From Thermodesulfobacteriota bacterium (GTDB lineage Bacteria; Desulfobacterota; DSM-4660; Desulfatiglandales; Desulfatiglandaceae): DNA of 64,000 bases. Position 1 is the first letter of the stretch, and every line of letters begins with the position of its first letter. This document shows positions 1 through 64,000 of the stretch, piece by piece. Under the pieces are notes generated by a model, which searched no databases, had not been told where the DNA came from, and saw only the letters and a list, made by a program, of their open reading frames with translations. Location of the stretch: the NCBI GenBank assembly GCA_028278625.1, contig JANQDY010000043.1:9766-73765 (forward strand), read 5' to 3'. A program made the position numbers and the translations under genes.

Positions 1-1090
1 ACCGATAGCTCCACCGAAGATAGTCGGAGGAGGCTTCATAGAAATCCTGTTCATCGGGGGTCAGTTTAAACGCAAGCGTCTGACAAAGTCGCGGCATGTA
101 GATGGGCATTCCCTCGTAATCGATCATTTCTTCTTTCAATCGACGGAGAAAGTACATTCGCCGCTTGTCAGGAGGAAAACTGCGCCATGCATCTTCCGTG
201 GTAAAGATTTCCGGATCGAGCAGACGCCAGAGGGCAAAGAACGGAAACGGCTTTCCCATATGGGGTGTGGCCGTCAACAAAAGGAGATGATTTGTTTGCC
301 TGCTCATCATTTCCGCAAAACGGTATCTTCGAGTTTTGGCGTCGCTTCGGGCCGAATCGCCCCATGACAGCTTGTGCGCCTCATCGAACACGGTCAAATC
401 AAAGGCACGCGCTTCGGGGCCTGCGATCTTTGACCTCAACTGGGGACCGGCCGCGGTATCGATGCTGAGAATAAACCGTTTTTGGGGGTTGTCTTCAATG
501 GGATTTCCTCCGTTGAAAGCGGAACCGGTCAAGACCTCGAACTCCAGATCAAAAAAGAAGCGCAGTTCCCTCTGCCAATTCCAGGTAAGTCCCGCCGGAC
601 AAAGGATCATGACCGATTTGGCCCTGCCGCGGTTGATCATTTCCCGAATGTAGAGCCCGGTCATGATGGTCTTGCCTGCCCCTGCGTCATCGGCAAGCAG
701 GAAGCGAAGCGGATTTTTTGGCAAGAGGTGTTCATATACGGCGATTCGCTGGTGAGGCAACGGCACTATGCGGGAAAGCTCAAGCCCGAAAGCCTTATTG
801 AAAAGATGTCCGTTTCGCAGACGGTAGGCATCAATAACAAGCTTGACCGCTTCAGGATCGCCTTCAAGATCGAGACGAGGCAGAGGGGGGAGGACCGATT
901 GATCCTGGCTCTTCTCATCGGTTTGTTTTGCAATCATGGTGCGCAGGCGAGCCAGTCTGTCCTTTTGCGGCCGGGCCTTCCCATTCTCCCATCTGTTCAC
1001 GGTGGCGAACGACACACCGAGTGATATCGCAAAATCCTGCTGGGTCAAACCCAGACTGAGTCTGAATTGCTTTATTTCTTCTGAATTCAT
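1..1090 (-). CDS. XRE-type HTH fused to SNF2-family helicase (5' part only)
   Basis: The gene starts at the ATG at 1090 and runs off the left edge, so about 363 residues are visible. Residues 1-50 form a Cro/C1-type helix-turn-helix (core around LGLTQQDFAISLGVS). After a short linker comes a SNF2/HepA-type ATPase domain with motif I DDAGAGKT near residue 130, the DEAH box in FDEAHKLS and motif III LLLTATPHMGK. Such helicases drive DNA translocation or remodelling. Close relatives in defence systems (the DISARM DrmD type, for example) carry this kind of core, but the neighbouring genes that would decide this lie outside the window. The HTH fusion is uncommon and suggests site-specific recruitment or autoregulation. 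Helicase call firm; defence role is inference. Confidence 0.85.
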   Translation of the reverse strand, partial: MNSEEIKQFRLSLGLTQQDFAISLGVSFATVNRWENGKARPQKDRLARLRTMIAKQTDEKSQDQSVLPPLPRLDLEGDPEAVKLVIDAYRLRNGHLFNKAFGLELSRIVPLPHQRIAVYEHLLPKNPLRFLLADDAGAGKTIMTGLYIREMINRGRAKSVMILCPAGLTWNWQRELRFFFDLEFEVLTGSAFNGGNPIEDNPQKRFILSIDTAAGPQLRSKIAGPEARAFDLTVFDEAHKLSWGDSARSDAKTRRYRFAEMMSRQTNHLLLLTATPHMGKPFPFFALWRLLDPEIFTTEDAWRSFPPDKRRMYFLRRLKEEMIDYEGMPIYMPRLCQTLAFKLTPDEQDFYEASSDYLRWSYR

Positions 1091-1120
1091 ATGGTGTAGA
1101 ATGAAACAGAAGAAAACAAA

Positions 1121-1160
1121 TGTCAACTTAAAAACCTAGCGCTATATATAGTTTGCTATA
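1121..1160 (-). promoter_or_regulatory. Possible -35 box and palindromic operator upstream of the HTH-helicase gene
   Basis: On the minus strand a perfect TTGACA (1126-1121) lies 31 bases before the start codon, but a good -10 is missing. Just upstream are a 10-bp palindrome ctatatatag (1142-1151) and an overlapping inverted repeat tatag/ctata (1147-1151 and 1156-1160). As the gene product begins with an XRE HTH, these may be its own operator. The sequence pattern is direct; function is inference. Confidence 0.35.
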
Positions 1161-1202
1161 TTCATTGGTCTTTCATGGGCACAGGCAGAAAGGGCTGTAC
1201 AG

Positions 1203-1634
1203 CTAGTCGATGGACTCTGTCTTGGGAAATGTCCATGCAAGGTCCGATTGATCGGCCATTTTGACACCGACAACCAGATCCTTCTTTTCATTCACGTCAC
1301 GAACCGTAACCCGGTAGTTGTATACTCCGGTTCCCAGGGCCTGTTCCCCCTGGTAGAGATCCGGACTGTAGATTTTCACCGCGCGCACAAAACCGAGGGC
1401 CAGTTTCTTGGCGCCCATCACCAGAATCCCCGCATCGGCGATAATGGTCAAGGAAACATCCTTCCCCTTCTGGGAGATATGGGCCCTGACCACTTCTCCG
1501 GAATCCATGATGACATTGATACTCTCTTTTTTTTGTGCTTCAGTGATGCTGGGAATTGGATCGGCATGCACCGCAAAAACGAAGACGGCCACATAAAACA
1601 ATGCCATAAGCAAAGCTGTCGCTTTTGTTTTCAT
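1203..1634 (-). CDS. Secreted protein of unknown function
   Basis: A 143-residue protein with a clear signal peptide (residues 1-24, ending in VHA-DP), so the mature chain is periplasmic or exported. The remainder is a small beta-rich domain without cysteines or a motif I recognise. The start has a good ribosome site (GGAGGGG, about 6 bases upstream of the ATG at 1634). It overlaps the stop of the upstream esterase gene by 4 bases (ATGA), so the two are translationally coupled and probably form one transcription unit. No function is assigned. Confidence 0.75.
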   Translation of the reverse strand: MKTKATALLMALFYVAVFVFAVHADPIPSITEAQKKESINVIMDSGEVVRAHISQKGKDVSLTIIADAGILVMGAKKLALGFVRAVKIYSPDLYQGEQALGTGVYNYRVTVRDVNEKKDLVVGVKMADQSDLAWTFPKTESID

Positions 1635-2596
1635 GGCTGCCCCTCCAGGTTTTTTTTCAGCAAACGACCGATTTCAAGGACCGCTTCTCTGGCTCGATCC
1701 ACACCATCCAAGAAATTCAAAAAAGGGTGAATCATTTGATCGTAACACAAATATGTTGCCGGTACGCCCGCGTCGTTCAGTCGCTCTGCGTAGGCTTTTG
1801 CTTCATCCGTCAAAACGTCAAGTTCCGCGGCGACGATTGTCGCGGAAGGAAGGCCGGAAAGATCTTCCGCCAGAAGCGGAGAAGCGTGCGGATCCATTCG
1901 GTCATTTTCATTCCTCAGATACTGATCCCTGTAATACCGCATCCCTTCAACGGTCAGGAGGTATTTGGTGGCATGCTCATTGTAGGAATGGGTATCGAAA
2001 CTTGAAAGGTCCAGCACCGGGTATAAAAGCAACTGGTGACGTATACCGGGTCCTCCCTTTTCTCTGGAAACAAGACAGCAAACCGCGGCCAGATTTCCAC
2101 CGGCGCTGTCTCCGCCCACGGCCAGGCGCGACGCATTCCCGCCAAGATGATGAGCATTTTGGTGGGCCCAGCAGACCGCGGCATAGGCATCCTCCACTGC
2201 CGCGGGAAATCGGTTTTCAGGGGCCAATCGATAATCCACCGACATCACGATACAATTCCCGCTATTGGAAAAGGCTCTGCAGAGGCTGTCATGGGTCTCA
2301 AGGCTTCCCAGAAGCCATCCGCCGCCGTGGAAATAGATCAGAAGGGGAAGCGTCCCCGGTCCGTCAGAAGCTGTTTCGGGGGTGTAAATACGGACAGAGA
2401 TATCACCGGATGGCCCGGGAATGGTGCGATCCGTCACATTTGCCACGCGGGGAGGCGCCCCCCCCAGAGAGACAAAGAAAGCGTTTCGACCGGTCCGTGC
2501 CTCTTCGGGGGTCAATTCATGAACCGGAGCCCTCCCCTCGGCCGCCAGACGGGCCAGTATTTCCTGTGTTTGAGAATCAGGCGTTCGGTCTTTCAT
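1631..2596 (-). CDS. Alpha/beta hydrolase, hormone-sensitive-lipase (HSL) family esterase
   Basis: Predicted carboxylesterase acting on short acyl esters. The HSL oxyanion motif HGGGW and the nucleophile elbow GDSAGGN are both present, followed by an acid residue region (AELDVLTDE) and a catalytic His in the QMIHPFL segment, in canonical order. With the start at the ATG at 2596 (GGGGA upstream) it has 321 residues, normal for the family; TTG at 2635 and ATG at 2608 are alternatives. No signal peptide, so cytoplasmic. It is coupled to the secreted protein gene downstream. Natural substrate unknown. Confidence 0.9.
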   Translation of the reverse strand: MKDRTPDSQTQEILARLAAEGRAPVHELTPEEARTGRNAFFVSLGGAPPRVANVTDRTIPGPSGDISVRIYTPETASDGPGTLPLLIYFHGGGWLLGSLETHDSLCRAFSNSGNCIVMSVDYRLAPENRFPAAVEDAYAAVCWAHQNAHHLGGNASRLAVGGDSAGGNLAAVCCLVSREKGGPGIRHQLLLYPVLDLSSFDTHSYNEHATKYLLTVEGMRYYRDQYLRNENDRMDPHASPLLAEDLSGLPSATIVAAELDVLTDEAKAYAERLNDAGVPATYLCYDQMIHPFLNFLDGVDRAREAVLEIGRLLKKNLEGQP

Positions 2597-2652
2597 GGAT
2601 TTCCCCATTCTTGGTATTGAATTTCCGCGATACAATACATTTCGTGGGTCTG

Positions 2653-3816
2653 TTATTTTCGTAGACGCGGTGGAAGAATGAAAACCTTCCGCAATCCCTC
2701 CCTCAATGAGATGGCGGCCTCAGGACAGGAACGGGCACAAATACCGCAGCCGAGACAAGCCTCCTCGCTTCTTTCGGCCTGCTGATCCGTGTTGATGGTG
2801 ATGGCGTCGGTGGGGCAAAGGTCTCTGCATGTTTCGCAGCCAGTACACAGGTCTTCGTCAATAACGGATATGTAGTAGGTGGAGTTTATGAGGGGAAAGG
2901 CCCCTTCACGCCAAAGGTTGAAAGTGTCACAGCAATCCTTGCAGCAATTACAGATGCTCGTCTCCGGGCGCGATTCCTTTGAACCCGGGTGGAACGCTTT
3001 ATGAACGAGGCCGGCAGCCTCGGCTTCCCGCATAATTTTGAGGGCCTCTTCTTTCGACACTTTCTTTGAAAAACCCTGTGCCACGGTATGGCGGGCCGAT
3101 TTACCGAAGGTAAAGCAATTCAGGGTGGGCGATTCGGTATCGCACGCTTCCCCCAATACCTGCCTGCGCTGGCGACAGAAGCAATGCCCCACGGCGATAT
3201 CATCGAATTTGTCAATGATATCCTCCACGCTCTGAGAGGGGAGAACAAATTCCTCGGGTATTTCCACTTTCTTGTCTATGGAAAGAACCTGAATGGCCTT
3301 TCCACTCTCCGAAACCTTTGGCGGTACTGTTCGATCCAGGGCCGGCGCGCTCTTCATTAAAGGAATCATATTGACATAGTTGCGCTGCAATTGATCCCGG
3401 ACCCCTTCCATGAGTTTCTTGAACAGTAACGCAAGCTCTTTTTCCGTTGCGTCACCGGTCAATTTCCCCATGAATTTGTATTCCATAACCCCCACGTTCA
3501 TCAGCGGCAGAAGACGATAAACCATGACACCTGAACTGCTCGGTTGATTGAAAATCAGACCTTTTCGCGCCAGGCTGTCCGTAATGCGGGTGATCTTTTC
3601 ACCTGGAAAACCGCTCGATGCTTTCAATTCCTCCAGGGTCTGAGAGGCGTTGGACTTAAAGGCACGGATCATGTCGAGTTCATCTTCCTCCTCTCCCACC
3701 ACATGCCTGATGATTGAAATACTTGTGTCGTTAACCGGAAATGGAAACATCCCCTGTTTGCAGACAACACCCGCCGCTTGCTCCAGTTTCTGATCCAATG
3801 ACGCGTTTGCCGTCAT
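2653..3816 (-). CDS. 4Fe-4S ferredoxin-type protein with N-terminal helical domain
   Basis: A 387-residue cytoplasmic iron-sulfur protein. The first ~120 residues look like a winged-helix-like region (ASQTLEELKASSGFPGEKI). A cysteine-rich middle part follows (CFCRQRR near 220, CNCCKDCCD near 290), then two ferredoxin cluster motifs at the C-terminus, CTGCETCRDLCP and CLGCGICARSCP. It is related to multi-domain ferredoxins common in sulfate reducers; likely an electron carrier or redox-sensing protein. Strong ribosome site GAGGAGGT upstream of the ATG at 3816. The next gene upstream (HD-GYP regulator) ends 13 bases away, so they may be cotranscribed. The exact partner is unknown. Confidence 0.8.
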   Translation of the reverse strand: MTANASLDQKLEQAAGVVCKQGMFPFPVNDTSISIIRHVVGEEEDELDMIRAFKSNASQTLEELKASSGFPGEKITRITDSLARKGLIFNQPSSSGVMVYRLLPLMNVGVMEYKFMGKLTGDATEKELALLFKKLMEGVRDQLQRNYVNMIPLMKSAPALDRTVPPKVSESGKAIQVLSIDKKVEIPEEFVLPSQSVEDIIDKFDDIAVGHCFCRQRRQVLGEACDTESPTLNCFTFGKSARHTVAQGFSKKVSKEEALKIMREAEAAGLVHKAFHPGSKESRPETSICNCCKDCCDTFNLWREGAFPLINSTYYISVIDEDLCTGCETCRDLCPTDAITINTDQQAERSEEACLGCGICARSCPEAAISLREGLRKVFILPPRLRK

Positions 3817-3829
3817 CTCTCATACCTCC

Positions 3830-5407
3830 TCAGTCTTTCGCTTTAAGGATTGCAATAGCACTATCCACATAATTTGAAGAAAGATGCTTTCCACGGGAAG
3901 ACTTTAACACTTCCGGCATGCATCTGAAAAATGCTTCCACAACTTCCGGATCGAAATGACTTCCCCGATCCGCTTTCAGAATGCCGAGGACCTTTTGAAA
4001 GGGCATTGGTTCATGTCCCATGGTTTCATTTTCCACATACTTGGGGTAATCCCTGCGGGATGTCAGCGCATCAAACACATCCGCCACGGCCAGTATTTTG
4101 GATGCCAACGGCAGTCTATCACCTTTGAGGCCGAATGGATACCCCTTGCCGTCCACCTTTTCGTGATGATAGCTGGCAATCACGGGAACACCCTTCAGTT
4201 TTTTGGAAAAATGGAACTTTTCCAGAATTGCCAGGGTCTTGGTGGTATGCTCATTCATGGCCAATCTCTCTTCAGGGGTGAAAGGACCGTTCTTGAGCAA
4301 GATATTGTCCGTTATGCCGATTTTTCCAATATCATGCAACAGACCGGCATAATGGATCTCTTTGAGTGCATCTTCATCAAGATTCATCTCGCTGGCAATG
4401 GCCAGCGCATATTCCGTTACCCGCTGCGAGTGCCCCGCCGTCAATGGGTGTTTGGCGTCAACGGTTGCCGCAAGGGTCTTGATGGCCCCTTCAAAAGAAG
4501 CTTCCAGTTCCTCAATGAGGAACGAATTCTCAAGGGCAATGGCAATGAAACCGGACAATGCCTTCAATATCTGCACATCGTTCTTGCCAAACCGCGAGGC
4601 GCCGATCTTATTCATTACCTGAATCACCGCGATCCGATCTCCCTGGCGGTTTGCAATGGGCATACAGAGGACGGACCGTGTGCGGAAATTGGAATCGCGA
4701 TCAAAGCTTCTGTCAAAATAGGACAGATCCCAGGCATCCGCCACACTGATGGTTTTTCCGGACTCAGCCACTCGGCCGCTGATTCCCTGGCCGATGGAAA
4801 GGCGAATCTCCTTAAAATGCTCCGCAACCTTGGTCCAGATTTCTTTTTTATCCCAATCGATCATGTAAAGACTGGTTCGTTCCGCCTCCATGGCCTCGGT
4901 CACTTTTTTGATAATCAGGGGAAAAAGGGCTTCAAAATCCCTCTCCTCATTGAATTCCCTGGCCATATCCAGTATCTTGGTCAGCCGATCATTCAGTGAT
5001 CGCGCTCTACTTAACAATCGGGCGTTCTTCTCCAACAACAGTCGCTCATCCAAGGCGCGATCCAGTTTGATTTTCAACTCCTCCATCTTGATGGGCTTCT
5101 TGATATAATCCGTGGCGCCGGCTTCAACCACCTGATCATAAAGGTATTCTTCTGAAAACCCGGTCACCACGATAAACGGCAGTTCCGGGGCGAATTTGCG
5201 CGCCTTGGCAATGACTTCCAGGCCGTCCATTTCGGGCATTTTGATATCGCAAATGGCGGCCTGGAAATTCCCTTCTCTGATCAATTCAAGTGCCTTGAAC
5301 CCGTTATCGGTTGCTTCGCACTGGTAACCGAGCGCTGCCAGGACATCTTTGAGAAGTTTGATGGTTGCGATGTCATCGTCCACCACGAGTATTGTCTTTT
5401 TGTCCAT
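3830..5407 (-). CDS. Response regulator with GAF and HD-GYP domains (predicted c-di-GMP phosphodiesterase)
   Basis: Order of domains: receiver (1-120, phospho-acceptor in AICDIKMPEMDG), a short coiled coil, GAF (about 150-300) and HD-GYP (about 310-505). The metal-binding HD appears as LLHDIGKIGI and the signature as HHEKVDGKGYP, so the site for hydrolysing c-di-GMP is intact. The GAF domain would bind a small ligand or sense redox state. I use the ATG at 5407 (AAGGG seven bases before); a GTG two codons upstream is possible. There is no adjacent histidine kinase, so this is an orphan regulator. Confidence 0.93.
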   Translation of the reverse strand: MDKKTILVVDDDIATIKLLKDVLAALGYQCEATDNGFKALELIREGNFQAAICDIKMPEMDGLEVIAKARKFAPELPFIVVTGFSEEYLYDQVVEAGATDYIKKPIKMEELKIKLDRALDERLLLEKNARLLSRARSLNDRLTKILDMAREFNEERDFEALFPLIIKKVTEAMEAERTSLYMIDWDKKEIWTKVAEHFKEIRLSIGQGISGRVAESGKTISVADAWDLSYFDRSFDRDSNFRTRSVLCMPIANRQGDRIAVIQVMNKIGASRFGKNDVQILKALSGFIAIALENSFLIEELEASFEGAIKTLAATVDAKHPLTAGHSQRVTEYALAIASEMNLDEDALKEIHYAGLLHDIGKIGITDNILLKNGPFTPEERLAMNEHTTKTLAILEKFHFSKKLKGVPVIASYHHEKVDGKGYPFGLKGDRLPLASKILAVADVFDALTSRRDYPKYVENETMGHEPMPFQKVLGILKADRGSHFDPEVVEAFFRCMPEVLKSSRGKHLSSNYVDSAIAILKAKD

Positions 5408-5436
5408 TTGCACACCCTTTTTTAAGGAAAAGCGAA

Positions 5437-6777
5437 TTAAATCTCTTTCAGCAACAAATTCGCTGACGCTTTTTGTGCAGCGCCATCCAGGTCATCCAAT
5501 CCATCCCTGATTTTTTTATAATCGGGATCAGTGTAGACCGGGGTATCATCCACACCCTGGTGTTCCACCTTGTCGATCACGTACTTTAATGTCAGGAGAT
5601 CCACATGTTGAGCCGGTTGATAGGCGCGGGCCGTCTCTTTATCAGGGCAGATCTCTGATACAATACCGGCTGCCTTTGTCTTCATCAGAATCCGCTCTAA
5701 AACAGTCTCAGGAAAATGGAGGGCCTTTGACATCTGCTCTAGAGTAACAGGGGGCGCCCCCTCGCAAAAACGCTTCACGAGGAAATGAACCACCCAGAGC
5801 GTCATAATCTTTTTTTGTCGGTCGCTGATGCTTGCGACATCCGACGCCAATTCATAATCTCTCTCATTTTTAAGGGAAAAGAGAAACTCCGCGCCAAACA
5901 GTACAATCAACCAACTGATCTGCAACCATATGAGAAAAAGGGGAAGCGCGGCGAAACTGCCGTAAATGGCATTGTACCGTGTCACACCGATCTGGAATGA
6001 AACGTATGCCCATTGGAACAGTTGAAACAGCGTGCCGGCCGTAATGGCGGCGGACAATCCATATTTCCAGCTGATTCTCCCATTGGGCAAGAACATATAG
6101 AGGAACGTGAAAAGGACCCAGATGGCGCAGTAGGGAAGGAGTTTCAACAGAAAAAAAATAACGGGGCTCACGGTTCCCAAAATCGTGATGGATTCAACGG
6201 CGGATGTCACTTGGCTCTTGATGACAACGGTGAGCGTACTTGACAAAATGAGCAGGAATGTACAGATCACCATTGTGGCCATATAATCGATGACTTTTCG
6301 CCCAAAGCTCCTCGATTCCGGAAAACCCATGATCTGATTAAATGCGCTTTCAACATTTCCCAAAACACGGATGACCGTCCAAAACAGAATCAGAACACCG
6401 ATCCCGGCAATCAGCCCCCCTTTGGTGGACTCGAGCATTGAATTGGCAAATACGGTCACCTTTTGAACAACCTCTTCATGGCCATAAAAACTGTCATGAA
6501 GTTGATGTTCCAATGCTTTTTCAAACCCGAATCCTTTGGCAATGCCAAAGGCCATGGCCAGAACGGGAACAATGGACAGGAGTGAATAAAATGTCAATGC
6601 GGACGCTCTGAACATGCACTGGTCTTCATTGAAAGACCTGACAGCCAGCGATATGACCCGCAACCCGCGAATGTGGAGGACCTTCCAACCCGGGAGAGTA
6701 TCAACCGGTTTTTTCCAGATACCTTCGCCAAAAAATCGGATGCCTTGAGCGATCGGGTTGTTAGGTCTATCTCTCAT
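5437..6777 (-). CDS. YihY/BrkB family inner-membrane protein with C-terminal extension
   Basis: A 446-residue membrane protein of the YihY/virulence factor BrkB family (UPF0761). About six transmembrane segments lie between residues 60 and 300, with the characteristic region ALTFYSLLSIVPVLAMAFGI. The ~140-residue C-terminal tail (EQMSKALHFPETVLERIL) resembles a winged-helix domain, a known variant in Gram-negatives. Function in the family is unsettled: an old RNase BN assignment was wrong, and a transport role has been suggested. It ends 23 bases before the HD-GYP gene. The ribosome site is weak. Confidence 0.88.
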   Translation of the reverse strand: MRDRPNNPIAQGIRFFGEGIWKKPVDTLPGWKVLHIRGLRVISLAVRSFNEDQCMFRASALTFYSLLSIVPVLAMAFGIAKGFGFEKALEHQLHDSFYGHEEVVQKVTVFANSMLESTKGGLIAGIGVLILFWTVIRVLGNVESAFNQIMGFPESRSFGRKVIDYMATMVICTFLLILSSTLTVVIKSQVTSAVESITILGTVSPVIFFLLKLLPYCAIWVLFTFLYMFLPNGRISWKYGLSAAITAGTLFQLFQWAYVSFQIGVTRYNAIYGSFAALPLFLIWLQISWLIVLFGAEFLFSLKNERDYELASDVASISDRQKKIMTLWVVHFLVKRFCEGAPPVTLEQMSKALHFPETVLERILMKTKAAGIVSEICPDKETARAYQPAQHVDLLTLKYVIDKVEHQGVDDTPVYTDPDYKKIRDGLDDLDGAAQKASANLLLKEI

Positions 6778-6849
6778 AAGAAATGCGTGAACCCGTTTAT
6801 AAAGAGCCTCTCTCCCTGTGGCAATCTCCGCAAGTTCGAAAGATGCCTC

Positions 6850-7503
6850 CTAAAACCGTTCTCCGAAAATCTTCGTACCGATTCTCACCATATTGGCACC
6901 TTCCTCAATGGCCACGTGATAGGAGTCTGACATCCCCATGGATAGAATGGACATCTCCGCATTTTCCATATTCAATGCGCCGATCTCTTCAAAGAGCGCT
7001 TTGGTCTTTTTGAAATAGGGCCTGGTTTCTTCAGGGTCATGGGTAAAAGGCCCCATGGTCATCAATCCCATCACTTTCACATGTGACAAGTGGGATATTT
7101 CCTCGATCAACCGGGGGGCGCCTTCCGGCATGATGCCGGCCTTTTGCTCCTCTTCACCGCTATTGATTTCCAGTAGAACAGGCATTGTTTTGTTGAGGTT
7201 TTTGCAGGCTTTATCAATGGCCTTGGCCAGCTTCAAGGAATCCACGGTTTCAATCATATCAAAGATCGCCGCGGCTTTTTTGGCTTTATTGGACTGGAGA
7301 TGCCCGATCATGTGCCATTTTACCGGCTGAGAAATCATTTTGAAAAGGCGTTCCGCCTCTTGAACATAATTGTGCCCGATGATTTTAAGCCCTGCCTCAA
7401 TGGCTTCAAGGACTTCCTCGGGAGTGCGGGTCTTTGCGGCCCCCACCAGCTGAACCCCTTCAGGTAACTCGGACTGAATGCGTCTCAGATTATCTTGGAT
7501 CAT
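6850..7503 (-). CDS. yggS: YggS-family pyridoxal-phosphate homeostasis protein
   Basis: A 217-residue PLP-binding TIM-barrel protein (PLPBP/YggS/PROSC family). The PLP-binding lysine is in LVGAAKTRTPEEV near residue 25; the family motifs HNYVQEAE, WHMIGHLQSNK and SMGMSDSYHVAIEEGANMVR follow in order. It has no known enzyme activity but buffers cellular PLP and affects amino-acid balance. Length matches the family (220-235). Start ATG 7503 follows GGAGGAG. It is probably transcribed with yihY, which starts about 70 bases downstream. Confidence 0.96.
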   Translation of the reverse strand: MIQDNLRRIQSELPEGVQLVGAAKTRTPEEVLEAIEAGLKIIGHNYVQEAERLFKMISQPVKWHMIGHLQSNKAKKAAAIFDMIETVDSLKLAKAIDKACKNLNKTMPVLLEINSGEEEQKAGIMPEGAPRLIEEISHLSHVKVMGLMTMGPFTHDPEETRPYFKKTKALFEEIGALNMENAEMSILSMGMSDSYHVAIEEGANMVRIGTKIFGERF

Positions 7504-7626
7504 TCTTCTCCTCCTCTTTCAATTAGAAATTGATACCCCAATTCCCATTGGGTGTAAAGAGGCATTTCATTGCTTTTTCTACTTTGACTGTGATACTTAA
7601 GGACAAAAAGAAAAGGAGGGTTGACT

Positions 7627-8061
7627 GTGACAAAACAAGATGGCGGGCATTTTGCCGAAAAGCATTCCTCAAGGAGCGAAGCCGACCCCAAGATTAAAAG
7701 CGCTTTGAAAGAGCGCGCATCCCACGGAGGGGTACCCTGTGCAATCGCCTTTGAAGTTGCGTCGGAGCTTAGTGTGGCACCGGGCCTTGTGGGTAAGACC
7801 GCGGACCTACTCGAATTTAAACTTCGAAAGTGTCAATTGGGCCTTTTCGGATATGAACCGAACAAACGGATCGTAAAACCGGCTGAAACGGTTTCCCAGG
7901 AACTGGAAGCCTCAATCGGAAATGAACTCATGAACGGACGCCTCCCCTGTGAGAAGGCATGGAAGATTGCCCATAAACTGGGGCTAGGGAAAATGGCCGT
8001 ATCCTCGGCCTGTGAAACGCTGGGAATTAAGATCAACGCCTGCCAATTGGGCGCTTTCTAA
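7627..8061 (+). CDS. Small two-repeat protein, function unknown
   Basis: A 144-residue protein from the GTG at 7627; a TTG at 7621 touches the GGAGGG ribosome site (7615-7620), so it is too close to be the start. It holds two copies of a ~55-residue unit: G-VPCAIAFEVASEL...KLRKCQLGLFGY and GRLPCEKAWKIAHKL...KINACQLGAF. Each has an invariant PC pair and ends in CQLG, so four cysteines are conserved between the units. Helices in the unit resemble an HTH. I do not recognise a named family. Metal or cofactor binding by the cysteines is a guess. Confidence 0.7.
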   Translation: MTKQDGGHFAEKHSSRSEADPKIKSALKERASHGGVPCAIAFEVASELSVAPGLVGKTADLLEFKLRKCQLGLFGYEPNKRIVKPAETVSQELEASIGNELMNGRLPCEKAWKIAHKLGLGKMAVSSACETLGIKINACQLGAF

Positions 8062-8069
8062 AGGTTTCA

Positions 8070-8133
8070 AAAAAAATCATCCTCTTCATGACACATGCTT
8101 TTTTGCCGCGTCAATCAGAGGATGATTGATTTT
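8070..8133. terminator. Bidirectional terminator-like inverted repeat between convergent genes
   Basis: Perfect 10-bp inverted repeat atcatcctct (8076-8085) and agaggatgat (8117-8126), flanked by an A run on the left and a T run on the right. It lies between the stop of the two-repeat gene (+) and the stop of the selenoprotein gene (-). The 31-base loop is long for an intrinsic terminator. Confidence 0.55.
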
Positions 8134-8145
8134 TCCGGTTCTTCG

Positions 8146-8463
8146 CTAACAGCTGCAAGAGGTGCCGCATGCCGCGGGCTGGACCGGCATATTTGACATA
8201 ATATTGAAACCTGAACCCATGGCCGTTGTCACGTAATCGACGGTGATGGGCTTGACTTTATCATACAGGGTTTCCTCTATAACGAATTTTAGACCTCGGT
8301 CATCAAATTCCTGATCGTTATCTCTTGACTCATCCAGAGCCATTCCCAAAGAGGGACCGCTTCACCCTCCCTGGGACATCATGATTCTGATTGCAGGGAT
8401 CTCATCCCTGTCCTTCAGAAAGTCCTTTATCATCTCGCTTGCTTTTTCGGTTATTTCCAGCAT
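8146..8463 (-). CDS. HesB/IscA-like selenoprotein, UGA read as selenocysteine at residue 34
   Basis: Reading from ATG 8463 (good AGGAG upstream) gives an A-type Fe-S carrier-like protein of 105 residues with a single in-frame TGA at 8364-8362. The TGA falls in the context SQGG-U-SGPSLGMAL, exactly where A-type carriers (IscA, HesB, ErpA) have the first ligand Cys in GGCSG. The reading frame continues with family sequence to a C-terminal cysteine cluster CGTSCSC (C99, C103, C105). HesB-like selenoproteins are known in this phylum. A bSECIS-like hairpin follows the UGA at the right distance. An automatic gene call would report only the last 67 residues. Role: probably Fe-S or metal delivery; not proven. 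Confidence 0.9.
8327..8364 (-). promoter_or_regulatory. Candidate bacterial SECIS element directing Sec insertion
   Basis: After the UGA (8364-8362), 20 bases lead to a 5-bp stem GGCUC (8341-8337)/GAGUC (8331-8327) with the five-base loop UGGAU. The loop starts about 25 bases after the UGA, inside the 16-37 base range for bSECIS, and has a G at its second position as expected. Pairing was done by eye and includes one G-U. Confidence 0.65.
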
Positions 8464-8566
8464 ATCTCCTCCTTTTGGCACATTTCATCTTTGCTGTTCT
8501 TTAGAATATGTACGATATCTCTTTTGTCAATATAGAATCAGAAATCCAAAAAAGGTTACAGATTTC

Positions 8567-9199
8567 TCAATAGGGTTCTTCCAGAAGGCGCTGTTTCAGC
8601 CAAACAAAAACCTTGTCCAGTTCTCCCTGCAGTTCTTTAATGGCGTTGCCGCGGTGGCTGACCCTGCTTTTCTCCGCCCGGTTCAGTTGCGCAAAGGTCT
8701 TTTCAAAAGGTGAATAGTAGAAAAGCGGGTCATAGCCGAATCCCTGGTTTCCTAAAGGCGCATCGGCAATCATCCCTTCGCAGCGTCCTTCAAAAACCAG
8801 GGCCGGTCCCATGGGCACTGCAAGGGCCAGCACGCACACGAAAGCCGCCGACCGGTCCGAGAGGCCTTTCATCTCGGTCAGGAGTTTTCGGTTGTTGCTT
8901 TCATCGTCGGCGTCCTCCCCGGCGTACCGTGAAGAAAAGACGCCCGGAGCCCCGTTGAGCGCCGTGACCACCAAGCCGGAATCATCGGCCAAGGCGGGAA
9001 GTCCCAATACCCTTGCGGTGAACCTGGCTTTCTTTACGGCATTGTCCTCTAAAGTGTCACCGTCTTCAATGACCGGGGGAATGGGTCCGAAATCATCCAG
9101 GGTTTTGATTTCAATATCCAGATGGCTGAAGAGTTCACGAAACTCCGAAATTTTGCCGCGGTTTCGGGTCGCCAGCACCAGGGGCCGGTCCAGTGTCAT
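8567..9199 (-). CDS. rdgB: XTP/dITP diphosphatase (RdgB/HAM1)
   Basis: A 210-residue non-canonical purine NTP pyrophosphatase that removes ITP, dITP and XTP from nucleotide pools. Family motifs: LATRNRGKISEFRELF at the N-terminus, ALADDSGLVVTALNGAPGV with the catalytic acidic pair, SSRYAGEDADD, the region GFGYDPLFYY and the C-terminal SHRGNAIKEL. Length is typical (about 200). Start ATG 9199 is preceded by AGGGAGA. Monocistronic as far as can be seen; the selenoprotein gene starts about 100 bases downstream on the same strand. Confidence 0.97.
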   Translation of the reverse strand: MTLDRPLVLATRNRGKISEFRELFSHLDIEIKTLDDFGPIPPVIEDGDTLEDNAVKKARFTARVLGLPALADDSGLVVTALNGAPGVFSSRYAGEDADDESNNRKLLTEMKGLSDRSAAFVCVLALAVPMGPALVFEGRCEGMIADAPLGNQGFGYDPLFYYSPFEKTFAQLNRAEKSRVSHRGNAIKELQGELDKVFVWLKQRLLEEPY

Positions 9200-9271
9200 A
9201 ATGTCTCCCTATTCTCTCTTTTGATCGATGTGTTCATATCACAAACAGGGCTTTTTGAAAACAGGCTGCAT

Positions 9272-9303
9272 AAAAAAAGCAGGGCCCAAAAAAGCGGCCC
9301 TGC
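9272..9303 (-). terminator. Rho-independent terminator of the diheme-protein gene
   Basis: Stem gcagggcc (9279-9286)/ggccctgc (9296-9303), GC-rich 8 bp, followed on the minus strand by seven T (9278-9272). It sits about 30 bases after the stop at 9332. Confidence 0.9.
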
Positions 9304-9331
9304 CCCTTGTTTATTGATTTGCCTGCGATTG

Positions 9332-10855
9332 CTACTCTACACGCACCTTTACCCTGTCAAGCCAAGTGAGGTCCGGCATGCCGTCGGCGTTACTGTCAAT
9401 GGCGAAATAGAAGATGTAGCTTCCCGTGGTGAGGGCCGAGTTCCACACCTCAAAGGAGGGTGTCACGTTGAACAGCGCCTGCTGGAGACATGTGGCAATC
9501 CCTCCGATCCACCCGGTGGGATAGACATAGGAGAAGAAATCGATTGCCATGGCATCGGTATAGGCATATATCCACCAATCGGCGTTCTGCCCCAGACGGC
9601 TCCCTGGATTAAGGGAGACGGTAACGGATATGGGATCTCCCGCTGAAACCGTCACCGTACCGTCCTGGCCATTGGCCTTGATGTCCACTTTCGGTGGATT
9701 GGGATCTTCGATGGCGCCGTAAACGACCACCTTTCCCTCATCCACATACTGCCATCCAGCCTCCAGCACGTCGATATCGGTGGTCCCCTCCGGAAGGGGT
9801 TCCACACGAATCATTGTCACCGTGCGCGTGGCCGCACCTGCATTGTGATCCCAGTCATAATTGTACGGCCAAACCACATCCTGGTTTGCGGCCCGACTCG
9901 ACTGATCCGGCGGTGAAGGAGCCTTTTGGGGGGGCACAAGGCGATACGGACCTTCTCCTGAAAGTTTGTTGTCATCTCCCAAGACGCCCGGCTCCATTGC
10001 CGCCCCTTCGCGCGCATATGCCAGGATCATCTTATTCCCGTTTTCATTCACGATCAGGTCGAATGGGTTTCGTCCCGCGCACGATGGCGCACCGTAATCA
10101 CACCATCCGTCCGCGGGATTCAGCGCCGTGTCCGCCTGCGTATCGTAAAAATAAGAGGCTTGGGGATAGGTGCCGTTGACGTGATATTGCTCGGGATTGG
10201 GATCTTCATCCAGCGGATGATAGTTGGACCATCCGTCCGGCGCATAAACCGTTATACCCGATGCGGAATCCAGAATACCCGCGTTTTTCAAAAGGTCCTG
10301 TACCGGAACGCCCGTATACTGGGCATAGAAATCTCCGGACCGGCTGGTGTTCATGAGCAGGAACTGGGTATGCTGGCCGATGGCCTGCAATTCGGCTTTC
10401 GTGTAAACGCGGCTGGGGGCCGGCACTTTGCTGGGGTCGTCGTCCGCATTTCCCGGGTATCGTACCGCCGCAATTTCCGTTGCATTATCGTATCCGTCCC
10501 CATCGGAATCCATACCGGCAATGGCAACAATTGCGTTCTGGTTCCGGCCGTTTAACAGATAATCCATGCCATAGGAATTGAGCGTGTCTATGATATTGCC
10601 GCTGCCGTCATAGCCGTAACTGTAGTGACACCACTGGCAACTCCCAAGACTCACCCACTTTCCTTCATATTTCTCATACTTTCCCCCTGTATGGCAGAGG
10701 GCACAGTGGTCCAGTTTTGTGCCGGCCTTGTCCGGATACTGCGCCAGAAAGTGCTGTGAATCAATCTCCCCTTCATGATGGTAAGCGGACAGCACCAGCG
10801 ATACCATCACCATAACCATGAACAGAGCCCCTGCAATTGATACGACCTTTTTCAT
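9332..10855 (-). CDS. Exported diheme cytochrome c-type protein (GEGP-motif type)
   Basis: A 507-residue periplasmic protein with signal peptide (1-23, ending LSAYHH). Two c-heme sites, CALCH and CQWCH, lie near residues 50 and 72. A Ca-binding-like loop DSDGDGYDNATE follows near 115. The middle part resembles a molybdopterin-oxidoreductase fold (VQDLLKNAGI, GITVYAPDGW) but I see no molybdenum-binding Cys, and contains GEGPYRLVPPQ, the motif for which this group of diheme proteins is named. The C-terminus is a beta-sandwich. It could mediate periplasmic electron transfer. Strong ribosome site AAGGAGGAAAG. It lies directly downstream of the porin gene and may share its transcript. Confidence 0.75.
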   Translation of the reverse strand: MKKVVSIAGALFMVMVMVSLVLSAYHHEGEIDSQHFLAQYPDKAGTKLDHCALCHTGGKYEKYEGKWVSLGSCQWCHYSYGYDGSGNIIDTLNSYGMDYLLNGRNQNAIVAIAGMDSDGDGYDNATEIAAVRYPGNADDDPSKVPAPSRVYTKAELQAIGQHTQFLLMNTSRSGDFYAQYTGVPVQDLLKNAGILDSASGITVYAPDGWSNYHPLDEDPNPEQYHVNGTYPQASYFYDTQADTALNPADGWCDYGAPSCAGRNPFDLIVNENGNKMILAYAREGAAMEPGVLGDDNKLSGEGPYRLVPPQKAPSPPDQSSRAANQDVVWPYNYDWDHNAGAATRTVTMIRVEPLPEGTTDIDVLEAGWQYVDEGKVVVYGAIEDPNPPKVDIKANGQDGTVTVSAGDPISVTVSLNPGSRLGQNADWWIYAYTDAMAIDFFSYVYPTGWIGGIATCLQQALFNVTPSFEVWNSALTTGSYIFYFAIDSNADGMPDLTWLDRVKVRVE

Positions 10856-10915
10856 TCTTTCCTCCTTGTTAAAATTTTCCGGTTCTGGTTCTTCCCCCGC
10901 ATTTTGCGAGGGTGA

Positions 10916-12535
10916 CTAAAACTGTAACTGCACCCGACCCGTAATCACATCCTCCTGGTCACTGTAGATGGCTTCCCCGGTCAGGGAATCCTTTTCTACC
11001 AGGAGGGGACGGTCAAAGTTGGTTCTTGTGGCGTCTAAGAGTACGCGGATGTATGGATTGAGATACCAGTTCAGCCCCAGGGTGTATGATGTGGCTTCCC
11101 GTACGGAAGTACCCGGATCGATAAGATACTCGTAGGCGGTATCACCGCCGTCAAAACGGTCATACCGAAACGCCAATCCCAGGGCCCCCCATCCGCCCCC
11201 CCAAAGAGAACGGTCAGGTCTGATCCCCTGGATCACACCCTTTTTGAGGGACGGCTTTTCCCCCGTCACCATCCACATAATGGCGCCGTAGTAATCCTTC
11301 AAATTGATGTCAAACTCCGCATCACTGGTCTTCACATCCGAGAACCGCAGATTGATGTATTCTCCCCATAAAAGGACCGGCCCATATGCCCAGGCCATTT
11401 CAGCCCCGTAACGGGTTCGCGAGTCCACATCTCGAATAATGTTGAACTTGGCGGCCGAATTGACATCAAAAAACGTGGTCAATCCGCTGGTCCTAACGGT
11501 CACTTTCACATTATTGCGATCCGCTTTGGCATAGCTGAAACTTCCGCCGAATTGAAGGTTGTTCAGGGCCGGCAGACCCATATGCCTAAATGGCGCGTAA
11601 ACCACCCGGCCCGTAAATTCCGGAGAATCGCAATCACCGCCCGTGGAATCATCCACCCCGTCGCCGTTGAAGATGCCCAACCCATAAGTGATCCGGTCTT
11701 TAAAGAAAGATGAGTAGGCCATGAACCCAACATCCCGGTGCGGCGCCAGATACCAGCCCATGGACCGTTCGGTGAAGACGATGTTCTTGACGGCGGTTTG
11801 CTGCTCCAGGCTGAACGGTTCCTTGAACTGGCCAACCCGCAACGACAGATAGGGCAGAATCCGGACGCCGGCGTATGCATCCAGAAGCTTTCTGCTGGTT
11901 GTCCCTTGAAACTCGTACTGGAATTTGTAAGAAAAGCGCTCATACAATTTGCCGGCCACCAGCAACCGGGCTCTTCTGATATCGAACTTGTTTTTGTCCG
12001 GATCGGCCGTGCTGTGATAATTGAAATAACGATAATCGGCCTGAAGGAGACCGCCGATGCGCAACTGGAATAGGTCTTTTTCCCTGGAACGCAAATAGAA
12101 GCCATCGTCGAAAACAGCCCTCAGGGGAAATTCTTTCTTTTCTGATGCTGCCACCGTCGGTGCTTTCTCTTTTTGGAATCCTGCTGTCCCGGCTTCAGCT
12201 TCTCTTTTTTTCTGTTCAGCATCCGGTGGCGTGAGGGGTTTTGGGGGGAGGGCTTCCTCACGCGCCATAAGAGCCTCTTCTCTCTGCTTTAGGGCTTCCT
12301 CACGGTCGTTAAGGGCCTTTTCGCGATCCGCCATCGCCTTTCGATCTTTGTCGAGGGTCGCCTTGATTTTTGCCGCCTGCTCATTGCTGATGGCGCCGTT
12401 GCTCTTAAGCAATTCCAGCAGCTCTTGAAGGGCCTGCCCCTGGGCACCGGCAACAGTCGGTGCCAGCAAAAACGAAACCAGCCAAAAAAGCGCCGCTGTT
12501 CCAAGAATCGAAATCCTCGAGCAGAAACCACTCAT
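10916..12535 (-). CDS. OprO/OprP-type outer-membrane porin with coiled-coil N-terminus
   Basis: Start taken at ATG 12535 (GGGGTG nine bases upstream; ATG 12562 is possible), giving about 539 residues. Signal peptide ends at TVAGAQG. Residues ~50-110 form a charged coiled coil (DREKALNDREEALKQREEAL), a typical peptidoglycan-binding or trimerising extension. The rest is a phosphate-selective-porin-like beta barrel (LQADYRYF, RIRRARLLVAGKLYERF-like region, RVGQFKEPFSLEQQTA) closing with RVQLQF, whose final Phe is the BAM signal. Such porins pass anions such as phosphate or pyrophosphate. Substrate here is unknown. The diheme-protein gene lies 60 bases downstream. Confidence 0.88.
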   Translation of the reverse strand: MSGFCSRISILGTAALFWLVSFLLAPTVAGAQGQALQELLELLKSNGAISNEQAAKIKATLDKDRKAMADREKALNDREEALKQREEALMAREEALPPKPLTPPDAEQKKREAEAGTAGFQKEKAPTVAASEKKEFPLRAVFDDGFYLRSREKDLFQLRIGGLLQADYRYFNYHSTADPDKNKFDIRRARLLVAGKLYERFSYKFQYEFQGTTSRKLLDAYAGVRILPYLSLRVGQFKEPFSLEQQTAVKNIVFTERSMGWYLAPHRDVGFMAYSSFFKDRITYGLGIFNGDGVDDSTGGDCDSPEFTGRVVYAPFRHMGLPALNNLQFGGSFSYAKADRNNVKVTVRTSGLTTFFDVNSAAKFNIIRDVDSRTRYGAEMAWAYGPVLLWGEYINLRFSDVKTSDAEFDINLKDYYGAIMWMVTGEKPSLKKGVIQGIRPDRSLWGGGWGALGLAFRYDRFDGGDTAYEYLIDPGTSVREATSYTLGLNWYLNPYIRVLLDATRTNFDRPLLVEKDSLTGEAIYSDQEDVITGRVQLQF

Positions 12536-12799
12536 ATTTATTGCACCCCGCAGTTGTGTCATATCTGACTGAAGTTCCAGGAAAAAAAATAAGTCGTACG
12601 CTAACCATACAAAATTCTGGCACTTTTTACCGCTATTGGTTCATAAATGTCAATGATTTTTTGATTGGCTGTCATATTTTCAAAAAGTTACAATTACCTA
12701 CCCTGGATTACCGTTTATAACAAAAAAGGATTGTTGATTGACTTCTCCTTATACAAATGGTCTATTTGGACAATCGTCGACCATTATGGAATAAGCGCC

Positions 12800-13717
12800 A
12801 TGGAAGAAAAAAAGCTACTAACGACAAGGGAACTGGCCAAGTTTTTGAACATCAACGAAAAAATGGTTTACACCTTGATTGCCGAAAAGGGACTTCCTGC
12901 CACCAAGGCAACCGGCAAATGGCTTTTTCCCCGTAATCTGGTGGAGCAATGGTTGGAAGTAAAAACCATTAACTTTCCCAAACAGCCGGCCCCTTTGCCG
13001 GCCTATGACGGCCTGCTCATTATAGCCGGCAGCAACGACATTCTCCTGGACAGGACCATTTCGTTGTTTAACCAGATGACTCCTGAAAAGATGGTGGCAT
13101 TCGGCAACATGGGCAGCCTGGGGGGAATCCGGGCGTTGAAGCGCAACCAGTGTCACATGGCTTCCAGCCATCTGATCCAGAAAGACGGGGAAGAATACAA
13201 TTTTGAGTCCGCAAAAAATGAGTTGGGTCAAATGCCGGGCATCATCAATTTCTGTAGACGGGAACAGGGCATTGTGACTGAAAAGGGGAATCCAAAAGGC
13301 ATTCAATCCGTGGCGGATCTCGGCCAAGCCGGCATCAGAATCATCAACCGCCCCATAGGCACCGGAACCCGCCTGCTATTGGACGAGGAACTGGCGAAAG
13401 TCGGCCTTCCGGGTGAAAGAATTGATGGTTATGAAAGGGAAGTCCAAAGGCATGTGGACCTTGGGCTTGAAGTGCTTTCCGGCCGTGCCCATGCCGGTCC
13501 CTGTATTCGTGCCATCGCAGAGCTTCTTGATCTCCACTTTGTTCCCATAAAATGGGAAAGCTTCGACCTGTTGATCCTGAAAGAGCGTTTTTTTGAAAAG
13601 GAAGTACAGGGTTTCTTGGGGTTTTTAAGTGAGCCGTCATTTAAACAACTGGGCGAGCAACTCCCCGGTTATGATCTTACATATTCCGGGAAGATGCTGT
13701 TCCCCAAGTGTTCTTAG
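12800..13717 (+). CDS. Transcriptional regulator: excisionase-type HTH plus PBP-like ligand domain
   Basis: From ATG 12800 the protein has 305 residues. Residues 1-58 are an excisionase/MerR-like winged helix (LLTTRELAKFLNINEKMVYT, KWLFPRNLVEQWL). The remainder is a periplasmic-binding-protein-like effector domain (PBP_like, as in ModE-like and TunR-like oxyanion regulators): GSNDILLDRTISL, NMGSLGGIRALKRNQCHMAS, RPIGTGTRLLLDEEL. The HTH+PBP architecture is typical of molybdate/tungstate-responsive regulators in sulfate reducers, so an oxyanion ligand is plausible. An in-frame ATG at 12665 would add 45 residues without family resemblance. It is divergent from the porin gene, which it may control. 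Confidence 0.85.
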   Translation: MEEKKLLTTRELAKFLNINEKMVYTLIAEKGLPATKATGKWLFPRNLVEQWLEVKTINFPKQPAPLPAYDGLLIIAGSNDILLDRTISLFNQMTPEKMVAFGNMGSLGGIRALKRNQCHMASSHLIQKDGEEYNFESAKNELGQMPGIINFCRREQGIVTEKGNPKGIQSVADLGQAGIRIINRPIGTGTRLLLDEELAKVGLPGERIDGYEREVQRHVDLGLEVLSGRAHAGPCIRAIAELLDLHFVPIKWESFDLLILKERFFEKEVQGFLGFLSEPSFKQLGEQLPGYDLTYSGKMLFPKCS

Positions 13718-13735
13718 GAGATTTTTTCCGGTCAT

Positions 13736-14380
13736 CTAAAAAGGCCACAGGCAGAAACCGCTTTTCTTGAACTCATCTTCACATGCGGCCAGCTGCCCCC
13801 GGTATTTTACCGCTCTTTTCTGGACCTTGTCGGCAACCTTTAACAGCCACCTCTTTTTGGCGTAGGTTTTTCGCACATAGCCGCCCCGGCCTTCATGATA
13901 GGCAAGATATAGATCCCTTGCATTGCTCCTCTTGATACCGCATTTTTTGACGCTCAGGGCACAATACCACCCCACAAAATCGATGGCATCGGCAAACTCG
14001 TCGCGATCGGCCCAGGAATTGTCCGTGCTCTCCTGATATTCCTCCCAGGTGCCGTCCAGTACCTGCGCATATCCATAGGCAGATGAAGGCCGGGGGCCGG
14101 GAAAAATCCACAAACAGGTTGTGCGGGGCGGCTTGGCATCATGGACAAACCTGGACTCCTGGTGCAGAATGGCCATCATGACCGGGATGGGGATACCCCA
14201 TCTTTCATATGAGGCAGCCGCATCTTCATACCAATCATCGTTCTCCCTGAAAATCTCGCAGAGATTATCCGGATTGCTGGGTGGCGTTGTTGCGCAACCG
14301 AAAATCGCGCTGATGGAAAAACAGAACAGGGCTATTTGCAGCATTTTTGAGCATGCCCAAGGGTAAGGTCCTTTTTTCAT
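13736..14380 (-). CDS. Lytic murein transglycosylase lipoprotein (SLT domain)
   Basis: A 214-residue lipoprotein: signal segment with lipobox IFGC (acylated Cys near residue 29). The SLT fold follows: AILHQESRF with the catalytic Glu near 78, SSAYGYAQVLDGTW, and YLAYHEGRGGYVR. It cleaves peptidoglycan between MurNAc and GlcNAc, probably from the outer membrane. Size is like the EmtA/membrane-bound type. Its start overlaps the stop of the c-di-AMP synthase gene by 4 bases (ATGA), so the two are coupled, which ties c-di-AMP signalling to cell-wall turnover. Confidence 0.88.
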   Translation of the reverse strand: MKKGPYPWACSKMLQIALFCFSISAIFGCATTPPSNPDNLCEIFRENDDWYEDAAASYERWGIPIPVMMAILHQESRFVHDAKPPRTTCLWIFPGPRPSSAYGYAQVLDGTWEEYQESTDNSWADRDEFADAIDFVGWYCALSVKKCGIKRSNARDLYLAYHEGRGGYVRKTYAKKRWLLKVADKVQKRAVKYRGQLAACEDEFKKSGFCLWPF

Positions 14381-15819
14381 CCCTTATTATCCCTTTTTCT
14401 TACTTCATATTCCACCAGAACCGTGTCCTTGGCCCCTCCTTCCAGTTTGAAGAACGCGGAGGGAATCACCAGTTTTGCTTCCGTTTTCCCCGAAGCCTTG
14501 ATGTTGTTTAGCGGTATGCCGGCGGTATAGATCGTTTGCATGTTGCCGAGAATGATCGTGGGCCCGCTGATCAAAACGGTCGAGGGTTTGATTGTTGCGC
14601 GAACCATGATCAGATCCGAAGGGAGCTTACCCACCCAATTGGCCTGTACGGGAAGGGCTTTTTTGGTCCGTGTATCCAGGTTCACATCCACCACCATGGG
14701 TCTTACCTCTTTGAGCGAGAGTCCCGGAGGAATCGACAGGTTATCATTGGTTATGGGAAAGGTGTTTATCCCCTGGACGCCTTTTCCCAGATCCATCTTC
14801 ACCCTTATCTGTTCGGGACGGATGCTTTTGAGCAGTGCTCTGGATCCCCGCAGGAAGATGCGTACCGATGTTGCGGAGGTATTCAGTAATTCCATGTCCG
14901 GCTTCCGGTTTGCGTATTCCACGGGAATGTCAAAGGCCTTGATGGCATCCAGACCTCTGCTGACACTGAACCAGACAACCGAGACGATCAACAGCGCCGC
15001 CAATGCGGCAATCCGCAATTCGATTTTCCTTTTTCTCAGAAACTGGCGCTGGTCCTTCCGAATGCCGAGATGTTTTTTGAGCGCTTCGACCAATTGGCCT
15101 TTTTCGCTGATCCTGAATACATCGAATCCTTTTGTGATGGTGATGGTACCCCTCTCTTCGGAGACGGCGATGACCATTGCATCGGTGGTCTCGGACAACC
15201 CTGCCGCCGCCCTGTGCCGGGTTCCGAAAGCGGTGGGAAAATCCTTTCGATTGGAAAGCGGCAGAATGGCCCCGACTTCCACCACCCGATCCTCCTTAAT
15301 GATGGCGGCCCCATCGTGAACCGGATTGTTCGGCCAGAAGATGCTTTCGATCATTTCCCTGGAAACGCTTCCGTCCCATGGAATTCCCTGCTGGACGAAC
15401 TCCTCCAGGTCCTCTTTTCCGGGAAGGACAATCAAAGCCCCGATCCGTTTTCTGGCCAGGTCAAACGCACTTTCGGAAATAATCTCCACCGGTGTTTTGA
15501 GGGGCCTTTGAGGAAGTCCCCAGAGAATGGCCCAGATGTTTCTGGCACGAAAAACAGACCTGATTTCATTTCTGAAGACCACGATGACGATCAAAGCGGC
15601 AACGGCAATAATGCCCTCCATCATCCAACTGGTGAGGATAAGTCCCATGGAGACGGCCAGCCGTTGGAGAATCCAGAGAAATGCAATGCCGATAAGCACC
15701 CTGAAAGCATCCGTTCCTCTGAAAAGCGCATAGAGGCGGAAGAGGATATAGCTGTTAAAGGCGATGTCGATAAAATCCTGCCACCGAATGCTCCATATAA
15801 AAGCCAGAAGTTTCTGCAC
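14377..15819 (-). CDS. cdaA: Diadenylate cyclase CdaA fused to CdaR/YbbR domains
   Basis: Single 480-residue protein starting at GTG 15819. Residues 1-85 hold three transmembrane helices; about 90-250 are the DisA_N diadenylate cyclase domain with NNPVHDGAAII and GTRHRAAAGLSE, the two catalytic motifs for making c-di-AMP from ATP. A fourth transmembrane helix (about 272-290) follows, then two YbbR-type beta repeats (300-470) in the periplasm. In Firmicutes CdaA and its modulator CdaR are separate genes; here both are one chain. It is coupled to the lytic transglycosylase gene downstream and lies 6 bases after a DUF2914 gene, an envelope-linked operon. Confidence 0.94.
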   Translation of the reverse strand: MQKLLAFIWSIRWQDFIDIAFNSYILFRLYALFRGTDAFRVLIGIAFLWILQRLAVSMGLILTSWMMEGIIAVAALIVIVVFRNEIRSVFRARNIWAILWGLPQRPLKTPVEIISESAFDLARKRIGALIVLPGKEDLEEFVQQGIPWDGSVSREMIESIFWPNNPVHDGAAIIKEDRVVEVGAILPLSNRKDFPTAFGTRHRAAAGLSETTDAMVIAVSEERGTITITKGFDVFRISEKGQLVEALKKHLGIRKDQRQFLRKRKIELRIAALAALLIVSVVWFSVSRGLDAIKAFDIPVEYANRKPDMELLNTSATSVRIFLRGSRALLKSIRPEQIRVKMDLGKGVQGINTFPITNDNLSIPPGLSLKEVRPMVVDVNLDTRTKKALPVQANWVGKLPSDLIMVRATIKPSTVLISGPTIILGNMQTIYTAGIPLNNIKASGKTEAKLVIPSAFFKLEGGAKDTVLVEYEVRKRDNKG

Positions 15820-15824
15820 GCCTC

Positions 15825-16274
15825 TTACTCCGTAACGCTGAACCGAAGAATTCGAAGTACTTTACCCGCTGCGTCGACGATTTCCACCCGCCATGGACCC
15901 ACATCCACATTTCGAATGCTGATTTTACTGAAGCTTGACCATTTGGGCGGTTTAAGGGTCAATTTCATTTTTTTTTCGGACTGGTCCCGGTTAAACCAGT
16001 GATGATAGATAACCGTCTTTTCAGGAACCGGATCAAACGCGGTAAAACATATGACATCATTAACCCCCACACTGAACACAATTGCCTCGTTAAAAGGCGC
16101 CAGATCTTTCATGCCCTCACACACAACAGCTTCTACAAGGGTCAGCTGTTCGGGTTCCACGGCGGGCTTCTCACCCGCTTTTTCAGCCTCTTCCGCGTAA
16201 CCGCTTTGGCTGAAACAAAAAACCATGGCGAGCAGGAACCACATGATTGCGCTTCTCTCTCTTATCCTTCTCAT
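15825..16274 (-). CDS. Exported DUF2914-domain protein
   Basis: About 149 residues from ATG 16274 (TTG 16295 also possible). A basic N-terminus and hydrophobic segment (AIMWFLLAMVFCFSQSGYA) form a signal peptide. The C-terminal ~100 residues match the DUF2914 pattern: VFSVGVNDVICFTAF, YHHWFNRDQ, GPWRVEIVDAAGKVL. DUF2914 proteins occur with membrane and cell-wall genes; no activity is known. It is first in the operon with the c-di-AMP synthase (6-base gap) and transglycosylase. Confidence 0.82.
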   Translation of the reverse strand: MRRIRERSAIMWFLLAMVFCFSQSGYAEEAEKAGEKPAVEPEQLTLVEAVVCEGMKDLAPFNEAIVFSVGVNDVICFTAFDPVPEKTVIYHHWFNRDQSEKKMKLTLKPPKWSSFSKISIRNVDVGPWRVEIVDAAGKVLRILRFSVTE

Positions 16275-16431
16275 GCGAGGGGGTTTCCTTGTCAATTGAT
16301 TATAATCTCATGATTGTTTTTAATACGAAATCCGGGCGGTTTGATCAATCATTTTTCATTTTTTTACCGGTGGACTTTGACCGGCTGATATGACACAATC
16401 CCATCCGGTCAGACAAAGAGGAGATGCGATC

Positions 16432-17031
16432 ATGGGGACCAAACCACCGAACCGGGATGACGCCTTTGCACTGCTATGTAAATACAATAGGAGCGAAAGT
16501 CTCATCAAACACGCCCTTGCCGTTGAGGGTGTCATGCGCTATTTTGCGAGGAAAAGGGGCCAAGACGAAGACAAGTGGGGCATCATCGGCCTCGTACACG
16601 ACCTGGACTACGAACAATTCCCGAAGGAACACTGCCGCAAAAGCAAAGAAATCCTCGAGGAAATGGGGTGGCCGGAAGAATACATAAGAGCCGTTATCAG
16701 CCACGGATGGGGAATATGTTCCGATGTTGAGCCGGTGACCGAGCTTGAAAAAGTCCTCTACGCCATTGATGAACTGACGGGCCTTGTGGCCACCACCGCA
16801 TTGATCCGGCCTTCCAAGAGCATTTTGGATGTGAAACCCAAATCCGTTAAGAAGAAATGGAAGGACAAACGGTTTGCCGCGGGTGTGGACCGCTCGATCA
16901 TCGAAAAAGGCGCGGGCATGCTGGGCCTTGAGATCTCTGATCTTATCAGGGATACCCTTGCGGGCATGCAGGAGGTCGCCGAAGAGATCGGACTGAAAGG
17001 GGCACCAGGGAAAACCGGGGCAAAACAATGA
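16432..17031 (+). CDS. HD-domain hydrolase
   Basis: From ATG 16432 (AGAGGAG 6 bases before) it has 199 residues; an ATG at 16390 is less likely. Single HD domain: metal ligands from LIKHALAVEGVMRYF (His), GLVHDLDYEQFP (HD) and YIRAVISHGWG (His). The order H...HD...H-D fits a phosphohydrolase of the HDIG type. Substrate unknown. Its stop overlaps the start of the D-cysteine desulfhydrase gene (ATGA), so the two are one operon. Confidence 0.88.
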   Translation: MGTKPPNRDDAFALLCKYNRSESLIKHALAVEGVMRYFARKRGQDEDKWGIIGLVHDLDYEQFPKEHCRKSKEILEEMGWPEEYIRAVISHGWGICSDVEPVTELEKVLYAIDELTGLVATTALIRPSKSILDVKPKSVKKKWKDKRFAAGVDRSIIEKGAGMLGLEISDLIRDTLAGMQEVAEEIGLKGAPGKTGAKQ

Positions 17032-18050
17032 ACCTGGCCCGGTTTCCAAGAAGACGCTATACCAGAGGGCAAACCCCTATTGAAAGGCTGCCCCGCTTCT
17101 CCGAGGCCCTGGGCGGACCGGAAATCTACATGAAAAGGGATGACCTTCTGGGCCTGACCGCGGGGGGGAGTAAGACCCGGAAGCTGGAGTTTCTGGTGGC
17201 CGATGCCATTGGCAAAGGGGCGGACACCTTGATCACCACCGGGGCGGTGCAATCCAATCACTGCCGGTTGACCCTTTCGGCGGCCGTCAAGGAAGGGATG
17301 AAATGCAGACTGGTTCTAAAGGAAATTGTGCCCGGCAGCTATGACCCGGAAGCCGGCGGCAATATTTTTCTCTTTCACCTGCTCGGCACTGAAAAGATCG
17401 ATGTGGTGTCCGATGACACGGATGTGGAAGCAGCCGTGGCCAAGAACATTGATTTACTCAAGAAAGAGGGGCGCACCGGATATGTCATACCCATGGGCGG
17501 CTCAAACCCCACCGGGGCCACCGGCTATGTGGCATGTGCACAGGAAATTCAGGATCAGATGTTTCACCTTGGAATCCATTTGGATGCGGTTCTGTGCGCC
17601 AGCGGTAGCGCGGGGACCCAGGCGGGGTTGGTCACCGGTATGGTGGGATGCAATATGAATATTCCGGTTATCGGGATCAATGTGGGGGTGCAGGAAAAGG
17701 GTCAGTCGGAAACCGTTTATGCGCTTGCGGTGGAAACCGCAAAACACTTGGGAATCAATACCCACATTCCCAGGAGTGCCGTCATCTGCTTCGATGAATA
17801 CATGGGACCCGGATACTCTCTTCCCACACCCCAAATGGCCGAGGCCGTTCGATTGCTGGCCGAAACAGAAGGCATATTGCTGGATCCGGTCTACACAGGC
17901 AAAACCATGGCCGGATTGATCGATCTTGTGAGAAAAGGGTATTTCAAAAAAGGGGAGAAGGTCCTTTTTGTGCATACCGGCGGCGTGCCGGCCCTGCCTG
18001 TCTACCAGAATTACATTATGGCCCTTCAGAGACCCAAAACGCTTTCTTAA
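17028..18050 (+). CDS. dcyD: D-cysteine desulfhydrase / ACC-deaminase family PLP enzyme
   Basis: A 340-residue fold-type II PLP enzyme. The PLP-lysine lies in AGGSKTRKLEFL (Lys near residue 49), followed by TTGAVQSNHCRLT and a Gly-rich phosphate-binding loop ASGSAGTQAGL. The motifs agree with D-cysteine desulfhydrase, which turns D-cysteine into pyruvate, sulfide and ammonia; 1-aminocyclopropane-1-carboxylate deaminase is the main alternative. Length is normal (about 330). It is coupled to the HD-hydrolase gene upstream and ends 16 bases before the radical SAM gene. Confidence 0.9.
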   Translation: MNLARFPRRRYTRGQTPIERLPRFSEALGGPEIYMKRDDLLGLTAGGSKTRKLEFLVADAIGKGADTLITTGAVQSNHCRLTLSAAVKEGMKCRLVLKEIVPGSYDPEAGGNIFLFHLLGTEKIDVVSDDTDVEAAVAKNIDLLKKEGRTGYVIPMGGSNPTGATGYVACAQEIQDQMFHLGIHLDAVLCASGSAGTQAGLVTGMVGCNMNIPVIGINVGVQEKGQSETVYALAVETAKHLGINTHIPRSAVICFDEYMGPGYSLPTPQMAEAVRLLAETEGILLDPVYTGKTMAGLIDLVRKGYFKKGEKVLFVHTGGVPALPVYQNYIMALQRPKTLS

Positions 18051-18066
18051 GGGAGACACCCTCAGA

Positions 18067-19683
18067 TTGTCCCTGGACGCCATCATTGTTGCGGAATCCG
18101 GCGATGCGGGTTCCGCCGACATCATCCACAAACGTCTGCGCCTGGACGGCAAAGTGGCCACCATTCAGGTGATCAGAAATTACCTGAAGCACCAGGGACA
18201 TGTCGTTTTGCCCGTGTTAGGTGCCGGGACCATGAATTGGGGTGCCGCCTATCGTCTAAACGGTATCTACCTGCTCTCTTTTCTGCTGAAAAGTGGAATG
18301 AACGCGGAACTGATCGACCGCTATTTCAGGGAAAAGGCGGAGTTTACAGAACTCCTCGCTGAAAACCCCCGTACCGTCGTCATCTCCACCACGTTTATCC
18401 GCAACAAAAAGACACTAGAGACGTTGGTGAAGGATATCCGTGGTCAGGCCCCCGGCATCTTTATCATCGCCGGAGGCCCCTTTGTGAACCTCTCATACCG
18501 AATGCTTCTGCGATCCCGGGAACCCGACTATGAAACCCGCATGGCTGAAAATGACTTCCTCTTTTTTCAGAAGGAGGAACCTCTGGTGGATCTCTATATC
18601 ACCGGGCTTCAGGGGGAGGATATCCTTTTGGAAGCGCTTCGGAGAATCCGCGGTCATGACCCTCTGGATGATCTGCCCAACACTGTCCGATACGACGGAA
18701 CAACCTATACATTCTCGCCGCAGAAAGACTATATTTTCGATAATCTGAACAGCTCCATTCAGTGGAATTCCCTTCCTGAAAAAATCTTCAGGCCAGGGGT
18801 AATACCGCTTCAAACCAGCAAGGGATGCCCCTTCAGATGCGCTTTCTGCAATTTCACCAAAGACCGCAGGCTCATGTTCATCAAGAGCTTGGACAGGTTG
18901 ACCGAGGAACTGAGAACCGTTTCTGAGCGCGGAATCCGTTTCGTCCGTTTTACCGACGACAATTTCAGACATGGCAAAGACAATCTCAATATTTTTGCGG
19001 ACCGCATGATTCGCGAAAGCATCTCCGTTAAATGGATGACAATGGTTCGGGCTTCCGCCCTCCAAAGGGTGGATTTCCAACGGCTCAAGGCGGCCGGCTG
19101 CATTGAAGTCCTGCTGGGACTGGAATCGGCAGATCCCCAATTACTTGCCAATATGAACAAAAAAGCGAGCCCCGAACTCTACGCTGAAGTGGTGACACAG
19201 CTTTTGGCCGCGGGAATCGACGTATCCTGCTATTTTATATTCGGCTTCCCCGGAGAAACCGATCACTCGGTTCAAAGAACCCTCGATTTCATCCGTTCCA
19301 TTGAATCCCCAAAGCTTCCCGGGACCCTCTCCTGGGCCCTTTTTCCCTTTGGCCTGGCGCCCCTGAGCCCTGTTTATGAACCTGAAATGCGAAACAAATA
19401 CGGCCTGACCGGTTATATGGACCAATGGCGGCACAGCACCATGACCTCAAAGGAGGTCATGGGCCACATCGAACGGATTTATGGCGCACTGGACCATTCC
19501 TGCCCCATGTATCGAAACGACAATCTCAAGATGCTCCATGATGATCTTTCCCCGGCCCAACGAAAACGGTTTTTTCTGACCCGCCACACCCTTTCAAAAC
19601 AGGCCCTTAAAAACACCCTCAAAAAGGACGAAATCATGGGGGCCCTAAATGGCGCGCTATCCCATGAACGAACGGAATTTTAA
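18067..19683 (+). CDS. B12-binding-type radical SAM protein
   Basis: About 538 residues from the TTG at 18067, which follows AAGGGAG by 11 bases; an upstream ATG (17968) would overlap dcyD in another frame. Residues ~1-210 look like a divergent cobalamin-binding domain (MNWGAAYRLNGIYLLS, IFIIAGGPFVNLSYRMLL). The radical SAM core starts near 245 with the cluster motif CPFRCAFCNF (CX3CX2C), then VRFTDDNFRHG and IEVLLGLESADPQLLANM. Members carry out methylations, ring contractions or C-C bond steps; the substrate cannot be deduced. Last gene of the HD-dcyD run. Confidence 0.88.
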   Translation: MSLDAIIVAESGDAGSADIIHKRLRLDGKVATIQVIRNYLKHQGHVVLPVLGAGTMNWGAAYRLNGIYLLSFLLKSGMNAELIDRYFREKAEFTELLAENPRTVVISTTFIRNKKTLETLVKDIRGQAPGIFIIAGGPFVNLSYRMLLRSREPDYETRMAENDFLFFQKEEPLVDLYITGLQGEDILLEALRRIRGHDPLDDLPNTVRYDGTTYTFSPQKDYIFDNLNSSIQWNSLPEKIFRPGVIPLQTSKGCPFRCAFCNFTKDRRLMFIKSLDRLTEELRTVSERGIRFVRFTDDNFRHGKDNLNIFADRMIRESISVKWMTMVRASALQRVDFQRLKAAGCIEVLLGLESADPQLLANMNKKASPELYAEVVTQLLAAGIDVSCYFIFGFPGETDHSVQRTLDFIRSIESPKLPGTLSWALFPFGLAPLSPVYEPEMRNKYGLTGYMDQWRHSTMTSKEVMGHIERIYGALDHSCPMYRNDNLKMLHDDLSPAQRKRFFLTRHTLSKQALKNTLKKDEIMGALNGALSHERTEF

Positions 19684-19779
19684 TGCTCTTAAAATTTGAC
19701 ATTCGTGTAATCACCGTGCTAGATGTCTCCCCCAACTGATATGCGGATCAATTTTCTTATAAATTCAAGGAGTCTTTAC

Positions 19780-20205
19780 ATGCAGCACAAACTTAAAAAT
19801 ATCATAGCCTTAATGGGGATTCTCCTTCTTCTGGCGGGATGTTCTTTCTCCTATTCCAGCGGTGCATCCAGTGATTCGAGCAAGTCCAGTTCAGCCTCAT
19901 CGGGCGGATCGGAAACAGATCCCAAAGATGCAAAAAGGGCCTATATGAGCGATGTGAGCGCCTATACCACCAGCGCCGCAAAAGGCAATGATGCCAAAGC
20001 CTACCTCCGTGAATTGGGCAGTATTGCCAAGCGCCACGGCATAACGGACTGGGAGAGGGATACCGCCACCTACAACGCCATCGGCACCGGTTTAAGACGC
20101 GCCGGCATCGCCCGGGATGAGGTGCGGGACGTCTATTTCACCCAGGCCCTGGCCGCCAAGGAAAAAAATGCTCTCGTCCTCATCCTTCAAAGCTACCAAC
20201 CCTGA
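19780..20205 (+). CDS. Small Ser-rich lipoprotein, unknown function
   Basis: 141 residues from ATG 19780, with AAGGAG upstream. Signal peptide IIALMGILLLLAGC carries a lipobox (LAGC, Cys near residue 22). A Ser/Gly linker of about 25 residues follows, then a ~90-residue helical domain (AYLRELGSIAKRHGITDWE). The family is not recognised. It sits 80 bases before the large exported protease-like gene and may belong to the same envelope unit. Confidence 0.75.
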   Translation: MQHKLKNIIALMGILLLLAGCSFSYSSGASSDSSKSSSASSGGSETDPKDAKRAYMSDVSAYTTSAAKGNDAKAYLRELGSIAKRHGITDWERDTATYNAIGTGLRRAGIARDEVRDVYFTQALAAKEKNALVLILQSYQP

Positions 20206-20288
20206 TTTTGAGATCGTCCAAGACCCCGTTTAAATCTCCGGGCCTCATCCGGTTTGAGCGTTTTCGGGAGTGGATATGACCTTAGGAT

Positions 20289-22199
20289 ATGCGTATATTT
20301 TCTAAGACTGCGCTCTTAGGCGTTGTTCTGGGACTCATCCTCACGGCTCACGCATCCCTTCCTGGGCCGGATGCCGCTTACGGCAACACCCCTATTATTT
20401 CAAATTGCGTTCAATTCATCTACATTGATGCCAATGTGGGCGGATCCAGCGGTGGACACAGCGCATTGCGTATCGACAATACGGTTTATCATTTTCAATA
20501 CTATTCAGACGGGATATTCAGGCTGGTCCGCGAGAGCTGGCCCCACTTTCGCTACATCTACAATGACCTGGAAAACAGGACCCTTTATGTGGCGCACATG
20601 GATATTGAAAACTCGGATCTGGAAACGTTACAGGCATATCTTGATCGTCATTACCTGATACGGGAAGCCCATATGGCGCGCTTTGCGGCACTCTCCGCGG
20701 ACATCCGTCTTTTGGATGACCTCTCTTCGGGCCGAAAGGAAATACCCATCGGCGGAGCGGGCCTTTTTTCTTTTGAAGACCCACCCGATGCGGCCGGCAT
20801 TGCGCTTCGCTCCATGGTGAATGGCGCCTATGGAGAGGGGTACTTGGAGAGCAAAAAAGAAGCGCTGAACAAAAGGCTTTCGGAAATACCCGTTGCCGCA
20901 ACCAATGTGGCATCGATCCCAATCAGCGGTGATATCTACCCATCACCCATTGTCACTCTTTCAACCAAATACTCAGAGAATCGGCTAAAATGGATGGGGT
21001 TAAACGTTCTGGGTCAAGCCTTCCCCTTAGGAAATACCGTGATTAACGACATGGATCTTCTGCTTCGTCCCGGGGACCCAAGGGGATTGACACCGAATGA
21101 AAGGAGCAAGCTCAAAGATTACGCTGAAAACTTGGGGAAATCCGTCATTGAACTGCCATCCTCCCAACGCCCCGACTGGGGATTTTCCATACTTTTGGCC
21201 AATGCAAGGTATCAGGCGATCATGCGGTCTCTTGAATATAACAGGCTTTGTCTTTTAGACCCTTTTCCGGAATCTGCCGGAACCGTGCCCGCCGGGACAC
21301 AAAGGGGAGACCCCACGGTGACTGCAAAACTGGCTGACCGCGCCTGGGAGAAATACTGGGATATTCGAAGAAGTGTTTTTGAAAAAGAGCGGTTGGATGA
21401 ACGATCCTTTAGCCGGCTGGAAGAGAGTGCCGGCCGATTCAAAGAGCTTGAGAAGGGGAACCAAAAAGGGCGTGCCATTCGCATTGCCTATGGAAGATTG
21501 ATACCGTGCCGCTCCGCCATGGTGCCGCTATACACCCTTAAGTTATCCAAACGGGACTTGAACCGATCCCTGATTGAAGCGCGCCTGAACCGACGGATCT
21601 ATAATGACCGCCTAAAGCAATGCTATCCCTACCACCTGATCAACCGGAACTGCGCCACTGAACTCATTCGTCATATCAATATCCCATTTGAGAATCAGAA
21701 AAGAGTGACCGAGGCCCTGGGAGGGACGATCCTGGCGGACAAGTATCTGAGCTTTATCCCAAGCCGACTTTTCGGCCTCGTAAAAAACCGATTGCGGATC
21801 ACGAAAACCGAAGTGCTGCCAGGTTACAGAAAACGGATGCTCTACCGTTCAGCGCAAAATAACCGAAACCAAGCAAGGATCTATTTCAGGGAGTGCAACA
21901 CCATCACATCAACCCTCTATCGTGGGGGGAATGGCGATACGCCATTCCTTTTTTTCACCGATGACGTGATCTGGATCCGGCCCTTATATGGGGCGTTGAA
22001 CGGCGTTTATGGCCTCCTCACGGCGGCGTTGGGCCTGTTCACCCTGCCGTTGGATGGCGGTGAACGGTCTCTTTCCGGCCTTAAAGGAACCCTTTACAGC
22101 CTTCCTGAGATTTTTTTCTTCAACATTCGTAAGGGAAGTTTCGATTACGTGGACGGCCCCACCGGGACAGAAAGGGCCTTGCCAATGGTCGCGGATTAG
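20289..22199 (+). CDS. Large exported DUF4105-like protein (papain-like Cys-His pattern)
   Basis: 636 residues with a signal peptide (1-30). N-terminal part contains GGSSGGHSALRIDNTVYHFQ and the C-terminal half contains YPYHLINRNCATELIRH. The His/Cys pair with this spacing is the pattern of the DUF4105/Lnb periplasmic domain, a papain-like fold used by lipoprotein N-acyltransferases and relatives. It lacks the multi-span membrane tail of Lnb; only one hydrophobic stretch (LYGALNGVYGLLTAALGLF) lies near 570. Enzyme activity is plausible but not established. Start ATG 20289. Confidence 0.6.
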   Translation: MRIFSKTALLGVVLGLILTAHASLPGPDAAYGNTPIISNCVQFIYIDANVGGSSGGHSALRIDNTVYHFQYYSDGIFRLVRESWPHFRYIYNDLENRTLYVAHMDIENSDLETLQAYLDRHYLIREAHMARFAALSADIRLLDDLSSGRKEIPIGGAGLFSFEDPPDAAGIALRSMVNGAYGEGYLESKKEALNKRLSEIPVAATNVASIPISGDIYPSPIVTLSTKYSENRLKWMGLNVLGQAFPLGNTVINDMDLLLRPGDPRGLTPNERSKLKDYAENLGKSVIELPSSQRPDWGFSILLANARYQAIMRSLEYNRLCLLDPFPESAGTVPAGTQRGDPTVTAKLADRAWEKYWDIRRSVFEKERLDERSFSRLEESAGRFKELEKGNQKGRAIRIAYGRLIPCRSAMVPLYTLKLSKRDLNRSLIEARLNRRIYNDRLKQCYPYHLINRNCATELIRHINIPFENQKRVTEALGGTILADKYLSFIPSRLFGLVKNRLRITKTEVLPGYRKRMLYRSAQNNRNQARIYFRECNTITSTLYRGGNGDTPFLFFTDDVIWIRPLYGALNGVYGLLTAALGLFTLPLDGGERSLSGLKGTLYSLPEIFFFNIRKGSFDYVDGPTGTERALPMVAD

Positions 22200-22265
22200 T
22201 GGTAAATATAGTGGCAAAAATGGATCTTGTGATATTCGCCACATAGCCGGTTCGAGAGGCCCCAC

Positions 22266-23150
22266 ATGCATGAGAATGACACCACGTTGATGCGGTTTGT
22301 GAATATGGAGGACCCACAGAGTGTGCTAAAAGAAGTTAAAAAGACCATTGGGATGGCCTTCCCGGGTTTTGATGACGGCAGCATCGAACCCGTCTTCAAG
22401 GACTTGTTGGCACTTTTCGCGGGCAATTATCCCGGGTACCGTAAATGCAACACCCGTTACCATGACTTGAAGCACACCACGGACACGTTCATGGCCTTGG
22501 CCAGGCTAATCCATGGCGCAACCACCACAGGCATAAAGGTCACCGAGCGGGGCGCATCGCTGGCCCTGATCGGCGCTCTGATGCATGATACAGGCTATAT
22601 CCAAACCGACGACGACAGAACCGGAACAGGCGCAAAATACACCCTTAACCACGTGGAATTGAGCGTTGACTTCATGATGCGCTATCTTCATGATAAAGGG
22701 TTCCCCCAAGAGGATGCCCTCTTTTGTGGAAATATCATCCGGTGTACGGGATTGGACGTCAGTTTCCAGCACATCCATTTTCTGGATGCTGAGAATGAAC
22801 TGCTTGGCAAGATGCTGGGAACCGCCGACCTACAGGGTCAGATGGCGGACAAGGCGTACCTGGCGAAACTCGTTCACCTTTACCAGGAATTCCGAGAAGG
22901 GGGCGTTTCAGGGTATGGCAGCGAGCTGGATCTCTTGGAACATACACCGGATTTTTACCGTATGACCCTTAATCGATTTGAGGAGGAGCTGGGCGGGGTC
23001 TGGCGTTACATGCGCTGCCATTTCAAATCCCGATGGGGTCTGGATGAAGATCCTTATGCAAGAAACATCGAAGATCATATGGCCCATTTGAAACACACCC
23101 TGGAATATCACCCTGACAATTACCGGGAGCACTTGCGGCGAGACCTTTAG
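22266..23150 (+). CDS. HD-domain phosphohydrolase, phosphodiesterase-like
   Basis: 294 residues, cytoplasmic. Conserved metal-site residues are in RYHDLKHTTDTF (HD-like His), GALMHDTGYIQTD (HD) and LNHVELSVDF (His). Layout resembles a 3'5'-cyclic nucleotide phosphodiesterase-type HD domain (HNxxH-like at YHDLKHTTD). Substrate unknown. GAGAGG sits before ATG 22266. It lies 66 bases after the DUF4105-like gene on the same strand, likely in one transcript. Confidence 0.8.
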   Translation: MHENDTTLMRFVNMEDPQSVLKEVKKTIGMAFPGFDDGSIEPVFKDLLALFAGNYPGYRKCNTRYHDLKHTTDTFMALARLIHGATTTGIKVTERGASLALIGALMHDTGYIQTDDDRTGTGAKYTLNHVELSVDFMMRYLHDKGFPQEDALFCGNIIRCTGLDVSFQHIHFLDAENELLGKMLGTADLQGQMADKAYLAKLVHLYQEFREGGVSGYGSELDLLEHTPDFYRMTLNRFEEELGGVWRYMRCHFKSRWGLDEDPYARNIEDHMAHLKHTLEYHPDNYREHLRRDL

Positions 23151-23188
23151 GACTTCACCAAGATGACCCGTGGAAAAAGGAGAGACAA

Positions 23189-24130
23189 ATGCAAGCCTGT
23201 TTAAGGAAAATCTCGGTCTGTTTATTCCTGGCCGGCTTATGCCTTGTATCGGTCACGGCCTTTGATTGTCATCACGTTTTTGCACAAAACCATGTCTACT
23301 GGGCAAACTTTTTCAGTGATACCATAGGACGGGCGGAACTGGATGGTTCGAATCCGAATCAAAACTGGATTACAGGATGCAATTTTCCATCGGCGGTGGC
23401 CGTCGATTCAAGCTATGTCTACTGGGTAAATGCCGGGAATGGAACCATTGGGCGTGCAAACCTTGACGGCTCCGGTCCCAGTCAGAATTGGATCTCAGGG
23501 GCTGACGCGCCCATGGGAATTGCCGTCAATGGAAGCCATGTATATTGGACAAATAACGGTACCGATATGATAGGACGGGCAATGCTGGACGGTTCCAACG
23601 TAGACCAGACCTGGATCTCGGGGTGTAGCGGACCCCATGGCATTGCCGTTGATTCAAATCATGTTTACTGGACAAATAATGTTTCCGATGCCATGGGACG
23701 AGCAAAGCTGGATGGTTCCGGCGTGAAACAAACCTGGATTACAGGATGTCGTTTGCCGTATTTTGTGGCCGTCAATTCAAGCTTTGTATATTGGACAAAT
23801 AACGCCACCGATACCATAGGACGGGCGGATCTGGCCGGTTTAAGCCCGGATCAGAGTTGGATCTCGGGAATAGTTCTGCCAATGGGGATTGCCGTCGGTT
23901 CAAGTTATGTGTACTGGACACAACCCGTTACCGAGACCATAGGACGAGTGAACCTGAATGGCACAAGCCCCTATCAGAGGTGGATAACGGGATGCATTAG
24001 TTGGCCATCCGGAATTGCGACCTCAGACACGGGCGACCCGCCGATTCCCACCCTCAGTGAATGGGCGATGATTCTGTTTGGCCTGCTTCTTTTGGCCTCG
24101 GCGGTCATTGTGCTGCGAAAACGGGTATGA
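23189..24130 (+). CDS. Secreted YWTD-type repeat protein with IPTL-CTERM sorting signal
   Basis: 313 residues: signal peptide (1-32), six tandem ~40-residue repeats of the form SxVYWTN...D-IGRA-LDGS...WI-G, and a C-terminal tripartite signal. The repeats resemble LDL-receptor YWTD beta-propeller blades. The tail contains IPTLSEWAMILFGLLLLA plus RKR, which is the IPTL-CTERM sorting motif recognised by exosortase-type machinery in biofilm-forming Gram-negatives. The exosortase gene is not in the window. Start ATG 23189 follows GGAGAGAC. A likely surface or matrix protein. Confidence 0.88.
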   Translation: MQACLRKISVCLFLAGLCLVSVTAFDCHHVFAQNHVYWANFFSDTIGRAELDGSNPNQNWITGCNFPSAVAVDSSYVYWVNAGNGTIGRANLDGSGPSQNWISGADAPMGIAVNGSHVYWTNNGTDMIGRAMLDGSNVDQTWISGCSGPHGIAVDSNHVYWTNNVSDAMGRAKLDGSGVKQTWITGCRLPYFVAVNSSFVYWTNNATDTIGRADLAGLSPDQSWISGIVLPMGIAVGSSYVYWTQPVTETIGRVNLNGTSPYQRWITGCISWPSGIATSDTGDPPIPTLSEWAMILFGLLLLASAVIVLRKRV

Positions 24131-24152
24131 TGAACGCTGTCAAATAATTCAA

Positions 24153-26363
24153 TCAGGATTTCCCGTTCACGTACTCAACAAGTCCGCGCACCACTTTTTC
24201 CGCGTCCCGCTGGCGCAATTCCTCAAACCTCAACGCCCATGCATGGTCAGTGTAGGCCAGATTGCGCATTTCCAGCATCACACTGATACTGGCCGGATTG
24301 TTCCGCAATACATAAAGACTCTGCCCCCGAATGACGGTACCGGCGCCCAGGAAAGACTGTATCTTTTTTGCAAAATGCTTTGACAGTCGGTCGGGCTTAC
24401 GGGTCCGCATGTTTTGATAATATAGCACCAGTGGCACGTTGGGAGCACTGTGGTCGATGTCGGCATGAAAGGACAAAAAAATGCGCCGGTTCTTTGGCAC
24501 ATTCTTGAAGGCGCTTTCGGCAATCCTGACTCGCTGGGAGAGATTTCCCTTGCGACCGCCCTTGGGCCAGTGGTTTCTTTTGTTGCCCCTGTTGTAACTT
24601 CTGCTGTTATAGACTTCGTTCTTTTCATTGACGAATGTCTGAACCGGCGGATCCGAATGGCGAATCAGATGGTTGGGAGATAGAAGGGTCAGGGTCACTT
24701 GGGCTCCATGGAGTTTGAGCATGACATATACCCGAAGTGCAATATCATAGACATATTCATCTTCCACCACATACACCTTGTCACCGTTCCCGTCCAGGTT
24801 GGCAACCACGGCACCCGGATCCAATCCCCCGTGTCCCGGATCCAGGACGATGTGCCACCCTTTCAAGCTGTCGCTTAAACGACCCATTTGGGAGATCTTT
24901 CGATCAAAGGCCGCCTGGAGTTTTTGTGCCCGTTTATAGGTGTTCCACAGTGAATTGCGGGCACTCTCATAATACCTTCGATTTTTCTGGCGGCTCACCT
25001 TGGGCCGGCTGCCGTAATAGGGTCCGTTGCCGATGGAAATTTTCTTTAGTCCCCCGGAAGAACCCATTAAATCCTCCCAGTTGATCTCCTTGATCTTAAG
25101 CCATTCCCGTCCCTTTTTTAGCAGGGGATTGACTTTCAACTGATCCCCGGGATGAATGAGTGCGGTGCGCATGCTGTTCAGGCGTTTTAAATCGGGCACA
25201 CTCATCTGGTGGAGACGGGCGATTCTTCCCAAGTAATCACCTTTTTTGACGGTGTAGATGGCGAAAGACGTGGCCGGTCCGACGCCCAGTTGAAGCTCCT
25301 GCCCCGGGTAGATCCGGTCGGAGGTCAGCCCGTTCAGTTGTTTAAGGGCCGCCACTGTCATGCCATAGGCCTGGGCAATCTCCCATAGGGCATCTCCCCG
25401 TTCCACAATATGCACATGCGGTTTCGTACCTTTGAGGCGCAGCTCCTGCCCCACCAGGATCTTGCTCCCTTCAATGGCGTTGAGGCGCCTGATGTGGGAC
25501 ACATTCATTCGATATTTGAATGCAATTGAAGACAAGGTCTCTCCCGAGCGGACCACATGTACCGCCTCATCCAGTGAAGTTGGCCGCAGTTGCAGAACCT
25601 GTCCCGCATAGATACGATTGTTTTTGAGCCCATTTAACTGTTTTAAAAGGCCCACAGCCACGTCAAAGCGCTTGGCAATGCTGGAAAGACTGTCCCCCGG
25701 CCGGACCCTGTATTCAAAAAGCTCATCCTCGATCTCCCCGATCTTCCCCTTCTCCACGGACTCCTTTTCCGGGCTCACCTTTAAGGCAAGTCTCATTCCG
25801 GGTCTTATGACATCCGATTTCAACTGGTTGATCTCTTTGATTTCTGAAATCCGAAGATTGTATTTGCGGGCGATGTCCCACAAAGACTCTCCTTTTCTGA
25901 CCACATGAATCGATGTCTCTTTGGCCGATTTCCTTTCTGAAACCAGTTTCAGCCGCTGCCCCGTGTAAATCCGGTCTCCTGAAATTCCGTTCAGTTCACG
26001 GATCCGGGAAACGGGGATGCCTGATTCAAGGGCTATTTCCGAAAGAGTATCGCCGCTTCTGACCACATAAACGGGAGCAGGTTGTATTTCTATCTTGAGG
26101 CGCTGCCCTTTGTAAATTCTATCCCCTTTGAGCCCATTCCACTTCCTTAGAGAGCTGACCGAGACGTTATAGCGAAGGGCAATCTCCCCCAGGGTCTCCC
26201 CCCTTTTGACCAGATGCGTCAAACGGGATGTCCGCTCTTCCGCGTGAACCCAGGGAACATCGTCCGGCGTCGCTGGGAAGCACGCTGCAATGAATAAGGT
26301 AACTGCAAAGAAAAAAACGGTCGGTGAGGGAAAGGGTTTTTGCGGAGAATGAACTGATTTCAT
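24153..26363 (-). CDS. N-acetylmuramoyl-L-alanine amidase with seven LysM domains
   Basis: 736 residues with signal peptide (ends near residue 40). Seven LysM peptidoglycan-binding repeats cover about 45-440 (each with V-GETL-IA-RY... and N-L...I-GQ-L). A linker and an Amidase_3 domain follow (about 490-736): HIVLDPGHGGLDPGA with zinc His, then Glu in the VEDEYV region, SFHADIDHS with the second zinc His, and MLEMRNLAYTDHAW. It cleaves the amide between MurNAc and stem peptide during daughter-cell separation. Seven LysM units are many; AmiC-type enzymes usually carry one to three. Transcribed toward the convergent IPTL-CTERM gene. Confidence 0.93.
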   Translation of the reverse strand: MKSVHSPQKPFPSPTVFFFAVTLFIAACFPATPDDVPWVHAEERTSRLTHLVKRGETLGEIALRYNVSVSSLRKWNGLKGDRIYKGQRLKIEIQPAPVYVVRSGDTLSEIALESGIPVSRIRELNGISGDRIYTGQRLKLVSERKSAKETSIHVVRKGESLWDIARKYNLRISEIKEINQLKSDVIRPGMRLALKVSPEKESVEKGKIGEIEDELFEYRVRPGDSLSSIAKRFDVAVGLLKQLNGLKNNRIYAGQVLQLRPTSLDEAVHVVRSGETLSSIAFKYRMNVSHIRRLNAIEGSKILVGQELRLKGTKPHVHIVERGDALWEIAQAYGMTVAALKQLNGLTSDRIYPGQELQLGVGPATSFAIYTVKKGDYLGRIARLHQMSVPDLKRLNSMRTALIHPGDQLKVNPLLKKGREWLKIKEINWEDLMGSSGGLKKISIGNGPYYGSRPKVSRQKNRRYYESARNSLWNTYKRAQKLQAAFDRKISQMGRLSDSLKGWHIVLDPGHGGLDPGAVVANLDGNGDKVYVVEDEYVYDIALRVYVMLKLHGAQVTLTLLSPNHLIRHSDPPVQTFVNEKNEVYNSRSYNRGNKRNHWPKGGRKGNLSQRVRIAESAFKNVPKNRRIFLSFHADIDHSAPNVPLVLYYQNMRTRKPDRLSKHFAKKIQSFLGAGTVIRGQSLYVLRNNPASISVMLEMRNLAYTDHAWALRFEELRQRDAEKVVRGLVEYVNGKS

Positions 26364-26460
26364 GTCAAGGTATTTACATGGCTAAAAATAGAAAAATGCC
26401 CGAATAGAACTTTTTACCACGAAAAGTCCCTTGCGATCAATAGATATATCCCAGAATCAC

Positions 26461-28008
26461 TTATGGCCTGGAAGCGGGAAGCCTTATGATAATGGAAAAC
26501 CCTTTCGGGCGAAGATTTTCCGCGTGGACGGTGCCGCCGCAGGCCTGAACACAGGTCTTGACAATGGCAAGTCCCAGGCCCACGCCGCCGCTTTTGCGGT
26601 TTCGCGCGGCTTCGGGTCGATAAAAGGGTTCAAAAAGGCGGCCCAGGGCGTTTTGCGGCACACCGGGTCCCATATCCTTGACCGCCAGCAGGATCTGGTC
26701 TCCTTCCTTTTCCGCCGTTATCTCGATGGGGCCTGCCTGCCCCGCATATCGAATGGCATTTCTCAGGATATTTGAAAGGGCCCGTCGAAGCAGGCCATCC
26801 ACTGCCCAGACCGATATATTGTCCGTCACACGGTTGATGATCTCGGTTCCGGCTTCGGCTTCACGTTCTATCACCGATGTGATGGCCGGCTGGAGCATCA
26901 TCATTTCCGCCGCCATTTTTTCAGAACCGAGTTCAGCCCGGGTAAAAGAGAGGAGTTCATCGATGAGTCGGGACATGTGACGGACCTCTTCGGCAATGTC
27001 TTTCAAACGGGCGTTCTCCTCTCCTTCCAACCGCTGGTCCAGAATGCTCAGCCCCAATTCCATGCGCGCCACGGGGGATGCCAATTCATGGGCGATATCC
27101 CCCAAAAACCGTTTCTGCCCCATGATAAGGGTTTTCAGCTGCCCGGACATGTGATTGATGGCAGAGCCCAGGCGTCCGATTTCGTCCTTTCTTTGGTCCT
27201 CCACGTGAACATTGAAATTGCCCCGGGCGATCTCCCATGCGGCCCCGGTCATGCGACCAATGGGGCGGGTAATGCTCCTGACCAAGGGTATCCAAAGCAA
27301 TATGGAGGCCAGGAGCACGAAACCGGCCAGCAGAAGCCAGGGAACCGGATTGAAAAACAGACCGTTACCGGTGATGGAACCGGAGGCGGCCAGCAGAAAA
27401 AGGGTTTCGGGCGCTCTTCTGTTCCGCTCGTGGAAAGGAAAGGCCACCCATGCCCAATAGCGCGTGGGACCGGTGGTCCGTAACAGGTATTTGAAACGAA
27501 GCCTTTCCGGCGGGGGAAGGGGAAGCAGCCTGAATGGTCTCGCATCCCCCTGTTGCCCCTCCCTAACCGCAGGCGGGGGTCCCCGCCTTGGTGGAACCTG
27601 TCCGCCCAAGCCTTCGCCCGCATCCGCATTGAGGCGGGGCGGCGGCGGTCGATCCAGGCGGATCTCTTTTTCAAGGGTTCGCAACCGGTGGGAGACCTTT
27701 TGGGGAATCGCAGGACCCTGGCCCACCAGAATGCTCCCGTCTGATCGGCAAAGAAGGAGCTTCAGGTTATAGGCCTTTTCAAACCGTTCAAGAATGGAAC
27801 CCCATTCATAGTATCTGGCATCGTAGAGCTGATACAAAATCACCTGCCCCATCCCTTTGCCCTGTCCTCCCAGGCCCGTGATCAGGGCCGACTTGGCTTG
27901 AAACCGAAAATCAAGATTGAAAACCATCACCACAAAGCCGATCAACAGTGCCAGGCTCATGAAAAACCAGATGAGGACTTTTGTAAGGAGGGAGCGGCCG
28001 GGATTCAT
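26461..28008 (-). CDS. Sensor histidine kinase, CpxA-like
   Basis: About 515 residues from ATG 28008 (TGATG overlap with the regulator's stop; GTG at 28011 is next to it). TM1 near residues 10-30, a periplasmic sensor region of ~190 residues unusually rich in Pro/Arg (RPPPPRLNADAG, RRGPPPAVREG), TM2 near 225-247, HAMP, HisKA with FLGDIAHELASPVARM, and HATPase_c (NILRNAIRYA, DMGPGVP, GVGLGLAIVKT). It phosphorylates the adjacent response regulator. The HELASP version of the H-box is shared with CpxA. Confidence 0.93.
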   Translation of the reverse strand: MNPGRSLLTKVLIWFFMSLALLIGFVVMVFNLDFRFQAKSALITGLGGQGKGMGQVILYQLYDARYYEWGSILERFEKAYNLKLLLCRSDGSILVGQGPAIPQKVSHRLRTLEKEIRLDRPPPPRLNADAGEGLGGQVPPRRGPPPAVREGQQGDARPFRLLPLPPPERLRFKYLLRTTGPTRYWAWVAFPFHERNRRAPETLFLLAASGSITGNGLFFNPVPWLLLAGFVLLASILLWIPLVRSITRPIGRMTGAAWEIARGNFNVHVEDQRKDEIGRLGSAINHMSGQLKTLIMGQKRFLGDIAHELASPVARMELGLSILDQRLEGEENARLKDIAEEVRHMSRLIDELLSFTRAELGSEKMAAEMMMLQPAITSVIEREAEAGTEIINRVTDNISVWAVDGLLRRALSNILRNAIRYAGQAGPIEITAEKEGDQILLAVKDMGPGVPQNALGRLFEPFYRPEAARNRKSGGVGLGLAIVKTCVQACGGTVHAENLRPKGFSIIIRLPASRP

Positions 28009-28721
28009 CACTTCACGCTGCTCCGACGCGGTATGAACAGATACCCCACCCCGCGCACCGTTCGGATAAAGCGGGGATTCTTGGGATCATCACCCAGCTT
28101 ACCCCGCAGGGATGAGACATGCATATCGATGGACCGGTCAAACACATCAAAATTCCTTTCACCCACCCTGTTCAATAGCTGTTCCCGACTCAGGGCCCTT
28201 CCTTCCGCCCTGGCCAGGGTCAACAAAAGCTGATATTCAATGGGCGTCAAATCGAGGCGCACCCCCGCCAAGAAGACTTCATGTGCGTCCTCGTTAAACG
28301 CAAGATCCAAAAAACGCAATCCTCTCTCACCACTTTTTTCGCCCATTGCCATTTGGCTTCGCCTGATTACCGCACGGAGCCGGGCGAGCAATTCGCGTGT
28401 TGAAAAGGTTTTGGGAAGATAGTCATCCGCACCGATTTCGAGCCCCACAATCCGGTCTGTCTCATCTCCCCGGGAAGTCAGCATCAGCACCGGCACGTTT
28501 GATTTGACGCGCAACTGCCTGAGCAATTCAAAACCATCCATTTCTGGCAGCATTACGTCCAGGATAATGGCGTGATAGCCGCCTTTTATCGCCTTTTCCA
28601 AGCCGTCCAAACCGGAAAAAGCGCTTTCCACCTGATATCCCATGGAACCCAGGTATTCTTGTATCAGCCCGCAAAGCTTCTCATCGTCATCGATAATCAA
28701 TACCCGTTCGCTGGTGTTCAT
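28008..28721 (-). CDS. OmpR/CpxR-family response regulator
   Basis: 237 residues: receiver (1-120; DDDEKL acidic pocket, phospho-acceptor Asp in AIILDVMLPEMDG, switch Lys in DYLPKTF) and a C-terminal winged-helix DNA-binding domain (LDLTPIEYQLLLTLA; ISFIRTVRGVGYLF-like end). Start ATG 28721 follows GGAGGCG. Its stop overlaps the kinase start. A direct repeat matching an OmpR/CpxR site lies about 60 bases upstream, which suggests autoregulation together with the divergent EF-hand gene. Confidence 0.95.
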   Translation of the reverse strand: MNTSERVLIIDDDEKLCGLIQEYLGSMGYQVESAFSGLDGLEKAIKGGYHAIILDVMLPEMDGFELLRQLRVKSNVPVLMLTSRGDETDRIVGLEIGADDYLPKTFSTRELLARLRAVIRRSQMAMGEKSGERGLRFLDLAFNEDAHEVFLAGVRLDLTPIEYQLLLTLARAEGRALSREQLLNRVGERNFDVFDRSIDMHVSSLRGKLGDDPKNPRFIRTVRGVGYLFIPRRSSVK

Positions 28722-28781
28722 GGCACGCCTCCCTGATCGCTAAATTGAGAATAACCCAACTTCCTCCCTTTGAGAACCCCT

Positions 28782-28797
28782 TTTACAAAACATTTAC
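28782..28797 (-). promoter_or_regulatory. CpxR-like direct repeat in the divergent promoter region
   Basis: On the minus strand GTAAA-N6-GTAAA (TTTAC at 28782-28786 and 28793-28797 on +). The 11-base period is that of OmpR-family sites; the CpxR consensus is GTAAA-N5-GTAAA. It lies between the regulator start (28721) and the EF-hand gene start (28918), so either or both may be controlled. Inference from pattern and position. Confidence 0.5.
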
Positions 28798-28917
28798 AAA
28801 TCCCTGAAAAAGTCATGATAAAGGAATTACAGGCGAATACTAGATTGATACCGAAACCGCGCAGTTTCAACAACAAGCGCTTTTGCCAAAACCAAAACCC
28901 TTGAAGGAGGTCTCAAA

Positions 28918-29361
28918 ATGAAACAAATGATGCTCGCAATGATAATGCTTTTAGCATTTGCAATCAATTCCGGATTGGTAGCGGCGGAAACCACGGAAAA
29001 ACAGAGGCCAGGCATGATTGAACGTCATGACCAGGATGGGGACAACCGACTATCAAGTGATGAATTTCCCGGGCCGGATGAACATTTCAATCATATTGAC
29101 ACGGATGGTGATGGTTACATCAGCGAGACGGAAGCTCAAAATGCCCCTCGACCGGGAAGAAACGGAAAAAAAGAGGGGGGTGTTCCGGGAGGATTTTATC
29201 AGGATGATGAAAACGGAGACGGTGTAGTTTCCCAAAGCGAATTTTCAGGGCCGGAAGATCATTTCGACAAGCTGGATCTTGACGGGGACGGCTATATACA
29301 GGAGAGCGAAGCGGCCCAAGGCCCTCCCGGCAAGCCACGCCGAAACCGAAGCGATCAGTAG
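28918..29361 (+). CDS. Exported EF-hand Ca2+-binding protein
   Basis: 147 residues with a signal peptide ending near residue 23 (LVAAE). Four EF-hand loops in two pairs: DQDGDNRLSSDEF, DTDGDGYISETEA, DENGDGVVSQSEF and DLDGDGYIQESEA, all with the canonical 1-3-5-12 acidic pattern; the two halves are internal duplicates separated by a basic linker. Probably a periplasmic calcium-binding protein. Strong ribosome site GGAGGTC. Divergent from the CpxR-like regulator with a shared site between, so it may be a target or accessory of that two-component system. Confidence 0.92.
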   Translation: MKQMMLAMIMLLAFAINSGLVAAETTEKQRPGMIERHDQDGDNRLSSDEFPGPDEHFNHIDTDGDGYISETEAQNAPRPGRNGKKEGGVPGGFYQDDENGDGVVSQSEFSGPEDHFDKLDLDGDGYIQESEAAQGPPGKPRRNRSDQ

Positions 29362-29404
29362 GCGTAGATCAATGAAATTTTTCAATCACCAGACCCATGT
29401 CTTA

Positions 29405-30610
29405 TCAGGGTTCCCTACCCGATCCATTGACAGGGCTGCTGCCTTCCAGCAAATCCCTGAATTCGTCACTGATCCGATCCCCTTCAGCGAGATCGGCCAG
29501 AAGGCGGCTGCCCACTGCCGTGGGGGCAAAAACCAGGTCGGCCCTGGCCAATTTCAGCCTGCCGATGGCATTGATGGCATTGGCCACTGCCAACACCCGC
29601 ACTTCCGGGTTCAAATCCTTTGCCAGAAGGGTGATAAAGGCGTTGTCGCCGTCATTATCACCTGCCGCGATCACCAGGGCCGCTTTTTTGATGCCGGCTT
29701 TGAGCTGTACCGCTTCATCGGTGGGGTCTCCCACAATATCGGCTTCTTGGGGCACATTATCGCCTCTAATCATAATACGAACGAAAGTAAGCTTCCGGTT
29801 TGCCAGTTCTCTGGCGGTATTGGCGGCGATACTCCCTTCTCCGGCCAGTATGATATGTTTTTCCAGTTTCATTCGGCCTCCTTCCGGATTTAGCATGTGG
29901 CCCAGCTTCCTGGTAATGGCAGGCCCCAGCACGGATGCGATTGCGGTTGCAAAAACGCTCAACCCCACAATCAGTAACGACACCACAAAGAGTCGGGTTT
30001 CGGGCGTAACAGGCGCTATGTCGCCGTAACCGACGGTGGAAAGCGTTATGATGGTGAAATACAATGAAGTGGTCAGATCATGAACGGGGGGCCTGAAACC
30101 ATCGCCCAAAAGGTAACTGCCGAAGGTTCCGTAAGCCAGAATGGAGAAAATGCCGGTGAGGGAAATGGCATAATTGGCGATTTTGGTCTGACGGCTGAAA
30201 TGATGCCGTAGCGGAATCATCACCACCAGCATCACGGCGGCAAAAACAATCCGCTTGCTCCATAGGTCCTGGACCAGGTTCACGCCCAGGGTTATCAAAA
30301 GCAGGATGATGGCGAATGACCATGCGGAAGCAAGACGTCTGAGCAGGCCGAAACCCACCAATACCAGTCCCACGCCCAGAATGGCCTGAGTACTGTTGCC
30401 CAGGATGGCAAGGGCCTTTTCCAAGCCCACGAATGGACTGAACTGCTTGAAGGGCAACAACTCGAAATTAAGGCTCCTTGAAAGATTCAGCCCACCGGCG
30501 GTGATAATGGCCGCGGCCACCGGCCAGTGAGGCCAGAAACCCAAAAGCCAGCCCGCAAAGCGCCGCCACCGGCCGGAGCGAACAGGATTGGTTGCTTTTT
30601 TATCTCCCAT
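29405..30610 (-). CDS. kch: Voltage-gated-type K+ channel with TrkA-N (RCK) domain, Kch homologue
   Basis: About 401 residues from ATG 30610; the longer form from 30673 would begin inside mglA. About four hydrophobic helices precede the pore; the selectivity filter is TLSTVGYGDIAP, followed by a last helix RLFVVSLLIVGLSVFATAIA. The C-terminal TrkA-N domain starts HIILAGEGSIAANTA and contains DNDGDNAFITLLAKDL. Sequence and layout match E. coli Kch closely. It sits 17 bases after mglA, in the same direction. Confidence 0.9.
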   Translation of the reverse strand: MGDKKATNPVRSGRWRRFAGWLLGFWPHWPVAAAIITAGGLNLSRSLNFELLPFKQFSPFVGLEKALAILGNSTQAILGVGLVLVGFGLLRRLASAWSFAIILLLITLGVNLVQDLWSKRIVFAAVMLVVMIPLRHHFSRQTKIANYAISLTGIFSILAYGTFGSYLLGDGFRPPVHDLTTSLYFTIITLSTVGYGDIAPVTPETRLFVVSLLIVGLSVFATAIASVLGPAITRKLGHMLNPEGGRMKLEKHIILAGEGSIAANTARELANRKLTFVRIMIRGDNVPQEADIVGDPTDEAVQLKAGIKKAALVIAAGDNDGDNAFITLLAKDLNPEVRVLAVANAINAIGRLKLARADLVFAPTAVGSRLLADLAEGDRISDEFRDLLEGSSPVNGSGREP

Positions 30611-30627
30611 GGGATTCTGGAGCAAGT

Positions 30628-31233
30628 CTATTCCAGTTTGTTTTGGAGGGATTCGAGGGTGAGTTTCAAACACTCTTTCAGGGTCGCGCCGACACCTTGG
30701 CCGTTTTGGGCGCTGGCGGAAAAAGAGGGAACCTGTAATTGCCGGTTCATATCTCTCTCCATGCTTTCAACGGGCAAAAGGCGAATCCCCTCTTTTTCGA
30801 GATCCCTTTTGTTGTATTGAAGAACCAAAGGAATTTCGGAGATTTTCAACCCATAGCCTTTGAGGTTCTCCTGAAGGTTCTTCAAAGACATGATATTGTG
30901 CTCTCGCCTTAAGAGAAGAGAGTCCGCCACGAAGACCAACCCGTCGACACCCCTTAAAACCACTTTTCTTGTGGAGTTATACCGCACCTGGCCGGGAACC
31001 GTGTAGATCTGTACTCTCACGGTATAGCCTCGGATCGTCCCAATCTTAAGGGGCAGGAAATCAAAGAACAGCGTTCGATCGCCTTTTGTATTGATGGAAA
31101 CCATCTCCCCTGCCGCCTGTTTCCGGTAGGTCTTGAAAATATACTCCAAATTGGTCGTTTTTCCGCCGCGACCGGGACCGTAATATACGATCTTGCACTC
31201 CATCTCTTTGGTCTTGAAGTTCAGGTTGGCCAT
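30628..31233 (-). CDS. mglA: MglA-like Ras-family GTPase
   Basis: 201 residues from ATG 31233, the family's usual size; upstream in-frame starts add 42 residues with no family match. P-loop YYGPGRGGKTTNLEYIF, switch region GQVRYNSTRKVVLRGVDGLVFVAD and the base-specificity motif NKRD are present. MglA sets cell polarity and places type IV pili and gliding machinery. No MglB-type GAP gene is adjacent. The divergent gene encodes a PilB/GspE-type ATPase, a fitting partner. Confidence 0.95.
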   Translation of the reverse strand: MANLNFKTKEMECKIVYYGPGRGGKTTNLEYIFKTYRKQAAGEMVSINTKGDRTLFFDFLPLKIGTIRGYTVRVQIYTVPGQVRYNSTRKVVLRGVDGLVFVADSLLLRREHNIMSLKNLQENLKGYGLKISEIPLVLQYNKRDLEKEGIRLLPVESMERDMNRQLQVPSFSASAQNGQGVGATLKECLKLTLESLQNKLE

Positions 31234-31593
31234 AGGCTTAATCCCAAAAACGCCACATTCATCAATTGTATGACGTGGCATGTCAAATAGCGTCAAATTC
31301 AAAAGAGAAAAACCGAATGCTGGAACTAAACAGCATTCATGACCTGTAAGAATATTCAAAAAAGCCGAAACTCGTCAAGCAACTTCTTTAATTACTATCC
31401 ATAACTTATATCTTGACACCGATTCCCTGTTTTCCTAATCTCTAGTGAATATTGTACGTTGCTGGAAGTTATCGGCGCTTTTGTTGTCGTCACCTATGTT
31501 TCAGCTAGTCGTTACCTGGCTGTTTTTCAACTTCAAAAGAAATTTACTTTGGCCAATCATAGGCCTGTTTAAGTTTTGCTGAGACCGTAGAAA
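31234..31593 (+). promoter_or_regulatory. Divergent intergenic region mglA / pilB-like, with a possible sigma70 promoter
   Basis: 360 bases without a gene. On the plus strand TTGACA (31413-31418) and TAATCT (31436-31441) are 17 bases apart, a fair -35 with a poor -10; this would give a leader of about 145 bases before the ATPase gene. No strong terminator or repeat seen. The upstream half is AT-rich and presumably carries the mglA promoter. Confidence 0.35.
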
Positions 31594-33936
31594 ATGGATT
31601 TTGACAGCGGGATAAAGGAAATTGAGATCTATCGTTCCATGGGATTACTCAAGGAAGCCCTGATGGTTTGCGATGAAGTGCTCGTTGTGATTCCAAAAGA
31701 TGACACCGAACGGCACAACGTCATCGAGAAAAAGATCCGGGCTTTGAGGAAAGAGATCGAGGACCATAAAACACATGTCCCCCGGATTTCCGAGGAAGAT
31801 ATTTCGGTCATAAAAGAGGCGATCGCGGTGGACGGCGAGCGGGGCATTCTGGATAATGCCGTGGCCTTTAAGCAACTGGGACTCATGAATGAAGCCGTCA
31901 AAGAATATGAACGGCTGCTCAAAACCGAATACCCGGTTAGCAAGATCATCCCGGACTTTACGGAATGCCTTCTCAAAATGGTTCATCCCGGTGAAGCCGT
32001 AAAACGGGTCCTTGAGACGGTCTCAAAATTGAGTCTCAAAAATAACCAGTTGGCCCAAATCCGTTTCTCCCTGGGACTCCTGTTGGAAGACGACGGACAC
32101 AAGGATCTGGCGCTGGCCCAATACAAAGCCGCTTCCAAGCTGGATCCCGCAAGCCGTGAGATAGCCCACAAACTGAGAATCGGCACGGCAGCGGTGACTC
32201 CCGGATCCCGATACAGCTATCTCCTGAAAAAGCGAAGCGTAACCCTCTCCCAACTCCAAAATGCCCTGGCCATTTCCAAAAAAGTCAAGAAAAGCGTGGA
32301 ATTTGTACTGATTGACCAATTTAAGATCCCTCTGGAGATTATCGGGAAATCTCTTTCGGAATTCTATGATTGTCCCTTTCGAAGTTTCGAACCGGATTTG
32401 CCGGTCCCCGTTGAAATCATCACCAATCTAAAGAAGGCCTATCTCCTGCATGCCGGTTGGGTTCCCCTGAATTGGAGCAAAAGAGGACTGCAAATTCTCA
32501 TAGATGACCCCAGAGATCTCAGAAAAATCGATCAGGTTACCGGACTGATGAAAGCCAACCGGATTGAGTTCTCGGTTGGTATCAAGGAGGATATTGAACA
32601 GTTCATCCAACATTTCTTTGAAAAAAACCCTGAAAAAACCAGCGAAGAAATGATCGAAGAACTGGACATGATTTCTTTCGTCAATTTTGAGGAAGAACAG
32701 CCGGAAGAGATCGATGATCTAATGGATGAATCATCCAGCAAGATCGTCAAACTGATCGATCAGATAATTGTCACCGCTTTCAGGAACAACGCGTCAGACA
32801 TTCATTTCGAACCCTCGGTGATTTCCAAAAAGACCCAGATTCGATTTCGAACGGATGGGGTCTGCCAGAAGTATATCGACGTCCCTTTGGGCATGGCCAG
32901 AGGCATGCTTTCACGCATTAAGATCATGGCCGGACTCGACATCGCCGAAAAAAGGCTGCCCCAGGACGGAAAAATCAAATTCAGACGGAAAGGCATCCAC
33001 CCCTTTGAACTGAGACTTGCGACCCTGCCCACTTCCGGGGGATATGAATCCGCCACGCTCCGCATACTGGCCGATCCAGGGGCCATGAAGCTTGAAGAAA
33101 TGGGATTAAACGATCGGAATTTAGAGGTCCTCAAAAGAATGATCAAACAACCTCACGGGCTGATACTGGCGGCGGGTCCCACAGGTTCCGGAAAGACAAC
33201 CGCCCTCCATGCGGCCCTGGGAGTGATCAATCAACCGGAGATCAAAATATGGACCGCGGAAGATCCCATTGAGATTACTCAGCAGGGATTGAGCCAGGTT
33301 GAAGTAAAGCCCAAAATCGGTCTCGATTTTGCCCGGGTTATGCGGTCTTTTCTGAGGGCTGATCCTGATGTGATCATGATCGGCGAAATGCGTGATTTTG
33401 AGACCGCATCCACGGCCCTGGAAGCGTCGTTGACCGGGCATCTTGTTTTTTCGACCCTGCATACCAATAGCGCACCTGAAACCGTTACGCGACTGCTGGA
33501 TATGGGCTTGAACACGCTGAATTTTTCAGACGCGTTTCTCTGCGTGCTGGCGCAACGGCTCATCCGCAGACTCTGTCTGAACTGCCGTAAGGCTTATCAT
33601 CCCTCCAGGGAGAGCTTTGATGAGATTGTAAATGAATACGGCAGCGAGCACTTCAAAAAGACCGGCATCGAATATTCGGCAACCCTGAAGTTATACACCG
33701 CCAAGGGGTGTGAAGAATGCAACCAGACCGGCTACAAGGGACGAACGGCCATTCACGAACTCATGGAAGGAACGCCCCGAATCAAAGAGTTGATTAAGGA
33801 ACGGGCAAACCTTGAGGCCCTTTTGTCGCGGTCCTTGAAAGAAGGAATGACAACCCTTAAGCAGGATGGTATTGAAAGAGTTTTTAAGGGAGTGACGGAT
33901 ATCGGCGAAGTGCGGCGGGTCTGTATCAATCGTTGA
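31594..33936 (+). CDS. PilB/GspE-family secretion ATPase with N-terminal TPR-like region
   Basis: 780 residues. Residues 1-200 are helical repeat-like (LKEALMVCDEVL, NEAVKEYERLL, DLALAQYKAASKLDPAS), resembling TPRs. Around 215-350 is an MshEN-type domain (SVTLSQLQNALAISKKVKK), a fold that binds c-di-GMP in some homologues. The C-terminal T2SSE ATPase has Walker A GPTGSGKTT, Walker B VIMIGEMRD, the His box HTNSAPETVTRL and a zinc site CLNCRKAY...CEECNQTGYKGR. It would power pilus extension or type II secretion. The TPR extension is unusual. No other pilus genes are adjacent, but MglA is divergent. Confidence 0.92.
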   Translation: MDFDSGIKEIEIYRSMGLLKEALMVCDEVLVVIPKDDTERHNVIEKKIRALRKEIEDHKTHVPRISEEDISVIKEAIAVDGERGILDNAVAFKQLGLMNEAVKEYERLLKTEYPVSKIIPDFTECLLKMVHPGEAVKRVLETVSKLSLKNNQLAQIRFSLGLLLEDDGHKDLALAQYKAASKLDPASREIAHKLRIGTAAVTPGSRYSYLLKKRSVTLSQLQNALAISKKVKKSVEFVLIDQFKIPLEIIGKSLSEFYDCPFRSFEPDLPVPVEIITNLKKAYLLHAGWVPLNWSKRGLQILIDDPRDLRKIDQVTGLMKANRIEFSVGIKEDIEQFIQHFFEKNPEKTSEEMIEELDMISFVNFEEEQPEEIDDLMDESSSKIVKLIDQIIVTAFRNNASDIHFEPSVISKKTQIRFRTDGVCQKYIDVPLGMARGMLSRIKIMAGLDIAEKRLPQDGKIKFRRKGIHPFELRLATLPTSGGYESATLRILADPGAMKLEEMGLNDRNLEVLKRMIKQPHGLILAAGPTGSGKTTALHAALGVINQPEIKIWTAEDPIEITQQGLSQVEVKPKIGLDFARVMRSFLRADPDVIMIGEMRDFETASTALEASLTGHLVFSTLHTNSAPETVTRLLDMGLNTLNFSDAFLCVLAQRLIRRLCLNCRKAYHPSRESFDEIVNEYGSEHFKKTGIEYSATLKLYTAKGCEECNQTGYKGRTAIHELMEGTPRIKELIKERANLEALLSRSLKEGMTTLKQDGIERVFKGVTDIGEVRRVCINR

Positions 33937-33992
33937 GACGATGCTGCAAAAGACAACACGACTGTTCCCTTTCGATGCAGAAGAGGTTTTAA

Positions 33993-34799
33993 ATGCCTGA
34001 AAATGCCTTAATTGTTGATAACGATTTCTTCTTTGTGAAATTCTTGGGCAATTTATTGAAGGAAAGAGGCTTCCATGTATCCCAGGCCTACAACGGGAAA
34101 CAGGGAATTCTGGCCTTGGAAAATCGGATGGTGGATTATATTTTCGTCAACATTCTCATGCCCAGGATTGACGGCAGACAGTTTATTGATTTTGTGAAGG
34201 AAAAATACGCGACCCATGAATTCTCAATTATCGGCATGTCTGATTCCATCATCGAATTAAGGGAGCTGCAAAGAGAGGTTTGTGCGGACTATTATCTCCA
34301 AAAACAGCCCATTGAAAAAATGGCCGAATACGTGGACCGTTTTATGGAGTATGTGGAAGGCGACCCCTTTCTCTCCGCACCGGACAAAGACCTTTTTGAC
34401 CATGAAAAGCTCTTTCGCCGCCAGGCAACGGTCGACTTACTGGAGAGTCTGAGTTTTCAGCAGGGGATTGCCGAAAGTGCCGGAATGGGGATTATCGTGG
34501 CGGAAAAGGATGCCAGAATCGTGTTTGTAAACAGGTTGGGCCTTGAAATCCTGAACCAACCGATCTCAAAGCTGCTATCCACCCGAATAACGGAGATCTT
34601 TCCGGCGGATGAAAAGAAAAAGATCCTGACCGGTCTTAAAACCGTCGCAAAAGACACGGAACTTCGGCGGCAGTCCCTTGCCATTGTCATGAACAATATC
34701 GCCGTTCAGGTGGTCGTCTCCCTTTTTCGGGTGGAGGGAGAGATTGAAGGATGGGTTCTGCTGCTCAATAACATGGACCCCTTAAAAGATATACACTGA
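33993..34799 (+). CDS. Pseudo-receiver (Asn at phospho-acceptor) plus PAS-like domain
   Basis: 268 residues. Receiver-like domain (1-125): acidic pocket IVDND at the start, but the site usually Asp reads YIFVNILMPRIDG, an Asn; the Lys is within YLQKQPI. So canonical phosphorylation is unlikely. Residues ~150-265 form a PAS-like domain (GIAESAGMGIIVAEKDARIVF, NRLGLEILNQPI). There is no output domain. It starts 57 bases after the PilB-like gene and is probably cotranscribed, so it may be an adaptor for the ATPase or MglA. Good start: GAGG before ATG 33993. Confidence 0.8.
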   Translation: MPENALIVDNDFFFVKFLGNLLKERGFHVSQAYNGKQGILALENRMVDYIFVNILMPRIDGRQFIDFVKEKYATHEFSIIGMSDSIIELRELQREVCADYYLQKQPIEKMAEYVDRFMEYVEGDPFLSAPDKDLFDHEKLFRRQATVDLLESLSFQQGIAESAGMGIIVAEKDARIVFVNRLGLEILNQPISKLLSTRITEIFPADEKKKILTGLKTVAKDTELRRQSLAIVMNNIAVQVVVSLFRVEGEIEGWVLLLNNMDPLKDIH

Positions 34800-34816
34800 C
34801 ATGCGCCTCGGTCACC

Positions 34817-35659
34817 TTACGGTGTGTTTTGCTCCTGGGGTGTTGCAGCGATACGCTTCCGGGTGCTGAAAAAGTGCATCATGCTTTCCACCACCTCCGC
34901 CATGAATCCGTAATCCAGCTTGTCTAGGGTGTCGGAGGGCAGGTGATAGTGAGGATTCCGGTAGAAGGCTGAATCCGTGACCATGACCGCTTTATATCCG
35001 TAATCCCAAAATGCGGAATGATCACTGAGTCTGATGGAAGGTATGAGCCAACCGCCGAAAGGCACGGTCAACGGAATGACCGGAAGCTCAGGGTTCTGTT
35101 CGAAGCTCCGGGCCAGGGATCGGGTAAGACCCAGAGACTTCAGGTTGCCAACGATGCCGATAAACTCTCCGTTATCCGGATAATCAAAGAACATGAGGGG
35201 AAAGGGATACTTCTGACATCCCGGTGTGCTGCACGTGTATCCGACCATCTCCAGACAGATCATTCCGTCTATCTTTTCCCCGGAACGTTTTGCCTGACGC
35301 GCGTATACCCGGCTGCTCATGCGGGGGGTGTCAAAGACGGGCGGTTCCTCCAGGGCAAATGATGCGAACCGAACAGCCAGATCCAAGTCTTCGCGGACTG
35401 CGAGAGCGGCCAGGTGGCGGGCGATTTCAAGCTGTACCGCGACAGCACTGGCATTATCGTCGGCCCCCACGGTTCCTGAGACCGAGTCATAATGGGCGCC
35501 CAACAAGAACCGCTCGGCCGGTGCGTCTTTAAAAGCCACGTCGGCCAGCACATTGGCCACGGTTACATCCCCGTAGGAATAAGGTGCCCTTTGCACGGGC
35601 ATACCCAGGTCTAGGTAAAATGGCTCATCCCGGATTAACGTGAAGCTCTTTTCATCCAA
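34817..35659 (-). pseudogene. M28 zinc aminopeptidase, N-terminally truncated
   Basis: 280 codons are open. Zinc ligands and catalytic acid typical of M28 are visible: GAHYDSVSGTVGADDNASA, ALEEPPVF, EMVGYTC and HYHLPSDTLD. Missing are the signal peptide and the first ~60 residues of the usual domain. The only start is a TTG at 35659 without a ribosome site, and an in-frame TGA lies two codons upstream. The methyltransferase/nuclease module begins just beyond, so its insertion probably cut off the 5' end. Alternatively a short intracellular form is still made. Confidence 0.7.
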
Positions 35660-35755
35660 AAATCACACAAATCCGCGATGAGCCTCTCTTTCTAAATTGC
35701 CTAAGGGATTACAAGTAAGTAATAGTCCAACGGGTGAAAAACCAACAAGTGGATT

Positions 35756-36472
35756 TCAAGTCATCCTGATCCAAATGTGACGTAACTCGCAAACACCAAG
35801 ATCATCCACCCTCCGATGCTGAGACTTGAGTGTGCTGATCCCAATGTCCGAATCGTCGCTCAGACTCTGAAGAATATCGGAAAGACTCCAAGCCGAGGTG
35901 GGTACCGCCGCCAAGTCCCGAATCCAGTAGTTCACCTGACTCAGCCAGTGGGGAAAGGAGCTCTCCTGAACATAGGCTATCATGGCTGCGAAGGTATGTG
36001 CAGCTCCGTGATAGCCGAATTTGAAACGCTGGATCCCCCCCGTCGTGCCGGATTCGGTATTCACGTATTCGCGTTCGTCCCGGTCTTTCCCTTTCGGCGT
36101 TGGGAGCCGCTTACACTCAATGGGAAACAGCGCGTCAAACTGGCTGTGCCTCCGGCCTTCTATGATAAGAGCAGCTGCACGAGGTTTCACCGCAAGGTCT
36201 ATCTTTCTGCCTCCACGCGTTTCATCGCCAATCTCGGTTCGGAACTGGACATGGTCCCAAGTAGTTGAGTAGTGGACGGCGCTATTGAGATAGTCGCATA
36301 AGTGCTCGGTCAATATGGTTTCCGCATTTGCCCTCGGACGGTCTGGATGATCGCGCCATCCGGGAAGTTCCTTTACGATGAAACCCACAAGTTCCAGCTT
36401 TGCAGTGGAAGGCAAGTGAATATTTCGGTCGAGTCTGCCTGATCGAATGATGTTAAAATTGTCCGTCAGCAT
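35756..36472 (-). CDS. PD-(D/E)xK nuclease-like protein of a DNA modification module
   Basis: 238 residues, no signal peptide. Nuclease-like motif: KIDLAVKPRA (Asp), then FPIECKRLP (ECK) about 30 residues later, i.e. the D...ExK pattern of restriction-type nucleases, with a preceding helix Glu in RANAETILTEHL. The rest shows no known domain. It follows the methyltransferase gene by 12 bases and is presumably its partner, perhaps the cleavage subunit. I do not recognise a named family; the motif was read by eye. Confidence 0.6.
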   Translation of the reverse strand: MLTDNFNIIRSGRLDRNIHLPSTAKLELVGFIVKELPGWRDHPDRPRANAETILTEHLCDYLNSAVHYSTTWDHVQFRTEIGDETRGGRKIDLAVKPRAAALIIEGRRHSQFDALFPIECKRLPTPKGKDRDEREYVNTESGTTGGIQRFKFGYHGAAHTFAAMIAYVQESSFPHWLSQVNYWIRDLAAVPTSAWSLSDILQSLSDDSDIGISTLKSQHRRVDDLGVCELRHIWIRMT

Positions 36473-36484
36473 TATCGCAAAGCC

Positions 36485-39325
36485 TCAAAATCCTTGTTCG
36501 GCCAAATCTGCCAGTGTTTCATCAGCATCCCGGAGCGCGATGGATCGCAGCCAGTATCGCAGCCGGTCCGGCTTGAGCAGGTAAATGCATGCTCCGTCGT
36601 AAAGCCGGGCAATGCGGGTTATGTTTAAGCCCCCGCCGCGTTTTTCTCTCAGTAGCGCGTCGAGTTTTCCTTTGAGTTCATCCGCACCGGTCCAATCAAT
36701 TTCCCCCTCGCCGAAGACATAAGGCTGACAAATCACGCCCGGCCAAGTGTGTTCTTTCAGAGCGCGCAGTTTGTTTCCTTTGTAAACGCCGTTAATCCGG
36801 GTGGCAAAGACTTCGTTGAACGAGGCCAAAGCGTGAACCCCCAATTCCTTCATTGCAGTAGACTTCTCGCCGAGGCGGACAAGATCGCGATAGTAGTCCA
36901 CGATGTCGGCAACGAGGATTAGTTCGTGGGGGGAGAGGTCTAAATCCCAATTCTCAGGGAACGGCAGTTGCAATAAATCGTCAGAAAGAACGGCTGTAGC
37001 TTTTGAAGCAAATGTCGCTGTGCCTGACGTAGCAATGATTGCCCGCAACACGGTCTTCTGAGACTTGAGCCACAGTGCCACCCTTTTCAAGTTCTCTTGA
37101 TCTCCCGAGGCAGCTGAAATACCAAGCATGGAATGCGGATAGGTGAGATAGTTTCCGCTCCATGTTCCAAAATTGAGGTCTTCGTGCTTGTGAATCAAGA
37201 GAAGTGGAGGGGTATAGATTTCCCGGCGTCGAGGCCATTGAATAGGCCTATTGGGTACCTGATCAAATAAGGAGGAACGTAGTTCCGTATCACGAAGTAC
37301 ATCAGCCTCGACAAATGGCTTTCCGACTACATGCTCAGCAGGTCGTCCATCGCTGGCGTTTCCCGGAATCCACCCTTCGCCAAACTCCCACTTGGATTCA
37401 ACGGCAAGTTCCTCAAGGGTGCGATAATTCTTCAACCGATCTATGAAGCCTAGAACACGTCCTCCTCCTAACAAGTCACATCGCCACACGGCATCGTTGC
37501 TCAGGACCAGTTCCCGCGGTAACCAGTGCATGTCATAATAATCAATGTCGAATCCCTGCTCCGCACTGGTTCGACCGTTGCGACGAAAGGTGGCGTGGAG
37601 TACTTGCCGTTTCGGTGGCGGCGCTTGAGCCTCGGCAACAACTACAACGACTTTGGTATCCGCTCCGCCTTTCTGGAAAAGACCTCGGACGGATATGAAA
37701 TCAAGGATTTCACGGACATCCCAACGCTCTATGAACCTCCGCCGAAACTGGATCGACTGCTGGTTGTATAAGAAATTGTATTGTTGGAGCATGGAGAGCA
37801 CCCCACCAAGAGAAAGCATCTCCATGGATTCGTGGAGAAATAAATAAGCGAGCTGTTTGTATGACAGAACTCCGTGTTCCTTCTGGTATCGATCGTAGGC
37901 ACGCTGGGCGCCTTCGGTGCCGAGCTTTGTAGCAAACGGTGGATTTCCTGTGATTATACCGACCCGTTCCTTGATCGTTTGCTTCTCTCGAGCCTCAAAG
38001 AAGCAGCCGGTGTGGAGAGTTTTTCCCTTTAAGGGTGGAAAGAGCTTCACGCTCGATCGAATCTCCATTGGCTCCAGCGCGTCGCAGAGCGCAAGACAAA
38101 GGCTGAACGCTGCAAGCTCAACAGCGCCTTTCTCCACATCCACGCCGCGCAGCCGCTTGGTAAGCAATCTTTTCAGGGTCGTCGGACTCGGTCGTTTCCA
38201 GTCGTTTCGAGAGCGCCAGTGGAGCACGAGTCGTTTGTACGCCTCGACGAGAAAGACCCCGGATCCGCAAGCTGGATCCAAAATGACTTCATCGTTCTCT
38301 TCCAGCCGATCCAGCCGATCCCAACTCAAGACCTCGCCAAGCATTAGGCGGACCACAAAATGCGGAGTATAGACCGCCGTCGCAGTGTCTTTGACGAAAA
38401 GCTGGTAAATGTGGCTGATAAGTTCCACCGGTAGATCGGCAAAAGAGTATCGCTGCCACAGTGTACGCTGGCCACCAGATTCCTCCCGTCCTTCCACCAA
38501 GCGGGCATAGCGGGCGAGTTGTCTGTTTTCGAGAAGCGTATTCCGGTCCTCGTCGCAAAGGATGAATACATGACCGTTGAACCGCGCTTCCAGGTGATCG
38601 AGCAAATCTGCAAGAGCCCGACCGTCGGCAAGCACTTGAAAAAACTCGTCTGCGCCGGGAAGAAAACGGGCAAAGAAGCCGTATTCAAAGATCCCCCGCT
38701 TTTCAAGATACGCAATAAGCACTGACAGGATGAGCAACTGTCGCCGAAGCGACTGTGGGAGTATGTTTTCGTCGTTAAGTTCCTGGTTCAGTTCCTTGAC
38801 CGCATTGATAAGCGTCTTTTGTGCTGCATGGTTGCGGGATAAGAGCTGCCTACACACCGCCGGATCATCCCATAACGTTCCTGTACGGAGGCGTTCGGCG
38901 ATCCACCATGGATCTGCGGCGATTTGGGAAGTGAGTTTCAACGTTTTGAAAGGCTTGAAAACGATTTCACCACGACTCTCGAAATCAGGCCGATGAGCGC
39001 AACGGAAAAGCTGAACTAAGCCGCTCGAAACACGATAGACAAGCGGCACACCGCCCCAGCTCCAAAGTCGCTGGTGTAGTTCAGCGAAAACACGTTCCGG
39101 CCCATGTGAGTGGTAGAGGAACGCCTGCGCCACGGGTGCTTTGCCTTGGCGAGGTACTTCGAAGAAAACTGCGTCCGCCTGGTAATGCTCGGCCTTTTCC
39201 ATGATCGCAACTTCTTCGGCCGGCCGATGGGTTTTAACGTATCCCTGGACGGGCACAAGGCCGTCCACGACAGCATGGTTGTCCGAAGTGCTGAAATTGA
39301 TCAGCCAATTCCCAGAATTGTCCAT
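36485..39325 (-). CDS. N6-adenine DNA methyltransferase, Eco57I/type IIG-like
   Basis: 946 residues. Residues 1-330 are an unassigned region; the methyltransferase core has motif I ILDPACGSGVFLVEAYKRL (about 360) and motif IV GNPPF (about 470), the order of gamma-class N6-adenine enzymes. A target-recognition-like C-terminal half follows (700-900). A region near 50-75 (ADAVFFEVPRQGKAPVAQAF) resembles a nuclease fold but lacks the Lys, so cleavage may rest with the downstream protein. Part of a two-gene module in an otherwise metabolic region. It starts weakly (no clear ribosome site) but has a strong promoter. Could be restriction-modification or a phage-defence system. Confidence 0.88.
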   Translation of the reverse strand: MDNSGNWLINFSTSDNHAVVDGLVPVQGYVKTHRPAEEVAIMEKAEHYQADAVFFEVPRQGKAPVAQAFLYHSHGPERVFAELHQRLWSWGGVPLVYRVSSGLVQLFRCAHRPDFESRGEIVFKPFKTLKLTSQIAADPWWIAERLRTGTLWDDPAVCRQLLSRNHAAQKTLINAVKELNQELNDENILPQSLRRQLLILSVLIAYLEKRGIFEYGFFARFLPGADEFFQVLADGRALADLLDHLEARFNGHVFILCDEDRNTLLENRQLARYARLVEGREESGGQRTLWQRYSFADLPVELISHIYQLFVKDTATAVYTPHFVVRLMLGEVLSWDRLDRLEENDEVILDPACGSGVFLVEAYKRLVLHWRSRNDWKRPSPTTLKRLLTKRLRGVDVEKGAVELAAFSLCLALCDALEPMEIRSSVKLFPPLKGKTLHTGCFFEAREKQTIKERVGIITGNPPFATKLGTEGAQRAYDRYQKEHGVLSYKQLAYLFLHESMEMLSLGGVLSMLQQYNFLYNQQSIQFRRRFIERWDVREILDFISVRGLFQKGGADTKVVVVVAEAQAPPPKRQVLHATFRRNGRTSAEQGFDIDYYDMHWLPRELVLSNDAVWRCDLLGGGRVLGFIDRLKNYRTLEELAVESKWEFGEGWIPGNASDGRPAEHVVGKPFVEADVLRDTELRSSLFDQVPNRPIQWPRRREIYTPPLLLIHKHEDLNFGTWSGNYLTYPHSMLGISAASGDQENLKRVALWLKSQKTVLRAIIATSGTATFASKATAVLSDDLLQLPFPENWDLDLSPHELILVADIVDYYRDLVRLGEKSTAMKELGVHALASFNEVFATRINGVYKGNKLRALKEHTWPGVICQPYVFGEGEIDWTGADELKGKLDALLREKRGGGLNITRIARLYDGACIYLLKPDRLRYWLRSIALRDADETLADLAEQGF

Positions 39326-39463
39326 TTAAACACTTTTATTCAATCAAATGATGTTGGGGCATTTTTGTCCAACTAAACGGATAAGATTGTGGCTACGCAC
39401 AATCTAACCATATTCGCTATCCTTCAAAATAAAAGAACTCTTGCCTGGCTCATGACATTTATG

Positions 39464-39502
39464 ATTATCCCAAATAAATGTCATTTGTCAAAACTTTTGA
39501 CA
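39464..39502 (-). promoter_or_regulatory. Strong sigma70 promoter overlapped by two perfect palindromes
   Basis: On the minus strand TTGACA (39491-39486), 16-base spacer, GATAAT (39469-39464): a near-consensus promoter about 140 bases before the methyltransferase start. The -35 is covered by a 17-base palindrome tgtcaaaa-c-ttttgaca (39486-39502). An 11-bp inverted repeat atgacatttat (39452-39462)/ataaatgtcat (39474-39484) brackets the -10. This architecture implies repressor or controller binding. The regulator is not identified. Confidence 0.75.
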
Positions 39503-39585
39503 GTATATGGAACTAAAGGACTTTGCACGACACTGAGTTTTCGTACCTGTGATCTCATGAATACGGATTCCACTATGTCAGCAGG

Positions 39586-39728
39586 AGTGACTCCAAACAC
39601 GTTTTTAACATTGCTTCTAGAAAAAGTAGAGAACCGCCACAAGTGACAGAATGGCCGCCCCGCCAACAGTATCCATATTTTCCACTCCCTTTTCTCTTCC
39701 GGGACGGTCTATTTTGCCGCTATTTAAG
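39586..39728 (-). pseudogene. Decayed copy of the 3' end of the 45376-45804 gene
   Basis: Bases 39586-39728 align with about 45343-45489, with the stop codon (cta, 39617-39619), C-terminal transmembrane segment and 3' flank recognisable. A one-base loss within the segment (near 39659-39666) destroys the frame. The copy stops where the TetR cassette begins. Compare with the fragment at 41444. Confidence 0.8.
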
Positions 39729-39856
39729 GAACAAGCCTAAGATCGGTCAATCACCAACGCTCGAAAAAAGGTGTTGCCATGGAAAGTATTATCATGCTAT
39801 GCTTTGGCTGGTCGTCCAACAAAAGGTGTGGCATTCAGGCCAGGGGAGACACATGT

Positions 39857-40465
39857 ATGGCACCCGGACAAAAAGATGAAAAGGCAAGGATTATCCTGGA
39901 TGCGGTCAGAGGCATTTTGGCCCGGAAGGGGTATTCCGCCACCACCATCAACCTTGTGGCAACCGAAGCCGGGGTGAGCCGGGGGCTGTTGCACTACTAT
40001 TTCAGGAACAAGGAAGAAATGCTGGCCCGGGTGCTCAAAGAGAACATGCTGGCCTCCATTGCCATGATCCATCAAGTGTTCACGGATCATGATTCGGCAG
40101 AGGGATTTGCCAAAGGGATAACGGATCTGCTGAGAACCGTGATGACCCATGATCCGGACTTTTTTCATCTTTTTTTTGAGGGGTTTTCCGTGGCCCGGCA
40201 GAGCAGTGTGGTCAAAGAAGAGCTGACCGCTTTGTACGGACAATTCCGGATAGCCCTTGAAAGCTGCCTGATCAGGGCAAAGGATGAGAATAAAATTTCC
40301 CCGGTACTGGCGCCCCGGGCCCTTGCGGCCATTATCACCGGGATTATGGACGGCATGGGCCTGCAGTTTCTCACAGAGGCCGACCTGTGTGCCGACAAAG
40401 CGGTCTGGGACAGTATCGAGACTGCCGTCGCGGACCTGCTCATCACCGGGGCATCGTCTCCTTAG
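39857..40465 (+). CDS. TetR/AcrR-family transcriptional regulator
   Basis: 202 residues from ATG 39857 (AGGGGAG nine bases upstream; an ATG at 39779 is open but has no ribosome site). N-terminal HTH: KARIILDAVRGILARKGYSATTINLVATEAGVSRGLLHYYFRNKEE has the family pattern. The C-terminal ligand domain is helical (SAEGFAKGITDLL, GIMDGMGLQFL). It lies 123 bases before a Asp-type alpha/beta hydrolase gene, likely its target, together forming a cassette that interrupts the pseudogene copy. Typical TetR genes repress a neighbour enzyme until a lipophilic ligand binds. Confidence 0.93.
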   Translation: MAPGQKDEKARIILDAVRGILARKGYSATTINLVATEAGVSRGLLHYYFRNKEEMLARVLKENMLASIAMIHQVFTDHDSAEGFAKGITDLLRTVMTHDPDFFHLFFEGFSVARQSSVVKEELTALYGQFRIALESCLIRAKDENKISPVLAPRALAAIITGIMDGMGLQFLTEADLCADKAVWDSIETAVADLLITGASSP

Positions 40466-40588
40466 GAACTCTTTGGAGAAGAAAAAGGTGAAGGGGCCCA
40501 GGTAATTATCAGGAAAGAGAAGCGGGAGGGTTTTTACCAACGACTTGGCTGGCCGTCCAGCCAGCATCCCAATCCATAGGAGGTAGCC

Positions 40589-41431
40589 ATGGAATCACAA
40601 TTTGTTCGTTTAAAAAGCGGTCTTAAAATCCACTATCTTGCATCAGGTCCAGAGAATGCGCCCACGGTGGTCCTTGTCCATGGGTGGCCCACAAGTTCAC
40701 AACTCTGGCGGCAAATCATACCCGGGCTGGCCCGACACTTCCGGGTACTGGCCCCGGACCTGCCCGGCCACGGGCTGTCAAGCAAGCCTGAAGATGCTGT
40801 TTACGACCTTGATTTTCTTTACAGGTTCATGTGCGATTTCTTTGACACCGTGGGACTGGAAAAAGCACACTTGGCAGTCCATGACCTGGGCGGGATGGCA
40901 GGGCTGGCCTTTGCGGTCAGGGATCCGGAACGCCTCGACCGGCTTGTGGTGATGAACACCGGACCCTACAAAGAAATCTCATTTACGTTGTCGGTGCTCT
41001 TAAAGGTCCTCGGCCAATCGTGGCTGACATGGCTTTTCCTGTGGCGGCCGGCCTTCCGGCGGTTGATGTGCCAAGGTATCTATCATAAGGAACGAATGAC
41101 AGAGGAATTGTCAGAAATGTACCGGGCCACCTGGGCAGGGACATCCGCGGGACGGCGCGCCTTTTCCAGAACCATCGGCATTCCCCCGGCCCGGATGGTA
41201 GAAGCGCCTGAAAAACTGAGGGAAATCCGAATCCCCACACTGATTCTGTGGGGGACCAAGGACGGGTTTTTCAATTTCAAGGTGGCCAGGCGGCTTCACG
41301 AAGATATCAAGGATTCCGTCCTTGAAGCGGTGCCAAATGCCAGTCACTTCCTGCAGGAGGATCAACCCCAGAAAGTGTTGGACAATTTAGCCGGTTTTTT
41401 TGCGCCTGAACATCAGGGGGGAGCAGTGTGA
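40589..41431 (+). CDS. Alpha/beta hydrolase with Asp nucleophile (epoxide hydrolase / dehalogenase type)
   Basis: 280 residues from ATG 40589 (AGGAGG upstream). Oxyanion motif VHGWPTSS near residue 31, nucleophile elbow AVHDLGGMAGL with Asp instead of Ser, acid residue in LILWGTKDGFF and a C-terminal His in NASHFLQEDQP. The HGWP plus Asp pair matches epoxide hydrolases and haloalkane dehalogenases. Substrate is unknown; an epoxide or haloalkane is expected by family. Forms a cassette with the upstream TetR gene. Confidence 0.9.
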   Translation: MESQFVRLKSGLKIHYLASGPENAPTVVLVHGWPTSSQLWRQIIPGLARHFRVLAPDLPGHGLSSKPEDAVYDLDFLYRFMCDFFDTVGLEKAHLAVHDLGGMAGLAFAVRDPERLDRLVVMNTGPYKEISFTLSVLLKVLGQSWLTWLFLWRPAFRRLMCQGIYHKERMTEELSEMYRATWAGTSAGRRAFSRTIGIPPARMVEAPEKLREIRIPTLILWGTKDGFFNFKVARRLHEDIKDSVLEAVPNASHFLQEDQPQKVLDNLAGFFAPEHQGGAV

Positions 41432-41443
41432 AGCCTTTTCCTC

Positions 41444-41579
41444 TATTTCGGGCACCAGGGATGCTGGTTCTTCAGGGGGCATGAAAGCCGCTTTGGGAGA
41501 GGTCGCTTTTTCGGACGCATCAGAATCGAGAAAGCTGAGAGCGTTTTAGATGCCCGGGCTGATCTCTTTTTCAGGCGGC
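41444..41579 (-). pseudogene. Decayed copy of the middle part of the 45376-45804 gene
   Basis: Nearly identical to 45590-45722: codons for FLDSDASEKA-SPKAAF are conserved. One Glu codon became TAA (the rc of tta near 41547-41549), so the frame is broken. Together with 39586-39728 this makes a single old gene copy that was split by the 1.7-kb TetR-hydrolase cassette. Confidence 0.85.
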
Positions 41580-41581
41580 TG

Positions 41582-41637
41582 GCAGGCTTTGGTAAGAGCG
41601 ATGATTTCCGAAAAATCCTTGACGCCCCCTTCCGTAA
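41582..41637 (-). pseudogene. 56-base remnant of hcp
   Basis: Matches the intact hcp sequence at about 46865-46920 over ~50 bases with three differences in the first part. It is joined directly to the 45376-like fragment, whereas in the intact locus 1.1 kb (including the cupin gene) lies between. So this copy had an internal deletion. Confidence 0.8.
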
Positions 41638-41672
41638 ATCCTGGGCACGTGGGACCTGAATTGCATTTCCAA

Positions 41673-41942
41673 TCAGAATTTCAAATCGTGCCAATCGGCA
41701 AAAACAACATATTCCTTGGGAAACAACGCCAGACGATCACCCGGATGGATGATAGAATTCTTTGGAACGGCACTGTGGTTGACCATGGCCAGTTGCACCC
41801 GTTTTTCGGGAATTTCAAATGTCTGTAAAACCTCCAGCAGTGGCACGGGATCTTCCAGATCAAATCGGATTGAATCTCCAATAACATCCACCGTCTCTTT
41901 CTTTAATGATCCGAATAAGACCAGTTCAGTATGGGCGCTCAT
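41673..41942 (-). CDS. Small MoaD/ThiS-like beta-grasp protein
   Basis: 89 residues; start ATG 41942 with GAGGGGGG upstream. Beta-grasp pattern: LFGSLKKETV, a helix, VQLAMVNHSAVPKN, IHPGDRLALFPKEYVVFADW. MoaD- and ThiS-type sulfur carriers end in Gly-Gly; this one ends in HDLKF, so it cannot be adenylated in the usual way. A tungsten/molybdenum accessory or regulatory role is possible. It is the only intact gene within the scar and has an HcpR-like box 80 bases upstream. Confidence 0.65.
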   Translation of the reverse strand: MSAHTELVLFGSLKKETVDVIGDSIRFDLEDPVPLLEVLQTFEIPEKRVQLAMVNHSAVPKNSIIHPGDRLALFPKEYVVFADWHDLKF

Positions 41943-42023
41943 GCATACCCCCCCTCAACTTCATTTATCCACTTAAAAGTCCCCTTTTTCCAATATATAA
42001 AGCATAAAAGGAACCGGAATGAA

Positions 42024-42037
42024 TTGACTTAGGTCAA
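42024..42037 (-). promoter_or_regulatory. HcpR-like (CRP/FNR-type) palindrome upstream of the MoaD-like gene
   Basis: ttgacttaggtcaa; its reverse complement is identical to the 14-base palindrome in the hcp promoter (48061-48074). It lies 82 bases before the start at 41942, and a -10-like TATATA (41999-41994, minus strand) puts its centre at about -41 to -44, the class II activator position. HcpR-type sites with TTGAC...GTCAA halves are known upstream of hcp in this phylum. Confidence 0.6.
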
Positions 42038-42141
42038 TTACAGGCAATTCGTTTTTGGGTAGAAAGCAGGTGGGGAAGCAGGAAAAATCGGTACGGAGCA
42101 AAAACAGATCATCAGCTCCGTGTGATGAAGAGGGCAATGAA

Positions 42142-42401
42142 GTGAACCATCGAGACCGAGATGCCGGCCCAACGGATATCTCCGACGACGATATATTTGA
42201 AGCGATGAAGGATATCAGCGGCTATTTTTGGATATTGCTCCAGGTGATTTCAAAGAGATTTATCGCCTGGCATACCGGCATGCATTCGATCGGATGGCCC
42301 ATTCCGTCACAACCGGAGAGGTTTGGTTAACAATGTACCGAAACATAGAAGATATTCGGGGTTCTGGTTGTAAAAAGGACGCAACATTTGAATCCTTATG
42401 A
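42142..42401 (+). pseudogene. Frameshifted remnant of a small protein (CBS-protein N-terminus type)
   Basis: Open from GTG 42142 as NHRDRDAGPTDISDDDIFEAMKDISGY, then a frameshift in the T run at 42222-42228. In the next frame the text continues APGDFKEIYRLAYRHAFDRM to a TGA at 42399. The joined text resembles the N-terminal segment of deltaproteobacterial CBS-domain proteins (pattern DIxEAMKxIxGYLDITPxDFKEIYRLAYRHA). No CBS domain follows, so it is truncated as well. Confidence 0.6.
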
Positions 42402-42404
42402 GGA

Positions 42405-42444
42405 GGACCCATTTCCCACGGGTCCGAAGGGTGGAATGGGAAAT
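42405..42444 (+). other. Mutually exclusive short hairpins in the leader of the Hdr-like genes
   Basis: ggaccc (42405-42410)/gggtcc (42420-42425) and atttccca (42411-42418)/tgggaaat (42437-42444) share a loop and cannot both form. They lie about 120 bases before ATG 42564. May be an attenuator-like leader or chance. No T run follows. Confidence 0.25.
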
Positions 42445-42563
42445 CTTTCAATATTAAGGCTTGGACCGGGAAACGAAAGGTAATTTCTCCGAACATGGGG
42501 CTGCTTTTAAGGCCGGACCTTCAAACCCCATGCACATGCAGAACGGACACAGGGAGAACAACC

Positions 42564-44333
42564 ATGATTTTCAAGATAAGTCTCTGCCTTTCGCTGATTG
42601 TTTTCGGAGTGGGCCTTATTTTCAAGATCAGCACCTGGTTTCGCCATAACTTCGAGTCACCCAGGCCATTCTCAGCAGGGGAACGCATTTTTGCCGCCTT
42701 TAAAAGTATCGTCACCGCATTTTTCAGCGGCAGGGTCCTCACCCTTTTGAAAACCCTTCTGCTGGATGTTTTCTGCCAGCGGAGTATCATGCGGGAAAGC
42801 CCGATCCGATGGCTCATGCACATGTGCCTGTTTTGGGGTTTTACGCTGCTGTTGTTGATGCACGCCCTTGAGGGGATGTTCACCAGAAACCTCTTTGAGG
42901 ATTACGCCTCTACACTGAACCCCTTTCTTTTCTTAAGGAATTTTCTGGCGCTTATGGTGTTTGCTGGGATCGGAATTGCCATTTACCGCCGGTTTATCCA
43001 CCCACCCACCCGGCTTTTCACCAACGCCATGGATCGATATGCGTTGATCATTCTAGCGGTAATCATGGTGTCGGGGGTCTTTCTTGAAGCCGCAAAAATC
43101 GTTTCCTTTAAACGATACTCTGAAATGGTCACGGATTATGCGGATTTTGACGAGGAAGAGGCGCAAAAAGCTCTGGAGGCCTTGTGGGTGGCGGATTACG
43201 GCGTGGTCTCCCCGAACCTCACCGGTCCTTCTGACAGAGAGCTGCTCACGAGAGGCCAGGAATTGCACGAAATGAACTGCGCCGCCTGCCACTCCCGTCC
43301 CCAATGGGCCTTCATGAGCTACGGGGCCGCCATGCTGCTTCGGCCCGCGGCCCTCCCCCTGGATCGGGCGGGGCTTACCGATTTATTGTGGACCGTCCAT
43401 TTCCTGGCATGTTTCACGGGCCTTGCCTATCTCCCTTTCAGCAGGATGTTTCACATCGTGGCAAGCCCCTTGCACCTGCTTGCAAACAGCGTTGTGGAAA
43501 AAGGCAAGTCCCATCCGGCCAATGTCATCACCTTGCAGATGATGGCCCTGGATGCCTGCACCCACTGCGGAAGCTGTACCTCCCGATGCGCCGTGTCGGT
43601 AATTTTTGAGGAAATTCCGAACCCGAACATCCTCCCGTCGGAGAAAATCGTCGCCCTCAAGGCCCTTGCCTCGGGAAGACCCATCGGTGAATACCGGATG
43701 ACGGTGATTCAGGAAGGCCTCTATCTGTGCACCAATTGCTATCGCTGCACATCGGTCTGCCCGGCGGGCATCAACCTCCAGGAACTTTGGTTCACCGTGA
43801 GAGAGGCGGTCCTGAAACGGGGATATCCCGAACTGCTTGTCCTCACGCCGTTTTCCATGTACAGGGGACTTATGGGCCCCGCTTTGGCGGAGATGGACTA
43901 CCACCGTGCCCAAGAACAACCCATGGCCGGCATTGAAGTGGTTTGCACGGCGCTGTCCAAGCCGGACGACCCCATCAAACCCGTTCACATGGACTGGGAT
44001 TTCAAGAAGCAATTGATCTCGTCGGCCTACGGATCGACCCTTTCATATTGCTTCACCTGTCTCACCTGCTCGGCAGCCTGTCCGGTGGTCCGGAACTACG
44101 AGAAACCCTCGGAGGCCTTGGGGATGACCCCGCATCAGATCATTCGCGCAATGGCTCTGGGTCTCCCCGACCTGGCCTTCAGGTCCCGGATGCTCTGGTA
44201 CTGTCTTGGCTGCTACCAGTGCCAGGATGTCTGCCCACAGGGGGTCCGGGTGGCGGATGTACTGTACAAACTGAAAAACCTTGCGGTGGAACGTATGAAA
44301 AACCAAAGCCGCCCAACGGGAGAGATATCATGA
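42564..44333 (+). CDS. Membrane Hdr-like subunit: cytochrome b/c domain plus four 4Fe-4S motifs
   Basis: 589 residues from ATG 42564 (AGGGAG upstream). N-terminal half has about five transmembrane helices with His residues suited for b-heme (NarI-like) and a periplasmic-type c-heme site MNCAACHSRP. The C-terminal half has two HdrC-like ferredoxin pairs: CTHCGSCTSRC and CTNCYRCTSVC, then CFTCLTCSAAC and CLGCYQCQDVC. It would carry electrons between the quinone pool and a cytoplasmic thiol/disulfide partner. The gene is coupled to the HdrB-like gene (ATGA). Combining a c-heme with HdrE- and HdrC-type parts is unusual. Which route it serves is unknown. Confidence 0.85.
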   Translation: MIFKISLCLSLIVFGVGLIFKISTWFRHNFESPRPFSAGERIFAAFKSIVTAFFSGRVLTLLKTLLLDVFCQRSIMRESPIRWLMHMCLFWGFTLLLLMHALEGMFTRNLFEDYASTLNPFLFLRNFLALMVFAGIGIAIYRRFIHPPTRLFTNAMDRYALIILAVIMVSGVFLEAAKIVSFKRYSEMVTDYADFDEEEAQKALEALWVADYGVVSPNLTGPSDRELLTRGQELHEMNCAACHSRPQWAFMSYGAAMLLRPAALPLDRAGLTDLLWTVHFLACFTGLAYLPFSRMFHIVASPLHLLANSVVEKGKSHPANVITLQMMALDACTHCGSCTSRCAVSVIFEEIPNPNILPSEKIVALKALASGRPIGEYRMTVIQEGLYLCTNCYRCTSVCPAGINLQELWFTVREAVLKRGYPELLVLTPFSMYRGLMGPALAEMDYHRAQEQPMAGIEVVCTALSKPDDPIKPVHMDWDFKKQLISSAYGSTLSYCFTCLTCSAACPVVRNYEKPSEALGMTPHQIIRAMALGLPDLAFRSRMLWYCLGCYQCQDVCPQGVRVADVLYKLKNLAVERMKNQSRPTGEIS

Positions 44334-45208
44334 AGCTGGCCCTCCAACGCTGTTGTACCACGCCTATCTTCCTCAAACAATATGAGACCTCAACCAATGC
44401 GGTCCTGGAGAAGCTCGGAATACAACTGACGGATAAGGCACTCAATTGCTGCGGTTATCCCTTGAAGAACTACAACCACAAGGCTTATGTGCTTGCTTCG
44501 GCCAGGAACCTCTCCATTGCGGAGAAGCGCAAGGTGGACATTATGACCTTCTGCAACTGCTGCTATGGCACCCTGAAAGAGGTGAATCAATTGCTCAGGT
44601 CGGACCCAACCCTCAAAGCTGAAATCAACGACAAGCTTGAAAAGGAATCACTGAAGTATGAAGGCAACGTTGAAATTCAACACATCATGGAGATATTTTA
44701 CCATGCGGTGGGACCCGAACGGATAAGAGCGCGTATCATTAACCGGTTCAAAGGATTAAAGATCGCCGTCCACTATGGATGTCACATTTTGCGTCCCAGG
44801 GAACTGGTTCTCTTTGCCTGGCCGGGAACCGCCGCGGTGTTTGACGAACTGGTGGCCATGACAGGGGCGGACCTTGTTCCATGGCCTCTCCAATCGGAGT
44901 GTTGCGGTTCCCCCATGTGGGGCATCAATGATGCGCTTTCAGCGGCGTTGACCCGAAAAAAGATTGAAAACGCCAGAACATCAGGCGCCCATTATTTCTG
45001 TCTTGCCTGCTCCTATTGTCAGGTGCAGCTTGACCGGGTCCAGAAGCGCCTCCTGGATCAGGGAATCATCACGGATCCCGTGCCGTCCATACTCTTTACC
45101 CAGCTCCTGGGACTCTCAATGGGTATAGCACCGGACATCCTGGGCATCGGGGAAAACCAGATAGACATCTCGCCAATCCTTCAAAAACAGGCCGCAAGGT
45201 GGGTGTGA
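44330..45208 (+). CDS. HdrB-like subunit with two CCG domains
   Basis: 292 residues from ATG 44330, overlapping the upstream stop by 4 bases. Two cysteine-rich CCG domains: LNCCGYPLKNYN...CNCCYGTLKE and HYGCHILRP...SECCGSPMWG...CLACSYCQ. In HdrB these bind the non-cubane cluster that reduces a heterodisulfide. Together with the membrane subunit it forms an HdrDE-like two-gene unit; no HdrA (FAD) gene is present, so flavin bifurcation is not suggested. It would reduce a disulfide using quinol electrons or the reverse. Confidence 0.9.
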   Translation: MKLALQRCCTTPIFLKQYETSTNAVLEKLGIQLTDKALNCCGYPLKNYNHKAYVLASARNLSIAEKRKVDIMTFCNCCYGTLKEVNQLLRSDPTLKAEINDKLEKESLKYEGNVEIQHIMEIFYHAVGPERIRARIINRFKGLKIAVHYGCHILRPRELVLFAWPGTAAVFDELVAMTGADLVPWPLQSECCGSPMWGINDALSAALTRKKIENARTSGAHYFCLACSYCQVQLDRVQKRLLDQGIITDPVPSILFTQLLGLSMGIAPDILGIGENQIDISPILQKQAARWV

Positions 45209-45375
45209 TGCGGGCATCACCGGACACTGGAAAAGCGCTGCTACTGAACACGAATTTCATGGGAGACTGAAAACCATGGACGCCCCTGAATTCACGCATC
45301 CGAAGGTGCGCTTTAAATAAGCCGCCAGAAGACTTCCGGTGCGGGACCCACAAAGACGTTTTCCTGACGTTGCTT

Positions 45376-45804
45376 CTACAAAAGGAAGAGAACCGCCAAA
45401 AGTGCCAGAATGGCCGCTCCCAAAAGCAGTATCCATATGTTCACACCCTTTTTCGCTTTCGGGACGGCCTTTTTAGCAGTTGTTTGAGACGGTAAGCTTC
45501 TTATGTCATTTGGAGGAGGGGACCCGTCCTTCCGGGCCGCTGGCACTGTACCGGATCCTTTTTGGGGCTTCGGTGGCGGGGCCTCAATTTCTGGCATTAG
45601 GGATTCGGGTTCTTCAGGGGGCGGGAAAGCCGCTTTGGGAGAGGCCGCTTTTTCGGACGCATCAGAATCGAGAAAACTGAGGGCGTTTTCGATGTCCAGA
45701 CGGATCCCTTTTTCAGGCGGCTGCGCCACCTTCTCCTCTTTTCCGATCTCTTTTGATTTCTGATCAGACACGCTTTTTAAAACAGTCCCCAAAGATATTA
45801 ACAT
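45376..45804 (-). CDS. Tail-anchored protein of low complexity, unknown function
   Basis: 142 residues from ATG 45804; GTG twelve codons in is an alternative. Charged N-terminal half (PEKGIRLDIENALSFLD), a Pro/Lys-rich middle (EAPPPKPQKGSG), and a C-terminal transmembrane segment (NIWILLLGAAILALLAVLFLL split across the membrane) with no residues after it, so a tail anchor. Family not recognised. A decayed copy exists at 39586-41579. Expressed perhaps after the cupin gene, 100 bases downstream. Confidence 0.65.
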   Translation of the reverse strand: MLISLGTVLKSVSDQKSKEIGKEEKVAQPPEKGIRLDIENALSFLDSDASEKAASPKAAFPPPEEPESLMPEIEAPPPKPQKGSGTVPAARKDGSPPPNDIRSLPSQTTAKKAVPKAKKGVNIWILLLGAAILALLAVLFLL

Positions 45805-45903
45805 TCCGGCAGCAGAAAAATCAAAACGGCCATTGTTATGAAAATAGTTTTTGGGGACGGGTCATGTCAAATGGTTTTCACTTAAGGGACCGACGGGTGA
45901 CGG

Positions 45904-46221
45904 TTATATGGGAGGCGCGATGGTCACCAGCACGCGCATGGAACCGGTGGCCCGTATGCCGTGAGGTTCGCTGATGTCGCTGATGAGGACATCCCCGGCC
46001 CTGGCGGGCAAGGTCTCACCATCCTTAGCCAGAAAGAGTCCTTCACCTTCCATTACCAAAATGCTCAACTCTCCTTCAATGTCATGGGAATGGATGGGAA
46101 GTTCCTGTCCGGGTTTAAAATTGAAATTCAAAATTTTGAAATACGGGGAGTCGTGGACCAGAAGCCTGCTCATGTGAAGATCATTAAACCCGCTTTCTTT
46201 GAACACCTCGATTTTCTTCAT
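45904..46221 (-). CDS. Small cupin-domain protein
   Basis: 105 residues from ATG 46221 (AAAGGAG upstream). Single cupin_2 fold: metal motif 1 LPIHSHDIEGELSILVMEGEG, motif 2 ARAGDVLISDISEPHGI. A single metal-binding barrel, typical of redox- or metal-dependent small enzymes or sensors. It follows hcp with a terminator-like hairpin between, so expression may be attenuated. Confidence 0.9.
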   Translation of the reverse strand: MKKIEVFKESGFNDLHMSRLLVHDSPYFKILNFNFKPGQELPIHSHDIEGELSILVMEGEGLFLAKDGETLPARAGDVLISDISEPHGIRATGSMRVLVTIAPPI

Positions 46222-46239
46222 TATTGACTCCTTTAAACC

Positions 46240-46275
46240 AAAAGGCTGTACGGCCGCTCTCGCCGCCGCACAGCC
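46240..46275 (-). terminator. Terminator-like hairpin between hcp and the cupin gene
   Basis: Stem ggctgtacggc (46244-46254)/gccgcacagcc (46265-46275), 11 bp with one G-U, followed on the minus strand by TTTT (46243-46240). It starts 12 bases after the hcp stop. Confidence 0.7.
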
Positions 46276-46286
46276 CGCCATTGAGA

Positions 46287-47951
46287 TTAGTTTCCCGCCA
46301 TCATGGCCTGGACATCCCCGTCCACTTCGCCAGTTGGCTTTATGTCGAAGTTTTCCACCAGCACCTTCAGCACATTGGGGGAGACAAACGCCGGAAGGGT
46401 GGGCCCCAGCCGGATGCCTTTGACGCCCAGATGCAGAAGCGCCAGCAATACGGCGCAGGCTTTTTGTTCATACCAACCCACGTCAAAGGAAAGGGGCAGG
46501 TCATTGATGTGATCAAGCCCGAAAGCTTCCTTCAGTTTTAGTGCAATGAAGGCCAGGGAATAACAGTCATTGCACTGCCCCGCATCGAGAACGCGCGGGA
46601 TACCCCCAATATCACCCAAATCCAGTTTATTATAGCGGTATTTGGCGCATCCCGCCGTGAGGATGACCGTACCTTCGGGCAGTTGTTCGGCGACTTCCGT
46701 AAAATAGTTGCGCGTTTTGTGCCGCCCGTCACAGCCGGCCATGACCACGAACCGTTTAATGGCACCGCTTTTGACCGCATCGATGACCTTGTCTGCCAAT
46801 GCCAATACCTGATTGTGCGCGAAGCCCCCCACGATTTTTCCGGCTTCAATCTCCGTGGGCGAGGGCCGGGTCTTGGCAAGGGCGATGATTTCCGAAAAAT
46901 CCTTGACGCCCCCTTCGGTTCTCGCCGGAATATGCTTGGCCCCCGGATAGCCGGTAATGCCGGTGGTAAAGAGACGGTCCAGATAGGTATTCTCCTTTTT
47001 GAGGGGGATCAGACAGTTGGTGGTCAAGAGGATCGGTCCGTTAAAGGATTCAAACTCATCATTCTGACGCCACCATGAACCGCCGTAGTTCCCCACAAAG
47101 TGATCATATTTTTTGAATGCCGGGTAGAAATTGGCCGGCAGCATTTCACCATGGGTATACACATCCACACCCGTCCCCTCGGTCTGCTCCAGCAGCTCGG
47201 CCATATCTTTCAGATCGTGGCCGCTGATCAAGATGCCGGGATTTTGGCGAACACCGATATTGACCTCCGTGATTTCCGGATGACCATAGGTGGCTGTATT
47301 GGCTTCGTCCAACAGGGCCATGATGTTCACCGACATCTCTCCGCATTTGAGCACCAATGCGACCATGTCATCAACGCTCAGATCTTTTGTTGTGGAAGCC
47401 AATGCTTCCATCATGAACTGGTAAAAATCTTCATTTTCATAACCCAGCACCAGGGCATGATCCGCATAGGCGGCCACCCCTTTAAGACCGATGACAAGCA
47501 GTTCCCTCAAGGAACGCACATCTTCGTTTTCAGTTGAGAGTATTCCCACATCCTTGGCTTTGCTCTGATATGTGGATTCATCCAGTGAAGACCAGGTGGC
47601 GGCGTCCGGCAGTTCATCTGAAAATGCTTTGCCGTTCTTTTCCCGGTAAGCGGCTTCGAATCTCCCTTTGATACCATCCCGAACCCCTAACGCCTCCTTG
47701 ATTCGGGAAACAAACCACTCATCATCCCAGTTTACGTTGGTAATGGTGGAAAAAAGGCTTTCCGTCACAAATCTTGCGGTGGCATGATCCAGCACGCCCA
47801 GCGCAGCCGCTTTTTCTCCGTAAATGCCGATTCCTTTCAAAACATGGATCAACAGATCCTGCAGATTGGCGGTTTCCTCAGGTTTTCCACACATCCCCTT
47901 GATGGTGCACCCCTGGTTTTTGGCCGTTTCCTGACATTGAAAACAAAACAT
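46287..47951 (-). CDS. hcp: Hybrid cluster protein (hydroxylamine reductase-type, NO defence)
   Basis: 554 residues. Cys3, Cys6, Cys15 and Cys21 ([15 protein letters not shown], then GMCGK) form the anaerobe-type N-terminal cluster site. Ligands to the hybrid 4Fe-2S-2O cluster lie in [22 protein letters not shown] and GQCNDCYS in the expected order. Hcp reduces NO to N2O and hydroxylamine to ammonia; in anaerobes it protects against nitrosative stress. The length is canonical for class I. The promoter carries an HcpR-like box. A short partial copy lies at 41582. Confidence 0.97.
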
Positions 47952-48032
47952 GGCATTTCTCCTTTCCTTTTGACGGTAAGATTTTTATTGTTCATTCAAA
48001 GGAACCATTTGGTTTCTCCATGATTCGTCTCC

Positions 48033-48074
48033 AGCATATCGGTTCCATGCAGGCATTGCCTTGACCTAAGTCAA
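48033..48074 (-). promoter_or_regulatory. hcp promoter with HcpR-like palindrome
   Basis: ttgacctaagtcaa (48061-48074) is a CRP/FNR-type palindrome. On the minus strand a -10 TATGCT (48038-48033) places the start near 48026, which puts the box centre at -41.5, the class II activator position. The start codon is about 75 bases further. This strongly suggests HcpR control; HcpR regulation of hcp is known in sulfate reducers. Confidence 0.78.
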
Positions 48075-48161
48075 TCCCATCGATTTTTTTTGTCCTTTTC
48101 ACACTTTTTTCATCTGGCTGTCCCATTTCCATTCCGCATTCCACAATCCGCGCTTCAAAGA

Positions 48162-48974
48162 TCAACACCCTTCATCTTCCACTATTTTGAAATCCGTAAC
48201 AGCCTTCGGCGCTTCAGGCGCCGGTTTTTCCTGAGGCACCATGGCCTTTTCATGTTTTGGCGGCAAAGGTGCCGAAACCGGTTTCCGTTCATACCGTTCA
48301 TTTGGGTAACCCACCGCGAGGATCAGTCCCAGCAAGATGAGAATTCCGGCGGCGACCCTCTTCACCTTTTTGGACCCTTTCGGCAGTTCGTCCGGGTTTC
48401 CAAATTTTTTCTCCACAAGTTCCGCCACCCAGTATGCACCCAACGCCATCAAACAGATCAGAAGGGCCACCACACCGGGACCCAGGTGAAGAAAATCCGG
48501 CAATCGAACTTCCCCCATGCTGCCGGCTTCGTAAAAACCTTGAAGCACGGGGAAAAACTCCGCAAAAATGATCGACCCCAGCATCATGCCCACAATAAAG
48601 ATGAGACCGTCCAGTTTACCTGAGACAGTGGCCACAATGGAGGTGGTCGGACAGTATCCCCCCATGACGAATCCCACGCCCAGGATCAAGCCGCCGACAA
48701 TCTGAGGCCAGATATAGGTGGGCAGGATATAGATCCGGCCGAGATCGATCCAGCCGAACATGGAAAAATAGAGAAGCCCCAGAGCACACACCACAATGGC
48801 GGTAAACATCACCTTCAGAACCGCAAAATCTCTGAGATAGAAAATTGCCGTCAGTTTCCGGGCATCACCGAATCCCGCCCTTTCAAGGACAAAACCGAAG
48901 AAAAATCCTACCAGACCCGCAATTTGAAGACTGTAGGAAAAATCGAACCAACCGAATTTATAGAGCGGACCCAT
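48162..48974 (-). CDS. YeeE/YedE-type transporter, second half
   Basis: 270 residues from ATG 48974 (GGAG nine bases before). About six transmembrane helices; the Cys motif GGYCPTTSIVATVSG marks this as the second half of a YeeE/YedE (TsuA-like) thiosulfate/sulfur channel, which in other species is one protein. A C-terminal tail rich in Lys/Pro ends with EDEGC. It is coupled to the first-half gene (TAATG overlap). Thiosulfate or sulfide-related uptake is expected by family. Confidence 0.88.
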   Translation of the reverse strand: MGPLYKFGWFDFSYSLQIAGLVGFFFGFVLERAGFGDARKLTAIFYLRDFAVLKVMFTAIVVCALGLLYFSMFGWIDLGRIYILPTYIWPQIVGGLILGVGFVMGGYCPTTSIVATVSGKLDGLIFIVGMMLGSIIFAEFFPVLQGFYEAGSMGEVRLPDFLHLGPGVVALLICLMALGAYWVAELVEKKFGNPDELPKGSKKVKRVAAGILILLGLILAVGYPNERYERKPVSAPLPPKHEKAMVPQEKPAPEAPKAVTDFKIVEDEGC

Positions 48975-49483
48975 TATAACCACTCCTTTCTGAAGAAGTA
49001 GGCGGTTGCATAGGCACCCCCGAAAATACAGAACATGAACACCCAGGACCCAAAGGCCAGTTCAGAGGCGCCTGTAAGGGCCTGTCCACTGGTACATCCT
49101 CTTGCCAGGCGGGCTGCGAATCCGGAAAGAACGCCGCCGAACAAGGCAAGCCAAAGCCTGGCGGATGCGCCGATGGCCGGCCCTCGAACCACCTCTCCCT
49201 TGATGCGGCCCGAAATAAAAGCCGAAAAAAGGGCACCCATACCGGCACCCAGGCTTAGAAAGACCAGCCACGCCATGAGAGGGGAACGCCCCCCTCCGAA
49301 ATACTTGGCAAAATAGGGGTTGGCTTCCGTGTGCTCAGGCGCCACAAGTCCCAATACAAAAGTCCCTATCCTTGCAAAACTGGCAGAGGAACCGACGCCC
49401 CTGCCCATAGTATAGAAGGAAAAAAGCAGGACCAGTCCCAGGAAAACACCGATCACATAAGGGTTCGCGTACCGTTTATTCAT
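48974..49483 (-). CDS. YeeE/YedE-type transporter, first half
   Basis: 169 residues, four to five transmembrane helices, Cys motif ARGCTSGQALTGASELA. Forms the partner of the downstream half, the arrangement seen in many Proteobacteria. GGAAGAG before ATG 49483. Sits in the stress cluster, between the HEAT protein and hcp, which suggests sulfur import coupled to redox repair. Confidence 0.88.
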   Translation of the reverse strand: MNKRYANPYVIGVFLGLVLLFSFYTMGRGVGSSASFARIGTFVLGLVAPEHTEANPYFAKYFGGGRSPLMAWLVFLSLGAGMGALFSAFISGRIKGEVVRGPAIGASARLWLALFGGVLSGFAARLARGCTSGQALTGASELAFGSWVFMFCIFGGAYATAYFFRKEWL

Positions 49484-49496
49484 GGGGCTCTTCCTT

Positions 49497-50195
49497 TCAA
49501 TTAAGATCTGTTGGCGTATTCTTGTTCAGCTTCGATACGGCCTCTTTGGCCGTGCTCCCCACCAAACGTTCACTGCATTGCCGGGCGGAATAGGTCGCAT
49601 AGGGGGATTCATCTTTTATAAGCGGCTCAAGATACCTGATGTCCTCTGCGGTTCCCACCAGCCCCAGGATTCTGGCCGCATGCCCTCTGACGGCCGGATC
49701 CTCTGATACAAGGTAGCGGAGATAGCGGCTTTTGGAATCTTTCACCATTTGCGGCGACACCTCCGACAGTCTGGCGATCCCCCAAAGAAGCCCCCGCTGA
49801 AGCATGGGAAGCTCCAGGTAGTTGCCGTCTTTGTCGGCATAAGAAAGCAGAATGGACCCATATTCCCCTCTAAGCCCTTCATGGCGCGCCAGGATCTCCC
49901 CCATGGCTTCGGCTGATCCCCAACCAATGCCGCCCGATTCATCATTGAGATTCCACATGAGACGACGCATGACATCCCTGGCTGCTTCAAGATCTTCACC
50001 GGCAAGATCCGCAACAAATATGCCCATTAATGTGACCGCCCGCCACTTGGTGGTGTCATCCTGGCTGTAGAGGAAAGAAAAAAGTGCGTTGATGATTTTT
50101 TTGGGGGAGTGACGCTTTAATTCGTGCGAAACGGTCTCACCGTCCGTTGCGGAAAGGATTCCCCGCATCGCCTGTCTGCTGATACGTCCTCTCAA
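49497..50195 (-). CDS. HEAT-repeat protein, DVU0298 family
   Basis: 232 residues. Helical HEAT-like repeats: WRAVTLMGIFVADLA, WGSAEAMGEILARH, MLQRGLLWGIARL, VRGHAARILGLVG. Resembles DVU0298-type proteins of sulfate reducers, whose function is unknown. The start is uncertain: TTG at 50195 (used) or ATG at 50168. It ends 14 bases before the transporter gene pair, so probably operonic. Confidence 0.8.
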   Translation of the reverse strand: MRGRISRQAMRGILSATDGETVSHELKRHSPKKIINALFSFLYSQDDTTKWRAVTLMGIFVADLAGEDLEAARDVMRRLMWNLNDESGGIGWGSAEAMGEILARHEGLRGEYGSILLSYADKDGNYLELPMLQRGLLWGIARLSEVSPQMVKDSKSRYLRYLVSEDPAVRGHAARILGLVGTAEDIRYLEPLIKDESPYATYSARQCSERLVGSTAKEAVSKLNKNTPTDLN

Positions 50196-50293
50196 AAGAC
50201 ATGCCTCTTTTCGCCGGAAGTCCTCGCAACAGGATCATACAAAGCCTGTTGCGAGGCGTCAAAATGACAATGATCCTACAGAGTATTAAAGAA

Positions 50294-50479
50294 CTAAGCA
50301 CCTGCTTCCAGAGTACATTGGGTAAAGTCGATTTTCTTACCGCATCCGGAGCATGAGTGCTCTTTATTGAACTCATCGGAAAAAATTTCCTTTTCCTTCC
50401 CGCACTCGGGACATTTGCAGGTAAACGATTTGAGATTTCTGGCCTGTTCGAAACCAGGGCAATGCTGGGGTGTTGACAT
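50294..50479 (-). CDS. Small zinc-ribbon protein
   Basis: 61 residues from the ATG at 50479, which lies six bases after AAAGGAG; an earlier ATG touches the ribosome site. Cysteines: HCPGFEQ, then CKCPECGKEKE and CSGCGKK, two CXXC knuckles fitting one zinc site. A common tiny protein beside rubrerythrin-type genes in sulfate reducers. Function unknown. Confidence 0.78.
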   Translation of the reverse strand: MSTPQHCPGFEQARNLKSFTCKCPECGKEKEIFSDEFNKEHSCSGCGKKIDFTQCTLEAGA

Positions 50480-50554
50480 TTCCATCTCCTTTCAGTCCGT
50501 CAGAATATTACGGACGCGCTATTCCTTGGTCCTGATGTTTCCCCTCTGGCCTCT

Positions 50555-50929
50555 TTAGGCTTTCCAAAGACCGTGGAGCGTGCAGTATTCCCTTGCCGTC
50601 ACCTGATCGGCCGTTACATTGAATGTGGCCAGAGGTGCATCACCGGGATTTAAAAACTGCCGATAGACCGATCCATCGGCAATGAGTTCAATCCATTCGA
50701 TGTAGTGTTTTTCATCCATGGGATGCGCCACTTCGCCCACCTTTACCGTTATGCCTTGGGCTGTTTTTTCGATCACCGGCACATGCTTTTCCTTGGCGGC
50801 ATCAACGGTGTTTTCCTTGAAGAGTTTCATGGGTTGGCCGCAACAGACCAGTTCACCTTCTCCGCCATGGAGCACTTCAACGATATTTCCGCACGCTTCA
50901 CATTTATAGACTTCCAATCTTTCAGCCAT
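50555..50929 (-). CDS. dfx: Desulfoferrodoxin (two-iron superoxide reductase)
   Basis: 124 residues. Center I: Cys10, Cys13, Cys29, Cys30 in the KCEACG and LVCCGQP motifs. Center II ligands His49 (EKHVPV), His69 (AHPM), His75 (KHYIEW), Cys116 and His119 (YCTLHGLW) are all in place; Lys48 is present too. It reduces superoxide to peroxide with electrons from rubredoxin. Both iron sites are complete, so this is the class I type. AAAAGGAGG upstream of ATG 50929. Confidence 0.98.
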
Positions 50930-50959
50930 CGTATCCTCCTTTTTGCTTTATTCCACTGC

Positions 50960-51532
50960 TTAGTAGTTTTCACCTAAAAGCTCAAAATGGGCCTGGGGAT
51001 GGGCACACGCCGGACAACTCTGCGGGGCTTCCTTCCCTTCGTGAAGATAACCGCAATTTCTGCACCGCCATACTTCTTCCGTATCCCGTTTAAATACCCG
51101 GTCGGCCTCAATGTTTGCGCTGAGATCGTTGTAACGTTTTTCATGCTGTTTTTCAGCCACCGCAATATTCATGAAGACATCCGCAATGGTGGCAAATCCC
51201 TCTTCACGGGCGATTCCTGCAAACTCCGGATACATCTCCGTATGTTCGTAATGTTCTCCTGCAGCCGATGCCTTCAGATTCTCAAGGGTACTGCCGATAA
51301 CACCAGCGGGAAATGCGGCGGAAATCTCTACCTCACCCCCTTCCAGAAACTTGAAAAGCCTTTTTGCGTGCTCCTTCTCCTGGTTTGCCGTCTCTTCAAA
51401 AATGTAGGAAATCTGCACAAATCCGTCTTTCTTGGCTTGACTGGCAAAATAGGTATAACGGTTCCTGGCCTGAGACTCGCCGGCAAATGCGGTTAACAGA
51501 TTCTTCTCCGTTTGACTCCCTTTTAGCTCCAT
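50960..51532 (-). CDS. rbr: Rubrerythrin
   Basis: 190 residues: a diiron four-helix bundle (SQARNRYTYFA, FEETANQEKEHAKRLFKFLE, IAREEGF, EKQHEKRY) and a C-terminal rubredoxin domain CRNCGYLHEG...CPACAHPQ. Peroxide reductase acting after desulfoferrodoxin. Start ATG 51532 with GGGAGG. 30 bases upstream of desulfoferrodoxin; the pair is a classic anaerobe O2-defence unit. Confidence 0.98.
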   Translation of the reverse strand: MELKGSQTEKNLLTAFAGESQARNRYTYFASQAKKDGFVQISYIFEETANQEKEHAKRLFKFLEGGEVEISAAFPAGVIGSTLENLKASAAGEHYEHTEMYPEFAGIAREEGFATIADVFMNIAVAEKQHEKRYNDLSANIEADRVFKRDTEEVWRCRNCGYLHEGKEAPQSCPACAHPQAHFELLGENY

Positions 51533-51586
51533 GCGTGTAATCCTCCCGTGTCTTTTAAATTTTTCGATTGTGGATCTCTAACCTGG

Positions 51587-51766
51587 TCATCCCAGAGGTT
51601 TGAACATCTTCTTTCCCGCACCGCAAATAGGACATTTCCAATCTTCCGGTAAGTCCTGAAAAAGGGTTCCCTTTGGGATCTTCCCTTTTCGATCACCCCT
51701 GTCAGGGTCATATATATATCCGCAGGTTGCCGTCTGGCACTGATACATCTCTTCGGGCGCTGCCAT
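51587..51766 (-). CDS. rub: Rubredoxin with CX4C N-terminal knuckle
   Basis: 59 residues, too short for a usual ORF cut-off. Iron ligands: Cys10 and Cys15 in YQCQTATCGY (CX4C instead of CX2C) and Cys45, Cys48 in WKCPICG. The remaining rubredoxin features (YIYDPDRGD, DLPEDW) are normal. The CX4C form is known from a second rubredoxin of some Desulfovibrio. It donates electrons to rubrerythrin and desulfoferrodoxin, which follow it. Confidence 0.93.
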   Translation of the reverse strand: MAAPEEMYQCQTATCGYIYDPDRGDRKGKIPKGTLFQDLPEDWKCPICGAGKKMFKPLG

Positions 51767-51778
51767 GGTCGGCTCTCC

Positions 51779-51955
51779 TTATTCTTCGGGTAAAGCGTAA
51801 TAGCATCTTTTCGGTGAAATTACCGATCCGGCTTTTTTCAATTTGCTGATCGCTTTTGAAACTTCCTTGCTCTCCACGCCGATCATGTCCGCCACTTCCC
51901 CGGGGCGAACCGGCTTTCCGGCCTTTTTCATTGCTTCAAGAATGTCTTTCTCCAT
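51779..51955 (-). CDS. Small winged-helix DNA-binding protein
   Basis: 58 residues, all one wHTH: DILEAMKKAGKPVRPGEVAD, then VESKEVSKAISKLKKAG and a short wing SPKRCYYALP. Resembles FeoC-like and small archaeal/deltaproteobacterial regulators. No cluster-binding Cys set (only one Cys). It ends 13 bases before rubredoxin and could control the stress operon. Confidence 0.8.
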   Translation of the reverse strand: MEKDILEAMKKAGKPVRPGEVADMIGVESKEVSKAISKLKKAGSVISPKRCYYALPEE

Positions 51956-51977
51956 TTTTCTCTCCCGAATCTTGATT

Positions 51978-52337
51978 TTATGCTACATCCAGCTCCTTTT
52001 TCAACCACAACTGCAATTCACCGTCCACGGCATATACGCCCTTGGCGCGTGGAATACCGTATTTGGTTTCCATTTGCAGTTCTTCGGGGACTTCGATCTT
52101 TGCCAGTTCAACAGCCCCCTCATAATCCCTTAGAACAAAATATATGGAAGGCGACTTTTCCCATGTATTCAACACAAAGTAATGGGTTTTGTCATCCTTG
52201 GATCGAACCATTTCATATCCTCTGCTCCAGTTATTACCCCATTCAAGATAAAGCCTGACGGCTTCCTCAGGGGTCATGCTCCAATCGATGGAATCAACAA
52301 GCGCCTTGTCCTGTTTAAGCTCTTCCAATCCAATCAT
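51978..52337 (-). CDS. DVU0772-family small protein
   Basis: 119 residues from ATG 52337 (AAAGGGGGTGG upstream; an upstream start would add nine residues). Sequence (SIDWSMTPEEAVRLYLEWGNN, YFVLNTWEKSPSIYFVLRDYE, YGIPRAKGVYAVDGELQLWL) matches DVU0772-type proteins. Function unknown; conserved among sulfate reducers next to oxygen-defence genes. Confidence 0.8.
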   Translation of the reverse strand: MIGLEELKQDKALVDSIDWSMTPEEAVRLYLEWGNNWSRGYEMVRSKDDKTHYFVLNTWEKSPSIYFVLRDYEGAVELAKIEVPEELQMETKYGIPRAKGVYAVDGELQLWLKKELDVA

Positions 52338-52395
52338 GGTTTTCCACCCCCTTTCATCCCCCATTCATCCTTGGCAAAATTCTTTTTTTTCCCGA

Positions 52396-52614
52396 TCATT
52401 CCTTGCCGGAATCCTCTTGCCACCACCCCTTTTTGATGTGGGCTTTCTTCTCTGCTTCTGCCAGTTTTCTAATTTTAAACGCAGAATCCCTCACAACACC
52501 GTACAGAACCCCACATCCATTGTCTTCTCTCACCATATCCCCTTCGTCGGCGATCTTCAGCATCTTCTCCGCAATAGAGATGGTGTTTTTGATTGTTTCA
52601 TCACACGGCCTCAT
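52396..52614 (-). CDS. Conserved small helical protein of Desulfobacterota
   Basis: 72 residues, RPCDETIKNTISIAEKMLKIA and DNGCGVLYGVVRDSAFKIRKL. Two Cys (3 or 4 and about 34). GGGGGT before ATG 52614. The family is recurrent in sulfate reducers, function unknown. First gene of the stress cluster as seen from its strand. Confidence 0.75.
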   Translation of the reverse strand: MRPCDETIKNTISIAEKMLKIADEGDMVREDNGCGVLYGVVRDSAFKIRKLAEAEKKAHIKKGWWQEDSGKE

Positions 52615-53021
52615 CCCGATACCCCCTGAAGGAAATAATGAAAAGTTTTAAAGCAGATTTCGTGCCAAAAAAGGCTTCCATGTTTGAAGGAGGTAACCCA
52701 CTACCATAATTGGTATTTTTCCGCTTCTGGCACAAGGAAGTGCCAAACATGAGCGCATTTGGCCGTTTCATGATACAACCCTGTCTCAAAAGGCCGTTCA
52801 GGGAAGTCTCACATGCGCCTATTTGCAGGACTTTTTTTAAAGAACGTCCCGTTAGAATCAGAGTGTGAATATTCTGATCCCCCAGAAACTCAATGGGGCC
52901 CGCCGTTTTTCCAGGCGGGTCCTTCGAGAACAATTTGAGGTTTCGGATAATTATGGTCGGAGGTCGGTGAAAATGGAGCAAACAGCAGCTGTCTCACATT
53001 GGATTATGACCCAAAAGTGTT
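52615..53021. other. Intergenic region, no gene supported
   Basis: About 400 bases without a convincing frame. Contains an inverted repeat tacca/tggta (52702-52706 and 52711-52715), and a GC hairpin cccgcc/ggcggg (near 52899-52918). Presumably the promoter for the stress cluster lies here; no clear -35/-10 was identified. Confidence 0.4.
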
Positions 53022-53137
53022 TCATGATACATTGTCTTTGGCTTCAACGGGCCATCCACCGCCCAGGACTTTATGGAGCCGGATCATATTCAACACCACA
53101 TTATCCGTGCTGAAAAGGACTCGGAGCCGATTGTGGA
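53022..53137 (-). pseudogene. Orphan 3' fragment of an outer-membrane efflux (OMF) gene
   Basis: Encodes TDNVVLNMIRLHKVLGGGWPVEAK then TGA (53024-53022), similar to the C-terminal TDVVLNLVRLYKALGGGWDVPEA of the adjacent intact gene. No start of its own. Evidence for an ancestral tandem duplication that decayed. Confidence 0.8.
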
Positions 53138-53142
53138 GCCTG

Positions 53143-54681
53143 TCAATCGGAGATAAGTGGAGATAGTGCTTTTTTGCGAAAGGCTCTGCGACGAACCTTA
53201 CGAGGAGCTTCCGGTACGTCCCACCCGCCGCCCAGGGCCTTGTAAAGCCGAACCAGATTCAAAACCACATCGGTCTGGCTAACCACCAGTTTATCCTGCT
53301 GGTCAAAGAGGGTTCGCTGGGTATCCAGGACATTGTTGAAATCCGTCAATCCGGTTTCATATTGAACCACCACCAGATTCACCGCTTCCCTGGTGGCCGC
53401 CACAGCGGCCACAAGCCAGTCCCGCCGGACCCGTTCCTTTTCATAGGCCACAATGGTGTTGCGGACTTCTTCAACGGCCTGAAGCACCGTGTTTTCGTAG
53501 GAAAGCCGGTCCTGTTCGGTCACCGCCTCCTGGTAGGCAATGCGACTGCGGGTTTTGCCGCCACTGAAAAAATTCCATTTAATGGGTGTTCTCAGTCCAT
53601 ACGCCAGGGTGGTTCCATGCCCAACATCTGATAAAGACCCGGTCTCAAAGCCAAAAAACCCATCAATGGCAAAACGGGGATACAGGTCGGCAGTGGCCAC
53701 GCCGATTCTGGCGGTCTGAGCCGCGAGACGCCGTTCCGCCATTCGAATATCCGGCCGCTGGCGCAACAGATCAGCAGGCACGCCGATACCGATGTCCATG
53801 AGGGCAACGGGAATGGGTTTCGGTTCTCGAAACATCTTCTGAATGGCGCCCGCATCCTTCACCAAAAGCACCGCCAGCCGGTTGATGGCCAGGTTTAAGC
53901 CAATTTCAAGGGCCGGAACAGCAGCTTCGGTATTGGACAGATTGCTTAAAGCCTGGGCCATATCCAGCCTCGACGCAATGCCGCTATGGTAACGTGATTT
54001 TGTCAATTCCAGCATTTTGCCCTGAATAAAGGCATTGGCTTTGGCACACGCGATACGGCGCTGGTAAGACCGAACTTCCAGATATGTCATGGCCACCTCG
54101 GCAAACAGGGTGACCATCACATCCCGATAGTCTTCAACAGAGGCCTCGTATTCCGCACCGGCAGCCTCAATCTGGCGCCGTATGCGACCAAACAAATCTG
54201 CTTCCCACATGGCATCCACCCCGAGCATGAACATGTTTTGCGCGTCAAAACCGTCCGGAGGGGCCAGTTGCCTCAGCGGGCCTTTATCACTGTGTTTAAA
54301 GCGGGAAAAAAACCCCGAGGCATTGCCGTCCGGTAATTCCTGCCCCTTGGCCACGCCCAACCGGGACCGTGAAGCGGCAATACCGGAGACCGCGATCTTC
54401 AGATCCAAATTTGATTTTCGCGCCTGATCGATAAGATCATTCAAGATGGGGTCATCAAAGATTTGCCACCAGTTTTGAAGCGCCGGCCCGGACGGTTTCA
54501 CCATATCCCGGGCCACCTTCTCGTGCCACGCATCCGGCATTTTGATGTGAGGCTTCTGATAGTTCGGCCCCACCGGCGCACAACCGACCCACAAAACGGT
54601 CATGAACACCGTGAGGCAGCAGATACGATTCAGGAAACTGTAATGGGAGAACTGAGGATACTGGCAAGAAAGTCGGCACAT
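53143..54681 (-). CDS. NodT-type outer-membrane factor (efflux channel lipoprotein)
   Basis: About 512 residues from ATG 54681 (TTG 54726 also open). Lipobox VGC after the hydrophobic segment, then the OMF signature GCAPVGPNYQKP. Two OEP repeats: WWQIFDDPILNDLI...IAASRSRLGVAKG and the second half ending ALGGGW. Works with a membrane fusion protein to export solutes. Partners 54807-56288 lie next upstream. Good family length. Confidence 0.93.
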   Translation of the reverse strand: MCRLSCQYPQFSHYSFLNRICCLTVFMTVLWVGCAPVGPNYQKPHIKMPDAWHEKVARDMVKPSGPALQNWWQIFDDPILNDLIDQARKSNLDLKIAVSGIAASRSRLGVAKGQELPDGNASGFFSRFKHSDKGPLRQLAPPDGFDAQNMFMLGVDAMWEADLFGRIRRQIEAAGAEYEASVEDYRDVMVTLFAEVAMTYLEVRSYQRRIACAKANAFIQGKMLELTKSRYHSGIASRLDMAQALSNLSNTEAAVPALEIGLNLAINRLAVLLVKDAGAIQKMFREPKPIPVALMDIGIGVPADLLRQRPDIRMAERRLAAQTARIGVATADLYPRFAIDGFFGFETGSLSDVGHGTTLAYGLRTPIKWNFFSGGKTRSRIAYQEAVTEQDRLSYENTVLQAVEEVRNTIVAYEKERVRRDWLVAAVAATREAVNLVVVQYETGLTDFNNVLDTQRTLFDQQDKLVVSQTDVVLNLVRLYKALGGGWDVPEAPRKVRRRAFRKKALSPLISD

Positions 54682-54737
54682 ATCATTCTGGTTAGCGTCC
54701 TGTTTGCTTAACCTCTCATGAAACAAACGGTTTTTGC

Positions 54738-54788
54738 TGCTCTAAAAACCTGTACGGGCGAAAAATTTTCGCCCCTCTCTAAAAACCA
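54738..54788. repeat. REP-like palindrome flanked by direct repeats
   Basis: gggcgaaaa-a-ttttcgccc (54756-54774) is a perfect 9-bp stem around one base. It is flanked by ctctaaaaacc at about 54740-54750 and ctctaaaaacc at 54777-54787. Looks like a small mobile repeat with target duplication rather than a terminator; a T run is absent. Confidence 0.55.
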
Positions 54789-54806
54789 AAACCGCGGCTT
54801 GCCGCA

Positions 54807-55937
54807 TCAGAACGGATTGAACAAAAAATTGAGGAAACTTTCCGAGCGAATTTCAATTTGACGCAGCAACACCAGAAAATCGGGGGCTTTCTTGGTGAAA
54901 ATAGCCACCAATCCGCTGGCACCAAAGCGGATGGGGTAATCCGGATGATTCTTCGTTAGTTTCAGGCGCACCGCATACGCATCATCACCTTTAAGGCTTT
55001 CTTCTTCAGGAATCCGACCACTGGGAACACCCTGAGCATTTCCATTGGCCCAGACAATACTCACCACTTCAGCCTTAAACACTTCTCCCGGATACATTTT
55101 GAAAGCGATTTCCGCATGATCCCCCGGCTGTACATGCTGAATGCCCCGCTGGTTCATTTTGGCCACAATCCATTGCTCCTGGCTGTTGACAAAGGTCATC
55201 ACCGGCGTTTTCAGCCGAATAAACGCTCCTGGATAAAGCTGCAGATTACACACATATCCGTCAGAAGGCGCGCGAATAATGGTATTATTCAAGTGATACC
55301 GGGCCGTCCTCAATTTGGCCATGGCTTCGGCAACTTCCGTATGCTCTGAACCCACCTTCGATTCAAAGGCGAGCTGCGCCTCCCGCACTCTGGCCTGATC
55401 GGCCCGAAGTTTCGCTTTAAGGGCAGCCACCCGCTGTTCGATTTCCTCAAGATGGATTTTGGAGACCGCATCTTTCTCCGCGGCCTTTAAAATCATCTCG
55501 TATTTGGCCCGGGCACCCTTCAAATTGGCCTTGGTTTGGGCCTCATTCGCCCGTGCGGTCATGATTTCCTGTCCCATTTTCTGAACATCGGTTCCCGCTG
55601 CCGCTAGAACCGCCTCATGACCTTCCACTCGATCCTGCCACGTTTGGGGTTCCATTTGAAACAATGGATCCCCTTTTTTCACCGGCTTATTGGCCGATAT
55701 AAAAACGTCTTTGACCTTTCCGCCATACTCCGGGGCCATCTGAACCACATAGGACTGAACAAAGGCCTCCTTGCTGTAGGGGGTAAATTGACCCAGCATC
55801 AGAATCTCCGTTAAGACGGCAGCCACCCACAGCCCAATGGTGAAGAATTTCCAAAACAAATTGTAGTTGAGCAACTTGTAATCAAAAAAGATGAGGCGAA
55901 TCAGAAAAAAATAGGCGATGGTGATCAGCAGTTCCAT
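54807..55937 (-). CDS. yiaV: HlyD-family membrane fusion protein, YiaV-like
   Basis: 376 residues. One N-terminal transmembrane helix, biotinyl-lipoyl halves (FISANKPVKKGDPLFQME; TIIRAPSDGYVCNLQLYPGAF), a ~100-residue coiled-coil hairpin (QTKANLKGARAKYEMI) and a beta-barrel C-terminus. Paired with a DUF3302 protein as in E. coli yiaVW. Bridges inner and outer membrane for export with the OMF. No ABC or RND pump is present here. Confidence 0.9.
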   Translation of the reverse strand: MELLITIAYFFLIRLIFFDYKLLNYNLFWKFFTIGLWVAAVLTEILMLGQFTPYSKEAFVQSYVVQMAPEYGGKVKDVFISANKPVKKGDPLFQMEPQTWQDRVEGHEAVLAAAGTDVQKMGQEIMTARANEAQTKANLKGARAKYEMILKAAEKDAVSKIHLEEIEQRVAALKAKLRADQARVREAQLAFESKVGSEHTEVAEAMAKLRTARYHLNNTIIRAPSDGYVCNLQLYPGAFIRLKTPVMTFVNSQEQWIVAKMNQRGIQHVQPGDHAEIAFKMYPGEVFKAEVVSIVWANGNAQGVPSGRIPEEESLKGDDAYAVRLKLTKNHPDYPIRFGASGLVAIFTKKAPDFLVLLRQIEIRSESFLNFLFNPF

Positions 55938-55943
55938 GGGCGT

Positions 55944-56288
55944 CTAGGGGGATTCGTCATCCTTTTCTTCAGGATTTTGAAGAGGCCTATCGCTTGGTTC
56001 CACTAATTTTTCGATGGGTTTCGGCGATTCTTCCGGGGACGATTTCTCATCCTCCTGGCGGTACAGAACGCCCAGGACCGCTCCGGAATAAGCCCACACC
56101 AGGGCAAACATCCAAAGGGGAAACAAGATCAGCCCAAGAAGAGATGTTACTTCAATGGCTTTTTCCTGGGGATGGTTTCGCTTCTTGGCGATCTTTCCCG
56201 GATAAGTATGGACCTTGATAATTCCTAAAATAATGGTAATCACGGAAAAGAAGATCAGAGACAAGGAGATATAGTCCAGTTTCGTCAT
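55944..56288 (-). CDS. yiaW: DUF3302 inner-membrane protein, YiaW-like
   Basis: 114 residues: two transmembrane helices (YISLSLIFFSVITIILGII; LLGLILFPLWMFALVWAY) and an acidic tail (ESPKPIEKLVEP). YiaW/DUF3302 and a YiaV-type fusion protein form a conserved pair. The six-base gap to yiaV shows operon structure. Confidence 0.88.
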   Translation of the reverse strand: MTKLDYISLSLIFFSVITIILGIIKVHTYPGKIAKKRNHPQEKAIEVTSLLGLILFPLWMFALVWAYSGAVLGVLYRQEDEKSSPEESPKPIEKLVEPSDRPLQNPEEKDDESP

Positions 56289-56478
56289 AATTTCTCAAAC
56301 ATAGGCACACTTGGTAAAAATCGATATTGATGTTTAAAGTTTATGCCAACATTTGAAATAAAGCAATACCGTTTTGCCGAAAGGCTTGCCATAGGCTAAA
56401 CAAAAAGCAAGATATTCCTTGACATGGGGGACGCGCAATCGTAGCAGATGGTTTCCGACGACATCAGTGACAGGAAGA

Positions 56479-57645
56479 ATGACTGCTCTCAATACCAGGA
56501 TTTTTGCAACCCTTTTCGTTGCCATCTTCGTAACCGCCATGGGGGCCGGATTCGTGGCGCCGCTGCTCCCCAACTATGCCCACGAACTGGGGGCGGGGGG
56601 TCTTGAGATCGGTTTGATCTTCGGCGCATTTTCCATTACCCGGAGCCTATTTGTTCCCTACTTTGGAAGGCTTTCCGACCGCAAGGGAAGAAAGCCGCTC
56701 ATCACCACCGGCCTGCTTATCTATTTTCTGGTCTCCCTTTTTTACGCCGTTTCCGAAAATGTCACCGCATTGATCCTGCTTCGCTTGGGCCAGGGATTTG
56801 CCTCAGCCATGGTGCTCCCGGTGGCCCAAGCCTATGTGGGGGAAATGATTCCCATTGCCCAGGAGGGCCGGCTGATGGGCCTGTTCAACATCTCTCTTTT
56901 GGGCGGACTCACCGCGGGGCCCGTGTTGGGCGGGCTCATCAAGGACTGGATTCATATCCAGGCTTCCTTCATGGGGATGGGCATTCTGACGCTTTTCGGA
57001 TTCCTTCTTTGTCTTTTCACGTTGCCCCCGGAGCCTCAGCCGTCCGGAACCGTTCGCCGCGGAGAAGAAAAACCACATGATTACAAGATGTTGATTAGAA
57101 TCCCCACGGTCTTTTCCGTTTTTATTTTTCGCACCTGCTTTACAACCTGCATCGGGATTACCTGGGCTTTTTTGCCGCTCTTGGCCGGTAGCCGGATCGG
57201 GCTTTCCAGCTCCGCCATCGGGCTGGTGGTCATGGTCAATGTGTTGGTCACCGGTTTGCTCCAGGCCCCCATGGGATACGCCGCGGACCGTTTCAGCAAG
57301 AAGTCATTGACCCTCCTTGGCGGATTTCTGGCATTGTTGGCCATGCTCTCTTTGGATTACGCCAATCTCTTTTGGCAGTTGATATTCATTAACAGCGTGC
57401 TGGGCCTGGCAGGGGGCATTTCCCTTCCCGCCATCATGGCCATGGGGGTCATCCAAGGCCGGCGATCAAATGCCATGGGATCCATTATGGGCCTACTGGC
57501 CCTGGGACACAGTGTCGGAATGCTCGCGGGCCCCCTCTTGGGAGGACTACTCCTTGACATTTTCAGTTTCAGGGTCATATTCTTCGCTGGAGCTGTTGTC
57601 ATGGCAATGGGTTCAATCACATTCTGGAGGTACCATCGGGAATGA
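56479..57645 (+). CDS. MFS transporter (drug-exporter type)
   Basis: 388 residues from ATG 56479 (ATG 56419 also open). 12 predicted helices; motif A GRLSDRKGRKPLI between TM2 and 3 is intact, as is GPVLGGL in TM5, characteristic of drug/H+ antiporters. Divergent from yiaW. Its stop overlaps the next small gene. Confidence 0.9.
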   Translation: MTALNTRIFATLFVAIFVTAMGAGFVAPLLPNYAHELGAGGLEIGLIFGAFSITRSLFVPYFGRLSDRKGRKPLITTGLLIYFLVSLFYAVSENVTALILLRLGQGFASAMVLPVAQAYVGEMIPIAQEGRLMGLFNISLLGGLTAGPVLGGLIKDWIHIQASFMGMGILTLFGFLLCLFTLPPEPQPSGTVRRGEEKPHDYKMLIRIPTVFSVFIFRTCFTTCIGITWAFLPLLAGSRIGLSSSAIGLVVMVNVLVTGLLQAPMGYAADRFSKKSLTLLGGFLALLAMLSLDYANLFWQLIFINSVLGLAGGISLPAIMAMGVIQGRRSNAMGSIMGLLALGHSVGMLAGPLLGGLLLDIFSFRVIFFAGAVVMAMGSITFWRYHRE

Positions 57646-57860
57646 AAGTATCATCGGGCTGTTTTGAGGTAGACATGTTCCCACCGGAAATTGACGATCT
57701 GGATCATCCCTACGTCAGTCAATTCAAGGACATGCTGGAATCGGTGGCGGAGCAGTACCAATGTCGGCTGATTTCCTTTGAGATCCATAAAGGGACCGTG
57801 CTGTTTTCTTTTGACAGCGATGAACTCAACAACGACATTTTGGATTTGCTGAAAGAATGA
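57642..57860 (+). CDS. Small protein, unknown function
   Basis: 72 residues; starts in an ATGA overlap with the MFS gene and its stop overlaps trmJ in the same way, so it is embedded in an operon. Sequence (LDHPYVSQFKDMLESVAEQY, FEIHKGTVLFSFDSDELNND) suggests a small alpha/beta fold. Not recognised. Confidence 0.7.
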   Translation: MKVSSGCFEVDMFPPEIDDLDHPYVSQFKDMLESVAEQYQCRLISFEIHKGTVLFSFDSDELNNDILDLLKE

Positions 57861-58621
57861 CGGACAGAATCGCACTTGAGAATGTGTCCATCGTACTGGT
57901 CCAGCCGCAGATTCCCGAGAATATCGGCGCCGTGGCGAGGGCCATGCACAATATGGGCCTTGAGCGGCTGGTGCTGGTGGACCCCAAGAATTGCGACACG
58001 GACCGTATGAACAAAACGGCGACCGGGAGTTCCAATGTTGTCTTGAACCGCATGGCCCTTTACAAAGATCTGAGGGAAGCCCTTGCACCGTATCAGTATC
58101 TGGTGGGTACCACGGCCCGTATCGGCACTTTAAGGCCCGCACTCACCCGTCCCAGGTCTCTGGCGGAAAGATTGATCCCCATCTCCCAGAAAAACCTCGT
58201 CGCCATCCTATTCGGTCCTGAAGACCGGGGACTCAGCAACGACCAGCTTCGCTTCTGCCATACCATAGCCACGGTTCCCACGGCATCTTTTTCGTCTCTC
58301 AATCTTGCCCAGGCGGTGGTCATCTTCTGCTATGAGCTGTTTCTGGCCACAAACCAGGCCCGGCAGGAGACGCCCGTCCCCCGGTTGGCCAACAGCTTCG
58401 AACTGGAAGGCATGTTCGATCATCTGAGAACCATGCTTTCCAAAATCGGTTTTTTGGATCCGCAGAATCCGGAACACTGGCTGTTGAATATCCGCCGCTT
58501 TCTTTCAAGAGTGCCCCTGCGTGCCAGGGAAGTCCGTATCATCAGGGGGATCTGCCGGCAGATGGACTGGTATGCGTCTCAACTGGACAGGTCCAAAAAA
58601 GATGGGGATTCAGAGGGTTGA
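57857..58621 (+). CDS. trmJ: tRNA Cm32/Um32 methyltransferase TrmJ
   Basis: 254 residues, SPOUT-class. QPQIPENIGAVARAMHNMG near the start, ILFGPEDRGLSNDQL and the knot SFSSLNLAQAVVIFCYEL. Methylates the 2'-O of nucleotide 32 in tRNA anticodon loops. Coupled to the small gene and the MFS gene upstream. Length is normal. Confidence 0.95.
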   Translation: MTDRIALENVSIVLVQPQIPENIGAVARAMHNMGLERLVLVDPKNCDTDRMNKTATGSSNVVLNRMALYKDLREALAPYQYLVGTTARIGTLRPALTRPRSLAERLIPISQKNLVAILFGPEDRGLSNDQLRFCHTIATVPTASFSSLNLAQAVVIFCYELFLATNQARQETPVPRLANSFELEGMFDHLRTMLSKIGFLDPQNPEHWLLNIRRFLSRVPLRAREVRIIRGICRQMDWYASQLDRSKKDGDSEG

Positions 58622-58635
58622 AAAGGGACGCCGCC

Positions 58636-59124
58636 TCATGCCAGAAGCCCGGCCCAATCAATGGTCTTAAAGGTACGGTGCAGGAAATGGTCGTCTTGCA
58701 CCTTGTGAAAGCTCAAGCGTTGAAAGTACTTGCCGGCAGCTGTTTCCACCTCATCCAAGGGAATGACCGCGTCTTCAGTGCCGTGGTACAGGTGCACGGG
58801 GATGTGAATCTTCCGGACCTTTGAGGGCGCCATATGAATCATGTGAATGGCCGGTGCCAGGAGTACCAGACATTTCACCCTTTCCTCATTTTTCATTGCA
58901 AATAGGGTGCCCATTAGACCGCCGAAACTGCTTCCCACGATCCGAATGTCCGATTTATCGCGGAGAGATTCCTCCAGCGCCGAAAGCCGTTCCGGAAGGG
59001 TCCCCACAAATGTGGGAATAATCATTTCCGGAAACCTTTCGCGGAAAAAGACGGCCTTTGTTCCCCTGTTGCTGCTCTCGAGGCCGTGAATAAAAATCCT
59101 GCAGCCGTCATCGCTCATCCGCAT
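58636..59124 (-). CDS. Small alpha/beta hydrolase
   Basis: 162 residues. FIHGLESSNRG (oxyanion loop), nucleophile elbow VGSSFGGLMG, and acid/His in YHGTEDAVIP and FHKVQDDHFL. A short serine hydrolase of the YqiA/UPF0227-like type, esterase or thioesterase. Overlaps the FKBP gene by 10 bases. Confidence 0.85.
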   Translation of the reverse strand: MRMSDDGCRIFIHGLESSNRGTKAVFFRERFPEMIIPTFVGTLPERLSALEESLRDKSDIRIVGSSFGGLMGTLFAMKNEERVKCLVLLAPAIHMIHMAPSKVRKIHIPVHLYHGTEDAVIPLDEVETAAGKYFQRLSFHKVQDDHFLHRTFKTIDWAGLLA

Positions 59125-59603
59125 CCGATCTCCTTTTTTCGCTGTTCATCCCGCGCCGTTGATATCTCTTCATCGGACGGTTTCCTGATCCCCAAAACCT
59201 CCCCTTCCATAAGCGCGGAAATCCCGGCCGTGGGTTTATTGAAATCGACCAAAACCGTATCGTCCCTTATTTCAAGTATTTTGAATTCTATCAGGGAACC
59301 CATTTTTATCTGCCGATAATACCGCCCTTTGCGAACCCTTTGTTTGATCAGACCTTCCTTCGGAATCTCCCGAACAAGCTGGGGGTCCCAGATACCGTAA
59401 AGCTCCTCAGGAGGCACCAGGATACTGAAACGATAACCGGCTTCGGCCCCCTGCAATACCTTTTCAAGACTGGGCACCTGGTGCTCAACGCCGAATATGA
59501 ATTCAAATTGGCTCTCCTGTGGGTTCCGTTCTTCCCCCTCCGGTAATTGGGCCACTATCTTCAATCGCAAAGTGACGGCGCTTTGGTCTTCGATTCTATC
59601 CAC
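59115..59603 (-). CDS. SlyD-like FKBP peptidyl-prolyl isomerase
   Basis: 162 residues; GTG start at 59603. FKBP-like halves are interrupted by an insert-in-flap region as in SlyD: FEFIFGVEHQVPSLEKVLQG, then VLVDFNKPTAGISALM. The Met/His-rich metal tail of SlyD is missing. Overlaps the hydrolase gene; follows greA by about 10 bases in the same direction. Confidence 0.85.
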   Translation of the reverse strand: MDRIEDQSAVTLRLKIVAQLPEGEERNPQESQFEFIFGVEHQVPSLEKVLQGAEAGYRFSILVPPEELYGIWDPQLVREIPKEGLIKQRVRKGRYYRQIKMGSLIEFKILEIRDDTVLVDFNKPTAGISALMEGEVLGIRKPSDEEISTARDEQRKKEIGCG

Positions 59604-59612
59604 ATCCTCACC

Positions 59613-60080
59613 TCAATTGATTTCCAGTACTTCAAACTCCTGGATTCCTTTGGGTGTCCTGATTTTGACCTCATCACCGAGTTCTCTTCCGATGAGACCA
59701 CGACCCAAAGGGCTTTTGATGGATATCCTGCCGTTTTCGGGATCCGACTCATAGGGACCCACAAGTTGGTACGTGATTTCCTTATCATTTTGAACATCGT
59801 ACAGCAGAATCGTACGGCCGAAAACCACCCGGTCCATGGGGCCATCATCTATATCGATCACTTCCGCCTGGCCGATGGCGGTTTTCAGTTCGTTGATTTT
59901 TGCGGCAATGAGTCCCTGCTTTTCCTTGGCCGCATGATACTCGGCGTTCTCGCTGAGATCCCCGTGGGCTCGCGCCTCTGCGATTGCCTTGATATTATTT
60001 GGTTTTTCAGTCTTTTCAAGATAGACCAGTTCTGCTTTCAATTTTTCAAGCCCATCTTTGGTAATTGGCATTTTTTCCAT
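59613..60080 (-). CDS. greA: Transcription elongation factor GreA
   Basis: 155 residues from ATG 60080 (GGAGA upstream; 60113 would add 11 residues). N-terminal coiled coil (KDGLEKLKAELVYLEK, ARAHGDLSENAEYHAAKEKQ with the tip acidic residues DLSENAEY) and FKBP-like C-terminus. Rescues backtracked RNA polymerase. Canonical length. Confidence 0.97.
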   Translation of the reverse strand: MEKMPITKDGLEKLKAELVYLEKTEKPNNIKAIAEARAHGDLSENAEYHAAKEKQGLIAAKINELKTAIGQAEVIDIDDGPMDRVVFGRTILLYDVQNDKEITYQLVGPYESDPENGRISIKSPLGRGLIGRELGDEVKIRTPKGIQEFEVLEIN

Positions 60081-60140
60081 ATTTGTTGGTTCTCCATCAA
60101 AATCTTTTATCAAAATCCCTTCTATACAAGAAGTGTTCCT

Positions 60141-62510
60141 TTACCCGTTCAGACCCAGCAAGACGCCCCCCTGCCGGACCAGAAGCGAAACGCCATAGGC
60201 TACCACCAGATTGAAAATAATAGAGAAAACGGCCCATTTCCAGGAACTTTCCTTGCGGATACTGGCCACGGTTGCCACGCAGGGAACGTACAGCATAATA
60301 AAAACAATCAAAACAAATCCCTGTAGCGGATTCCAGGCCGGATCCTTTTTCAGTCTTTCCGAGAGGGACGCCACCTCATCCCCGCCACTCAGTGAGTAGG
60401 CGGTTCCGAGTGTGGAAATGATCACTTCCTTGGCGGCAAACCCCCCCACCAGAGCAATATTGGTGCGGTATTCAAAGCCCAAAGGCTCGGTAATGACCGC
60501 CAGTTTTGTCCCCATCCAACCGGCGATGGTCCTCTTGAGGGCCGTCTGTTGCTGCAGGCCGTCAATATGGGCGATCTTTCGCCTGTAATCGAGATAATGG
60601 CCGGCCGACTCCAGATACGTTTTGGATATCTCGGCTGATGCGGCTGTTTTGTCCTCTTGATCCAGCCGGGCAGCGGCCCGGGCCAACGCCAAAAGGCCTT
60701 CATCCTGTGTGGGGGTTCCCGTCACGGTGTCTCCCGGATGCATGGGATCATAAAGCCGGTTTAAGGCCTCTAGGGCCGCCCTATCCTCAATCAATCCCCC
60801 GGCCGGTTGCTGATTCAAAAGAATGGCGGCGGCTTTTTCCCGGGCCTGGTCAAACACTTGAATCTGTTCTTCAGGAAGTCTCGGGAAGGTCATCATGGCC
60901 CAGAGAATAACGGAAAAAGCAAGAATCACCGTGCCGGCCTTCTTGATATATTGCCACGTCCTTTCCCAGGTATGAATCACCAGCCCGCGAAGCGTGGGGG
61001 CGCGGTATGGCGGCAATTCCATCACAAAAGGCGTCGTGGGTCCCTTTAGGACCGTGGCTCTCAGGAATTTGGCGGCAAACAGCGCAAAGCCCCATGAGAT
61101 GAGTGTCAGGAGAAACAGCATTCGGGCTTTGTCCTTTGTAAAGAAGGCGCCGATCAGCATGGCGTAAACCGGCAGCTTCGCCCCGCAGTTCATGAATGGC
61201 ACCACCAGAAGCGTTGCGATCCTCTCTTTGGGGTCTTTGAGAATCCTTGTGGCCATAACGCCTGGCACGGCACAACCGCCGGATATGCCGCCGCTCACCA
61301 CCAGCGCCATGACGGAGTTTCCGTGAAGCCCGAACCATCTGAGTACCCGGTCCAGCATATAAGCAACCCGGGCCATATACCCGGAATCCTCCATGATGGC
61401 AATGGCAAAAAACATAAACATGATGAGGGGCACAAACCCCAGTACACCACCGACGCCGTCGATGATGCCCGATATGAGCAAGGATTGAAGTATCCCTTCA
61501 GGCACCAAAGCCGTGACCAGATTTTTGAGGGCATCAAAAAATATCTCAAACCACAGAAGCGGCATTTCACTGGCCCAAAATGTGAAAGTGTAGATGGCAT
61601 AAAGAATAAATCCCATGATGATGGGGCCCAGTATTCTGTTGGTGAGGATCCTGTCCGCCCTGTCTGAAACATTGAGACGCATCTCAATCTTTCGTTTGAC
61701 GACTTTTTTGGTGATACCCGCAATATAGCCGTACCGATGATCGGCAATGATGGCTTCCGGCTCTTCCTCAAGGGTGCTCATGGTGTGTCTTGAAATCTCA
61801 TGACAGATGTCGGTGATACGATGCCCCAATTCAGGATCCCTGTTAAGGAGTCCCGTCATCTGACTATCCCCCTCCAGGCACTTGAGCGCACGCCATCTGG
61901 CAGGATACTTCTTATCGAAAATATTGGATTTTTCAATGATGGACGAAATGCGATCAAGCCCGGAATCAATATCAATCCCATAACTCATGGGCGCATTTAT
62001 CCATTCGGAGTTACGGGAAGCTTCTTCCACCACTTTGTCCAGAAGTTCCGTGATCCCTTTGCCGGATCGAGCAACCATGGGAACCACCGGCACCCCAAAC
62101 TGGGCCGACAACTCATGGTGGTCAACTCTGATGCCCCGGCTCTCCGCAACATCCACCATGTTAAGGGCAATTATCAGGGGAACACCCAGTTCCTTGAACT
62201 GCACTGCCAGGTACAGGTGCCGGTCCAGGTTGGACGCATCCACAATATCCACAACGAGTCTCGGCCTTTCGTTGATCACGAAATCCCTGGCCACAATCTC
62301 TTCCATGGAATAGGCCGTCAGTGAATAGGTCCCCGGCAAATCCACCACCTCAATTTCCTGACCATTATGATGGATGACCCCGTATTTTTTTTCAACGGTC
62401 ACCCCGGGATAATTGGCAATATGCTGCCTGGCACCGGTTATGGCGTTGAATACGGTGGTTTTTCCGGCGTTGGGATTTCCGGAAAGTGCAATGAGAATCT
62501 TCTGCTTCAT
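60141..62510 (-). CDS. feoB: Ferrous iron transporter FeoB
   Basis: 789 residues. GTPase domain: G1 GNPNAGKTTVF, G3 DLPGTYSL, G4 NMVD. Two gate motifs in the membrane part (CAVPGVMATRIL, NCGAKLPVYAML) and about eight to ten helices. A loop near 560-660 adds a long hydrophilic insert (AAARLDQEDKTAASAEISKTY). Takes up Fe2+. The gene follows feoA by 12 bases. Confidence 0.97.
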   Translation of the reverse strand: MKQKILIALSGNPNAGKTTVFNAITGARQHIANYPGVTVEKKYGVIHHNGQEIEVVDLPGTYSLTAYSMEEIVARDFVINERPRLVVDIVDASNLDRHLYLAVQFKELGVPLIIALNMVDVAESRGIRVDHHELSAQFGVPVVPMVARSGKGITELLDKVVEEASRNSEWINAPMSYGIDIDSGLDRISSIIEKSNIFDKKYPARWRALKCLEGDSQMTGLLNRDPELGHRITDICHEISRHTMSTLEEEPEAIIADHRYGYIAGITKKVVKRKIEMRLNVSDRADRILTNRILGPIIMGFILYAIYTFTFWASEMPLLWFEIFFDALKNLVTALVPEGILQSLLISGIIDGVGGVLGFVPLIMFMFFAIAIMEDSGYMARVAYMLDRVLRWFGLHGNSVMALVVSGGISGGCAVPGVMATRILKDPKERIATLLVVPFMNCGAKLPVYAMLIGAFFTKDKARMLFLLTLISWGFALFAAKFLRATVLKGPTTPFVMELPPYRAPTLRGLVIHTWERTWQYIKKAGTVILAFSVILWAMMTFPRLPEEQIQVFDQAREKAAAILLNQQPAGGLIEDRAALEALNRLYDPMHPGDTVTGTPTQDEGLLALARAAARLDQEDKTAASAEISKTYLESAGHYLDYRRKIAHIDGLQQQTALKRTIAGWMGTKLAVITEPLGFEYRTNIALVGGFAAKEVIISTLGTAYSLSGGDEVASLSERLKKDPAWNPLQGFVLIVFIMLYVPCVATVASIRKESSWKWAVFSIIFNLVVAYGVSLLVRQGGVLLGLNG

Positions 62511-62522
62511 GGGCGCAAGGTC

Positions 62523-62774
62523 TCAGGCGGACGGGCCTTCTTCCACTTCCACAAAAATGCTGCTGGCTTCATTATTCCTGAGTGTCAGGACATAGTCTCT
62601 GATCTTTACCGCCACCGGATCTTTCAGGGGTGCACGCCCTCGAATTTGAATCGGCGTGTTGGGAACCAGGCCCATTTCTCTGATCCGTCGACCCATATCA
62701 CCGGTTGCGGAAACCCGCTTGATGATGCCCTTCTGGTCGTCCAGCATTTCTCTCATTTTGATGATCTTCTTCAT
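62523..62774 (-). CDS. feoA: Ferrous iron transport protein FeoA
   Basis: 83 residues, SH3-like: IIKRVSATGDMGRRIREMGLVPNT and VAVKIRDYVLTLRNNEASSI. Activates FeoB. Start ATG 62774. No Fur box identified in the ~45 bases between this gene and the phosphatase. Confidence 0.95.
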   Translation of the reverse strand: MKKIIKMREMLDDQKGIIKRVSATGDMGRRIREMGLVPNTPIQIRGRAPLKDPVAVKIRDYVLTLRNNEASSIFVEVEEGPSA

Positions 62775-62821
62775 AGGCCGTCCAATAGCTGGAATTTGAT
62801 GTATTCAGTTGAAGCGGTATT

Positions 62822-63619
62822 CTATTCGATCGGAATCAAACAGTCTTGGATGCGAGTTCGGCTTTCGGAGGACACTACGAGGAGGTGTTCTTCGATCTTT
62901 TTTCCGTCCATGTATTCATTCAGGAAAAATTTCGATCCATCCATTTTACAGATGTTAAGGCCGGCAGCCTCGATGATCACCCTTACGGCGGCCAGATCCT
63001 GAAATGTTTCACGGGCGATGATGGCCGCCTCCGCACGGTCGGCGGCAACATAGCACATATGCGCGGACGTGCAACCGAAACTGCGGATCTTTCCGGCGAA
63101 TGAGGGGCGATAATGTCTGTTGAACCGTGCGTAAGTCAGCAAAACGCTTTCGTCGTTGATTTCAGAGGACGGTGCAGCGAAGATTTCCTGCTCTCCCCAA
63201 TACGCTTTCCCGCCTGCCCGGGCGTGAAAAAGATCTCCGGTGGCGGGCATGTGAAACACGCCGAAGACAGGCCATGAATTCTCCAGAAGCGCCAAAGACA
63301 TCCCCCACAGGGGAATCCCCCCTTGAAAATTGGCCACACCATCCAGGGGATCAAATACCCACAGGTATCGCTTGTCTTCATGGGAGTAGCCGGAATCTTC
63401 TTGCTGGTTGACAAACAGTTGATGCTCGGGAAAACGATCACTCAGACGGTCTTGAAAGAACTCCGTCAAATGGAGTTCCGCCGTCGTCACCAGCTCTTCA
63501 TCAAACCGTTCTCCGGGTCTTGCCTTTCCATAAAAAGTGAGTGCCTCACTTCCGGTTTGCCGGATGACGTCCTTTGCAAATCCGATCAAATCCCCAATCC
63601 CCTGTGCGGCTCTATCCAA
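62822..63619 (-). CDS. Inositol-monophosphatase-like phosphatase
   Basis: 265 residues; start TTG 63619 after GGGGGG. Metal motif WVFDPLDGVANFQGGIPL (usual form DPIDGTxNF) and a C-terminal region AAVRVIIEAAGLNI in place of the common WDxAAG motif. The latter departs from the consensus, so substrate may differ. The family includes inositol-1-phosphatases and PAP phosphatases. Ends 47 bases before feoA. Confidence 0.85.
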   Translation of the reverse strand: MDRAAQGIGDLIGFAKDVIRQTGSEALTFYGKARPGERFDEELVTTAELHLTEFFQDRLSDRFPEHQLFVNQQEDSGYSHEDKRYLWVFDPLDGVANFQGGIPLWGMSLALLENSWPVFGVFHMPATGDLFHARAGGKAYWGEQEIFAAPSSEINDESVLLTYARFNRHYRPSFAGKIRSFGCTSAHMCYVAADRAEAAIIARETFQDLAAVRVIIEAAGLNICKMDGSKFFLNEYMDGKKIEEHLLVVSSESRTRIQDCLIPIE

Positions 63620-64000
63620 TTGGTCCCCCCTTCTACTTTAATGGAACAGTATCCTTCTGTTGTTTCCGCGTGCCGGTTCATTCGCCGGCCCAAAAGGCGG
63701 CTTTTCACAAATTTCCCATAAAAAAAGCCTCTTAAGGGTATCCCAAAAAGGCCTTTGACACAATCCCTTTTTCCCAATAAGAAAAGGAGCCTGTATACTT
63801 TCTAAAACAGCGAACAGGAAAAGCCGGAAACAGAAGCGTGCTGGGCGCCGGCCACAAGGGAAAGCTGCAGACGCTTCTGTCGATCTTTGTTGAGACCTTT
63901 GAACCCTAACCCGGACAAGCCGGAACCATAAAGGTAAAAACATTTATAGCTTTGTTTGATTTTGATTTCATAGACTTATACCATGATGACAACCGCTATT
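63620..64000. other. Intergenic region at the right edge with a long stem-loop
   Basis: No supported gene. Contains a perfect 10-bp inverted repeat acagaagcgt (63830-63839)/acgcttctgt (63871-63880) around a 31-base GC-rich loop, then a ccgg-acaag-ccgg hairpin (near 63912-63926). Could be a leader RNA or a repeat; the downstream gene is beyond the window. Confidence 0.4.

Follow-up and report, generated by a model that had tools for sequence, protein, structure and literature searches.

HesB-like selenoproteins and the gene in the window

The closest described proteins are the HesB-like selenoproteins. An extract from a 2005 study of the Sargasso Sea lists HesB-like among the known families that it did not detect (PMC1088965), and an extract from a 2006 study counts 11 HesB-like members, including some from Syntrophobacter, Syntrophus, Desulfovibrio and Geobacter (PMC1794560). 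In its available sections a 2026 review gives HesB-like proteins the motif UxGP and the model TIGR01911 (PMC13188914). In Methanococcus maripaludis, mutagenesis together with 75Se labelling revealed a HesB-like selenoprotein, whose function is called unclear in the accessible text of that paper (PMC11097638). Our literature search returned no papers on selenocysteine (Sec) with Fe-S assembly in Desulfobacterota, and found none that names the model NF038090. For the A-type Fe-S carriers IscA, SufA and ErpA, we take the defining motif to be the first ligand cysteine together with a C-terminal CGC, as displayed by the IscA-like chain 1nwb.

The window, by which we mean the whole 64,000-nucleotide stretch of DNA analysed here, carries a frame of 105 residues that ends in TAG and is interrupted by a single in-frame UGA at codon 34. 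An earlier note, which named no strand, had proposed a HesB/IscA-like gene with an in-frame UGA at this place; the gene is indeed there, on the minus strand (Table 1). With TGA translated as U, the product reads MLEITEKAS...MSQGG-U-SGPSLGMALDESR...PAACGTSCSC-stop, and a purine-rich, AGGAGG-like site lies 5' of the ATG.

Table 1. Features of the selenoprotein gene, in window coordinates.
Feature	Position	Strand	Evidence
HesB/IscA-like selenoprotein gene, predicted Sec at residue 34	8146..8463	-	translation; NF038090 125.4 bits (cut-off 85); PF01521 32.8 (cut-off 26.3)
In-frame UGA, predicted Sec codon 34, motif U-S-G-P	8362..8364	-	frame; UGA in 54/63 matches
Putative bSECIS hairpin UGGCUC-UGGAU-GAGUCA, loop 8332-8336	8326..8342	-	folding; pairs in 55 UGA copies; codons 42-45 of 11 genes
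Cys-rich C-terminal tail C99-x3-C103-x-C105	8149..8169	-	translation; 35-sequence alignment

The product covers the entire profile of NF038090 (IscA_HesB_Se, NCBIfam; positions 1-101 of 101), exceeds the cut-off of PF01521 (Pfam) and just passes TIGR00049 (63 against a cut-off of 58.8). Among solved chains the top sequence match is the IscA-like 1nwb (E 2e-12), in which the cysteine of GGCSGF aligns with the UGA; a second solved chain, 1r94 (yfhF), which we take to be E. coli IscA, gives an E value of 4e-6. Alignment with these solved IscA-like chains supports the proposal that the UGA falls at the first cysteine site of the IscA fold.

The flanks of the gene are common to near relatives, with DNA identities of about 77% over 5438-9212 (locus L001) and 74% over 3836-9211 (L002), and both conserved stretches span the selenoprotein gene, rdgB (8567-9199) and yggS (6850-7503). 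Adjoining the selenoprotein gene in the opposite orientation, positions 7621-8061 of the plus strand encode a conserved 146-residue protein that has 2863 relatives but matches neither Pfam nor NCBIfam models at E 0.001. Elsewhere in the window a YeeE/YedE-like sulphur transport protein (PF04143) is encoded on the minus strand (48162-48983), near a hydroxylamine reductase gene (46287-47951). This gene was considered as a selenium transporter and set aside, its resemblance to the selenium-linked YedE being weak and under the cut-offs.

The UGA codon in relatives and the Sec machinery

In a first scan, 16 loci were found on genome contigs. UGA was found at the codon in 11 of the 11 loci (L001-L011) labelled Deltaproteobacteria, Desulfobacterales, Desulfobacteraceae or Thermodesulfobacteriota; the other five, with 38-41% identity and the label Armatimonadetes or Armatimonadota, all have Cys. 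A wider search covered 85 genomes from the order to which G001 belongs; it included the genomes of L001-L011 and is therefore not independent of the first scan. It yielded matches in 56 genomes and none in 29, and all 63 matches were read. UGA was present in 54 of these, from 54 of the 56 matching genomes, with one UGA copy per genome; 53 copies align directly with TGA, and one (L096) was added by hand after a one-codon shift in the alignment. The remaining nine matches all have Cys, encoded by TGC in five and TGT in four. They comprise a Cys orthologue with TGC at the Sec codon (L044, 75% identity), two Cys paralogues in genomes that also have a UGA copy (L090 and L094), and six more distant sequences.

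The existence of Cys orthologues, such as L044, could speak for a sequencing error, or for a gene with Cys here that has taken a nonsense mutation or decayed into a pseudogene. Such an origin is contradicted by the presence of the same UGA in 54 genomes, by the intact remainder of the frame and by the constraint on the hairpin described below. As the UGA recurs in independently sequenced relatives, we rejected this explanation and give it almost no weight.

The database records of the family need some care in reading. The protein search found 136 relatives, of which 120 were listed. Among these 120 matches the residue at the Sec site is W in 59, C in 37 and V in one, and the other 23 are short proteins of 65-66 residues without the Sec site; the three of these whose sequences were read start at the Met after the UGA. 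The 59 tryptophans could be read as a sign that UGA encodes Trp through a variant genetic code. We take them instead for the product of automatic translation under another code. TGA terminates 10 of the 21 window frames taken as genes (the selenoprotein frame counted among the 21), the relatives have selA, selB and mostly tRNA-Sec, and none of the nine non-UGA matches has Trp. Since TGA stops about half of the window frames checked and the non-UGA matches are Cys, translation as Trp was rejected and is highly improbable. For their part, some of the database cysteines may stand for Sec; one protein with C at the site (P0112) carries the source name HesB-like selenoprotein. A tree of 93 Sec and Cys proteins needs eight label changes, at least five of them on well-supported branches; it is built from a small number of columns, and its 36 database proteins are labelled Cys from their protein records and not from DNA.

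Genes for Sec insertion were sought in the 11 genomes behind L001-L011 (completeness not given) and in 14 control genomes. Matches over the cut-off were obtained for selA in all 11 genomes (partial in G011), selB in 10 (all but G007), tRNA-Sec in nine (all but G006 and G008) and selD in seven (all but G005, G006, G007 and G011), and in the control genomes for tRNA-Sec in five, selB in two, selA in one and selD in two. The cut-off for tRNA-Sec is the least specific, because five of the 14 controls pass it; the nine top tRNA-Sec matches come from nine different genomes and reach 70.7 to 73.6 bits, the next one 52.4. Of nine further genomes, eight have selA over the cut-off (fragmentary in G064) and all nine have selB. 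G063, the genome of a Cys copy, is among those with the machinery and has therefore kept the Sec trait. In all seven genomes where selD passes the cut-off (G001-G004 and G008-G010), selD has one in-frame TGA. Scans of the 64-kb window found no tRNA and no match to an Rfam family. We infer that the organism of the window has sel genes and inserts Sec.

A conserved hairpin downstream of the UGA

The earlier note had also described a 5-bp hairpin with the loop UGGAU 20 nt 3' of the UGA. This hairpin was confirmed, and has 6 bp when the closing U-A pair is counted. The distance from the UGA is 19 nt to the stem with its closing pair, 20 nt to the 5-bp core and 25 nt to the loop. The published bSECIS model, as given in the accessible part of its source, has a loop of 3-9 nt, a stem of 4-16 bp, a G in loop bases 1-2, 16-37 nt from UGA to loop and a folding energy of -7.5 kcal/mol or below. 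In geometry the hairpin lies within these ranges, with a 5-nt loop, a 6-bp stem, the loop sequence UGGAU and 25 nt to the loop. Folded alone, its 17 nt give -6.5 kcal/mol, weaker than the model's value (z -3.7, equalled by one of 200 shuffles), and a 51-nt stretch that includes a second hairpin gives -13 kcal/mol, with a z of only -0.5 (equalled by 56 of 200 shuffles). Within the window, both strands taken together, a loose 5-bp stem with G in loop bases 1-2 follows 572 of the 2505 TGA triplets, and for this reason a hairpin in a single sequence is no proof of a SECIS element. Across the whole window no other UGA-recoded gene with the same hairpin pattern after a TGA was found besides 8463..8146.

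Conservation is more informative. All 55 UGA copies (the window included) have standard base pairs at the four innermost positions; the fifth pair is standard in 52 of them, and 46 have a standard sixth pair. The third pair is U-A for C-G in L077, with both sides changed, and the fourth is G-U in 20 copies and G-C in 35; G occupies loop position 2 in each of the 54 copies that were scored position by position. Of the nine non-UGA copies, compared at the same offset at which distant ones may be gap-shifted, none keeps all four inner pairs, and one (L101) retains the 5' half GGCTCTGGA. A chance hairpin was rejected, the stem being kept in relatives despite the background of 572 in 2505. The window gene and L001-L010, 11 genes in all, have a synonymous difference rate of 48% over 92 codons, yet none of 210 comparisons within codons 42-45 shows such a difference, and this is the signature of an RNA element within the coding sequence.

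Conservation across relatives, together with the Sec machinery of their genomes, strongly supports the earlier proposal of a selenoprotein with a bSECIS element. Judged from sequence comparison, the probability is about 0.96 that the product is a HesB-like selenoprotein belonging to the NF038090 subfamily; SelB would bind the hairpin just 3' of UGA 34 and deliver Sec-tRNA to that codon, and Sec34 would occupy the first Fe-S ligand Cys position of the IscA fold. Weighing against this reading are the folding energy of the hairpin taken alone, the TIGR01911 score under its cut-off, the parts of the Sec machinery that some relatives' genomes do not show over the cut-off, and the lack of any tRNA or Rfam match in the window.

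Possible function and relation to known systems

The C-terminal tail differs from that of the carriers. When the query was aligned with 34 proteins selected from the 120 listed, 35 sequences in all, C99 and C103 did not vary. Of the 53 UGA relatives whose tail can be read, none has a C-terminal CGC; this count leaves out L080, which is cut off by a contig end, and L095 was judged by eye. Near the window gene, one clade holds 14 Cys orthologues (from among L044 and P0002-P0016), 12 of which have a CC tail, as in CCSSCSC. These 12 have an extra Cys where Sec is absent, the UGA kin of the window gene having CG. Two proteins inside the clade (P0014 and P0015) and three outside it (P0010, P0012 and P0017) keep CG, and the CC tail of the clade may reflect a single event.

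It had further been suggested that the organism might use Sec in an A-type carrier, a role that the sequence does not establish: the product is far under the equivalog cut-offs of the NCBIfam models for IscA, SufA and ErpA, has Sec at the first site and lacks a C-terminal CGC. We therefore regard the product as a Sec-containing protein of the IscA fold that may take part in Fe-S or metal handling. Sec34 and the C-terminal cysteines might jointly bind or transfer Fe, S or Fe-S, or do redox work, a step we put forward with less assurance than Sec insertion itself. The scores below the carrier cut-offs and the absence of CGC from all 53 readable tails also suit a Sec protein whose redox or selenium- or metal-handling role has nothing to do with Fe-S carriage and whose IscA fold is ancestry only, as does a disruption mutant of the M. 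maripaludis HesB-like gene with unimpaired nitrogen fixation (an unpublished observation quoted in the available text of PMC11097638). Against such a role stand the matches to PF01521 and to solved IscA-like chains, Sec at the Cys position and the cysteines in the tail; we regard it as a serious possibility that falls somewhat short of an even chance. A tentative idea, which we think rather unlikely, is that in this subfamily Sec34 and the Cys-rich tail together hold an Fe-S cluster, iron or selenium at a mixed selenolate/thiolate site, making the protein a carrier with a selenium ligand.

For the preferred reading, a HesB-like selenoprotein with Sec34, the comparative evidence indicates that an IscA-like gene of a lineage akin to Desulfobacterales uses Sec at a Cys ligand site. 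Databases store such genes shortened after the UGA or with Trp in its place, and the Sec/Cys pairs found here are material for testing the biochemical role of the HesB-like family.

The window gene is a new member of a long-known family of HesB-like selenoproteins; the family itself is not new. Its match to NF038090 extends over the whole profile and no difference from that subfamily was seen, the selenoprotein sense of the model being taken from its name. With the HesB-like family of the literature (UxGP, TIGR01911) it shares the U-S-G-P motif, an IscA-like sequence and deltaproteobacterial members, and its GG-U-SGP agrees with the UxGP tabulated in the available part of the 2026 review. It is, however, under the TIGR01911 cut-off (41.2 against 66.35 bits), and whereas that profile has 92 positions, the window protein extends into the Cys-rich tail. 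With the A-type carriers IscA, SufA and ErpA it has PF01521 and the aligned Cys site in common, but compared with 1nwb it has Sec for Cys, USGP for CSGF and CxxxCxC for CGC.
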